This document shows positions 1 through 39,294 of a stretch of DNA of 39,294 bases, one piece after another. The notes beneath the pieces were generated by a model. It searched no databases. It saw only the letters and a list, made by a program, of their open reading frames with translations, and had not been told where the DNA came from. The translations under genes were made by a program, and so were the position numbers. Position 1 is the first letter of the stretch; each line of letters opens with the position of its first letter. Source of the DNA: Candidatus Bathyarchaeota archaeon (GTDB lineage: Archaea; Thermoproteota; Bathyarchaeia; 40CM-2-53-6; RBG-13-38-9); contig JAGTRD010000016.1 in assembly GCA_018396915.1 (NCBI GenBank), positions 457 through 39,750 on the forward strand, in the 5' to 3' direction.

Positions 1-1206
1 AACGCCTCAACCATAGAAATCTCAGGAAGAGCAAACATGACCATCCTCAACTCAACCATAACAGGATTCAACACCCTGACATCAAGAGAGAACTCAACCC
101 TACATATTCATAATAGTAGACTACTCATACCCTACATCAATTGTTCATGTAGGGCCCTCACCTTAACCGGCGGAAACATGCCCAAGGGTGAGTTGAAGAT
201 CAATACCTCAACAGTGAGTTTGGAGAGGTTCAAGGCTGACAGGATCCATCTCGACGTCGGCAACTCCATATTGAAGAATATTCAGGCGAACAATCTCGCA
301 GCAAAATCTAGTGGAACCCTGCAGTTGAACTCCTCAAGAATAGGGAACTGCACATTGCAGTCAAATGTGAAGGTTGTCATAGCAGACTCGACATTCGACT
401 GGTTGAAATTCCTCTCATCAGGCGATGCGGTCAACGTGACAGTGTCTAAGGGGAGGGCTGGAGGCCCAATATACGCGGACACGAATGTTACCGTTCAGAG
501 ATACTGGTATCTCAGGGTCAATGTAACGGACCTGGCTGGAACCGGAATACCTGCGAAGATAGTTGTGGAAGACTATTTCGGCAAGACCGTCACCACCGGT
601 GAGGCGGATGCGAGGGGCCTGTACTCCAAGCCTATTCTGGCCGAGGTGGTAAACGGTTCAAAGACGATCTTTCTAGGAAACTTCAGGGTCAGGGCTGAAT
701 ACTTCAACTACACAACGAGAACCGTCCCAATAGTTCTGGATGGAAACAGATATGTTGAGCTCAGATTCATGGACAGTGTCCCCCTGGAGTCTGCGACGAA
801 ACTTGTGGTCTCGCCGGTCATTGTCAGGGTCGGAGACCCTGTGAGGGTGAGTGGCTGGGTCGACTCAAAAATGTCAGGTGAACATGTCGAGGTTATTGTC
901 ATCGGACCCAACAACACCAGGATCGACAGGGTCTACAGAACCATTGAGGGCGGATTCTTTGAAGGTGAGTTCAAACCTAATATCGATGGGAGATGGATAG
1001 TCTATGCGGACTGGATAAGCGGGCCACCCCAAGCCACAAACACTAGAAGCAGAGCATACACTGTCCTTGTTGAGCCTCGGCCACCCCTGATAATACTCAT
1101 CATCAGAGCCCTACCCATAGTCGTAGTAGTCATAGGGATCTGTGTTGCAGCCGCGTTCCTTCTGCTGAGTCGATTCAGAGAATCCAGGACTTTACAAATA
1201 CTCTAA
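1..1206 (+). CDS. Cell-surface beta-rich glycoprotein, C-terminally membrane-anchored (5' end missing)
   Basis: The frame is open from base 1, so the gene begins before the window; an internal ATG at 37 is not a convincing start. The first ~130 residues are short beta-like pseudo-repeats rich in Asn, Ser and Thr, as in right-handed beta-solenoid surface proteins. Two Ig-like or carboxypeptidase-regulatory-like beta domains follow (about residues 150-240 and 260-350 of the visible part). A single hydrophobic segment (LPIVVVVIGICVAAAFLLL) and a short basic tail end the protein. Many N-x-S/T sequons suggest N-glycosylation outside the cell. It converges with a glycosyltransferase pseudogene 30 bp downstream. 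The exact role (S-layer, adhesin, sensor) cannot be told. Confidence 0.7.
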   Translation, partial: NASTIEISGRANMTILNSTITGFNTLTSRENSTLHIHNSRLLIPYINCSCRALTLTGGNMPKGELKINTSTVSLERFKADRIHLDVGNSILKNIQANNLAAKSSGTLQLNSSRIGNCTLQSNVKVVIADSTFDWLKFLSSGDAVNVTVSKGRAGGPIYADTNVTVQRYWYLRVNVTDLAGTGIPAKIVVEDYFGKTVTTGEADARGLYSKPILAEVVNGSKTIFLGNFRVRAEYFNYTTRTVPIVLDGNRYVELRFMDSVPLESATKLVVSPVIVRVGDPVRVSGWVDSKMSGEHVEVIVIGPNNTRIDRVYRTIEGGFFEGEFKPNIDGRWIVYADWISGPPQATNTRSRAYTVLVEPRPPLIILIIRALPIVVVVIGICVAAAFLLLSRFRESRTLQIL

Positions 1207-1235
1207 GATTGGATGAAAAGCCGCTTTAGGGAAAT

Positions 1236-2458
1236 CTAAATTTTGATGTATGGTGGCAACTCAACGAAGATGGACCAGGAGGCTACGGCGGCAACATACA
1301 GGATCAGAGCCGCCTTGACCCAAAAACTACTCCCTGAGTCTCGATATAACCTGTCAAGCATGTATGCTAAGCAGATATATGCGAAAGGTAGGCCTGGTAA
1401 GAGGTACCAGATGAAAGTCTTACCTAAGGATGTTGAGGCTGCCAAGACTATGAATGCAAATGCTACGGGATTCGCCTCCCTGGCCTCCCTCAACATGTAG
1501 TGACCTGCCAGGATCGAGGCTGAGAATGAGAGGGGCCAAGTCAAGGGGTTGTATGCACTGATAATGCTCAATCCAACCTCAGGCCCGGACATGGCAATGC
1601 CATTGTTCGGATTCAAGCTCAGGGTTCTTATCTGGGTTGGGCCCTCTATCCCTGTGAGGAAGTTGAGCAGATTGTACAGGGGTGGTGGACTCCCCAATTC
1701 AAATCTCATCCGATGGTGATAGGCAACGATTCTATACTGGAGACTCACGAAATCCTGCACAGTATTTCCTGAGAGAAAGTAGACTATGTAGGTCGCCATA
1801 TATGTCAGAGCTGAGATGCCGACGTATAAAGGGTATAACTTCAACCTATCGAATCTCCCAATCAAAAAGTAATGGATCGGCGGCAAAACCAACAGGAAGA
1901 TAACGGTCCACTTACAAGACAATGCAAGACCAATGGCAACATATAGAAGGAGTGTAGTCCAACCGTTCCTGTAAGCAATAAGCAAGTAAATGGATAAGAC
2001 TGCAAAGAATGTTGCATATATCTCGAGCATGCTGCTCGAGGAGAAATCAATGTACAGCCTGTCCATAGCGAGAAGGAAAGGTGCAAGCAGAGATATTGTA
2101 AGACTTGAACCCTCCTCGAGATCAAGAATACGATGATCAAAGTCAGAATCGACAGGGTAAATCCGAGTAGAACCTGATTCATGGAAAGAACTTCAGAGAA
2201 CCCTATAATGTATTTGCCGAGTGGTGGATGCTCAAAATTTATAGTGTCAGGGCTGGCGCCATGCACATAGAACCAACCGGCCAGAGCATATAGCTTATCA
2301 TCTGAGAAGAAGCCACGACCCGAGAGAAAATCCTCATACTCCTTCAAAACGACTCCAGGTTGAAAACAACTATGAAAGACGTCTCTGCATCTAACAGTGA
2401 AGAATACAATTATCAAGACCAGAAGGAGCCAAACTTTTTTGTACAGTAACATACTCAA
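1236..2458 (-). pseudogene. PMT-family membrane glycosyltransferase, frameshifted
   Basis: Two overlapping minus-strand reading frames make one protein. The N-terminal piece starts at 2458 and carries the family-typical loop NFEHPPLGKYIIG after the first membrane segment. The C-terminal piece runs to 1236 and is a multi-pass membrane protein. Reading the second frame upstream of its first ATG gives RILDLEEGSSLTISLLAPF, which continues the first piece if the frame changes near 2110-2150. Past that point the first frame is Cys/Ser-rich nonsense. Restored length is about 408 residues. Known members of the PMT/GT39 superfamily move a sugar from a polyprenyl-phosphate carrier to proteins outside the membrane, which fits the neighbouring sequon-rich surface protein. 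A sequencing or assembly indel could also explain the break. Confidence 0.72.
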
Positions 2459-2706
2459 ACCCCCAGAGGTCTAAAACCCCCTGATGAGGGGCATAAGCTG
2501 CTCAAACCTGGCACCCGACTCCCAGATACATTCACAATCAACAGTCAGACGGTCTAATACAGATTTAAGCCTCACGCCTTGTAAGTCTGTTCAACCCTCT
2601 CTCGCAACTGTAGATCTCTTCTCTCCTTTTTTTGCCTTGGACCAAAATATACGTGCAATCACCCCGTACTAATGAACTCTACAAGATACGGTGTAAGAGC
2701 CTATAC

Positions 2707-3031
2707 TTAATGACATGACAACCTACGAAAGATAATTAACTCAAGACATTTTGAACTATCGAAATCGAGCTTTACCTTATTCATCAACACCGATGCAGCC
2801 ACCTCTTCTTCTACACGGGTTTCATGAACATCGAGGCCTAACAAATTTTGAACATTTCTCAGAAAAGTAAGGATCGACATAGATTCGTTGAGGGTAGTCT
2901 CGATTGCGTGAACCGTAAACTTTGATATTACAGCTTTGAGATCCCGCTAGAGATTTTCCACAGAAACTTTCCACACTCATCTGCCTTCTGCCCGAGAAAT
3001 AATTCAAGATGTTCGTGTCGACTAGAAGCAT
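2707..3031 (-). pseudogene. Decayed VapC-type PIN toxin
   Basis: The minus strand from ATG 3031 begins MLLVDTNILNYFSGRR, the typical PIN-domain start with the first catalytic Asp, and then becomes meaningless. A second frame picks up at about 2925 with a PIN-like tail: a VISKFTVHAIE segment, then FLRNVQNLLGLDVHETRV, an EEEVAAS block and LDFDSS, which holds the late acidic residues of PIN nucleases. At least one frameshift, probably with other lesions, separates the two halves, and the end near 2707 is ragged. The start codon directly abuts the stop of the antitoxin remnant, as in intact vapBC operons. Non-functional as written. Confidence 0.6.
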
Positions 3032-3263
3032 TCAATCAATCTTCTTCCATATTCCATGTTGCAATCCCGCAGACGTCAACTCAGATTTCATGCAGCCTTT
3101 CAATGCTTCCCAGTAGGCTTCACCTGAATTCACTTAATGCTTCAACGCATCTTCAAGCGCAGCTTTCACTGAGCCCTTCTTATACCCATAAATTTCCATT
3201 GCGCGCTTTCTAAATTTCTTTGCCAAAGCCTTCTGAAACCTCATCCTTAATAGTTTCTACCAT
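3032..3263 (-). pseudogene. Decayed VapB-type antitoxin
   Basis: The minus strand from ATG 3263 starts MVETIKDEVSE, then shifts frame into ALAKKFRKRAMEIYGYKKG, the conserved basic helix and GYKKG turn of an archaeal VapB family. A stop codon (TAA, 3134-3136) interrupts the frame after EDALKH. The reading then resumes in frame with VNSGEAYWEALKGCMK and a LQHGIWKKID end, matching the family's Trp/Leu-rich tail, and stops at 3032, next to the toxin remnant. One frameshift and one nonsense codon, together with the broken vapC, show that the whole operon is dead. Confidence 0.6.
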
Positions 3264-3521
3264 GAGCACATATGGTAAATAAGCTCTTTATGAATCTCAC
3301 CGCTGACACTTTTCACAGCAAAAAGAATATGATGTCAAAATTATGTTTATTCAAAGTTTCGGTCAAGGTCTCTAAGCCACCTTTGAACAGGTCCAATCTA
3401 AACATTCAAGAGGCTGAGAGATGCACATTCATAGCTTGCTTATCGCTAATAAATTGTTTAGAATCCTTACACCAACCGGAAAGTGTGTAAACTTATAAGA
3501 GAATAATTTCATGCTTTCTAC

Positions 3522-4055
3522 TTGGTGCCTGTGTTGGCTGAGAAGATTCCTGGATGGATTGAAAGGCTCCTTCTGCCTAGGCTCAGCTCGATTGAGGGGG
3601 AGTTGAAGTCCATTAATACTAGGATAGATAGCCTCCAGAACGAGTTGCAGTCAAGGACTACGAGTCTCGAGAAAGAGATCGCCTCCCTCAGGAGCGAGAT
3701 ATATTCAAGGATCGGGGGGCTAGAGAAGGATTTGCAGTCAAGGATTGGGAGTTTAGAGAAGGAGATGCAATCAAGGCTTGGGGGTCTAGAGAAGGAGTTA
3801 CAGTCTAGAACTACGAGTTTAGAGAAGGAGTTATCCTCCCTCAGAAATGAGATGCAGACAAGAATCGGGAGTTTGGAGAAGGAGTTGCAGTCTGGAACTG
3901 CAAGTTTGGAGAAGGAGATATCTTCACTTAAGGGTGAGATGAATGCTAGATTCGACTCTCTAGAGACCAAGGTTACCCTGATTGAGGATGTGACCAGGCT
4001 GAAGATGGAGGTGAAGGCCCTAACAGAAAAGATAGCTGCGATAGCAACTTCCTAG
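3522..4055 (+). CDS. Hendecad/heptad-repeat coiled-coil protein
   Basis: Starts at TTG 3522 (or GTG 3525). A short N-terminal stretch with an amphipathic segment (IPGWIERLLLP) precedes a long coiled coil. Residues 31-150 parse exactly into repeat units of 11, 11, 7, 11, 11, 11, 11, 7, 11, 11, 7 and 11 residues. The 11-mer consensus is (L/M)QSR(I/T)(G/T)SLEKE and the 7-mer consensus is (I/L)SSL+xE. The C-terminal 25 residues are a further helix. There are no membrane segments and no catalytic motif. The DNA repeats as degenerate 33-bp units, so the gene has grown by duplication and may vary in length. Function unknown; a structural or tethering rod is likely. It stands alone between a dead TA pair and the DUF296 gene. 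Confidence 0.75.
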   Translation: MVPVLAEKIPGWIERLLLPRLSSIEGELKSINTRIDSLQNELQSRTTSLEKEIASLRSEIYSRIGGLEKDLQSRIGSLEKEMQSRLGGLEKELQSRTTSLEKELSSLRNEMQTRIGSLEKELQSGTASLEKEISSLKGEMNARFDSLETKVTLIEDVTRLKMEVKALTEKIAAIATS

Positions 4056-4319
4056 CACCAGCCCAGACCAACAGCCAGCGGAATATAAGATTTCAGATCT
4101 GTTATAAACTAATATTCTTAATAGTGAAAACTCGATCTTCACAGGCTGGAGCATCCAGTAAGGCTCCAAAGAATACTTCTCTAAACACTCAAGTATATCT
4201 CACCACACAAAGCCTTTTTCCCTACGGTTTCTGATAGTCTATGAAATCTTCCAGGTCAAGGGCCCTTCTCCGATAAAGTTAAAGACCTATCATGACTGTA
4301 TAGGATGTTGGTGGAATAT

Positions 4320-4835
4320 ATGAGCGAGGTTCGTTTCGCCTCTGGTGAGGGGCAGATAGGGAGAATAGTAGTGGCTCGACTCCTCCCAGGAACAGACCTG
4401 ATGGAGGGTTTGAACAAGATATGCGACCAGTACAACATAAACAACGGTGTGATCGTGGACTGCATAGGTAGCCTGCGGAAGGCCGTATTCAAATTTCTGA
4501 TACCGAACCCCAAACTGAAGCTCGGATCAGGATACGGTGAACCTTATGTCCTCGACGGTCCAATAGAGTTTCTGGGTGGACAAGGAATAATAACACAGGG
4601 TGAGGATGGTAAAAGGAAGATACATCTACATGGACTCGTGAACAGAACGAGTGTCGAGGAAGGTAAGGCCAAACCCGACTATGTGCTGGGCGGAGACTTC
4701 GGTGTACCACCAGGCTCAAACCTAGTGCTTGCGACGATGGATATCACAATAATAGAGGTTAAGGGACTCAACATAATCAGGAAATATGACACGGAGACAG
4801 AGATAGCTACTAGACTGGACTTCGAGAAGGCCTAA
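4320..4835 (+). CDS. DUF296 / PCC-domain protein
   Basis: 171 residues, essentially a single PCC (plants and prokaryotes conserved, DUF296) domain. Visible features are the start FASGEGQIGRIVVARLLPGTD, the core helix and strand (CDQYNINNGVIVDCIGSLRKA) and the HLHG motif, whose histidines bind a metal in known prokaryotic members. In prokaryotes this domain stands alone, without the AT-hook of plant homologues, and its biochemical role is unsettled. ATG 4320 is preferred over ATG 4305 because a GGTGGA ribosome-binding site lies 5 nt before it. The gene is monocistronic, with a C-rich stretch and T-run just after the stop. Confidence 0.85.
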   Translation: MSEVRFASGEGQIGRIVVARLLPGTDLMEGLNKICDQYNINNGVIVDCIGSLRKAVFKFLIPNPKLKLGSGYGEPYVLDGPIEFLGGQGIITQGEDGKRKIHLHGLVNRTSVEEGKAKPDYVLGGDFGVPPGSNLVLATMDITIIEVKGLNIIRKYDTETEIATRLDFEKA

Positions 4836-4840
4836 GCCCT

Positions 4841-4857
4841 TCCCCCCATTTTTTATA
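4841..4857 (+). terminator. Pyrimidine/T-run terminator after the DUF296 gene
   Basis: Six Cs, then A, then six Ts begin a few bases after the stop codon at 4835. An oligo-T run without a hairpin is the usual archaeal termination signal. It separates the DUF296 gene from the methyl-transfer cluster. Confidence 0.4.
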
Positions 4858-4931
4858 ACTTTCATCACCATAAGAACATATACAGAATTATTGAAAATGT
4901 TCCTCCAAAATCTTTCTGAAGGAGAGTATAT

Positions 4932-5594
4932 TTGAGTCAGACCGATATGGCGCTTGAGAATCTACGTAAACAGATTATTGAACTCAATGTTGAAGAGTCT
5001 CGAAAAGCTGCAAGGGAAGCTGTAGGATCCGGAGTACCTGTCGAGTCCATCCTCAACAAGGGTGTTGGCCTCGCGTTGGAAGAGGTTAGCAGAAGATACG
5101 ATAGAGGAGAGTATTTTCTGAGTGAACTTGTTATGGCCGGTGAAGTCGTTAATGAAGTCTTATCGGAGGTTCTGCCCCTCATAAGAAAGGGTGAAGACGA
5201 AACGGCATCCATTGAGAAAGGGACAGTGGTTATAGGGACTGTTCATGGTGACTTACATGACATTGGAAAGAACATAGTATCTACATTCATGTCTGCTTTG
5301 GGGTTGAGGGTGATAGATCTTGGGGTGGATGTTCCTCCTGAACGGTTTATAGAGGAGGTTAAGAGGAGCAGGGCTCAGGTAATGGGTTTATCATGCCTGT
5401 TGACCACAACCCTTCCAGCGATGAAGAGGACGATAGAGGCTCTGCAAGAGTCTGGTTTGCGTCCAGCTGTTAAGGTGATAGTTGGGGGGAGGCCGGTCAC
5501 AGAGACGCTGGCCAAAGAGTTGGGTGCTGACGCCTACGGACACGATGCACCTGACGGTGCAAGGAAAGCTTTGAGGCTCATAGGGAGAGAGTAG
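4932..5594 (+). CDS. Corrinoid (methyl-B12) protein of a methyltransferase system, copy 1
   Basis: 220-residue two-domain corrinoid carrier of the MtmC/MtbC/MttC/MtgC type. Residues ~5-90 form the helical cap domain (B12-binding_2 fold, with EEVSRRYDRGEYFLSELVMAGE). Residues ~95-220 form the Rossmann B12-binding domain with the base-off/His-on signature D107-L-H109-D-I-G112. The second nucleotide-loop motif (GLSCLLTTT) and the GGRPV glycine motif are also present. The protein carries a methyl group on cobalt between a substrate-specific methyltransferase and an acceptor enzyme. TTG 4932 is chosen because a GGAG site lies 7 nt upstream; ATG 4947 is an alternative. It is 15 bp upstream of the UroD-like gene and is similar to, but clearly diverged from, the second corrinoid protein at 8244. 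Confidence 0.9.
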   Translation: MSQTDMALENLRKQIIELNVEESRKAAREAVGSGVPVESILNKGVGLALEEVSRRYDRGEYFLSELVMAGEVVNEVLSEVLPLIRKGEDETASIEKGTVVIGTVHGDLHDIGKNIVSTFMSALGLRVIDLGVDVPPERFIEEVKRSRAQVMGLSCLLTTTLPAMKRTIEALQESGLRPAVKVIVGGRPVTETLAKELGADAYGHDAPDGARKALRLIGRE

Positions 5595-5609
5595 GCTGTG
5601 TGAAACATT

Positions 5610-6650
5610 ATGGTCAGCCAAGAATTTGCACAGATAAATAGAGAGAGAATGTTAAGAGCCATAGATCATGAGGAGCCTGACCGACCACCTGTTGCATTGA
5701 TGGTGAACGCGCCCTTCTTCTCAAGTTACGCCAACATCCCAGTGAAGGAGTATTATACAGATCCCAGGAAGATGTTGAGGGCCCAGCTGACTGTGAGGGA
5801 GAGGTTCTACAACCTCACGCCAATATGGGCTGATGGCGGTGTAGCTGTTGAGCCTTCAGCATTGGGCGGGGAGATTTACTGGGATACAGCCGGAAATCCC
5901 CAGGTGAAACCTTTCATCAAAGACCTTGAAGATATAGATAGGCTCGAGACTCCCGATCCTTCAAGTGACGGCTGGATGCCTAAACAACTCGAAACATACA
6001 GGTACATGATCGAAAACGTTGGGAAAGATGTTAAAGTCGATTTCGGCTATCTAGTCATCGGCCCCACAACGATCGCAGGCATGATCAGGGGTATGAGCAA
6101 ATTCTTGATAGACCTCTTCAAACATCCAGAAGCCGCCCGTAAACTCTTGAGAGTATGCACAGATACCGCGAAGGTATGGGTGAGGGCCCAAGAGGAGGTT
6201 GTGGGTGAGACAGACTATGGAGTATTCATCGCAGACGACGCGGCCTCATTCTTAACTCCAAAACAGTTTGAGGATTTCATTGCGCCATTATACAGGGAGA
6301 TATATGAGGTCTTTCCAAATTGTAGGCGGTGGTACCATAACGATATGAAGTCGACACATATACTGAAGCAACTGGCAGATTCTGGTGTCGAGGTATTCCA
6401 CATAGCCTACGATGTTGATCTCCCAGCGGCAAAAGAGATCGTTGGGGAGAGGATCTGTTTCGTCGGGAATATTCCTCCTCTTGAAGTTCTCAAGGAGGGC
6501 AATTTACATACAGTCAGGGAGGCTTGCGCGACCCTTATTCGAAATATGGCCGAAGGTGGAGGATTTATACTCTCGACGGGCGGATTCATAAACGCTGGGA
6601 CCCCTGCGGAGAACATTGATGCGATGATCGAATCTGTGGAGTCACCATAG
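5610..6650 (+). CDS. UroD-fold methylcobamide methyltransferase-like protein lacking the usual zinc cysteines
   Basis: 346 residues of the uroporphyrinogen decarboxylase superfamily, which includes the CoM methyltransferases MtaA and MtbA and substrate enzymes such as CmuA and MtvB. The N-terminus (NRERMLRAIDHEEPDRPPVA) is classic for the non-heme branch, and the gene sits between a corrinoid protein and an MttB homologue. MtaA/MtbA bind the zinc that activates coenzyme M through a His-x-Cys pair and a later Cys. Here the corresponding sites read H243-N-D245 and LSTGGFINAGTP (321-332), so both cysteines are missing. By inference it is not a standard CoM methyltransferase: it may use another acceptor or act on a methylated substrate. 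True heme UroD is unlikely from context. Confidence 0.85.
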   Translation: MVSQEFAQINRERMLRAIDHEEPDRPPVALMVNAPFFSSYANIPVKEYYTDPRKMLRAQLTVRERFYNLTPIWADGGVAVEPSALGGEIYWDTAGNPQVKPFIKDLEDIDRLETPDPSSDGWMPKQLETYRYMIENVGKDVKVDFGYLVIGPTTIAGMIRGMSKFLIDLFKHPEAARKLLRVCTDTAKVWVRAQEEVVGETDYGVFIADDAASFLTPKQFEDFIAPLYREIYEVFPNCRRWYHNDMKSTHILKQLADSGVEVFHIAYDVDLPAAKEIVGERICFVGNIPPLEVLKEGNLHTVREACATLIRNMAEGGGFILSTGGFINAGTPAENIDAMIESVESP

Positions 6651-6694
6651 AAACTTCAATTTCAAGACACAAAATGCGTCAAACATTAGAGTTG

Positions 6695-6714
6695 GAAACA
6701 TGTAAATATGTTTC
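6695..6714 (+). other. Perfect 7-bp hairpin in the gap before the mttB homologue
   Basis: GAAACAT (6695-6701) and ATGTTTC (6708-6714) are exact inverted repeats around a 6-nt loop. It lies about 45 bp after the UroD-like stop and upstream of the TATA-like sequences for the next gene. It could be a processing or termination structure, or an operator. Confidence 0.4.
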
Positions 6715-6754
6715 AGCGTGAGGAAGTTTTGAAATCATTACTTCGAATTATGAA

Positions 6755-6790
6755 ATGAAATATTAAATACGGATCGACGTTAAATATATT
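6755..6790 (+). promoter_or_regulatory. AT-rich promoter region of the mttB homologue
   Basis: Two TATA-like stretches lie here, AAATATTAAATA (about 6757-6768) and TTAAATATATT (about 6780-6790), 13-46 bp before the ATG at 6803. The upstream box would give a start of transcription about 10 bp before the ATG, that is, a nearly leaderless mRNA. It suggests the mttB/second-corrinoid pair can be transcribed independently of the first half of the cluster. Confidence 0.45.
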
Positions 6791-6802
6791 GAATGACAGA
6801 TC

Positions 6803-8233
6803 ATGAAGCCTATTCTTGAATTTCTCTCAAGTGACGAGGTGTATATGATACATCAGGCTTCTCTTGAGATTCTTGAGAGGGTGGGTGTAAAGTTTGAGAG
6901 TAAGGAGGCCCAGCAGACTCTCAAGAGTGTAGGGGTTGACGTCGATGGGGATGGTGTTGCAAGGTTCCATCCAGATACTGTTGAAGAGTATGTTAAGAAG
7001 GCACCTAGATCGGTTGTCTTGAGAGCTAGAGATCCCAAACAGGATGTATACCTCAGAGACGGTCGTGTCGTCTTCTCTTCTGGAACAGGAATGTATGTTG
7101 TGGAGGGTAAATCTGCTAGAAAGTCAACATATCAGGACTGTTGTAACTGGGCGAGACTATGCGACGCAATAAAGAATGTTGATTTCTCAGCTGAGATACA
7201 TTCTACAGACGTCCCGCTGGAACTCACCGACAGATACAATTTCAAAGCTATGGCTACGAATACAACGAAGCCATTCATTGGAAGCTCACTCTCAAGGGCT
7301 GGTGTCCTCGATGAGATAGAGATGGCTGCAGCTATAGCTGGCGGGAAGGAGGAGTTGAGGAAGAGATCGCAGTGGTGGACTGCATACTGCGCCATCAGCC
7401 CCCTAACATGGAGCGAGAACGCATGCACAGTCTTCAAGGAGACCGCGCCATACAATATCCCAGTCTTCGTTGAGGGCGAGTCGGTCATAGGTGGGACATC
7501 ACCTGTGACTGTTGTTGCAACCCTGGCTCAGACCAACGCCGAAGCCCTAAGCGGAATAGTCTACAACCAGATCCTGAAGAAGGGAAGGCCGTGCGTGTTC
7601 AACATAGGTTTCAGCCACCCGATGGATATGAAGACATGCCTCGCACTACACGGCAACATCGTCGCTGGAATAGTAGGCGCTGGTGGAGCACAGATCGCGA
7701 GATTCTACGGTTTACCTTCCGCATCATGGATGGCTACCGACTCCAAAATCTCAGATGCCCAGTGCGGTTACGAGAAGGCTCTGACAGGCATTATTCCAGC
7801 ATTGGCAAGGGCAAACATCATATGGGGTATGGGCCAAGCCGAGTTCACATACGCCGTAGACTTCGAGAAACTGGTTATAGACGACGAGATCGTAACTCAG
7901 ATGAAGAGGGCCCTCGACGGAATAGAAGTCAACGAGGAGACTTTATGTTTAGAAGCGATTGAAAGAGTAGGTATCGGAGGAAGCTTCCTAACATCCAAAG
8001 CAAAAGATACTTTCAAGCATATCCAGAAAGAGACTACTGAACTCACCGTAGGTGACAGGAACACTAGGGAGAAGTGGCTGGCCTCAGGAGGAAGAAGCAT
8101 AAGTGAAAAAGCTAGAGAGAAGGTGGAGGAGATCCTTGAAACACATGAACCTGAACCGCTGGACAGAGACATTGTTAAGAGGCTGGACGAGATCATAGAG
8201 AATGCTAAGAGAAATCTAGCGAAGAAATCATAG
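6803..8233 (+). CDS. MttB-superfamily (trimethylamine methyltransferase-like) protein, non-pyrrolysine type
   Basis: 476 residues spanning the whole COG5598/MttB family. The start is typical (LEFLSSDEVYMIHQASLEIL then VGVKFESKEA), and the TIM-barrel landmarks SGTGMYVV, ISPLTW and ATDSKISDAQCGYEKA are visible. The reading frame has no internal TAG, so this is the pyrrolysine-lacking branch. Characterised members such as MtgB (glycine betaine), MtpB (proline betaine) and MtcB (carnitine) move a methyl group from a quaternary amine to a partner corrinoid protein. The substrate here cannot be read from sequence. The partner is probably the corrinoid protein that starts 11 bp downstream. TATA-like boxes precede the gene. 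Confidence 0.92.
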   Translation: MKPILEFLSSDEVYMIHQASLEILERVGVKFESKEAQQTLKSVGVDVDGDGVARFHPDTVEEYVKKAPRSVVLRARDPKQDVYLRDGRVVFSSGTGMYVVEGKSARKSTYQDCCNWARLCDAIKNVDFSAEIHSTDVPLELTDRYNFKAMATNTTKPFIGSSLSRAGVLDEIEMAAAIAGGKEELRKRSQWWTAYCAISPLTWSENACTVFKETAPYNIPVFVEGESVIGGTSPVTVVATLAQTNAEALSGIVYNQILKKGRPCVFNIGFSHPMDMKTCLALHGNIVAGIVGAGGAQIARFYGLPSASWMATDSKISDAQCGYEKALTGIIPALARANIIWGMGQAEFTYAVDFEKLVIDDEIVTQMKRALDGIEVNEETLCLEAIERVGIGGSFLTSKAKDTFKHIQKETTELTVGDRNTREKWLASGGRSISEKAREKVEEILETHEPEPLDRDIVKRLDEIIENAKRNLAKKS

Positions 8234-8243
8234 AGATGACGAG

Positions 8244-8927
8244 GTGGAAGAGATGTCAATTAAATCAAACCTTGAGGATCTCGCCAGTCTAGTTATTGAG
8301 GGAGACCCAGACGCAGTGAAGTCAACAGTCAAGAAATTGTTGAAGACAGGGATGGATCCGTTGCATATAGTTGAGGGTGGCTTAACCAAAGGCATAAGGA
8401 TAATTGGCGAGAAATATGGGAGGGGAGAAATTTTTCTAACAGAACTGTTGATGGCAGCTGAAGCGATGAAGGCAGGTATGAGCCTGATCTACCCTGAACT
8501 TCAGAAGCATAGGAAGGAGCTGACCAAGATAGGCTCAGTAGTTATAGGAACCGTTGCAGGAGACATCCATGACCTTGGAAAGAATATTGTCGCAGCTCTA
8601 TTCTCAGCACACGGATTCGAAGTCACAGACCTAGGAGTAGATGTCCCAGATAGACTTTTCATCGAGAAAGTCAAAGAGTTGAAGCCAGATATTCTTGGTC
8701 TATCGGCGTTGATGACCTCAACCATTCCAAAACAGCGTGAAATCATAAACCTGCTCAAGGAGGAGGGTCTGAGAAAGAAAGTGAAGGTGATGGTTGGAGG
8801 CGCAGCCGTGAATGAAGACTTTGCGAGGGAGATAGGGGCCGACGGCTACGCTGAGAATGCAAACGACGCCGTGGAAAGGGCGAAGATTCTTATTGTGGAA
8901 AAATCGGTTAAGACCTTCCCGCATTAG
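8244..8927 (+). CDS. Corrinoid (methyl-B12) protein, copy 2, partner of the MttB homologue
   Basis: 227 residues with a helical cap domain (residues ~10-90, containing GEKYGRGEIFLTELLMAAEA) and a B12-binding Rossmann domain with D107-I-H109-D-L-G112, then GLSALMTSTI and GGAAVN. GTG 8244 is the longest start; ATG 8253 has a GGTGG site at good distance and may be the real one. It is 11 bp after the mttB homologue, so the two are almost surely co-transcribed and form the methyl-donor half-reaction. The cluster has two corrinoid carriers, one next to each methyltransferase, which may mean two substrates or a division between donor and acceptor steps. Confidence 0.9.
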   Translation: MEEMSIKSNLEDLASLVIEGDPDAVKSTVKKLLKTGMDPLHIVEGGLTKGIRIIGEKYGRGEIFLTELLMAAEAMKAGMSLIYPELQKHRKELTKIGSVVIGTVAGDIHDLGKNIVAALFSAHGFEVTDLGVDVPDRLFIEKVKELKPDILGLSALMTSTIPKQREIINLLKEEGLRKKVKVMVGGAAVNEDFAREIGADGYAENANDAVERAKILIVEKSVKTFPH

Positions 8928-9058
8928 TTAGAAGAACCATGAGGTACCAGTGACTAAAAATTCAAAATAATTTGTTCTGAAAATCATTATAGGGAACCTG
9001 CTATTATTAATCTAGAAGCTCATAATATTATTGATAAAAATGATCAATCAGTAGTATT

Positions 9059-9769
9059 TTAGATTCCCATGTAGGCTTTTCTTAACCTTTCATCAACACG
9101 CAAGTCCTCACTTCTGCCTTCCATGGAGATTCTGCCGTTTTCCAAAATGTATGCTTTATTTGAAATCTCTAAGGCTCGCTCGACATGTTGTTCAATCATG
9201 AATATTGGTAGCCCCTCTTCACTCAACTTATCCAATGTGCCCATTAGAAGCATGATCATTTTTGGGCTGAGACCTGTTGAGATCTCATCACATATGAGTA
9301 GTTTGGGTCTCGACATTAGAGCCCTTCCGACGGCCAGCATCTGCTGCTCCCCCCCACTCAAAGTACCCGCTCGCTGGTTCAACCTATCCTTCAAGATCGG
9401 GAATAGTTTATAGACTTGGTCTAGGGAGTCCGTCATTTTTTCTCTTGCTCTCTTAGTGTAGGCACCCATTAGCAGGTTCTCCCACACAGTCATCTCTGTG
9501 AAAATCCTTCTTCCTTCAGGAACCATCGATATGCCCATCTCAACTCTTCTGCTAGGTTTGATTCTGGTTATGCTCGTGCCATCAAACTTAATGTCTCCAG
9601 ACCAAGCCTTGTGCAATCCTACTACACAGTTTAGAAGGGTTGACTTCCCAGCACCATTCGCTCCCAGTAGAGCTGTTATACCTCTATCTTCAACTTTTAT
9701 TGAGACATCCCAAAGGACTGTGATCTCCCCGTAGCCTGTTCTGAGATTTTCTATCTCGAGTATAGCCAA
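9059..9769 (-). CDS. livF: Branched-chain amino acid/amide ABC transporter ATPase (LivF family)
   Basis: 236-residue cytoplasmic ATP-binding subunit. Walker A is GANGAGKST, the ABC signature is LSGGEQQ, Walker B is LLICDEIS, and the switch His is in MIEQHVERAL. Length and order after the LivG gene are standard for LivF. It is the last gene of the liv operon, directly abutting livG with no gap. It powers import together with LivG and the two permeases. Its 3' end converges on the methyl-transfer cluster across a 131-bp AT-rich gap (8928-9058) where both transcripts must end. Confidence 0.92.
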   Translation of the reverse strand: MAILEIENLRTGYGEITVLWDVSIKVEDRGITALLGANGAGKSTLLNCVVGLHKAWSGDIKFDGTSITRIKPSRRVEMGISMVPEGRRIFTEMTVWENLLMGAYTKRAREKMTDSLDQVYKLFPILKDRLNQRAGTLSGGEQQMLAVGRALMSRPKLLICDEISTGLSPKMIMLLMGTLDKLSEEGLPIFMIEQHVERALEISNKAYILENGRISMEGRSEDLRVDERLRKAYMGI

Positions 9770-10525
9770 TCAACTCATCCCCTTGGTGTTGACACGTTCT
9801 CCAAGATAGACTCTTAACACTTCCGGATTTTCAGAGACTTCTTTCGGTGTGCCTTCAGCTATCTTTGAACCTTCACTCAAAGCAACTATCCAGTCTGATA
9901 TGGACATTATAGCCCTCATAACATGCTCGACAACTATGATGGTTAATCCGAACTTACTCTTTATGTCTTTTATCATGTGGAGGGCTTGGTCGACCTCTGT
10001 TGGATTTAAACCTGCCATGGTCTCATCCAATAGAAGAAGTTTTGGGTTTAGAGCTAATGCCCTGGCGATTTCGAGCCTTCTCTTTTCGACGAAACTCAAC
10101 ATGTCGGCTGGGGTGTCAGATTTCTCAGTGAGACCTGTAATCTTTAATATCTCATGGCACCGATCCTCAACTTTTCCTCTGTCAGTTTTTACCTGACTGC
10201 TGAATAATCCACTAACCAGAAGGTTCTCAAATACGCTCATATCGCTGAATGGCCTTACTATTTGGAATGTTCTTCCGATACCTCTCCTTGCTATCTCGTG
10301 AGGCTTGAGGCCGGTGATCTCCCCTCCATCAAAGTAGATCCTGCCCTCTTCAGGGGTGTACATGCCAGTGATGACGTTGAATAGGGTTGTCTTACCAGAA
10401 CCGTTGGGGCCTATCAATCCTAGGATCTTGCCACGTTCGACATTTAGGGAAACCTTGTTCAAAGCATAGAGTCCACCGAACTTCTTTGTGACATTTTCTA
10501 TCTTCAAAATTGATTCTTTACTCAT
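9770..10525 (-). CDS. livG: Branched-chain amino acid/amide ABC transporter ATPase (LivG family)
   Basis: 251 residues with Walker A GPNGSGKTT, Walker B LLLLDETMAGLNP and the switch His in VVEHVMRAI. The signature region reads LSFVEKRRLEIARAL; the usual glycine of the LSGGQ-type motif is a valine, a kind of variation seen in LivG-type subunits, where LivF supplies the canonical motif. The C-terminal segment (GTPKEVSENPEVLRVYLG) is typical of LivG. The start overlaps the end of livM by 4 bp. Confidence 0.92.
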   Translation of the reverse strand: MSKESILKIENVTKKFGGLYALNKVSLNVERGKILGLIGPNGSGKTTLFNVITGMYTPEEGRIYFDGGEITGLKPHEIARRGIGRTFQIVRPFSDMSVFENLLVSGLFSSQVKTDRGKVEDRCHEILKITGLTEKSDTPADMLSFVEKRRLEIARALALNPKLLLLDETMAGLNPTEVDQALHMIKDIKSKFGLTIIVVEHVMRAIMSISDWIVALSEGSKIAEGTPKEVSENPEVLRVYLGERVNTKGMS

Positions 10526-11487
10526 TCTACTCTGACGCCCCTTCCTCTCTTTAAGAGTAGCCTATTTATTAGTCCAACGATACCTGCTGGGAAAGATCGA
10601 ACTAAAGCTATCAGTACTACGCCGAATATTACTTGATGGTAGAATGGAAACCTGATCAGCAATGCATCCTTTACCATGTAGTATATTACAGATCCTATGA
10701 GTGGGCCTAACATGGTTCCGAATCCTCCGAGAACCAATGCTATCAACATGTCGACTGTTCTTCCTATGAAGAAGTATTCTGGGAATGCGTATGCGTAGAG
10801 TAGGGTGAGAACTCCGCCGGCTGAGCCGGCGAAGAAGGCTCCAATTGCATATGATAGAATTTTATACTTTGTCGTGTTGACTCCCATCACTTCAGCGACG
10901 TCTTCATCGGCCTTTATGGCCCTCAATCCATATCCAAATTTAGACTTGAAGATAATATATGACGTTATGATTACCGCGAATAGTATAGTTAGTAGGAATA
11001 TGTATAGGCCTTTTATGTCGTAGGCTGGAACGAGTCCAAAGATGCTTATGCCTCTGCCTTCTCCTAGAGATTTGGTGTTTATTATGATGACTTTCACAGC
11101 TTCATTGACGCCGAGTGTGGCGATTGCGAAATAGTCCCCCCTCAATCTGAGAATTGGGAAGCCCAATGCTAAAGCGCAGAGGCTTGCGAAGGCTCCTCCA
11201 GCAATAACGTATATGAATGGATTCACATATGGCGATGCGATTATGCTTGCCGAAACAGCTGCTGTGTAGGCGCCTATACCATAGAATATGATGTGCCCGA
11301 AATTTATGTATCCAGATAACCCTGTGAAAATGTTCAGGCTGTATGCAAGGATCATCAGCTCTATCATAGCATAGCAATATGCTGTAGTTGCTGCCTCTGA
11401 GAATAATCCTATCACTCCTATTCCAACCGCGAAGGCGAGACACAAACTGAAGCTATTCGTATATTTATGCTCCTTCTTAAAAGCCAT
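10522..11487 (-). CDS. livM: Branched-chain amino acid/amide ABC transporter permease (LivM family)
   Basis: 321-residue inner-membrane permease with about ten hydrophobic segments. Family landmarks are NIFTGLSGYINFGHIIFYGI near the N-terminus, LRLRGDYFAIATLG in the middle, and the EAA-like cytoplasmic loop GYGLRAIKADEDVAEVMGVN that contacts the ATPases. It pairs with LivH to form the channel. Four bases separate it from the livH stop and it overlaps livG by 4 bp. Confidence 0.92.
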   Translation of the reverse strand: MAFKKEHKYTNSFSLCLAFAVGIGVIGLFSEAATTAYCYAMIELMILAYSLNIFTGLSGYINFGHIIFYGIGAYTAAVSASIIASPYVNPFIYVIAGGAFASLCALALGFPILRLRGDYFAIATLGVNEAVKVIIINTKSLGEGRGISIFGLVPAYDIKGLYIFLLTILFAVIITSYIIFKSKFGYGLRAIKADEDVAEVMGVNTTKYKILSYAIGAFFAGSAGGVLTLLYAYAFPEYFFIGRTVDMLIALVLGGFGTMLGPLIGSVIYYMVKDALLIRFPFYHQVIFGVVLIALVRSFPAGIVGLINRLLLKRGRGVRVE

Positions 11488-11491
11488 TATT

Positions 11492-12355
11492 TCAACTCCT
11501 CTTGCCGAACAAGCCTTCAGGCCTGAGCAGAAAAGTTATCACAAGTATGATGTATGCTACAGCCGGACTCATCCCTTGAGTCCAATAGCTGCCTGTGAAG
11601 CTGAGGGCCAACCCCATTATCAGACCAGCCACCAAGCAACCTTTCGGATCGCCTACGGTCCCCAATATGACTATGCAGAACGCGTACAACGTATATGCCA
11701 GACCCCCGTAAGGTTCGAAAGGATATACTAGGGCGATGAGCGCCCCAGAGAAAACAGTCAGTGCAACACCTAAGGTGAATCCGTAAGCGTATATTCTATC
11801 CACGTTCACACCCATCAGGGTGGCGGCTCTCCAATCTAGAACAGTTGCCCTGATGCTTCTACCGAAACTAGTATATTTCATAATGAAAAGCAGAATAATT
11901 GTTCCAGCTATGGCGAAGGCGGATGTTAACAATCTGTTGCCTGCCATAGTCACATTTCCAAATTCTATTATAGGATAGAAGACCGGAACTCCCTGGGTCA
12001 TAGGTGACCAGGCGAGCAGCATGGAGTTAGCCATTAACCCTGAGAGGCCGAAGAGAGTAAGCAGAGATCTTAGCCCAGGGGTTAATACTATTGCCTTAAT
12101 TAATGAATAATATAATCCTACGCCTAAAACAGCGCCTATCAGAAGTACTATTGGTAGTCCAATCACAGGGTCTACTTGATATAGGGTCACCAACCAGAAG
12201 AGTCCGTAGCAACCGAGTATCACCATATCTCCGCCGGCGATATTGAAGATTCTCATTATACCAAAGATCAGCGTCATACCCATTGCGGGCAAGACTAATA
12301 AGAATCCGATAAATAGCCCGTTGATTATCGTTTGTATGAACAGTTCCAGCGACAT
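11492..12355 (-). CDS. livH: Branched-chain amino acid/amide ABC transporter permease (LivH family)
   Basis: 287 residues, about eight membrane segments. Recognisable blocks are the start FIQTIINGLFIGFLLVLPAMG, MRIFNIAGGDMVILG, the cytoplasmic coupling loop FGRSIRATVLDWRAATLMGVN, and the C-terminal LLRPEGLFGKR. It follows the binding-protein gene by about 50 bp and is the first permease of the operon. Confidence 0.92.
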   Translation of the reverse strand: MSLELFIQTIINGLFIGFLLVLPAMGMTLIFGIMRIFNIAGGDMVILGCYGLFWLVTLYQVDPVIGLPIVLLIGAVLGVGLYYSLIKAIVLTPGLRSLLTLFGLSGLMANSMLLAWSPMTQGVPVFYPIIEFGNVTMAGNRLLTSAFAIAGTIILLFIMKYTSFGRSIRATVLDWRAATLMGVNVDRIYAYGFTLGVALTVFSGALIALVYPFEPYGGLAYTLYAFCIVILGTVGDPKGCLVAGLIMGLALSFTGSYWTQGMSPAVAYIILVITFLLRPEGLFGKRS

Positions 12356-12407
12356 GTCTTATCATTTCCTGAATAATAAGGTTAAAAAGGTTGGGGTTTT
12401 GGAGTGT

Positions 12408-13745
12408 CTATCTCTCAGCCCACTTCTTCATCGGATATCTAAGTTTGCCCGCTGCGACTTGAGGTGGCCAGACACACACTTTCTTACCATCCTGCCATTG
12501 GACCACTGCCAGCTTGTGACCTATCTGCCAGCCTGTCTTTGGATCTATCTTGAACTTTCCATGGAAGCCTGTGAACTCGACCGTGTTGAGAGCCTCTCTC
12601 ACCGCGTCAGAGCTTAATGGGTTCTTGGATTTCTCCATAGCCGCCTGTAAAGCTAGGCCTTGTGCAAATCCTATGGCGCCGTGGTATGTGGGAGACTGTT
12701 TAAATTCTTTCTCATAGTTGGATACGAACCAGTCATGGTCAGGCCCATATGTAGGTGGATATTTTATGCCTGGCTCCCATTGAGTATTAGCGATTATTTC
12801 TTCAGCGTACTTGCCGAGTGCATTATAGAAATCCTGGTAGACTGCAAATGTTCCTGGGAAGAATAGTTTGAGGTCGAGACCTAACTCTCTGGCTTGTTTC
12901 GTCATCAATGTCGCCCCAGAGGCTTCCCCTGCGAGTATAATTGCTGGTTTAGCGGCTTTGACTCTTGTAAGTACTGGTGTAAGATCAGTTGGTGGCGATG
13001 TATATTTTTCATAAAATACTAAGTTGGCTCTTTTCTTGACGGCTTCAGCACCCCATACTCCACATACCTTCTCGAAGAGGGCGTCTCCATGTATGACTGC
13101 AATATTCTTCGCTTCAGGATCCTTAGGAACACATTCCGCAAGGATCATATCCATTATATTATCTATATAGTCACTTCCATTTGTACACACATGGACTATG
13201 TATTTCCAGTCTTTGTAAAGTTCAGGGTCGAAGGTCGCTGTGCCGAAGAGTTCTAGCTTCTTATATTTCTCTACGGCTGCGACTGTAGCCATGCCGAGAG
13301 GTGCCCATACAGGGCCCATGAGGAAGTCTACCTTATCCTCAGTTATCAGCTTCTCATAAAGTCTTGAGACGTTCTCAGGTTTTGACTCATCGTTGTATAT
13401 TATCAATTCGACTTCGTATATGTTTCCGTCTCCACCTTTGATTCCACCTTGAGCATTGACCCACTTCTCAGCCCATAGCTTGAGTGCATTATACTCATCG
13501 ATACCCGCTAGAGCTACCGTTCCTGTTAGGGGTTTTGTTCCTCCTATTCTAACTTTCAGTTTCTTTCCGCTTGGGCTTGGTGTAGGTGTTGTCGGTGTTG
13601 GTGTGGGTGTTGTTGGTGTAGGTGTAGGTGTTGGTTTAGGTTGTGTTGCATAGTATCCTGCTCCAGCAGCTGCTGCTACGACGACGACTCCAGCCCCAGC
13701 ATACTTCATCCAACTTCTTCTAGAAACCTTCTTCTCCTCAGACAA
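12408..13745 (-). CDS. Periplasmic-type (LivK-like) substrate-binding protein with Tat signal and Thr-Pro linker
   Basis: 445 residues. The N-terminus has a twin-arginine motif (SRRSWMK) before a hydrophobic Ala/Val/Gly stretch, indicating Tat export and membrane anchoring. A Thr-Pro repeat linker (~residues 35-58) lifts the binding domain off the membrane. The remainder is a type-1 periplasmic-binding fold (VRIGGTKPLTGTVALAG start, YNDESKPENVSRLYEKLI, DFLMGP). LivK relatives bind branched-chain amino acids but also amides, urea, aromatic acids and other small organics, so the ligand is open. It is the first gene of the liv operon, which converges on the methyl-transfer cluster; this raises, without proving, the possibility of a methylated substrate. 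Confidence 0.9.
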   Translation of the reverse strand: MSEEKKVSRRSWMKYAGAGVVVVAAAAGAGYYATQPKPTPTPTPTTPTPTPTTPTPSPSGKKLKVRIGGTKPLTGTVALAGIDEYNALKLWAEKWVNAQGGIKGGDGNIYEVELIIYNDESKPENVSRLYEKLITEDKVDFLMGPVWAPLGMATVAAVEKYKKLELFGTATFDPELYKDWKYIVHVCTNGSDYIDNIMDMILAECVPKDPEAKNIAVIHGDALFEKVCGVWGAEAVKKRANLVFYEKYTSPPTDLTPVLTRVKAAKPAIILAGEASGATLMTKQARELGLDLKLFFPGTFAVYQDFYNALGKYAEEIIANTQWEPGIKYPPTYGPDHDWFVSNYEKEFKQSPTYHGAIGFAQGLALQAAMEKSKNPLSSDAVREALNTVEFTGFHGKFKIDPKTGWQIGHKLAVVQWQDGKKVCVWPPQVAAGKLRYPMKKWAER

Positions 13746-13779
13746 AACGGAAAACCTCGTATTGTTGGTATGAATATAG

Positions 13780-13792
13780 TGTTATAAAAAAC
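13780..13792 (-). promoter_or_regulatory. TATA box of the liv operon
   Basis: On the minus strand the sequence reads GTTTTTTATAACAC, centred about 40 bp before the ATG at 13745. That places the transcription start about 10-15 bp before the start codon, a typical archaeal arrangement. No other good box was seen in the gap 13746-13889. Confidence 0.5.
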
Positions 13793-13889
13793 TTGGCATT
13801 ACCGGAAGTATGATGTGGTCCTCCCGTTAATGAAAAATAGACTGGAATTACCATATTGACAAAAAACTAAAGTTAAAACTCTATTCAAT

Positions 13890-14195
13890 CTATGTCTTTC
13901 TTAGGCTCCGTTTCAATGTTCCTGCCAGAACTATTATTCCCCATAGGTATATGGTTAATGTTAGAGCAATGGCTGATCTGGCTGTTCCTGCAAGCCAAGG
14001 TAGGTTCGCCATATTGCCGATCAGTTTGAATAGAATTATTAGAAACCACATGGTTCCAGCTGTTCCAAGTAGCCTCCATGCCAAGCCTCTCTTCTCACCG
14101 TAGGCGACCATCATGTAGAAGATTGAGCCGAAGAGGAAGCATGAGGCGACGACTGCGTCTATTAGAGGTTCGATGGGCTCCATAGTATTACTCAC
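13890..14195 (-). CDS. Small three-helix membrane protein of the hydrogenase locus
   Basis: 101 residues with three predicted membrane helices (about 12-31, 42-60, 72-93) and a basic C-terminus (KRSLRKT). It is not recognised as a known family. The stop of the similar-sized 97-aa gene lies 4 bp upstream, so the two are co-transcribed and may form a pair; together they would give six helices. Position at the end of the [NiFe]-hydrogenase/HdrB locus suggests a small membrane subunit or assembly partner. Confidence 0.65.
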   Translation of the reverse strand: MSNTMEPIEPLIDAVVASCFLFGSIFYMMVAYGEKRGLAWRLLGTAGTMWFLIILFKLIGNMANLPWLAGTARSAIALTLTIYLWGIIVLAGTLKRSLRKT

Positions 14196-14199
14196 TCAA

Positions 14200-14493
14200 C
14201 TACTCTTTATACGTCATTATTTCGTGGAGTTTGATTCCGCTTAATGCGAAGGCTACTGCCCCAGCCAGAATTAACATGTACTGTTCTATACGCTGGACTG
14301 TAGGGTCTACTGGGAAGATCATATCTACGAGTCCAAGCAACATCGCGAAGAACATGCAGAAGGATGTTATGCCCAAATATATCCATACTGGTGCGCCCCT
14401 TCTGACCTTAGCCATTATGTAGAGTGAGTATCCTATAGCGATCAGGGCCAGAGCGGCTCCAGCCAACTCAAAGACTGTAGACCAATCAATCAA
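14200..14493 (-). CDS. Small three-helix membrane protein of the hydrogenase locus
   Basis: 97 residues, three predicted membrane helices (about 5-27, 37-58, 72-88) joined by a basic cytoplasmic loop (KVRRGAP) and an acidic loop with DMIFPVD. Unrecognised family. It lies between the two-helix proteins with a shared N-terminal motif and the 101-aa protein, all on the same strand. An Asp-Met/Pro-Asp element in the second loop is the only charged feature near the membrane. Ion-translocation or anchor roles are possible but unproven. Confidence 0.65.
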   Translation of the reverse strand: MIDWSTVFELAGAALALIAIGYSLYIMAKVRRGAPVWIYLGITSFCMFFAMLLGLVDMIFPVDPTVQRIEQYMLILAGAVAFALSGIKLHEIMTYKE

Positions 14494-14559
14494 TCCTCAA
14501 CCACCCTGCTCAAGATTCAATATTAGCTTTGTAGGCATCTAAAAAACTTCCTGTTACGG

Positions 14560-14817
14560 TTAAGGGCTGAGTATGGCTATCGCTATTAGGACCCAGCCGA
14601 TATGTATCGTCAGAAGGATTGAGTATACTGTATACCATAATCTTGGATCCCCAGTCAACGCGTGGTTTATGATATACCAGTCGAAGACTGTTATGATTGC
14701 GAGGGTCGCCGCCATGAATATTCTGGCTCGCATATGCCATTTTCTAGAGACTTCTGGTTGGGCCTCCTCGCCACCGATGAAGACTTCGCTTTCACGCCTC
14801 TTCTTGAACAGCCTCAC
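14560..14817 (-). CDS. Small two-helix membrane protein with N-terminal KRRExEVFxGGE motif
   Basis: 85 residues. A cytoplasmic N-terminal segment has KRRESEVFIGGE (residues 6-17). A basic patch and two membrane helices (about 33-52 and 63-83) follow. The 90-aa protein upstream at 15036-15308 has nearly the same motif (KKRELEVFAGGE) but a different remainder. The shared motif suggests both dock on the same partner, presumably the hydrogenase complex. A minus-strand TATA-like stretch lies in the 218-bp upstream gap near 14880, so it may have its own promoter. Confidence 0.65.
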   Translation of the reverse strand: MRLFKKRRESEVFIGGEEAQPEVSRKWHMRARIFMAATLAIITVFDWYIINHALTGDPRLWYTVYSILLTIHIGWVLIAIAILSP

Positions 14818-15035
14818 GGCCTATCACATCCAACCTCCAATTTACGTAGGTAACCAATCATCAGCTAGGTATCCTGAATTTTATTATAAGGAATAAATAG
14901 GATCAATATAAGATATGCAGGTTGCCTGCTCGACCAGGGATCCTTTAAACTCTTCAGATATGATGAAATGCCTTGTCGATGGGCAATGATCTCTTCAATA
15001 TTTGATTCCTGACGATTTTAGTTGTTTGAAGATGA

Positions 15036-15308
15036 CTATTTTATGATGGTTAGCAGTATCTTTATGATGAGGCCTGCCAGAAATATTGTTACGGCTGTTG
15101 ACAGTTCGACGCCTCTGTAATGGAGTGTCGCTGCAAGTATAGTGGCCCCTGCAAGTATGATGGATCCAACGATCTCCCTGCTCACCCCTTTGAATACGCT
15201 CATCGGCCTATCTTTTGATGTGTCGACCCTCACACCGGCAGTCGCTGGTCCTGTCTCTCCCCCTGCGAATACTTCAAGTTCTCTCTTCTTCTCAAGTGTT
15301 TCCGACAA
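15036..15308 (-). CDS. Small two-helix membrane protein with N-terminal KKRExEVFxGGE motif
   Basis: 90 residues. The N-terminus holds KKRELEVFAGGE (residues 7-18), followed by a polar linker with a Lys/Asp/Arg cluster and two closely spaced helices (about 46-63 and 72-89) ending in IIK. No family was recognised. It follows the [NiFe] small-subunit gene by about 107 bp on the same strand, with an AT-rich box near 15370-15380 that could drive it separately. It is a candidate accessory membrane subunit. Confidence 0.65.
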   Translation of the reverse strand: MSETLEKKRELEVFAGGETGPATAGVRVDTSKDRPMSVFKGVSREIVGSIILAGATILAATLHYRGVELSTAVTIFLAGLIIKILLTIIK

Positions 15309-15415
15309 TTTTTCTACGCCTCCGAGAAATCCTATCTCAGGTTTAGATCAGAATTCATGCGTGCACTTATATTATTTATGTTCAGCTTACATGAGTCTCG
15401 GTGGCTCTTTCAATG

Positions 15416-15847
15416 TTACTTGAGTCTCTTCAACAGTTTGTTTAGGCCATCTATCAGAGCCTCTGGTCTCGGTGGGCATCCTGGAACATATATGTCGACA
15501 GGTAGGACCTCATCTAGGGGGCCTGCGAATCCGTAGCCTTCCCTGAATATGTCTCCGTCGACAGCGCATGAGCCGAAGGCGACGATATGCTTCGGGTTCG
15601 GTGTGAGATCATATATTCTCTTAAGTCTATCCAATATTTGGGCTGTAACCACTCCTGTGACGATGAGTATATCTGCATGTCTGGGGGTGCCTTTCTGGAG
15701 TACGCCGAACCTCTCGACGTCAAATTTCGGTGTCAGAGCTGCGACGACTTCTATGTCGCATCCGTTGCATCCTCCGCATGGAACATGCATTATCCAAGGT
15801 GATTTCCTCCTTGCGAATGAGCGGAGAGCCTTCAACATCCGTGTCAC
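15416..15847 (-). CDS. Group-4 [NiFe]-hydrogenase small subunit (EchC/NuoB-like)
   Basis: 143 residues, the short single-domain small subunit of membrane-bound hydrogenases. Ligands for the proximal [4Fe-4S] cluster are visible: C24 and C27 in CGGCNGCDIE, C94 in FGSCA, and C124 in PGCPPRPE. The CNGCDIE wording is typical of Ech/Hyc/Mbh subunits. It passes electrons between the [NiFe] site and the ferredoxin-like subunit. Its start overlaps the stop of the ferredoxin subunit gene by 4 bp, so the two are translationally coupled. It is the last of the tightly packed core genes. Confidence 0.92.
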   Translation of the reverse strand: MTRMLKALRSFARRKSPWIMHVPCGGCNGCDIEVVAALTPKFDVERFGVLQKGTPRHADILIVTGVVTAQILDRLKRIYDLTPNPKHIVAFGSCAVDGDIFREGYGFAGPLDEVLPVDIYVPGCPPRPEALIDGLNKLLKRLK

Positions 15848-16386
15848 CTGAGCCTCCTCATGAACATTCTCCTCTCAGGCATCTCATCGACTGTGAATGA
15901 GCATGTTGGGCAGAGTTGGATCAGTTTAGCCAACTCCTCCTTTCCTATCCCATATTTTCTGAGGGTCTCCTCAACCTTCTGGAGTGATGCTTCCATCTGA
16001 GGTTTTGGGATGAATGGTCTCCCACAATGAGCACATTCGAGGAGGGGTATATCGATGCTTGTCTTTGCCTCACTCTTATCATATACTGCCAACTCGTACT
16101 TCTTGGTCAGATGTATCGCACCCCAGGGGCAGACCTCTTCGCATCGTCCGCAGAATGAGCAGAGGCCGTAATCCACCTGGAGCCTCCTGAACTTCTCTGA
16201 ATCTTCGTATGTGATCGCTCCTGTTGGACATACTTGGGAGCATGCGCCGCATCCTACACATTTGTCTGGGTCATATTCAGCGGCACCCCTGAACCCTTCC
16301 TGGGGGATGTATGGTCTCCTCGGGTAGAGGGTTGTTGAAGGGCTGACTAGGCTCCTGAGAGCATCCATTATGATATGTCTCTTCAC
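15844..16386 (-). CDS. Hydrogenase ferredoxin subunit (EchF/HycF/NuoI-like) with extra CxxC tail
   Basis: About 180 residues from GTG 16386, which overlaps the preceding stop as GTGA; ATG 16368 is an alternative. Two [4Fe-4S] binding motifs are present (CVGCGACSQVCP and CSFCGRCEEVCP). A C-terminal extension carries two more CxxC pairs (CAHCGRP and CPTC), a likely zinc-ribbon or rubredoxin-like site as in HycF-type subunits. It would be the entry point for electrons from soluble ferredoxin. An in-frame extension to 16524 exists but runs into the NuoH-like gene and has no family resemblance. Confidence 0.9.
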   Translation of the reverse strand: MKRHIIMDALRSLVSPSTTLYPRRPYIPQEGFRGAAEYDPDKCVGCGACSQVCPTGAITYEDSEKFRRLQVDYGLCSFCGRCEEVCPWGAIHLTKKYELAVYDKSEAKTSIDIPLLECAHCGRPFIPKPQMEASLQKVEETLRKYGIGKEELAKLIQLCPTCSFTVDEMPERRMFMRRLR

Positions 16387-17297
16387 GGCCAGATCAGGCT
16401 CCTCACGAAATCTATGAGTGCTAGTGGAAGGATCCATTTGAAGAAGAACCTGAATCCTTGATCTATCCTGTAACGTGGATGGATTATGTCGAGGACCGAT
16501 AGGAAAAGCACTACTCCTAAACATTTCGCTAGAAACTCAATAGGATTCGCGGCTCCACCGAAGAACATGTTCACAGTGAATGCTGGTATGACAAACCATT
16601 TCAGGCCGTTGGCAACCTCGAATAGTCCTAGCAACAGTCCTGAATACTCGGTTAAGGGGCCGCCTATGATCTCGGTGTCTGCCTCTGGAGCGTCGAACGG
16701 ACGCCGCCCCATCTTCGGTAGGAGGCACATAAGGAAAGCTAAAGTCGCCAATGGATACTTCATGAAGAAAGCGCCGCTCTCAAGTTGGTAACTCACTATT
16801 CTCGAGATGCTGAGGGACCTCAAATGGAAGCCCACAGTCAACGCTGAGAGGACATAGGGCAACTCGTACCCAACCATTATGCTCGCCTCACGGCTTGAAC
16901 CAACAGATCCGTAAGGTGATCCTGAGACGTTGCCGGCGATGATCATGGCGAGGCCTGGAATAGCCAGAAGATACAGTGTTACGATGAGGTCCTCGTCGAA
17001 TCCAAATATTGATTCTGAACCAACCGGCATCATCGCAGCTACCAAGACGAGACTCGTCAGGGAGAAGATCGGGGCAAGAACCATAGCTGCTCCTCTTGAA
17101 GAGTATGGTATAACCGACTCCTTCGAGAAGAGTTTTATGAGGTCCATGAAGTATTGGTACCATGGAGGGCCGATTCTTGCTTGGAGTCTCGCCCGAACCT
17201 TACGGTATAGCCAGTAGAATACTCCGCCTATGGCAAGGGAGAAGGCAAGTCCAGGATATATTAGTAGGCCTACCATCAGGTTGATAACCTCAATCAT
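16383..17297 (-). CDS. Hydrogenase membrane anchor subunit (EchB/HycD/NuoH-like)
   Basis: 304 residues with about eight membrane helices. Family blocks include RKVRARLQARIGPPWYQYF near the N-terminus (the quinone-pocket/NuoH signature region), GSSREASIMVGYELP, and RRPFDAPEADTEI with the conserved acidic residues. In Ech and Mbh this subunit anchors the [NiFe] module in the membrane and is part of the proton path. It overlaps its neighbours by 4 bp on each side. It is the only large integral-membrane subunit seen in the cluster. Confidence 0.92.
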   Translation of the reverse strand: MIEVINLMVGLLIYPGLAFSLAIGGVFYWLYRKVRARLQARIGPPWYQYFMDLIKLFSKESVIPYSSRGAAMVLAPIFSLTSLVLVAAMMPVGSESIFGFDEDLIVTLYLLAIPGLAMIIAGNVSGSPYGSVGSSREASIMVGYELPYVLSALTVGFHLRSLSISRIVSYQLESGAFFMKYPLATLAFLMCLLPKMGRRPFDAPEADTEIIGGPLTEYSGLLLGLFEVANGLKWFVIPAFTVNMFFGGAANPIEFLAKCLGVVLFLSVLDIIHPRYRIDQGFRFFFKWILPLALIDFVRSLIWP

Positions 17298-18448
17298 TTG
17301 ATCCTCCCCCTTCTCAAATCTGAGAAGCTATATGTTTTCTCAATATTCTTTCCAGTATCCAAGACAGTGACCCTGTCAGTGCAGGAGAAGCATGGGTCTA
17401 TGCTCGCCAGTATTATTGGAACATCGGCTATAGTCTCCCCAACAACCATTGGAAGGATCGAGTTATTATTCACAACTGACGGTGTTCTGACCTTAACCCT
17501 CTCTGGGAAGTTTGTTCCGTTCGACCTCAAATAATATACCAGCTCACCCCTGTGGGCCTCAACCCTCCCGAAGGCCTCACCAACCGTTGGTAAAGGTAGA
17601 GATTCAGATGCTACCGGACCTTTCGGTAGCTTGGCAGTAGCTTGTCTTATTATCTTCACCGACTCCGTCAGCTCTTTGAGTCTGACAAGTGTTCTTGAGA
17701 GTACGTCTCCACCTTCTTCAACAGGTACATCGAAATCGATGTTTTGGTAGGCTGCGTAAGGGTCGTCCCTCCTAGTATCTATGTCTACGCCTGAGCCTCT
17801 TGCTGTAGGCCCAACGACGCAGAGCCTCCTAGCCTCGTCCTTAGAAAGCACACCTACACCTTTCACCCTAGCCTCCAAGACCTTGTCTTCAACCAGTATC
17901 TTCCCAATCTTTCCTATGGTCCTCTCCAAAATGTCGAGCTTTGTCTTTATGAGCCTCTGCTTCTCAGGTGTTATGTCTCTTCTTACACCTCCGATGGTGT
18001 TTATCCCAAAGTTCACCCTCTTCCCACAGATCGACTCCAAGATTTCTAAGGCATGTTCCCGCTCCCTCCACATGTACATGTATGCTGTATCGTAGCCTAT
18101 CTCATGCATTCCCACACCGAACCATAATAGGTGGCTCTGGATCCTCTCAGCTTCGAAGACTATTGTCCTGATGTATTTCGCCCTCTCAGGTGGGTCTATA
18201 CCCATCAGGGCCTCAACTGTCTGTGTGTAACATGTGGAGTGGACTGTGTTGCATATTCCACATACCCTCTCAAACAGGAATATGTTGCTGTGGTATGTCT
18301 TCCTCGTAGCCAACTCTTCTATGCCTCTATGCATATATCCAACCTTGAAGTCTCCTCCTACAACCCTCTCGCCATCAACCTCGAGTTTGATGTAGGCAGC
18401 TTCCTTCAGGGCTGGGTGGAATGGACCTATCGGCAGAATCGATGACAT
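17294..18448 (-). CDS. Group-4 [NiFe]-hydrogenase large (catalytic) subunit
   Basis: 384 residues. Both pairs of nickel ligands are intact: C63-G-I-C66 in the L1 motif (ERVCGICNTVH) and C353-F-S-C356 in the L2 motif (DPCFSCTDR). Complex I NuoD homologues lack these, so this should be a true hydrogenase rather than an Fpo/Nuo-type subunit. DPCxSCTDR is the form found in Ech, Mbh and Hyc enzymes. It starts MSSILPIGPFHPAL, a typical HycE/EchE start. It catalyses H+/H2 interconversion. Gene order NuoC-like, HdrB-like, large, NuoH-like, ferredoxin, small is unusual because of the inserted HdrB-like gene. Confidence 0.93.
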   Translation of the reverse strand: MSSILPIGPFHPALKEAAYIKLEVDGERVVGGDFKVGYMHRGIEELATRKTYHSNIFLFERVCGICNTVHSTCYTQTVEALMGIDPPERAKYIRTIVFEAERIQSHLLWFGVGMHEIGYDTAYMYMWREREHALEILESICGKRVNFGINTIGGVRRDITPEKQRLIKTKLDILERTIGKIGKILVEDKVLEARVKGVGVLSKDEARRLCVVGPTARGSGVDIDTRRDDPYAAYQNIDFDVPVEEGGDVLSRTLVRLKELTESVKIIRQATAKLPKGPVASESLPLPTVGEAFGRVEAHRGELVYYLRSNGTNFPERVKVRTPSVVNNNSILPMVVGETIADVPIILASIDPCFSCTDRVTVLDTGKNIEKTYSFSDLRRGRIK

Positions 18449-18455
18449 ATCTAGA

Positions 18456-19343
18456 TCACAGTTTCGATATTATGTTTGCTGTTGGGCCCCTATGCGTCTT
18501 GAGCCCGAACTCGTCGGGGCCGATCCCTATACCTAGGGCGACGAGTTCAATCACATGGATGACTGGGAGGCCTGAGTCGAAGGCTATGTTATATCTCCTC
18601 TTCAATTCGAGTTGTCCGAACTCAAACTGGATGTTGCATGCTGGACATGCGACTACGACACAGTCTGCACCGGCCTCCCACATCCTCTGCAACTTTCTAG
18701 CCAGCATCATCTTGAGTGAGAACTCCTCCTCTACAACCCTGTGTGGGTATCCGCAGCAGAACCTCTTGATCCCATACTCAACCTCCTTCGCGCCAGTAGC
18801 CTCAACTATCTCCTCAAGCATCCTGGGCTTCTCTCTAGTAGCCTCTCTGCTGTCTGCCCTGTAAAGGTGGCAGCCTGGATGGATGGCGACGCTCAGTCGA
18901 CTCAGCCTGTTTCCACTCAGCCTCCTTATCTCGTCTACACCTATATCTCGGCCCAGAACCTCAACTATGTGGTTCAGACCTATTTTTGAAGGAAGTGTTC
19001 TGCCGATCCTGGAGAGGGCCTTCTCAACTCTGGACCTCAACATCTCATCTGTTCTGAGACTCTCCTTCGCCTCGAAGAGGGTCTCGTAGCATCCGTTACA
19101 AACCGTAACCAGGTCCTTACCCATATCCTCCGCTATCGAGAGGTTTCTAGCAGCCATTGTGAGCCACATCTCACGTTGCAGCCTCTCCGTAACTACTGGG
19201 TCTGGACAGCATGAGGCTCCCTCCATATCCTCTATGCCTATTCCAAACCTCTCCATGACCATTCTGCAAGCTGCCTCGACACTGGGCTGCCTCGCGGGCA
19301 CCCAGCAACCCCAGAACATAGCATACTCTTTCCCGTAGCCCAA
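18456..19343 (-). CDS. HdrB-like CCG-domain protein embedded in a hydrogenase operon
   Basis: 295 residues with two complete CCG-type cysteine sets: C13, C45-C46, C82 and C85, then C158, C196-C197, C233 and C236. These are the ligands that hold the two non-cubane [4Fe-4S] clusters in heterodisulfide reductase subunit B, where CoM-S-S-CoB or analogous disulfides are reduced. It starts at TTG 19343, giving the typical N-terminus (AMFWGCW). It lies 7 bp upstream of the [NiFe] large subunit and 3 bp after the NuoC-like gene, so it should be part of the complex. No HdrA or separate HdrC gene is in the window. Confidence 0.9.
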   Translation of the reverse strand: MGYGKEYAMFWGCWVPARQPSVEAACRMVMERFGIGIEDMEGASCCPDPVVTERLQREMWLTMAARNLSIAEDMGKDLVTVCNGCYETLFEAKESLRTDEMLRSRVEKALSRIGRTLPSKIGLNHIVEVLGRDIGVDEIRRLSGNRLSRLSVAIHPGCHLYRADSREATREKPRMLEEIVEATGAKEVEYGIKRFCCGYPHRVVEEEFSLKMMLARKLQRMWEAGADCVVVACPACNIQFEFGQLELKRRYNIAFDSGLPVIHVIELVALGIGIGPDEFGLKTHRGPTANIISKL

Positions 19344-19346
19344 GGC

Positions 19347-20009
19347 TCAGTACCTCAGCTTCATCTTCTGGAGGTCGTATCCGACCCTCTTGTCGAATCC
19401 AACTTCTCTAGCGATCTCATGTATCTCCTTCAGAGCTTCAGGCCTATTCATGGTTGTTTTAACCTCAGGGAGCTTCAGACTCTGCCTGTGACTCTTGACG
19501 GTGGCGGGCATTGTGAAGACCTGGCCTTGCTGCATGAGGGTCTCAACTGTCGGCTTCTGATACTCTGCAACTATCCCAGATGCAGGCTTCCTCAGGGGGG
19601 TCTTCACCCCACTCCATTCATGTGGTACTATTAACGGTCTGGGGTCTGGTAAACCTTGAAATTTTATGTTGAAGAGGTCGTGTATCTCCCTCTCAGCCGA
19701 GGTTGCTCCTGGAATTATGCTTGAGACTGATGGGACTTCAGATATCTCCTTTGGAGTAGAGGTTTTGACGTTGAATATTAGGCCTCCTAGACTCATATGG
19801 TAGATGAGTTCGAAGTCCAACCCTAAGTCGACGGCTGTTATGGTGCATAGTCTTGCGTTGAAACGTTCCACAAGCAGCCTCACCGTCTGGATCAGGTAAT
19901 CCCTATCGACTGTAACTGTCGGTCTGTTCGGCTTCATCCTAGACTCAGAAATGAAGCCTACACCGATCTCTTCCATCAACGCCTTAACAATCTCTTTATC
20001 CAGACTCAA
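19347..20009 (-). CDS. NuoC/EchD-like (30-kDa) hydrogenase subunit
   Basis: 220 residues. The core signature SAEREIHDLFNIKFQGLPDP matches the complex-I 30-kDa family, followed by the Leu-Ile-Val-Pro-His-Glu-Trp element. The C-terminal ~70 residues (from ATVKSHRQSLKLPEV) lie outside the family core and end with a basic tail. It starts at TTG 20009. It structurally links the large and small subunits. It follows a 23-codon open frame and a hairpin, described separately. Confidence 0.85.
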   Translation of the reverse strand: MSLDKEIVKALMEEIGVGFISESRMKPNRPTVTVDRDYLIQTVRLLVERFNARLCTITAVDLGLDFELIYHMSLGGLIFNVKTSTPKEISEVPSVSSIIPGATSAEREIHDLFNIKFQGLPDPRPLIVPHEWSGVKTPLRKPASGIVAEYQKPTVETLMQQGQVFTMPATVKSHRQSLKLPEVKTTMNRPEALKEIHEIAREVGFDKRVGYDLQKMKLRY

Positions 20010-20013
20010 CTAC

Positions 20014-20085
20014 TCAACCCTCATGTAGAAGCCTATTCAAGCCGAGTCTCAAGTATGATTTCATATCGCGACCCCTCAACTTCAT
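20014..20085 (-). CDS. Possible 23-aa micropeptide upstream of the NuoC-like gene
   Basis: The minus strand from ATG 20085 reads a short basic, amphipathic peptide (MKLRGRDMKSYLRLGLNRLL then HEG) and stops at 20014, five bases before the NuoC-like TTG start. The DMKSYLRLGLNRLL part resembles the leading helix of ferredoxin-type complex subunits. It might be a translational leader, a remnant or chance. It sits directly after a strong hairpin. Confidence 0.3.
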   Translation of the reverse strand: MKLRGRDMKSYLRLGLNRLLHEG

Positions 20086-20107
20086 AATTGCCCTTTGATA
20101 GGCAATT
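20086..20107 (-). other. 7-bp hairpin between the polyferredoxin and NuoC-like genes
   Basis: AATTGCC (20086-20092) and GGCAATT (20101-20107) are exact inverted repeats with an 8-nt loop. It lies immediately before ATG 20085 of the short open frame and 12 bp after the polyferredoxin stop. It could mark mRNA processing or attenuation inside the operon. Confidence 0.4.
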
Positions 20108-20118
20108 CATGTTCAGAT

Positions 20119-20592
20119 TCATCCCCTCTTACCGTAGATATCCTCCAGCAGCCTCTCCGCCTCCTTTCTCGTCACATAACTTATAGCCATTGGTGAACAG
20201 TACTTTACACATTCGGGGTCTCCGTCGCATAGGTTGCATTTCATCGAGACCTTCATTTCAGGATAGAACTTTGGAATTCTTGCTGGGCAGACCATGTTGC
20301 ATGTCTGGCAGCCGATACATTCCATAATGTTTATGCGTACTATGCCTGTCTCCTCATCCTTATGTATCGCCTTGACGGGGCATGAGGCGGCGCATAGGGG
20401 CTCCTCACAGTGCTGGCAGTATTGACATTCGATCTCTCCCCTATCGAACTCTATAACATGTCTTATATGGGTCTTCTCGTAACTGTATATGTTGTTGAAG
20501 TTCTTGAATGAGCATGCCAACTCGCAGAGCCTGCAACCGGTGCAGACACGCCTGTCGAAGACCAGGATCTTCTGTTCAGCAACCTCGACCAA
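20119..20592 (-). CDS. Four-cluster polyferredoxin (HycB/CooF/DmsB-like)
   Basis: 157 residues with 16 clustered cysteines in four [4Fe-4S] motifs: CTGCRLCELAC, then CQYCQHCEEPLCAASCP, then CIGCQTCNMVCP, then CNLCDGDPECVKYC. This is the layout of HycB/CooF/DmsB electron-transfer subunits, where cluster I pairs with cluster IV and II with III. It starts at TTG 20592. It is the first gene of the hydrogenase locus on this strand, about 110 bp before the NuoC-like gene. It likely passes electrons to or from the complex; the redox partner (for example a formate or aldehyde oxidoreductase) is not in the window. Confidence 0.88.
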   Translation of the reverse strand: MVEVAEQKILVFDRRVCTGCRLCELACSFKNFNNIYSYEKTHIRHVIEFDRGEIECQYCQHCEEPLCAASCPVKAIHKDEETGIVRINIMECIGCQTCNMVCPARIPKFYPEMKVSMKCNLCDGDPECVKYCSPMAISYVTRKEAERLLEDIYGKRG

Positions 20593-20697
20593 TAGGCCTT
20601 TACTCCAGTCTCAATCTCTACGATTCTCAGCCTAAACTTATTTCTTACCCATCACAACGTACATGGTTATAAGCTTAATGATAGCCCAGATCGAATT

Positions 20698-21144
20698 CTA
20701 TCTGGATTTAGGTGATGGTGTCAGAAGCTCAGCGATTCTCGGAGGTAACTTACATGACTTTCTAGTCTCCTTATCGATGCAGACGGAGGTGCTTGAACCT
20801 ACGGCGAGGACCTCCCTATCTGAGACCCTTCTGACGGTGAAGCTGAACTTTATAGTCTTATCCCTAACTTCCGTAACCTCTGTCTTGAGGGAGACTTGAT
20901 CATCGAATCTTATAGGTGCCTGAAATCTGGCGTAGACCTCGCCGACAACCAAGGAGACACCTTGAGGTTTACCGTCGACCGTGAGTCGACCGTCATCTAG
21001 AAGAGTTATGCCCCTTGACCTCAATAATTCAATTCTGCCGACGCTGAACCATTCGATAACTCTGGGGTTGAATACGAACCCTGTGAAGTCCGTGTCTCCA
21101 GCATGAACCCTGAGCCTCAGAGTCTTACTAGTATGGGCCACCAT
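20698..21144 (-). CDS. Hotdog-fold acyl-CoA thioesterase (4-hydroxybenzoyl-CoA thioesterase/YbgC type)
   Basis: 148 residues. The signature GDTDFTGFVFNPRVIEWF contains the Asp and following residues of the 4HBT active-site motif, and the central hotdog helix (SVGRIELLRSRG) follows. It would hydrolyse an acyl-CoA thioester in the cytoplasm; the substrate is unknown. It is on the same strand as, but about 105 bp upstream of, the hydrogenase genes and is divergent from iscU across 230 bp. Confidence 0.8.
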   Translation of the reverse strand: MVAHTSKTLRLRVHAGDTDFTGFVFNPRVIEWFSVGRIELLRSRGITLLDDGRLTVDGKPQGVSLVVGEVYARFQAPIRFDDQVSLKTEVTEVRDKTIKFSFTVRRVSDREVLAVGSSTSVCIDKETRKSCKLPPRIAELLTPSPKSR

Positions 21145-21374
21145 TACATCATCCTCCTATTTTACGCTACTTAGGATATTCAAAAAGTTAAAGCTGCAGC
21201 AAAACGATTCTCCAGAAACCTTTCTACACGCGAATTCTGATTTCGAAGCAACCTTTTTCTAATGGGGAGTCGATTTGGAAGACAAAAAGTATTCGGGTGA
21301 GGCCGAGTTCGGAAAGGTAGATTCTGGAGAAGAATCTGCTTGACCAGATATACAGGGAATGTTGGGGATGAGAG

Positions 21375-21755
21375 ATGTATAGTGAGAAGGTCATGGAATA
21401 TTTCAGGAATCCGAGAAACATGGGTGAGATTGAGGATGCTGATGGGGTTGGGACGGTTGGGAATCCTGTATGTGGCGATATGATGACTATCTACATCAAA
21501 GTCAAGGACGATAGGATATCCGATATAAAGTTCAAGACTTTCGGATGCGGCGCAGCCATAGCTACAAGCAGCATGATCACTGAACTTGCGAAGGGGAAGA
21601 CCTTGGAGGAGGGTTTGAAGATAACAAGGTCGGATGTTGCTGATAGTCTAGGTGGCCTACCACCTATCAAGATGCACTGTTCAAATCTGGCAGCAGATGC
21701 CCTCCACGCTGCAATTAAAGACTATCTGAAGAAGAGGGAGCGGGGGGAGAAGTGA
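21375..21755 (+). CDS. Fe-S cluster assembly scaffold IscU/NifU-like
   Basis: 126 residues, one IscU domain. The three cluster-binding cysteines are C33 (GNPVCGD), C58 (FGCGAAIA) and C102 (MHCSNLA), and Asp35 (CGD) is the usual tuning residue. The start MYSEKVMEYFRNPRNMG is classic. It builds [2Fe-2S]/[4Fe-4S] clusters for the many iron-sulfur proteins nearby. A GGATGAGAG site precedes ATG 21375. Its stop overlaps the start of the next small gene (TGATG). Confidence 0.93.
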   Translation: MYSEKVMEYFRNPRNMGEIEDADGVGTVGNPVCGDMMTIYIKVKDDRISDIKFKTFGCGAAIATSSMITELAKGKTLEEGLKITRSDVADSLGGLPPIKMHCSNLAADALHAAIKDYLKKRERGEK

Positions 21756-21889
21756 TGGTTGAGAGATGTAAACTATGTAACTTTCCGATTCAGGACGGGC
21801 CTTGCCAGCTCGCAGCCTACAAGAGAACCATAAACGGAAAAGAATATTGTTTCTGCTGTCTTGTCTGTGCTGAAAGGTTTGAAGGGTGA
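21755..21889 (+). CDS. 44-aa cysteine-rich mini-protein coupled to iscU
   Basis: The ATG overlaps the iscU stop codon (TGATG), which means translational coupling. The 44-residue product has seven cysteines: C5, C8, C17, C32, C34, C35 and C38 (CKLC near the start and YCFCCLVC near the end). The end resembles TRASH-like or treble-clef metal-binding knuckles. It is too short for most gene callers. Position suggests a role in iron-sulfur assembly, such as metal delivery or an adaptor, but no function is known to me. Confidence 0.65.
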   Translation: MVERCKLCNFPIQDGPCQLAAYKRTINGKEYCFCCLVCAERFEG

Positions 21890-21942
21890 TATGAGAATCT
21901 GAGACGCTGGGTCAAGGTCTCTCCATGCTGGTTGGATGATTC

Positions 21943-22587
21943 ATGAAAAGTAGCTTGATCAAGGCGGTTATATTCGATTTCGACGGCACCATAGTTGACA
22001 GTTATGAGGCTCATCTGGAGTCTTTCAGGAGAGCCCTAAGAAAGCTCAGCCTCAAGGTTGATGATGAGGAGATTTATAGAAGATTTGGGAAACCAGCCAA
22101 GGTTATTTTGGCTGAGATCCTGCCTGATAGTGTGCACCATCTTATAGACGATATTGTGAGGGAGAAGAGGAGGGAGTTCATAGAGACTTCGAGTAGGATA
22201 AGGCTATTTGGAGGTGTTGAGGAGACATTGAAATATCTGAGGTCTAAGGGTGTAGGTTTGGGTCTTGCAACTTCAGCTGATAGGCCTAGTGTGATGAGGG
22301 TTCTGGAGAGGTTCAGCCTCCAACATTACTTCGATACGGTGGTGTCATCTGAGGATGTTGTTGAGGCGAAGCCGAACCCAAAAATATTTATTTTGACAGC
22401 TGAGAGGCTCGGTGTCGAACCGGATGATTGCCTCATCGTCGGAGACTCTATATTCGATGTCATAGCCGCTTTGGAGGCTGGGATGAGAATAGTTGTTGTT
22501 GCAAACAATCCGTATCAGGTTGAAGAGGTTAGGGAGAAGGGTGTTGAGGTTCTGGATTCGATGGGCGAGTTGAAGAACATTATTTGA
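21943..22587 (+). CDS. HAD-superfamily phosphatase (phosphoglycolate phosphatase/beta-PGM-like)
   Basis: 214 residues with all four HAD motifs: DFDGTIVDS (motif I, nucleophile and acid Asp), the Thr/Ser of LATSADRP (II), the Lys of EAKPNPKIF (III) and VGDSIFDV (IV). The helical cap between motifs I and II is subclass I, as in phosphoglycolate phosphatase and beta-phosphoglucomutase. Substrate not determinable. It starts about 53 bp after the mini-protein and may share its transcript. Confidence 0.87.
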   Translation: MKSSLIKAVIFDFDGTIVDSYEAHLESFRRALRKLSLKVDDEEIYRRFGKPAKVILAEILPDSVHHLIDDIVREKRREFIETSSRIRLFGGVEETLKYLRSKGVGLGLATSADRPSVMRVLERFSLQHYFDTVVSSEDVVEAKPNPKIFILTAERLGVEPDDCLIVGDSIFDVIAALEAGMRIVVVANNPYQVEEVREKGVEVLDSMGELKNII

Positions 22588-22621
22588 GGGTCAAATTTCC
22601 ATTTCAACATCAATATTTATG

Positions 22622-23413
22622 TTATTTGAGCCTGACCCTCTCAGGCCTCGTATAGACGTTGAATCTTTTTCCTCTGGCGAAGCAGATGAGGGTCAGACCT
22701 GTCTCCTCAGCAATCTCGATGCCTGAATGTGTAGGTGCTGAGACGGATACTGAGAGTGGTATGCCCATCCTAACTGCCTTGGCTACCATCTCGCCGGTCT
22801 GCCTACCTGAGGTTACGAGGATGGACCGGTCGAACCTAACATTCTTAAGGATAGATGAGCCTATCGCCTTGTCTACAGCGTTGTGGCGACCAACATCCTC
22901 GGAGAAAGAAGTCATCACACCATCCTCGAAGATAGCGGCTGAATGTAAACCTCCCGTAACCTTGAATGTTCTAGAGTTCAGATTTAATTCGGAAACCATC
23001 CTAACAATCTCTTCAGCAGATATAGAATATGTGCTTGAGACTTCACTATATCTGAATATTCTATTTACGTAGTCAGCTGTTGATCCACATGCCGATTTGA
23101 TAACCGCCCCCCAACCGGCTTTTTCAATGTCGACTAGATCTGCCTTCGAACCTTCTTTCAACCATAAATGTACGTCATTCCCTTCAACGGTGACCTTCTC
23201 AACGGCCTCTCTATCCTTAAGAATGCCTTCTGAGAAGATGTAGCCAACAGCTAGCTCATGTAACATCGTAGGGGACGCCATCAAGGTGGCTACTCGCATA
23301 TTGTTCAAGCATATTCTTATCGGCGCCTCGACAGCAACCTCCTCCTCAAGAATTGAAGATATGTTTGGGTCTACGGTGACCTTACGAACCTTGAATTTTT
23401 CGGTGACTCGCAA
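22622..23413 (-). CDS. fdhD: FdhD-like formate dehydrogenase accessory sulfurtransferase
   Basis: 263 residues over the full FdhD family. Landmarks are LMASPTMLHELAVGYIFSEG, TGGLHSAAIF, EDVGRHNAVDKAIG, LVTSGRQTGEMV and SAPTHSGIEIAEETGLTL. FdhD moves sulfur from a cysteine desulfurase to the Mo/W-bis-MGD cofactor of formate dehydrogenase. The flexible catalytic loop here reads KSACGSTADY, with one cysteine in place of the CxxC of E. coli. No formate dehydrogenase gene is in the window. A regulator gene lies about 90 bp upstream on the same strand. Confidence 0.9.
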   Translation of the reverse strand: MRVTEKFKVRKVTVDPNISSILEEEVAVEAPIRICLNNMRVATLMASPTMLHELAVGYIFSEGILKDREAVEKVTVEGNDVHLWLKEGSKADLVDIEKAGWGAVIKSACGSTADYVNRIFRYSEVSSTYSISAEEIVRMVSELNLNSRTFKVTGGLHSAAIFEDGVMTSFSEDVGRHNAVDKAIGSSILKNVRFDRSILVTSGRQTGEMVAKAVRMGIPLSVSVSAPTHSGIEIAEETGLTLICFARGKRFNVYTRPERVRLK

Positions 23414-23503
23414 AAAAGGTTTTCAACCCCAATGTATGATTGTGCAGGTTGCTGAGTCGAAGCCTCCACACATATACTCCGAACCTATTTTGATGTGGTT
23501 TTT

Positions 23504-23842
23504 CTAGGCTTTACATAAGTTTTTTATTCCACGCAAGGCTGCGCAGACCCTGCAGAAATTAGGTGTGAATTCTGTTCTTGAGGATTTCTCTTCGGCAAGT
23601 TCCTTCGCAACTTTAACCGCAGCCTCCATCATACCGGGGATGGACCTTAACCTCTCAGAATCTTTGAAACCCCTCTTTGACGCCAGATAGTGGCTTATTG
23701 TGGCTTGGGTTGTTCCAAGCCTTTTAGCAGCCTCTATCTGCGATAGTCTATGCTTCTCAATGAGTTCTTTGGCTACTAGACATCTGAATGCTGGTAGGAG
23801 CTGCTGAACTATCTCTTCGCATGGAGGCCTCAACTGAGACAC
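23504..23842 (-). CDS. HTH transcriptional regulator with C-terminal cysteine cluster
   Basis: 112 residues. A helix-turn-helix spans about residues 24-55 (LIEKHRLSQIEAAKRLGTTQATISHYL). The C-terminal tail carries FCRVCAALRGIKNLC, three cysteines in CxxC-x9-C spacing, and two more cysteines lie at positions 8 and 21. The arrangement suggests a metal- or Fe-S-sensing switch. It is on the same strand as fdhD and upstream of it, so fdhD is a candidate target or operon partner. No named family assigned. Confidence 0.75.
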   Translation of the reverse strand: MSQLRPPCEEIVQQLLPAFRCLVAKELIEKHRLSQIEAAKRLGTTQATISHYLASKRGFKDSERLRSIPGMMEAAVKVAKELAEEKSSRTEFTPNFCRVCAALRGIKNLCKA

Positions 23843-24041
23843 TTCTCATATAACAATGTTATTACTCTATTTAGGTTTTTACCATGCAACTGGTTCGTTT
23901 CAAGATCTAGGTATATACATATGTGAAGTGGAGCTTGAACTGTTGATGAGCGTTTAGGCAACAGGCGATATTCTCAAGATTTTAGACGAATAAAACGTTA
24001 TATGTGTTATAGGTGCGGCCTTAATGAAGGTGTAACCGATT

Positions 24042-24884
24042 TTGGCAGGTCCTATACTGCTGGCGGTTGTGAGTATGCTTCTTACAGGCACATCTGACTT
24101 TCTATATAAGAGGGTTAGGATGAGGGCGGCTGACCCTGAAAATTTTCTTGCGTACCAGGCGGTCTTCTTCAACGCAACCAGCCTCACCTACACCTTGTAT
24201 TCGGGAAGTCTAGAAGTGAATGTCTTAACATTAATTTTCGGTTTCGGATGCGCCGTCCTAGCATACTCTTCAGTACTGCTCTTTCTAGCAGGTTTGGGTG
24301 GTGGCCAGGCGAGTGTTAACGTTCCAGTCTTCAGACTCAGCTTCATCGTAACCGCTGTATTGGCCTTTATCTTTCTGGGAGAATCTGCCACGGCTGGGAA
24401 GATCGTAGCCACAGCCCTAGCTACCTTCAGCATCCTTATCCTGTCAAAAGGTTTAGTTTTCCAGTCCATACCTCAATCAAGGGTTCTCAAGCTTATACTG
24501 GCCACACTCAATTACGGTCTGTTCGGATTCCTATATAAGGTGGCTGTGATGTCGGGGTGTACGCCGACAGGTATACTGGTTGTTCAAGGCCTCTTCTTCA
24601 TATCCTTGGCATTCGCTATGGCTTCTTTTAAAGGGGCCTTGAAGTTATCCTCAACTGTAATGGTTCATGCGCCTGCCTGTGGTGTGATGTTGTCGTCCGC
24701 CTTCCTACTTCTTCTCGAATCCCTGAGGGGAGGGGATGTGAGTGTCAACTTCTCAATTGTACAGCTGAGTTTTGTAGTGACAAGCATATTGGCTGTTGCA
24801 GTTTGGCGTGAAAGGGTCGACACAGTAAATATTCTCGGAATTGTTTCAGCGGTCTTGGCTGTAATCTTCTTTGCATACCTTTAA
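24042..24884 (+). CDS. DMT-superfamily (EamA-type) membrane transporter
   Basis: 280 residues, about nine to ten membrane helices arranged as two EamA repeats of ~140 residues. Helices alternate with short polar loops, and both repeats share the pattern SVNxxxxxLSFxVTxxLA (FRLSFIVTAVLAFIFLGE and VQLSFVVTSILAVAVWRE). The start is a TTG after a GAAGGTG site. Members export or import metabolites such as amino acids or nucleotide sugars; the substrate here is unknown. Monocistronic. Confidence 0.82.
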   Translation: MAGPILLAVVSMLLTGTSDFLYKRVRMRAADPENFLAYQAVFFNATSLTYTLYSGSLEVNVLTLIFGFGCAVLAYSSVLLFLAGLGGGQASVNVPVFRLSFIVTAVLAFIFLGESATAGKIVATALATFSILILSKGLVFQSIPQSRVLKLILATLNYGLFGFLYKVAVMSGCTPTGILVVQGLFFISLAFAMASFKGALKLSSTVMVHAPACGVMLSSAFLLLLESLRGGDVSVNFSIVQLSFVVTSILAVAVWRERVDTVNILGIVSAVLAVIFFAYL

Positions 24885-25005
24885 GAATCTGTGAGTTGGG
24901 GTCGAGGCTGATATGCCTGTCGGGTCGCCTATACCATTAAGTCTGCCTTGCATTCTCGGTCGTATTTTGCGTTGGAGGGGATGGAGTATAGTTGTTCAGT
25001 CTGGT

Positions 25006-25506
25006 TTACCAGTGGTTGTAATGTATCCTTGATTCGTCGTAACGTTCAGCTGGAGGTTTATGTTCTGCAGGATATCCTATTGGGATGAGTGAGAAGGGTA
25101 TGATGTTTTCAGGTAGGCCTAGAAGGTTCTTCAAGCCCTTTATACGCTCATCTCTGGGGTAGATTCCGAGCCAGACTGCTCCTAGGCCATTGGCGTTGGC
25201 TGCTATCAGAATGTTCTCTGTGGCTGCTGAGCAGTCTTGAGTCCAGAATCCCTTATGTTTCTCAAGTTTCAGATCGCCGCAGACCAGGATGGCTAGGGGT
25301 GCCTCATGCAACATTTGGGCGTAACTGTGAAACTTCGGTATCTCATCGAGGATTCTACGTTCGTTTATCACTATGAAGTGCCAGGGCTGCTGGTTTCCAG
25401 CAGAGGGTGCACTCATCGCGGCTTTCAGAAGCATCTTCACCTTATCGTCGGGGATGGGTTGGTCTGTATATTTTCGTATGCTCCTCCTTGAGAGTATGGC
25501 CTCCAT
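25006..25506 (-). CDS. Nitroreductase-family FMN oxidoreductase
   Basis: About 166 residues from ATG 25506 (MEAILSRRSIRKYTDQPIP). An in-frame extension to 25578 exists, but the family starts at this methionine. FMN-binding landmarks are RRSIRKY, SAPSAGNQQPWHF and GLGAVWLGIYPRDE. It would reduce nitro or other conjugated substrates with NAD(P)H in the cytoplasm; the natural substrate is unknown. Divergent from the thioesterase gene. Confidence 0.88.
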   Translation of the reverse strand: MEAILSRRSIRKYTDQPIPDDKVKMLLKAAMSAPSAGNQQPWHFIVINERRILDEIPKFHSYAQMLHEAPLAILVCGDLKLEKHKGFWTQDCSAATENILIAANANGLGAVWLGIYPRDERIKGLKNLLGLPENIIPFSLIPIGYPAEHKPPAERYDESRIHYNHW

Positions 25507-25643
25507 GACTTTACACCAAACATCTATTGCCGCTGGGCACCACATATAAAATCTTACATCGCCCTCTGATATGAACATTTTAAATATGTTGATGTTGATT
25601 CGTGAATCTTGTTCGTGAGGTTGTGGTCTGGTTGGCTCTTGGA

Positions 25644-26045
25644 TTGGATGACTTGCGTAGGTTGGTTGAGGGTGACAGATTCATGAAGTATATGGGGATT
25701 CAAGTATTGGATTTGGGGGAAGGTTATAGTAAGTTGGCGATGACCTTGACAGGTGACATGATCAATTTCCATAATGTCGGTCACGGTGGTGCCATATTCG
25801 CCCTGGCAGACGCTGCCTTCGCCGCCGCCAGCAACTCACATGGGGAGAAGGCTCTAGCCCTAAACATGAATATAAACTACTGCTCACCGGCAAAAGAAGG
25901 TATGAGGTTGATAGCAGAAGCCCAGGAGGAGAGTCTGGGCAGGAAGGTAGGATTATACAGGATAATGGTGAGGTCTGAGGATGGTCGGTTGATAGCTTCC
26001 TCCCAAGGCATCGTATATCGTAAACATGATGATGAACCCAGATGA
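25644..26045 (+). CDS. PaaI-like hotdog thioesterase
   Basis: About 133 residues from TTG 25644 (MDDLRRLVEGDRFMKYMG), which gives the family-typical start. GTG 25602 or 25623 are in-frame alternatives, but a TATA-like TTTAAATAT at about 25579-25587 would put the mRNA start near 25609, which disfavours 25602. The hotdog active-site block NFHNVGHGGAIFALADAA includes the HGG motif and the helix Asp. It would hydrolyse (hydroxy)phenylacetyl-CoA-like or other acyl-CoA esters. Confidence 0.8.
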   Translation: MDDLRRLVEGDRFMKYMGIQVLDLGEGYSKLAMTLTGDMINFHNVGHGGAIFALADAAFAAASNSHGEKALALNMNINYCSPAKEGMRLIAEAQEESLGRKVGLYRIMVRSEDGRLIASSQGIVYRKHDDEPR

Positions 26046-26197
26046 ATATAGTGTTTTGTCTTCGAACGTCTTTAACTGTATAGCCGAGATTGGGGATGGC
26101 TAGTAGGCTGCACCGTAGATTCTTCGTTTCAGATGGTAAGACTTATTTCAAGCCAGATAGTGAATTCTATTTTGGATTTTGGTAGGGGTGAAGAGTC

Positions 26198-26728
26198 TTG
26201 TCTGAGAGGAAGGGTAAGGTCCAGACGAGGCTGAAGCCTAAGGCTGAGAGGGGTGAGATAGTTCCAACCAGACCGTCAGACATCTTGAGCGAGGTGGACA
26301 AGATGTTCAACGAGTTGAGGAAGGGTATAGAGAGTATTATATCGCCCATACGAACCGGCTGGCCGAGGCTTGTCCTCCCACGTTTGGAGTTGCCTGAGGT
26401 TAGGGAGCCTTGCCTGGATTTGGTTGATGCTGGGAGAGAGTATAGGGTATGCGCCGAGGTTCCAGGAATACCTAAGGAGAAGATAGAGGTGACAGTTACC
26501 CCTAGGGCTGTGGAGATATCTGGTGAGGCGAAGACCGAGGTGAAGGAGGAGGAAGAGGGTTATATTCATCAGGAGAGGGGTTACTCAAGAATATATCGGA
26601 GCCTCACCCTGCCAGAGGAGGTTCTGCCAGATAAGGCTGAGGCTACCTTGAATAATGGTCTCCTCGAGATCAAGATTCCTAAGAAGTCGCCGACTGAAGT
26701 GAAGAAACATAAGGTTCCGGTGAAGTGA
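26198..26728 (+). CDS. hsp20: Small heat-shock protein (Hsp20/alpha-crystallin)
   Basis: 176 residues starting at TTG 26198, 7 nt after AGGGGTG. Residues ~1-75 are a charged variable arm. Residues ~80-170 form the alpha-crystallin domain, with VCAEVPGIPKEKIEVTV, a basic/acidic loop, and the YSRIYRSLTLPEEV and LNNGLLEIKIPK signatures (the A-x-L-x-N-G-x-L element). The C-terminal VPVK tail resembles the I-x-I/V docking motif. An ATP-independent chaperone. Confidence 0.92.
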   Translation: MSERKGKVQTRLKPKAERGEIVPTRPSDILSEVDKMFNELRKGIESIISPIRTGWPRLVLPRLELPEVREPCLDLVDAGREYRVCAEVPGIPKEKIEVTVTPRAVEISGEAKTEVKEEEEGYIHQERGYSRIYRSLTLPEEVLPDKAEATLNNGLLEIKIPKKSPTEVKKHKVPVK

Positions 26729-26763
26729 TTTGAATCACTCTCCATTAAGACTCTAAAACTTAG

Positions 26764-26778
26764 CACCTTTTTTTTATG
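26764..26778 (+). terminator. T-run terminator after hsp20
   Basis: Eight Ts follow the hsp20 stop by about 40 bp (ACCTTTTTTTTATG), in the short gap between hsp20 and the convergent protease gene. An oligo-T run is the expected archaeal termination signal. Confidence 0.4.
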
Positions 26779-26809
26779 TCATAGACCTGTCAAGATTGTC
26801 GCTCAAATT

Positions 26810-27928
26810 TCATTGCATCAATTCTGTCTTAACATATATTAGGTGTGTGAGGTCTCTTCTGCTCACTATGCCTAAGAGGTTGCTGTCTCTCATAACCAAT
26901 ATTCTGCCGACGCCCGTCCTTGACATTTTATACATTGCGTCTGCTGCGGATGCTTCAGGTTCGATTGTGGCGACTCTGCTTAAGGGTTTCATAACTTCAC
27001 CTACTGTGACCTTGCTCCACTGGTTCTTTGCAATATCTTTGACATCCTCCATTGTCACCAGGCCTACGACCATTCCATCCTTCAATACAGGGTATCCTGC
27101 ATGCTTCTTTCTGAGGAAGTATTCGTTTACGAGCTCCTCGATGGTGAGGTTTGAATCGACTGTGGTGACGTCTCTTGTCATTATCTCGTTGACTGTGGTT
27201 CCGGCTAGGGCTTGGCTTATGACTGTTTGGCTGAGTCCAGACTCTGCTCCTGACCTTATGAATAGGCCTATAAAGATTATCCATAAGCCACTGAAGAATC
27301 CTCCGAGAATCGCTATGGTGAATCCTCCGAACATCATCAAATAGGATATGGTTATCCCAACCTTAGCTGCGGATCTTGTGGCCTTCACCATGTTTCCGCT
27401 CAACCTCCATAGTGTCGAGCGTAGGATCCTTCCGCCGTCGAGTGGGAATGCGGGTAGGAGGTTGAAGGCTCCTAATGCGCCGTTTATGGATGCTCCGTAC
27501 TGAAGGATCGCAGTGAGCTCCGGTGGGTGACCTGCGGTTATAGAGTAGTACCATAGGATTGCTAAGATGGTTGCGATAGCGAAGCTCGATACTGGTCCTG
27601 CAGCAGCTGTCTTGAACTCCACATTTGGGTCTCTAGGCTCCTCAGGTAGTTCAGATACTCCTCCAAGGAAGAATAGGGTTATCCTTCTGACAGGTATGCC
27701 GAACCTTCTTGCAACGATCGAGTGGCATACTTCATGGACCACCACGGAGATGATGAGGAGTAGTCCTGACGCGGCGCCTATCATCCAGTAGCTGCCTTGA
27801 GGTAGTCCTGGATACTGTTGGGGCATGTAGCCGACCGCCAGAGACCAGATGACCAGAATAAGGAATAGCAGAAGGGTGTAGTGGATTCTGATCGTTATGC
27901 CGAATATTTTTCCAAGGCTGAAGGACAT
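26810..27928 (-). CDS. Site-2-type zinc metalloprotease (M50) with two CBS domains
   Basis: 372 residues. The N-terminal half has about six membrane helices with the zinc motif H65-E-V-C-H69 and the second ligand motif NLLPAFPLDGGRI. Two CBS domains fill the C-terminal ~130 residues (MTRDVTTVDSNLTIEELV and MKPLSRVATIEPEASAADAM). This is the archaeal S2P arrangement in which CBS domains, sensing nucleotides or conformation, regulate intramembrane proteolysis. Convergent with hsp20; the natural substrate is unknown. Confidence 0.92.
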   Translation of the reverse strand: MSFSLGKIFGITIRIHYTLLLFLILVIWSLAVGYMPQQYPGLPQGSYWMIGAASGLLLIISVVVHEVCHSIVARRFGIPVRRITLFFLGGVSELPEEPRDPNVEFKTAAAGPVSSFAIATILAILWYYSITAGHPPELTAILQYGASINGALGAFNLLPAFPLDGGRILRSTLWRLSGNMVKATRSAAKVGITISYLMMFGGFTIAILGGFFSGLWIIFIGLFIRSGAESGLSQTVISQALAGTTVNEIMTRDVTTVDSNLTIEELVNEYFLRKKHAGYPVLKDGMVVGLVTMEDVKDIAKNQWSKVTVGEVMKPLSRVATIEPEASAADAMYKMSRTGVGRILVMRDSNLLGIVSRRDLTHLIYVKTELMQ

Positions 27929-28008
27929 GGGCCTTCAATCTGTCTAAGTGCCATCTAACCATATATGTTTGTTGTAGATACGAGTAGGAGGTGTCGAACT
28001 GTTATGTT

Positions 28009-28596
28009 TCAGGGCAGCTTATGCCTCAACTTTTCTATGTCCTTCTCAATTGTGGTTTTGTATTCTGGGTTGTAGAGGGCTGCGGCTGGATGGAGGGTTG
28101 GCATGACCTTGACCTGGATCCCTTTGAGCTCACCTTCATAGAATCTGCCTCTGACCTCACTCATATTTTTGAACTTGATTCTCATCTTCGATAGGATGTA
28201 TCTTGTCGGTTGGACTCCCAAAGTCACTATGAGTCTGGGTTTCACTATTTCGATCTGCCTATCAAGGTATGGTGTGCATGCTTCGACCTCGTCGGCTCTT
28301 GGAACCCTGTTCATGGGTGGCCGGTGCTTCACTATGTTCGTTATGTAGATCTCTCTTCTATCTAGGCAGTTCTCTGTTATGATCCTGTCGAGAAGCTTTC
28401 CAGCGGCACCGATGAAAGGTCTGCCCTCAGCGTCCTCCCAGTATCCTGGGGCTTCGCCTATGAACATCAGGGAGGCTTCGAGGCTCCCCTCCCCAGGGAC
28501 AGGTTTTTTAGCGCTCCTCCAGAGCCTACATTTTCTACAGTTATCTATCTCATCGAGTAGCCTCTGCATCAGATCGTCCTTTCCTTCTGCCATCAA
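28009..28596 (-). CDS. Family 4 uracil-DNA glycosylase (Fe-S type)
   Basis: 195 residues. The [4Fe-4S] ligands are seen in C20-R-K-C23 and in two later cysteines (ENCLDRREI and EACTPYL). Active-site motif GEAPGYWEDAEGRPFIG carries the residues that polarise water, and TLHPAAALYN is motif 2 with the catalytic His. It removes uracil from DNA to start base-excision repair. Monocistronic, divergent from pfk across about 190 bp. Confidence 0.93.
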   Translation of the reverse strand: MMAEGKDDLMQRLLDEIDNCRKCRLWRSAKKPVPGEGSLEASLMFIGEAPGYWEDAEGRPFIGAAGKLLDRIITENCLDRREIYITNIVKHRPPMNRVPRADEVEACTPYLDRQIEIVKPRLIVTLGVQPTRYILSKMRIKFKNMSEVRGRFYEGELKGIQVKVMPTLHPAAALYNPEYKTTIEKDIEKLRHKLP

Positions 28597-28796
28597 GGAG
28601 GTCCAGACCTGAGGTAGTTGCCTTTTATTTACATAGATCTAGATCTCCTATGCTTTTTGACTGTTGCTCTTCTCTTGAGAGGTTGAGTGGAGAGGTTCAC
28701 ACTAACTCTTTGAACATCGCCTCATGAGATTTCTGGTGCAAGAGGAAATCCTTAACGTTGACCTAGTTGTCATTGTTGGTGTGGGGTTGAGTGTTT

Positions 28797-29759
28797 ATGA
28801 GGTTGGTTGCGGTGGCGACGACTGGTGGTGATGCTCCTGGGATGAATGCTGCTGTCAGGTCTGTTGTTAGAGCCGGCATATCGATGGGTTTGAAGGTTAT
28901 AGGCTTCACTAGGGGTTATGCGGGGATATTGGCTGGTGAGTCTATGCCTTTGGAGAAGAGGAGTGTTGGGGGTATTATTCATGAGGGTGGGACGTTTCTG
29001 AAGACCTCCAGGGCTGATGAGATGAGGACTGAGGAGGGTTTGAGGAGGGCTTCTGAAGTCTTGAAGGATAAGGGTGTTGATGGCTTGGTGGTTATCGGTG
29101 GGAACGGGTCTTTCAGGGCTGCCTGTGATCTGTATGAGGTCAGCGACATACCTGTCATTGGTATACCGGCGACTATAGATAATGATTTGGCTGGGACGGA
29201 TACGACGATAGGATTCGATACTGCTGTTAACACTGCTCTGGATGCGATTGATAAGATAAGGGATACGGCGACCTCCCATGAGAGGGTCTTCGTCGTCGAG
29301 GTTATGGGCAGGGATAGGGGTTTTCTGGCTTTGGAGGTTGGTATAGGTGCTGGTGCTGAGATTATTCTTGTTCCTGAGATTGAGTGTGATATTGGAGAAG
29401 TCTGCGCTAGACTCATGGAGAGCCATCGGAAAGGTAAGAAGTCTGCGATAATAGTTATGGCTGAGGGTGTCGGTGACTGCGCTGAGATAACGAGGTCTAT
29501 AAGGGAGTCGACTGGGTTTGAGGTTAGGCTCGCCAGGCTTGGGCATGTTCAGAGGGGTGGTAGGCCGACGGCCTACAGTAGGCTCCTAGCCTCCAGGATG
29601 GGTGCGGCGAGCATCGAATATCTTCTTTCAGGTGAGAGGAAGACGATGACGGGGATTCAAGGTGGCAAGATAGTGCCAGTGGACTTGGAGTATGCGACGG
29701 AGACATATAAGCCGATAGATGAGAATCTTTATCGGTTGGCGGTTATGCTGGCAACCTGA
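28797..29759 (+). CDS. Bacterial-type 6-phosphofructokinase (PfkA family)
   Basis: 320 residues from ATG 28797 (GTG 28791 is in frame). Substrate motifs are complete: TTGGDAPGMNAAVRS at the N-terminus, IPATIDNDLAGTDTTIGF around the catalytic Asp, EVMGRDRGFLAL and LGHVQRGGRPTA. The nucleotide-site loop reads GGNGS, where ATP enzymes have GGDGS and PPi enzymes have GGDD. The PATIDND form (not PKTIDND) favours ATP. It phosphorylates fructose 6-phosphate. Most archaeal glycolysis uses ADP-dependent or other kinases, so this points to lateral acquisition. Confidence 0.9.
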   Translation: MRLVAVATTGGDAPGMNAAVRSVVRAGISMGLKVIGFTRGYAGILAGESMPLEKRSVGGIIHEGGTFLKTSRADEMRTEEGLRRASEVLKDKGVDGLVVIGGNGSFRAACDLYEVSDIPVIGIPATIDNDLAGTDTTIGFDTAVNTALDAIDKIRDTATSHERVFVVEVMGRDRGFLALEVGIGAGAEIILVPEIECDIGEVCARLMESHRKGKKSAIIVMAEGVGDCAEITRSIRESTGFEVRLARLGHVQRGGRPTAYSRLLASRMGAASIEYLLSGERKTMTGIQGGKIVPVDLEYATETYKPIDENLYRLAVMLAT

Positions 29760-29824
29760 GAGATATTTTGTGTGAAGTTTAGATCTTCAGTCCAGCTTAC
29801 CAGTCTATCATGCCAAAAACAGTC

Positions 29825-30292
29825 TCATCCTAATCTTGAGGGTTCGATCTGGAATGGATTGGATGCCTTCATCTTGATTTCCGTGGAGAATTTCTTTAGA
29901 ATCTTGTAGGCCTCTTCTGGATCATTGATCCCTTTTATTGCTCTCTCGAAGGGGCATAGGTCGGTGCCTTGGCGATTCATCAACTTTTGAATGTAGGTCT
30001 CGGAGATGTGTGGGACATTCATCTCAGTCAAGAGTTTGTGTGCGCCCTCAGTCATCGAGACGGCATAAACATACCTTATCTTACAGTATAGACAGAGCAT
30101 GGCGACAGCTCTTCCTACGATCTTGTCGGCTACGGTTGAACTGTAAAGGTCAGGGCCACATTCATCTATCGCTCTGAGGAAGCCGGCGATGCCGGGGTCG
30201 CTGCTCTGATAGAGTACTGACCCGTTCTTGACGATGAGCAGATTCACGTCTCTGGACTTCAACTCGTATGCAGCTATTTGCGGGTCGTCCAT
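29825..30292 (-). CDS. DUF1893-family protein
   Basis: About 155 residues from ATG 30292 (MDDPQIAAYELKSRDVNLLI); an upstream in-frame extension to 30367 lacks family resemblance. The visible blocks are LLIVKNGSVLYQSSDPGIAGFL, the core VADKIVGRAVAMLCLY, and CPFERAIKG near the C-terminus, where the family has a conserved CPxE. DUF1893 belongs to the cytidine-deaminase-like fold group, and its reaction is not known. Stands alone just upstream of the tRNA gene, on the opposite strand. Confidence 0.8.
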   Translation of the reverse strand: MDDPQIAAYELKSRDVNLLIVKNGSVLYQSSDPGIAGFLRAIDECGPDLYSSTVADKIVGRAVAMLCLYCKIRYVYAVSMTEGAHKLLTEMNVPHISETYIQKLMNRQGTDLCPFERAIKGINDPEEAYKILKKFSTEIKMKASNPFQIEPSRLG

Positions 30293-30436
30293 GGCTGGTC
30301 GTGACCATAATTTATGTTGGAGGTTAAAAAATTGGTGGATGCCAAAAACAACCGTTAAACATTGCATAAGAGTGAGTGAGGGAGTGTCGGTGGTGAGGAG
30401 GCTATTTTAAACATCCGGCTTCAGGCTCTGGGAAAC

Positions 30437-30446
30437 CAATATAAGC
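30437..30446 (+). promoter_or_regulatory. TATA box of the tRNA-Ala gene
   Basis: CAATATAAGC lies about 30-35 bp upstream of the mature tRNA 5' end at 30474, the usual archaeal distance. It supports transcription as an independent unit. Confidence 0.45.
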
Positions 30447-30473
30447 TGGCAACAGTCTAGAATTGGGCAGAGT

Positions 30474-30583
30474 GGGCCGGTAGTTCAGTTTGGTATGCTT
30501 GAGGGGCCAAGGAACGCCCGCTTGGCATATATTCATGTACAGAATGTGGGAGGTCGCGGGTTCAAATCCCGCCCGGTCCACCA
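30474..30583 (+). tRNA. tRNA-Ala(GGC) with two insertions (introns) and encoded CCA
   Basis: The acceptor stem GGGCCGG (30474-30480) pairs with CCGGTCC (30573-30579), including the G3-U70 wobble that is the hallmark of tRNA-Ala; the discriminator is A. The T stem is GCGGG/CCCGC with loop TTCAAAT. The D stem is GTTC/GAAC, but 15 nt (30497-30511) are inserted before its 3' strand. The anticodon stem is CCCGC/GTGGG, with 17 extra nt (about 30528-30544) in the loop; removing them gives TTGGCAT with anticodon GGC. Spliced length is 78 nt with CCA. The D-arm insertion fits a bulge-helix-bulge (TGGT with GCCA, cuts inside ATG and AGG bulges). The anticodon insertion has an ATTC/GAAT stem but no clear classical BHB. 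Confidence 0.85.
30560..30583 (+). repeat. attL-like repeat: 3' end of tRNA-Ala
   Basis: The last 24 nt of the tRNA gene (T arm, acceptor strand and CCA) are repeated at 31979-32002 with two mismatches. tRNA 3' ends are the usual integration target of archaeal mobile elements. Confidence 0.65.
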
Positions 30584-30637
30584 AATTTTTAGGAGAGTCT
30601 CCAAAGCTCTTAAATGATATGGAGCAATGATTTGATT

Positions 30638-30847
30638 ATGCCAATTGTCCACGTGTACGTTTGGAAGGGTTTTTCGAATACGGCTAAGAGAAAGGTGATA
30701 AAGGGCGTAACTAAGGTCTTCACCGAGTTAGGCATTCCAGAAGAGGGAGTTGAAGTGGTCATTCATGAGGATCCTATGGAAAACTGGGGAGTTGGCGGAG
30801 AGCAAGCCAGTGAAAGCGAGAAGTTCAAGCATATGAAGCCGCCATAA
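30638..30847 (+). CDS. 4-oxalocrotonate tautomerase-like protein
   Basis: 69 residues from ATG 30638 so that Pro follows Met (MPIVHVYVWKG). The N-terminal Pro is the catalytic base after Met removal in this family. The remainder (VIKGVTKVFTELGIPEEGVEVVIHEDPMENWGVGG) is a standard 4-OT subunit with the beta-hairpin signature. It isomerises keto-enol substrates; the physiological one is unknown. An earlier in-frame ATG at 30614 would bury the Pro. It lies directly downstream of the tRNA, inside the island. Confidence 0.85.
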   Translation: MPIVHVYVWKGFSNTAKRKVIKGVTKVFTELGIPEEGVEVVIHEDPMENWGVGGEQASESEKFKHMKPP

Positions 30848-30938
30848 ACCGTCAAGATAGGGCTTGGTATGAAGAGAGGATCACTTATTTTTGATTTCTG
30901 CTTCTTTTACAGTTTAACAGTCATGGGAAGAGTTACTC

Positions 30939-31376
30939 TTACAGATTCTTTCCTAAATTTTTAAGTATCTCTTTTGCCTTCTTGAGAAATATCTCAGCAG
31001 CCTCAATTGTTTCCTTGGCCCCAGCTTCTGAGAAAGTTAGTCCATAGTCTGCCTCCTGCCTTAAGCTCATGGCACCTTCAAAATCTTCGATGAGCTTCGT
31101 GCCAAGGTCTTTGATAAACAAATTTCTCAGCGCAACCAGCAGGGCATAATGGCTCTTCTCTCTGAAGCCTCTACTGTAGATTAGGGCTCTGGCCGCGTGG
31201 AACATAGAGTAATAACCTTGAATTGTAGCCCACTTGAACCTGTTTCTTTCAAGGGAATCCTTTGCTTCGATGAGGTCAGCTCTAGCCTCTCGTATCTCCT
31301 TGAGGGTGAGATCTCTATCCACCTTGATCTGGGTCAGTCTCCTTTCCTCTATCATGCGTTCAAATTCCGAGCTCAT
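30939..31376 (-). CDS. HEPN-domain toxin of a HEPN/MNT system
   Basis: 145 residues, all-helical. The core IQGYYSMFHAARALIYSRGF and the following REKSHYALL carry the Rx4-6H RNase motif (RGFREKSH). HEPN toxins of this type cleave RNA and are held in check by AMPylation from the partner nucleotidyltransferase. The start overlaps the antitoxin stop by 4 bp, so they are translationally coupled, antitoxin first. Inside the tRNA-bounded island. Confidence 0.85.
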   Translation of the reverse strand: MSSEFERMIEERRLTQIKVDRDLTLKEIREARADLIEAKDSLERNRFKWATIQGYYSMFHAARALIYSRGFREKSHYALLVALRNLFIKDLGTKLIEDFEGAMSLRQEADYGLTFSEAGAKETIEAAEIFLKKAKEILKNLGKNL

Positions 31377-31915
31377 TCAGAATCCCATAATATGATACCT
31401 TTCTCAATTCTCTCGTAGAGTGGTTTATCTTCCATTTTTAGCTTCGTAAACTCGTTTGCGTTTAATATGATAGGTGAAATTCTCCTGTCCAATTCTTTCT
31501 GATAAACATTGATTTTTTTTATAACCTCCTCTTTCTCCTGCGTTAGGATAAGTAAGTCTATATCGCTCTCCTTTGTGTCTAGCCCCTCCGCACAGCTTCC
31601 GAATAGGATTATTCTCCTGCAGTAAGACCTTACCTCATCAACTAGTTTTTGCAGTGAATAGATGTTGAAGAGGACCTTAAACTGCTTTGCTATAGGATTT
31701 CTATTGTTAAGTCTGTAGAAAACCATTCCTCCAACTTTCTCTCTCTCAAGTATTCCTTTTTGGGTGAGTTCTCTGAGGATTGAGTTGGCGGAACCCTTAC
31801 TCACCCCAGCCCTCCTAACAACTTCCCTCTCGTGAAGCTTCTGCATGGGATCGTTATGGAAGACGTAGAGAACTTTCGAGACTGTTGGAGTTATGAAGTC
31901 TAATTTTTCGGGCAT
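31373..31915 (-). CDS. MNT-type nucleotidyltransferase antitoxin with N-terminal winged HTH
   Basis: 180 residues. The N-terminal ~75 residues form a winged helix (HEREVVRRAGVSKGSANSIL), presumably binding its own promoter. The C-terminal half is a minimal nucleotidyltransferase with the GSCAEG turn and the SDIDLLIL metal-binding aspartates. It would AMPylate the HEPN toxin and repress the operon. The start is ATG 31915, with an AT-rich stretch upstream. Confidence 0.88.
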   Translation of the reverse strand: MPEKLDFITPTVSKVLYVFHNDPMQKLHEREVVRRAGVSKGSANSILRELTQKGILEREKVGGMVFYRLNNRNPIAKQFKVLFNIYSLQKLVDEVRSYCRRIILFGSCAEGLDTKESDIDLLILTQEKEEVIKKINVYQKELDRRISPIILNANEFTKLKMEDKPLYERIEKGIILWDSE

Positions 31916-31978
31916 GCGCTCATTATTTTATGCTGATAGATATAAATACTTATGCCAACTAGATTCATACCCTTATTC

Positions 31979-32002
31979 GTTTAAATCCCGTCCGGTCCAC
32001 CA
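31979..32002 (+). repeat. attR-like copy of the tRNA-Ala 3' end
   Basis: Begins GTTTAAATCCCG and ends TCCGGTCCACCA; it matches 30560-30583 at 22 of 24 positions. No tRNA body precedes it. The two mismatches are C-to-T changes, consistent with an old duplication. Confidence 0.65.
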
Positions 32003-32107
32003 TCTAGATACTGGTAACATAGGACCTTTTTGATTCAGGGTTTTTGCAGTGTAAAGTGGTTGGGCATGTTTTCTCCAGGATCTTTAAAAAATTCTCCCAC
32101 TTCAACG

Positions 32108-32121
32108 ATGATAAATATCAT
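32108..32121 (+). promoter_or_regulatory. Palindromic operator-like site before the AbrB/PIN pair
   Basis: ATGATA-AA-TATCAT is a perfect palindrome with a 2-bp spacer, about 40 bp before the TTG start at 32160. It overlaps a TATA-like core, as expected for autorepression by an AbrB-type antitoxin. CTTTAAAAAATTC about 20 bp upstream (near 32081-32093) is another possible box. Confidence 0.4.
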
Positions 32122-32159
32122 ATCCCACCAAGACAATGGTTGGAATTAGGTGGGTTTAT

Positions 32160-32390
32160 TTGAGTATTCTGGAGTTGGATGAGAAGGGGAGGGTGACTAT
32201 TCCGAAGGATGTTAGGCGATCCCTGGGAATAGTGAAGAAGGCGTTGGTCATAAATGCTGGGGGCCACCTCAAAATAATCCCTCTTCCATCAGACCCATTC
32301 AAAACCCTTCATGGGGCATTCAATGTTAGGAAGACCTTCAAGGAGCTTAGGATGCAGGCTGGAAGGATGGTAGAGAATATGTTGAGGTAG
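32160..32390 (+). CDS. SpoVT/AbrB-type antitoxin (VapB family)
   Basis: 76 residues from TTG 32160 (MSILELDEKGRVTIPKDVRR), preceded by AGGTGGG. The AbrB swapped-hairpin motif ELDEKGRVTIPKDVR is complete. The C-terminal half is a helical tail (FKELRMQAGRMVENMLR) that would wrap the PIN toxin. The toxin gene starts about 20 bp downstream. GTG or ATG starts farther upstream (32136 region) do not extend the family match. Confidence 0.82.
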   Translation: MSILELDEKGRVTIPKDVRRSLGIVKKALVINAGGHLKIIPLPSDPFKTLHGAFNVRKTFKELRMQAGRMVENMLR

Positions 32391-32412
32391 GTGAGGAGGC
32401 CTGGATGGTCAG

Positions 32413-32876
32413 ATGCCCCTTCTGGAGAACGATGTGATATTCGCCTTTCTGAATGATTATGATCCGAACCGTACGGTTTCTGAGGAGGTCTTCCGGAAGA
32501 TGCAGAGTGGAGAGTTGACTGTGGAGTTATCGAGTGTGAGCCTGGTCGAGATGGGGCTCATATATAGAGGTGAGGGGTTTGAGGATGAGCTTCTAGAAGA
32601 CTTGGCGGCGATTGCTATCTTGCCCAATGTGGAATACGTTGCGTTGAAGCCTGACGTAGCTGTGGCGAGCTATATCTGAGGCGCATATTCGATTTAACAT
32701 TCTTCGACTCACACTATGCTGCAACAGCTCTGAGCCTTGGCAGGAAGATAATCTCATTCGAGAGATCCTACGAGAAGGTGCATGGCTTGACCGTATTGGA
32801 CCTGCAACCATCTAAACATTCAAATCTAGTCTGGTTCAAGATCATAGAATTTTTGCATGAAATGGTGTTTCCTTGA
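32413..32876 (+). pseudogene. PIN-domain toxin (VapC), frameshifted
   Basis: The first frame (32413-32679) starts MPLLENDVIFAFLNDYD with the first PIN Asp, and has SLVEMGLIY and LPNVEYVALKPDVAVA. It stops soon after. The second frame continues at about 32670 as LYLRRIFDLTFFDSHYAATA, holding the FFDSHYAA acid site, and ends near 32876. Joined they give a normal ~150-residue PIN protein, so a one- or two-base indel near 32670 breaks it. The antitoxin upstream looks intact, so the system would be antitoxin-only unless the indel is an assembly error. Confidence 0.7.
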
Positions 32877-33133
32877 GTGTTTTCGAGAATTGACTAAATT
32901 TCAGTTGTTAAATTGACTTTGGTGAAGATTCTTGAATTTATGATCAATATATGAGTGGGGCTGAGACCCCCCACCCCCCTACCCCCCCTTCGCGGGTTGG
33001 AGGATGTTTCAGTCTCATTGAAGTATGCTTTTTCGTTTACGAGAAACCTATACGGGATTTATCGATGTTGAGCCACTTTCACTCATCTCTCTTGTTTATA
33101 GTTTGGATGGTGGATATTTCTTGGTGTCGTTGC
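32877..33133. other. Gene-free gap with long C tracts
   Basis: The stretch 32954-32995 has three runs of 5-6 Cs in a short span. Nothing protein-like is supported here. On the minus strand these are G tracts that could form a quadruplex, but no gene context supports a function. Confidence 0.3.
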
Positions 33134-33331
33134 ATGCTGGTGGTGTCGGATGTCTTGAATGAGAGGTGTCTCGGTGCTTTGGAGGCTCTTGGATATGTGA
33201 GGAGGTTTGTTGAGGGTTTGGCCGGTGATTCCAATGTCAAGTCGAGGGTTCTGAGGGAGGTCGACGAGTTGATCGATATCCTGTTGAATGGGTCTGTCGC
33301 GGATTTCAGGAGTAGGATTGAGAGGTATTGA
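33134..33331 (+). CDS. Small hypothetical helical protein
   Basis: 65 residues from ATG 33134 (MLVVSDVLNERCLGALEALG). It is mostly helical with amphipathic character, and its codon use resembles genuine genes (unlike the upstream in-frame extension to 32951). No family recognised. Convergent with the RHH gene, stopping 15 bp away. Confidence 0.45.
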   Translation: MLVVSDVLNERCLGALEALGYVRRFVEGLAGDSNVKSRVLREVDELIDILLNGSVADFRSRIERY

Positions 33332-33346
33332 TTCTGGGTTTGTTGG

Positions 33347-33508
33347 CTACTTGTAGGGTATCTCCTGATGGTATGCTCTGGTTATGAGCATTCTGAGTAG
33401 GTCTGTGTTCGATTCGAATCCCCAACTCCTCTTGAGTTCTAGGAATCTTCTGGCCATCTCCCCTTCGAGGGTTAGTCTTATCTCTATTTTCGGTGTGGTT
33501 TTCGACAT
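33347..33508 (-). CDS. Small ribbon-helix-helix DNA-binding protein
   Basis: 53 residues: MSKTTPKIEIRLTLEGEMAR gives the beta strand, then a helix (FLELKRSWGF) and a second helix (NTDLLRMLITRAYHQE). The pattern is that of archaeal virus RHH regulators, where paired strands enter the major groove. It is short enough to be missed by gene callers. A GGTG site lies 8 nt before the ATG. It is divergent from the AbrB-like gene across the 10-bp repeats, its probable operator. Confidence 0.7.
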   Translation of the reverse strand: MSKTTPKIEIRLTLEGEMARRFLELKRSWGFESNTDLLRMLITRAYHQEIPYK

Positions 33509-33517
33509 TTGTTCACC

Positions 33518-33545
33518 TTAAATGTTTTTAAGTGTCCTAAAGTGT
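33518..33545 (+). repeat. Three phased 10-bp operator-like repeats
   Basis: TTAAATGT (33518), TTAAGTGT (33528) and TAAAGTGT (33538) are spaced exactly 10 bp apart, one helical turn. A fourth copy, TAAAGTGA, is at 33576. They lie between the divergent RHH and AbrB-like genes and next to a TATA-like GTTATATATC (33545-33553). Binding on one face of the helix by an RHH dimer array is a natural reading. Confidence 0.5.
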
Positions 33546-33597
33546 TATATATCAGTTTCTGCACATAAAATGATTTAAAGTGAAATGGTGACTGAAG

Positions 33598-33789
33598 ATG
33601 CTGGAAGACCAAGATAACAGGATCAAACCCAAGTCGACGACGAAGGTCTTCGGCAAAGGAAAATGTTACATCCCATCAAAGATAAGGAGGAGACTCCAAC
33701 TCAACGACGGAGACATCCTAATCTGGGAGTTGACAAACACAGGCGAAGCAAAGATCTCGAAAGCAAAGATCGTCAGAGAATATGGGTAG
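33598..33789 (+). CDS. AbrB-like small DNA-binding protein of the provirus
   Basis: 63 residues. The middle block TTKVFGKGKCYIPSKIRRRLQLNDGD is the AbrB/SpoVT swapped-hairpin motif (VF/GKG/IPSKIRRRL, with LNDGD). The C-terminus is basic (KISKAKIVREYG). It is divergent from the RHH gene; the two may form a regulatory switch at the left end of the provirus. Confidence 0.65.
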   Translation: MLEDQDNRIKPKSTTKVFGKGKCYIPSKIRRRLQLNDGDILIWELTNTGEAKISKAKIVREYG

Positions 33790-33845
33790 AAAAATACCAG
33801 AATACCTACCAGACTTAAATCCAACAAGGCAACATTCCACCAACC

Positions 33846-34190
33846 TTGCATAAGACAACCGCCGATTCAAAAGAGTCGGAGAGGATACTCAGCCTGACCC
33901 ATAAAAGCCCAGCGAAGAAACGCAGAGACCATGAGAGGGCAAAGCAGAGAAGAAGCATGTGGATCGAAGCCTACAGAGACAGAAACCTCAAAGAGATCAT
34001 AAGCACAAGAAACTATGAGATACATCCAACAATACCAGTCTCACAAGGAGACGTACTCATCTCAGGAACCAGATACATCCATCCAGCCCTCACAAAGACC
34101 AGGCCGACCACAAACATCCACAGAAGAAAGTACTGGGCCGACATAATCACTAAACTTCCGAAGATGAAGGTCAGAGAATCCTCAGAATAA
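33846..34190 (+). CDS. Hypothetical basic protein of the provirus
   Basis: 114 residues starting at TTG 33846, without a clear ribosome-binding site, so the start is uncertain. It is highly basic and polar (KKRRDHERAKQRR and THKSPAKK). No known domain. Its A-rich codon use matches the following provirus genes. A nucleic-acid-binding role is possible but not shown. Confidence 0.4.
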   Translation: MHKTTADSKESERILSLTHKSPAKKRRDHERAKQRRSMWIEAYRDRNLKEIISTRNYEIHPTIPVSQGDVLISGTRYIHPALTKTRPTTNIHRRKYWADIITKLPKMKVRESSE

Positions 34191-34256
34191 GCCCAGTATA
34201 ACACAACCAGTCAACAATCCAATTTCTGAGAGAGAATCTGAGCGAGGAGAGATATT

Positions 34257-35264
34257 TTGGGTTATTGGTGGCGTAGAACAATAAACATACTGACCCTCGG
34301 ATTAGCCTACCGAAGATACTCAAACTGTTTCTGCATAAAATGTGGAAAACTAGTCAGCAATAGACATAGAGAGAATAAAAATCGTAGAGACCATCGAATA
34401 GTCGCCTTCGGATGGATGAAGGACCCAGAAGATCCAAGAGACCTACTATGGAGGAGAATCTTCAAACCACCACCCAAAATACCTGAGAAGACAGACCTAA
34501 CCCACCACGCAGGAAAGATCAGAGATCAGGGAAACGAAGGAAGCTGCGTAGGCCAAGCAGGAGCAGCCCTCAAAGACTGGTATGAGAAGTATCAGAGAGG
34601 ATACCCTGAAGGAGGACTCTCATCAAGATGCATATACAATCTGGCAAGGGCACTCGAAGGTAGGTTGAAAGATGAGGGCGCATACCTCAGAGACGCCCTC
34701 AAAGGGCTACAGCACTACGGAACATGCGGGGAGAAGCGGTGGCCCTACAGGCCTGGAGTAGACACAGACAAAGACCCGAGAACACACATAGCAGCCCAAG
34801 AGATGCAGCCATGGCAGATCGAATCATACGTGAGAATAAACAAGGTCGAGGAGATACTTCAAGCCCTAGCAGCAGGCAGACCAGTCTATGCAGGTGTACC
34901 ATGGTACAGAAACTGGATCACACCAGGGTTAGATGGAAAGTTACCTATGCCTGAGGGGCCGCCGGTTGGAGGCCACGCAATACTATTCCTAGGATACAAT
35001 CGAACTGAAGATTGGCTCCTATTCCAGAACAGTTGGGGCAGACTCTGGGGTAAAGCAGGATACGGAAAGATGCCCATCAAAGCCCTACGTCAAATAGAGG
35101 GTGAATGCGACTTCTGGACAGTCATAGACAAGCAAGGCCCAGGACCGGGACCTGGACCTGAGCCTGAACCAGCCGAACCTGAATGGATGAAGATCATAAA
35201 GAAGATCCTGAAGCTCCTCGAGCAACTCCAGAAGACTGTGGAGAACCTGAAGAAACATGCATAA
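34257..35264 (+). CDS. Papain-like (C1-family) cysteine peptidase with coiled-coil tail
   Basis: 335 residues from TTG 34257. The N-terminus has a Cys-rich knuckle (CFCIKC at 24-29) and a basic stretch. The peptidase domain runs about 75-290. The oxyanion Q91 and nucleophile C97 are in RDQGNEGSCVG, the general-base H240 is in GGHAILFLGY, and N258 is in FQNSWGRLWG. A Gly-Pro/Glu-Pro linker (294-308) and a C-terminal coiled coil (KILKLLEQLQKTVENLKK) follow. Placed among virion packaging genes, it may process structural proteins or attack the host envelope. It overlaps the next gene by 8 bp. Confidence 0.85.
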   Translation: MGYWWRRTINILTLGLAYRRYSNCFCIKCGKLVSNRHRENKNRRDHRIVAFGWMKDPEDPRDLLWRRIFKPPPKIPEKTDLTHHAGKIRDQGNEGSCVGQAGAALKDWYEKYQRGYPEGGLSSRCIYNLARALEGRLKDEGAYLRDALKGLQHYGTCGEKRWPYRPGVDTDKDPRTHIAAQEMQPWQIESYVRINKVEEILQALAAGRPVYAGVPWYRNWITPGLDGKLPMPEGPPVGGHAILFLGYNRTEDWLLFQNSWGRLWGKAGYGKMPIKALRQIEGECDFWTVIDKQGPGPGPGPEPEPAEPEWMKIIKKILKLLEQLQKTVENLKKHA

Positions 35265-35655
35265 ATGGTTCGGAATCACCCTAACACTCACAATAACATT
35301 CATAACCATCCAGGTTTGCGGTCAACTCGGAATATTCACCGGAGGCTCAAACGCCTACACTGCAATATCTAGTTTCGACATCTACACACACGCCCTAGGA
35401 TCAGCCGCCCTAGGCGCATTCATGCTCACCACCATAAGTCTAGGAAGATATGACAGGTCATGGCGAGTCTGGATACCATTCCAAGTAGCAATAATAGGAA
35501 CCATATGGGAACTCGTCGAGTTGACAGTAACATGGCTCAGGCTCTTACCGCCACAACAGATGTGGGCCACAGTTGAAAACTCAGTCCAAGACATATTCAT
35601 AGACTTCCTAGGAGTCTGCACAGTATCCTTCCTATATGAGCTGAGTGAAGCCTGA
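35257..35655 (+). CDS. Small membrane protein of the provirus
   Basis: 132 residues with about four hydrophobic segments (near 6-22, 45-62, 73-92, 115-130). It contains FDIYTHALGSAALGAF, IWELVELT and NSVQDIFIDFLGV. The His, Glu and Asp residues in membrane-facing positions are reminiscent of YjdF/DUF2238-type proteins, but this is a weak resemblance. It overlaps the peptidase gene, so a joint role (lysis or envelope) is possible. Confidence 0.6.
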   Translation: MHKWFGITLTLTITFITIQVCGQLGIFTGGSNAYTAISSFDIYTHALGSAALGAFMLTTISLGRYDRSWRVWIPFQVAIIGTIWELVELTVTWLRLLPPQQMWATVENSVQDIFIDFLGVCTVSFLYELSEA

Positions 35656-35660
35656 TTGAA

Positions 35661-36542
35661 ATGAACATCATACCTTATGTTGGTGGAAAAACTTTCCTGT
35701 TAAAAAATCTCCTACCCTTGATCCCCCCACATGAAATTTATGTCGAGGTCTTCGGCGGTGGAGCTGCCCTCCTATTGAATAAGGCACCAAGCAAATATGA
35801 GGTTTACAACGATGTTGACAGCGAGCTTGTAAACCTATTCCTAACAATCAGAGATGACCCCGAAAGATTCAGGTTTAGGCTTGAAGGCATACCCTACAGT
35901 AGAGAGATTTTTCATAGATGGAGTAGAGAGTTCAAGACAGGTAATCTTCCGGAGGACAATTTGGAGAGGGCTGTGAGATTCTACTATGTGATCTCAAGCA
36001 GCGTCTCCGGAAAGTTTGGGCAAGGATGGAGTTTCGGCAGGTCAGGGAGAATGTGGAGGCGCCAGACCATGCTGAGTAGGCCATTCGAGGAAATCCATAA
36101 CAGGCTCCTCAACGTCACAATCGACCATTTAGACTTCAGAAAATGTATAGTAAACTGGGACTCAGATGAGACTTTCTTCTTCCTGGACCCACCATACTAC
36201 GGGGTTAAGGGTCGCATGTACAGGTTCGGATTCTCAGAGAGTGACCATGAGGACCTTGCTGAAATGTTGAGGGCGACGAGGGGCAAATGGCTTCTGACAT
36301 ATGGGGACCACCCACACATAAGAAGACTCTACAGAGGATACTTGATGAGAAAAGTCGGGTCATACGCCTATGCTGAGAGGATGAGTCGCAGGGAAGGATT
36401 GAGGCGTAGGGGAATCGTCAAGCACCTCCTAATAATGAATTACAAGCCTCCAACAGCGATTGGGAAGACTCCTCTGAAAGGCTTCAAACCGGTTATGCTC
36501 TTCGACTTCGACCTCAAGATTGCGGCGGAGGATATTGATTAG
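35661..36542 (+). CDS. Dam-type DNA adenine-N6 methyltransferase
   Basis: 293 residues of the D12 class. The AdoMet-binding FGGG loop (motif I) is EVFGGGAALLLNK, the catalytic DPPY motif (IV) is LDPPYYG, and motif X near the N-terminus is MNIIPYVGGKTFLL. No cognate restriction gene is seen, so it is a solitary viral methylase that may protect the genome from host restriction. The recognition site cannot be read from sequence. Confidence 0.9.
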   Translation: MNIIPYVGGKTFLLKNLLPLIPPHEIYVEVFGGGAALLLNKAPSKYEVYNDVDSELVNLFLTIRDDPERFRFRLEGIPYSREIFHRWSREFKTGNLPEDNLERAVRFYYVISSSVSGKFGQGWSFGRSGRMWRRQTMLSRPFEEIHNRLLNVTIDHLDFRKCIVNWDSDETFFFLDPPYYGVKGRMYRFGFSESDHEDLAEMLRATRGKWLLTYGDHPHIRRLYRGYLMRKVGSYAYAERMSRREGLRRRGIVKHLLIMNYKPPTAIGKTPLKGFKPVMLFDFDLKIAAEDID

Positions 36543-36544
36543 GA

Positions 36545-36949
36545 TTGATATGTGAGAAGCCTCCGGCATGTGAGGATTGCAGCCGGATATGGGTCAAGTT
36601 GAGGAAGCTAAGAAGGGGAGACCTGGTTGAGTGTCTATGGCTCGACTCATGCCTATTCAGAAGGGTCAGATACCTCACAAGAAGCGTATATAGGACGGAG
36701 AAGAAGACTGTGGGCTACTTCCACTCAATCAAAGAAGATGAATATCTGATCCTGATCAATGAGTTGACCGACGGAGAGACATATCTCGAAGGAAACTCGC
36801 TGCTCATACGTGGAATAATAGAGTTGACTGTGAGGGTTCCAGCATCAAAGTCAGGCTACCATAAAACCCCTAAGAAAACCGTGAAGAACAATCAGACCCA
36901 GACAATGAAGATCATACAGACGATCGAGAAGGTAGCCCTCCCAAATTGA
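36545..36949 (+). CDS. Hypothetical protein of the provirus
   Basis: 134 residues from TTG 36545, 2 bp after the methylase stop. It has a CxxC (CEDC, residues 9-12) near the N-terminus and a basic C-terminal tail. Mainly beta in character in the middle (SLLIRGIIELTVRVP). No family recognised. It overlaps the next gene by 4 bp. Confidence 0.6.
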   Translation: MICEKPPACEDCSRIWVKLRKLRRGDLVECLWLDSCLFRRVRYLTRSVYRTEKKTVGYFHSIKEDEYLILINELTDGETYLEGNSLLIRGIIELTVRVPASKSGYHKTPKKTVKNNQTQTMKIIQTIEKVALPN

Positions 36950-37248
36950 GGAATATGTTAAACAGGCTCATCAGAATGTTTGAGGGCCTCCTATCGGAGA
37001 CCGTGATAAAACCATACAGATACGGTGTGAAGGTTGGGAAGAGAGCGAGGAAGACCCAGATACCTCCGCCTAGAATGGTCGTATATGGGATCCTGGCGGC
37101 GATAACCTTCTTCGTAGGCCTAACAGCCATCGAGTTGGCACATATAATCGTCTTGAGGAGTGTAGAGCCTACAGCTCTTAACCTGATGGGCTACATAGTG
37201 ACATTCCTATTGGGAACATTATTTGGAGTAAAGAGCAGAAGCAGGTGA
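36946..37248 (+). CDS. Two-helix membrane protein (holin-like candidate)
   Basis: 100 residues from TTG 36946 (ATG 36955 is in frame). A basic amphipathic N-terminus (KVGKRARKTQ) is followed by two membrane helices (about 44-64 and 77-94) and a short basic tail (KSRSR). Its size and topology fit a class II holin, but no family is recognised and the order could equally suit a virion membrane protein. Confidence 0.5.
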   Translation: MRNMLNRLIRMFEGLLSETVIKPYRYGVKVGKRARKTQIPPPRMVVYGILAAITFFVGLTAIELAHIIVLRSVEPTALNLMGYIVTFLLGTLFGVKSRSR

Positions 37249-37254
37249 AGACCC

Positions 37255-37806
37255 TTGCCTGGGAGAGTATCGAAGAAACTTCTCTGCGATCTATGCCACT
37301 CCATAATCGACGAGAGATCAGCCTTGAACATTCCAGTCGATATTGGAGAGACCGAAACGAGGATAGTCGTCTGCAAAGAATGTTTGAAGCGGAGCCGGCG
37401 AGCCCCATCCAAGTATATCAAAAAGAGTTACAAGGAGGAGGTTTCAGGTCATGAGGACCTGAAAGATATTCAGTGCATGGTGAGCTTTGTTAGAAACTTA
37501 ATTTCTGAACCTGAGAAATCAGATTTGAAGCATCCAATCAACATTGAGGAGGTTAGAAGCAAGGCTGTAGAGGAGATATTGTCTGCCATGGCAGTCGTCG
37601 AGGAGCTGGCCAAGAACGCCCCAATGGAGGCTGAGAGAAACAAAACCGACACAACGAAAGCGAGGTACTACAGCCTCCTAGGATACTTGGTCCAAGTCTT
37701 AGACGGCGTATTGAAGAGTGTCGAGGCAAACGACTTGGACAACAGGTTGAAGACTGTTGAGGCACTCTTGAATGATTTCGCGAAGGCAAAGGTTAAGAAG
37801 GGTTGA
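37255..37806 (+). CDS. Zinc-finger helical protein upstream of terminase (small-terminase candidate)
   Basis: 183 residues from TTG 37255. The N-terminus carries a four-Cys zinc site (CDLC at 11-14 and CKEC at 40-43). The rest is helical, with an amphipathic repeat region (about 90-180). It overlaps the start of the large terminase gene by 35 bp. Position and size fit a small terminase subunit, but no HTH is visible and the assignment is inferred. Confidence 0.55.
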   Translation: MPGRVSKKLLCDLCHSIIDERSALNIPVDIGETETRIVVCKECLKRSRRAPSKYIKKSYKEEVSGHEDLKDIQCMVSFVRNLISEPEKSDLKHPINIEEVRSKAVEEILSAMAVVEELAKNAPMEAERNKTDTTKARYYSLLGYLVQVLDGVLKSVEANDLDNRLKTVEALLNDFAKAKVKKG

Positions 37807-39241
37807 GGAGAAGGTTCAGAGGCTCCTCGAATCCAGATACATTGGGTCCCAACTCAATATTCCTACAGACCCGATTGAGTTCGCAGATAAAATATTAAAG
37901 TTCAAACCTGCACCATACCAAGCCAAGATATTGGCTGACAAGTCGAAGAGGATCGCTGTCAGAATATGCAGGCAAGGCGGAAAGACAACAGTCATAGCCG
38001 CCAGAGCCATATGGTTCGCAGTGAACAATCCTAAGACAACAACCCTCATAATCGCACCATCCCAGAGACAGTCGATAAACATGATGGATGTGATCCAAAG
38101 CTTCATCTACAATATGGATGAAGATTTTAGAAGGAATATTCTGAGTAAGGCCCTCAGGACAACCGTATATTTCAGAAACGGAAGCAGAATCATAGCTCTA
38201 CCGAACAACCCTAGAACGGTGAGGGGGTACACAGCACACCAAGCCATAGTCGATGAGGCCAACTTCATAAAGGACGATGAGCTGCTCATCGACTCAACCT
38301 TGAGGCCGCAGCTTGGAACGACAGACGGCCCCATAATATTATGTTCGACACCATGGTCGATGAACAGCGTATTCTACCGAGCATTCGACCCAAACTCAGG
38401 ATACAGCAGACACATCGCAACTTGGAGGGAGGCTGTTCAGGCAGGTATACTGAAAGAGTCCTTCATGGTGGAGTTAATAGATGAAGTGAATGCAGGTCTA
38501 TACGACCGTAACAGGTTCATGCGTGAATATGAGGTTGAATTCGTAGAGGAGACGAACAACTACTTCCAGTCAGCCCTGATAACAAGATGCCAAGACGCAT
38601 ACCTAGAATATTACCGGTTCGACGAAGATGCCGAGGGCAGATTCTATATTGGAATAGACTTCGGCAAGAAAGCAGACCACTCAGCCGTAGCCGTCATAGA
38701 TTTGAAGGGCGACGAGAGGCGTCTAGTCCACCTACACAGATTCCCACTCGAGACACCATACACATCCGTCATAGGATATGTCAAGGCCATATGCGACAGG
38801 TACATGAGCGTTCAAGCAGTCTACCCAGACCAGACAGGTGTAGGCGAATATATTGTTGAGGAGATGGTGAACTCAGGAATATTACATGTCACAGGGATAA
38901 ACCTCACAGCACCGGTGAAGGAGGATATTCTAGGATTCCTCAAACACGGGCTGATGGAGGTATGTATCTGCCCCAAATGTAGACGTAGATACGACATAAA
39001 GGCCAGAACATGCCAAGAATGCGGGGAACAAGTCTCACCCCTACTCCACTACCCATACGACCCAGACCTCATAGCGGAACTGAATATTGAGAGGTACGAA
39101 TATACTAAGGATGGGAGGCTGAGGTTCAACCATCCGGAGGGGACACATGACGACATGCTATGGGCCCTAGCCCTAGCATGCTACGCAACCAGGGAGAGGC
39201 CTAGCAGACCAGAGACCCTACCGGTCACAAAGACATTCTAG
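37772..39241 (+). CDS. terL: Terminase large subunit with zinc-ribbon insertion
   Basis: 489 residues. The ATPase domain has the Walker A variant CRQGGKTT (67-74), Walker B IVDEAN (159-164) and the CSTP coupling motif (191-194). The RNase H-like nuclease has its three acidic sites at D296 (GIDFGKKADHSA), D353 (YPDQTG) and D461 (THDDML). Between the second and third acidic sites lies CICPKC...CQECGEQ (398-420), a four-Cys zinc ribbon. It packages viral DNA into capsids. This firmly marks the region as a tailed (Caudoviricetes) provirus. Start ATG 37772 overlaps the previous gene. Confidence 0.93.
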   Translation: MISRRQRLRRVEEKVQRLLESRYIGSQLNIPTDPIEFADKILKFKPAPYQAKILADKSKRIAVRICRQGGKTTVIAARAIWFAVNNPKTTTLIIAPSQRQSINMMDVIQSFIYNMDEDFRRNILSKALRTTVYFRNGSRIIALPNNPRTVRGYTAHQAIVDEANFIKDDELLIDSTLRPQLGTTDGPIILCSTPWSMNSVFYRAFDPNSGYSRHIATWREAVQAGILKESFMVELIDEVNAGLYDRNRFMREYEVEFVEETNNYFQSALITRCQDAYLEYYRFDEDAEGRFYIGIDFGKKADHSAVAVIDLKGDERRLVHLHRFPLETPYTSVIGYVKAICDRYMSVQAVYPDQTGVGEYIVEEMVNSGILHVTGINLTAPVKEDILGFLKHGLMEVCICPKCRRRYDIKARTCQECGEQVSPLLHYPYDPDLIAELNIERYEYTKDGRLRFNHPEGTHDDMLWALALACYATRERPSRPETLPVTKTF

Positions 39242-39251
39242 ATGATCCAGA

Positions 39252-39294
39252 ATGGTCAAGAGAACAGTTAAGCCAGTAACGAAAACTTTCACCA
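39252..39294 (+). CDS. Start of the next provirus gene (cut by window end)
   Basis: ATG 39252 opens MVKRTVKPVTKTFT and runs off the end, 10 bp after the terminase stop. Portal protein is the usual next gene in this order, but 14 residues cannot show it. Confidence 0.35.
   Translation, partial: MVKRTVKPVTKTFT

Follow-up and report, generated by a model that had tools for sequence, protein, structure and literature searches.

An HdrB-linked group-4 [NiFe]-hydrogenase operon of a bathyarchaeon with an HdrC-derived arm on its NuoC subunit

Our analysis of a 39,294-nucleotide stretch of DNA from a Candidatus Bathyarchaeota archaeon (contig JAGTRD010000016.1 of assembly GCA_018396915.1; hereafter the window) suggested that it encodes an HdrB-interacting group-4 [NiFe]-hydrogenase. 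We consider it rather probable that this is a genuine, maturable enzyme, in which HdrB would be held on an arm of NuoC, and which would act as a reversible H2:dithiol/disulfide oxidoreductase. The operon comprises seven genes, identified by open reading frame (ORF) and family calls, on the minus strand between 15416 and 20592. From 20592 down to 15416 the order is HycB-like polyferredoxin, NuoC, HdrB, NuoD, NuoH, NuoI and NuoB. The features, in window coordinates, are as follows:

20119..20592, minus strand: HycB-like polyferredoxin with 16 cluster cysteines for four [4Fe-4S] clusters (Pfam Fer4_11/Fer4_7)
19347..20009, minus strand: NuoC-like subunit (residues 1-140; Complex1_30kDa, E 2e-22) continued by an HdrC C-terminal arm (residues ~141-220)
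19347..19589, minus strand: the HdrC-derived arm of NuoC, with an invariant C-terminal LRY (profile against PDB, hhalign)
18456..19343, minus strand: HdrB, with two CCG domains and ten cysteines for two non-cubane clusters (TIGR03288, E 5e-83; 5odc_B, E 8e-72)
17294..18448, minus strand: NuoD/HycE-like [NiFe]-hydrogenase large subunit with CGIC and DPCFSC (PF00346, PF00374)
16383..17297, minus strand: NuoH-like membrane subunit (PF00146, E 1.4e-70)
15844..16386, minus strand: NuoI/HycF-like 2x[4Fe-4S] subunit with a C-terminal CxxC...CxxC domain (Fer4; FHL HycF 7z0s_F covers residues 62-220)
15416..15847, minus strand: NuoB-like small subunit with the proximal [4Fe-4S] cluster (PF01058, E 4e-30; NF005012 above cut-off)
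13890..15308, minus strand: four small proteins after NuoB, with 2, 2, 3 and 3 predicted membrane helices (hydropathy)

The first-pass annotation of this DNA had described a group-4 [NiFe]-hydrogenase operon with an embedded HdrB-like gene in a tightly spaced run, and this description held: all seven families could be called, and the synteny is conserved. NuoC and HdrB are separated by 3 bp and HdrB and NuoD by 7 bp, and there are 4-bp overlaps between NuoD and NuoH, between NuoI and NuoB and, if NuoI starts at the GTG at 16386, between NuoH and NuoI. The NuoI reading frame opens at 16524, and the N-termini of its homologues indicate that this GTG is the likely true start. HycB, the first gene of the conserved core, is set off by 109 bp upstream of NuoC, and its product matches the Fe-S subunits of AOR/WOR and FHL HycB (7z0s_B) in the PDB. 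The four nickel cysteines attributed to the large subunit were found in RVCGIC and DPCFSC; NuoD also carries a C-terminal extension of the cleavable type, and its best PDB matches are FHL HycE (4.9e-81) and Mbh (8.7e-81). HdrB also proved to be complete, with both CCG sets, as it aligns end to end with the Methanothermococcus HdrB (5odc_B) and keeps all ten ligating cysteines. ORF and family searches found neither HdrA nor a ferredoxin-type HdrC in the window operon. None of the four small membrane proteins had a confident Pfam match. Three of them (sm2-sm4) are retained after NuoB in genome G007 and two (sm3-sm4) in G006, and they are possible accessory proteins of the complex.

The altered NuoC gene sets this operon apart from a usual hydrogenase plus HdrB. 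The NCBIfam HdrC model gave a weak match to NuoC residues 144-208. In a NuoC search across 257 genomes of the class, the match reached the end of the protein, as in an arm-bearing NuoC, at 28 loci (27 genomes, 11 families of the class); the other NuoCs among the matches listed end near query residue 142, with a few exceptions that are slightly longer. A first profile of the arm (~80 residues) was built without any HdrC and run on 4,249 local ORFs. Its extra matches were only HdrC ferredoxin proteins and standalone arms of ~95 aa located beside HdrB, and hhalign of the arm with HdrC gave a probability of 98 and an E value of 1.5e-13. With two of the standalone arms added, the profile was searched against 177,635 PDB sequences at E values up to 10. 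Five matches were obtained, all of them HdrC and all at HdrC residues ~107-184, the best being 8rvu_c (1.8e-14) and 5odc_C (1.2e-12). Since the profile matches HdrC alone, NuoC bears the C-terminal segment of HdrC without the two ferredoxin clusters of that protein. We infer that this arm is the docking element for HdrB.

The arrangement is strictly conserved. At every locus with neighbours on the contig, the gene for the arm-bearing NuoC follows that for HycB and is itself followed, in the same orientation, by those for HdrB and NuoD. Four genomes from outside the class (G262, G322, G449 and G558) likewise encode a NuoC with the arm, then HdrB and NuoD. Thus, the adjacency of the HdrB and large-subunit genes, which the first-pass annotation had proposed to check in relatives, is retained wherever the contig permits. 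Because the arm-bearing NuoC always precedes HdrB where the contig allows, HdrB is probably a conserved, docked subunit of the hydrogenase. The arm thus offers a sequence-level reason to regard HdrB as a physical subunit, where the earlier basis was gene neighbourhood. The unit of HdrB and hydrogenase with disulfide or thiol chemistry that had been proposed is strengthened by the synteny and by the HdrC arm, and the interpretation as a whole is partly supported. The sampled full-length arm-associated NuoDs all keep CGIC and DPCxxC. Separately, in L154 and L155 (f30 genomes) the HdrB-associated large subunits have DQCxxC replacing DPCxxC at the L2 nickel motif.

Where the contig suffices, the membrane form, with NuoH, NuoI and NuoB, was observed in the window family (f1), in G038 (f7) and in G322, G449 and G558. 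Nineteen other loci have a NuoB-NuoI fusion of about 300-330 aa directly after NuoD and no NuoH, and no membrane helix was predicted in the tested core proteins of these NuoH-less loci. They apparently encode a soluble form of the same core, a five-subunit enzyme. In the large-subunit tree, all the HdrB-associated NuoDs fall in one group (93/86), apart from 4g, HycE and Mbh, and the soluble-form NuoDs are a clade (100/100); note that in this tree the HycE, Mbh, Mbs and complex I references came from PDB alignments and have long branches, and the deep order is unsure. A gene for the HycI maturation peptidase is a frequent divergent neighbour of the relatives' operons. The membrane complex of the first-pass annotation therefore stands for the window lineage, where NuoH is present, but not for most relatives in the class, which are without it. 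The compact, apparently soluble version may lend itself to expression and assay, which would make the disulfide used by these non-methanogens directly testable. Three ORFs of 202-246 aa near soluble operons (L045 3454-4059, L101 5887-6492 and L095 460-1197) combine a ribbon-helix-helix-like start with a GcvH profile match and are apparent fusions of a DNA-binding and a lipoyl-type domain. In G007 (L039 7641-7877), a TusA sulfurtransferase gene lies beside IscU; it is on the strand opposite to the HycB ORF, at a distance of about 120 bp.

As annotated, there is no NuoL/M/N- or Mrp-like gene in the window operon. The assembly contains two PF00361 antiporter-family genes, both on contig C8, beside a HycI-like peptidase gene. 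A complete and separate Fpo-like operon (B, C, D, H, I, then L, M, N and HycI) is present in G005; G007 has the same antiporter end, and the C8 protein is a close match to its counterparts in G005 and G007. The idea that the C8 antiporters complete the window complex is thus weakened, since they match the NuoM/NuoN-HycI end of this separate operon. Pumping subunits encoded elsewhere, looked for as counter-evidence to an antiporter-less complex, hence belong to another operon type. The window NuoH is the single copy in the assembly; as C8 ends inside the Fpo-like operon, the NuoH of that operon may fall in an assembly gap. No dedicated antiporter for the HdrB complex is visible in the assembly.

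These observations bear on whether the enzyme is an Ehd-like energy-conserving pump, in which H2/disulfide redox chemistry would be coupled to ion pumping via NuoH and an antiporter recruited in trans. We regard this as possible but doubtful. NuoH is retained, antiporter-like genes do exist at C8, and in G322, G449 and G558 an antiporter-like NuoL is encoded directly before NuoC, between it and HycB at the loci whose contig includes HycB, whereas the corresponding interval in the window is only 109 bp; in G006 an antiporter gene lies beside the operon on the other strand, and its NuoL resembles that of G322. However, besides the match of the C8 genes to the Fpo-like operon, G008 has no antiporter family match (its genome is 82% complete) and most relatives in the class are without even NuoH.

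The ten cluster cysteines of both non-cubane sites were intact in every HdrB copy checked, and the protein is by far nearest to true HdrB (TIGR03288, 5odc_B). This argues against HdrB being no disulfide enzyme but simply an outlet that passes electrons to ferredoxin or some other redox protein. We consider the outlet unlikely, although some complexes without disulfide chemistry do use HdrB-like and CCG proteins (MFR SdhE and GlpC/GlcF, to which the match here is weaker) and the active-site loop departs from the canonical one, the window HdrB having CCGYPHRV where canonical HdrB has CCGAGGGVR. The hydrogenase-associated HdrBs have CCG[Y/F/V/L]..., many canonical HdrBs from HdrABC-type loci have the canonical loop, and in the HdrB tree the canonical HdrBs are a separate clade (100/99). 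Loop and clade point to a disulfide other than CoM-S-S-CoB. McrA is absent from the genome of the window (96% complete), and this absence, together with the differing loop, makes CoM-S-S-CoB a very improbable partner, in spite of the HdrB family match and of the role proposed for it in related complexes (PMC9723716). Finally, HdrB could have been a stray from an HdrABC system, placed in a hydrogenase operon by chance. This reading is refuted: canonical HdrABC does occur in relatives, but the HycB-NuoC-HdrB-NuoD synteny is kept in all examinable loci across many families, and NuoC bears the HdrC arm. Neither a misplaced gene nor an error of assembly would account for this. Note that the window, in this genome without McrA, also carries genes for a corrinoid protein and for URO-D-type and MttB-like methyltransferases (4932-8233).

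With HdrB taken as a docked disulfide enzyme of the hydrogenase, our leading candidate for its partner is the lipoyl group of a GcvH-like protein. Near 12 HdrB-hydrogenase loci there are genes for GcvH-like lipoyl proteins whose lysine motif is intact; in three of these loci (L149, L150 and L151) the gene is immediately before HycB, and in G051 the lipoate ligase LplA is next to GcvH beside a soluble operon. GcvH has likewise been suggested as the partner for Ehe of Culexarchaeia (PMC9723716). The genome of the window has five GcvH, none of them adjoining the window operon, and GcvH does not adjoin the operon in the window's family either. We propose only tentatively that the hydrogenase, soluble or membrane-anchored, equilibrates H2 directly with dihydrolipoate/lipoate on GcvH-like carriers via the arm-docked HdrB; if true, archaea without methanogenesis would have in it a hydrogen valve for the oxidation of amino acids or one-carbon units. 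HdrB as a general substitute for a missing lipoamide dehydrogenase was rejected, since four of the ten genomes tested have the canonical enzyme; in the genome of the window, a sub-threshold dihydrolipoamide dehydrogenase homologue was found at C11. The same genome has three GcvH-like genes within 4 kb at C4:9544-13395 (L108), away from the glycine cleavage genes.

An active hydrogenase is expected, since the genome has the HypFCBAD gene order, with HypD found, and a HycI-like gene at C8, called by its position and by its match to sister operons (L054 8157-8678). In the reversible oxidoreductase that we favour, the HdrC arm transplanted onto NuoC would hold HdrB, while the HycB-like polyferredoxin would take the place of the ferredoxin domain of HdrC and is the probable wire between NuoI and HdrB. 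Electrons would run in either direction between the NiFe site of NuoD and the two non-cubane clusters in HdrB, by way of the NuoB cluster, the NuoI clusters and the HycB clusters, and would thereby interconvert H2/H+ with a disulfide/dithiol pair. In the window lineage, NuoH would serve as the anchor of the complex, with perhaps a weak coupling to an ion gradient, and in most relatives of the class the same core would work as the soluble five-subunit enzyme.

HdrB in an antiporter-less group-4 operon, which the first-pass annotation had implied to be new, has precedents. HdrB-interacting group-4 [NiFe]-hydrogenases have been published as Ehd (Methanomethylicia), Ehe (Culexarchaeia), Drh and Ehg (Nezhaarchaeia), of which Drh has no antiporter; Ehd-like clusters that include Bathyarchaeia sequences are also mentioned (PMC9723716), and an fpo-like operon with hdrB2 was noted in one bathyarchaeal family (PMC8407382). 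Ehd, Ehe and Ehg likewise cluster group-4 subunits with HdrB. By their published description, however, Ehd and Ehe have a separate HdrC-type protein and an ion antiporter subunit, neither of which is in the window operon; here NuoC itself bears the arm and is encoded apart from NuoD, and a NuoH-less form exists. Further local loci do match the Ehd/Ehe description, with a separate HdrC arm of ~100 aa, NuoK/NuoL, a fused NuoCD and GcvH. The short standalone arm of such operons matches the HdrC model, which probably explains the published label HdrBC. Drh of Methanocellales (PMC6046458, PMC9723716) also joins HdrB to a group-4 hydrogenase without an antiporter gene, but it belongs to a methanogen with CoM/CoB and is described as putatively membrane-associated.

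Formate hydrogenlyase (group 4a, 7z0s) shares the HycB polyferredoxin and a HycF-like NuoI with the C-terminal cysteine domain, and its HycE is one of the two best PDB matches for NuoD; here, in contrast, HdrB is found in place of formate dehydrogenase and there is no HycC-type antiporter. HdrABC-MvhADG shares HdrB and the C-terminal arm of HdrC, whereas the window operon has no HdrA, flavin bifurcation or HdrC ferredoxin domain, and its hydrogenase is of group 4 and not of group 3. Hfo (4g), the Fpo-like hydrogenase of Bathyarchaeia, is a group-4 relative, but it has eleven subunits with antiporters and no HdrB (PMC7886697); the complete Fpo-like set occurs separately in G005. In sHdr-LbpA sulfur oxidation a GcvH-like lipoyl protein acts with HdrB; GcvH is near related operons but not in the window operon. 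In the literature searched, we found neither a NuoC with an HdrC arm nor a variant lacking NuoH. Thus, while HdrB-linked group-4 hydrogenases are already known, neither the arm nor the soluble form seems to have been described.

Other loci of the genome and its relatives deserve mention. At the contig edge C22:1-1126 (L055), the assembly breaks off a second HdrB-hydrogenase operon, of the Ehd/Ehe-like type, with genes for HycB, a standalone HdrC arm of 93 aa and a truncated HdrB. In L048 84-3107, L047 9204-11835 and L152 11460-12655, Ehd/Ehe-like operons lie beside GcvH and a GlcD-type FAD oxidase and/or a GlcF-type CCG protein; such neighbours hint at a link between the HdrB complex and the oxidation of 2-hydroxyacids or other substrates. 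Contig C3 (L005 4822-15657) has a NuoB-C-D-I set without NuoH, near HoxE/NuoF/HoxU-like and pyruvate:ferredoxin oxidoreductase genes, and this is another group-4-like complex. Finally, a phage-like stretch at 34257-39241 of the window, with a DNA adenine methyltransferase and a terminase large subunit, is probably the end of a provirus.
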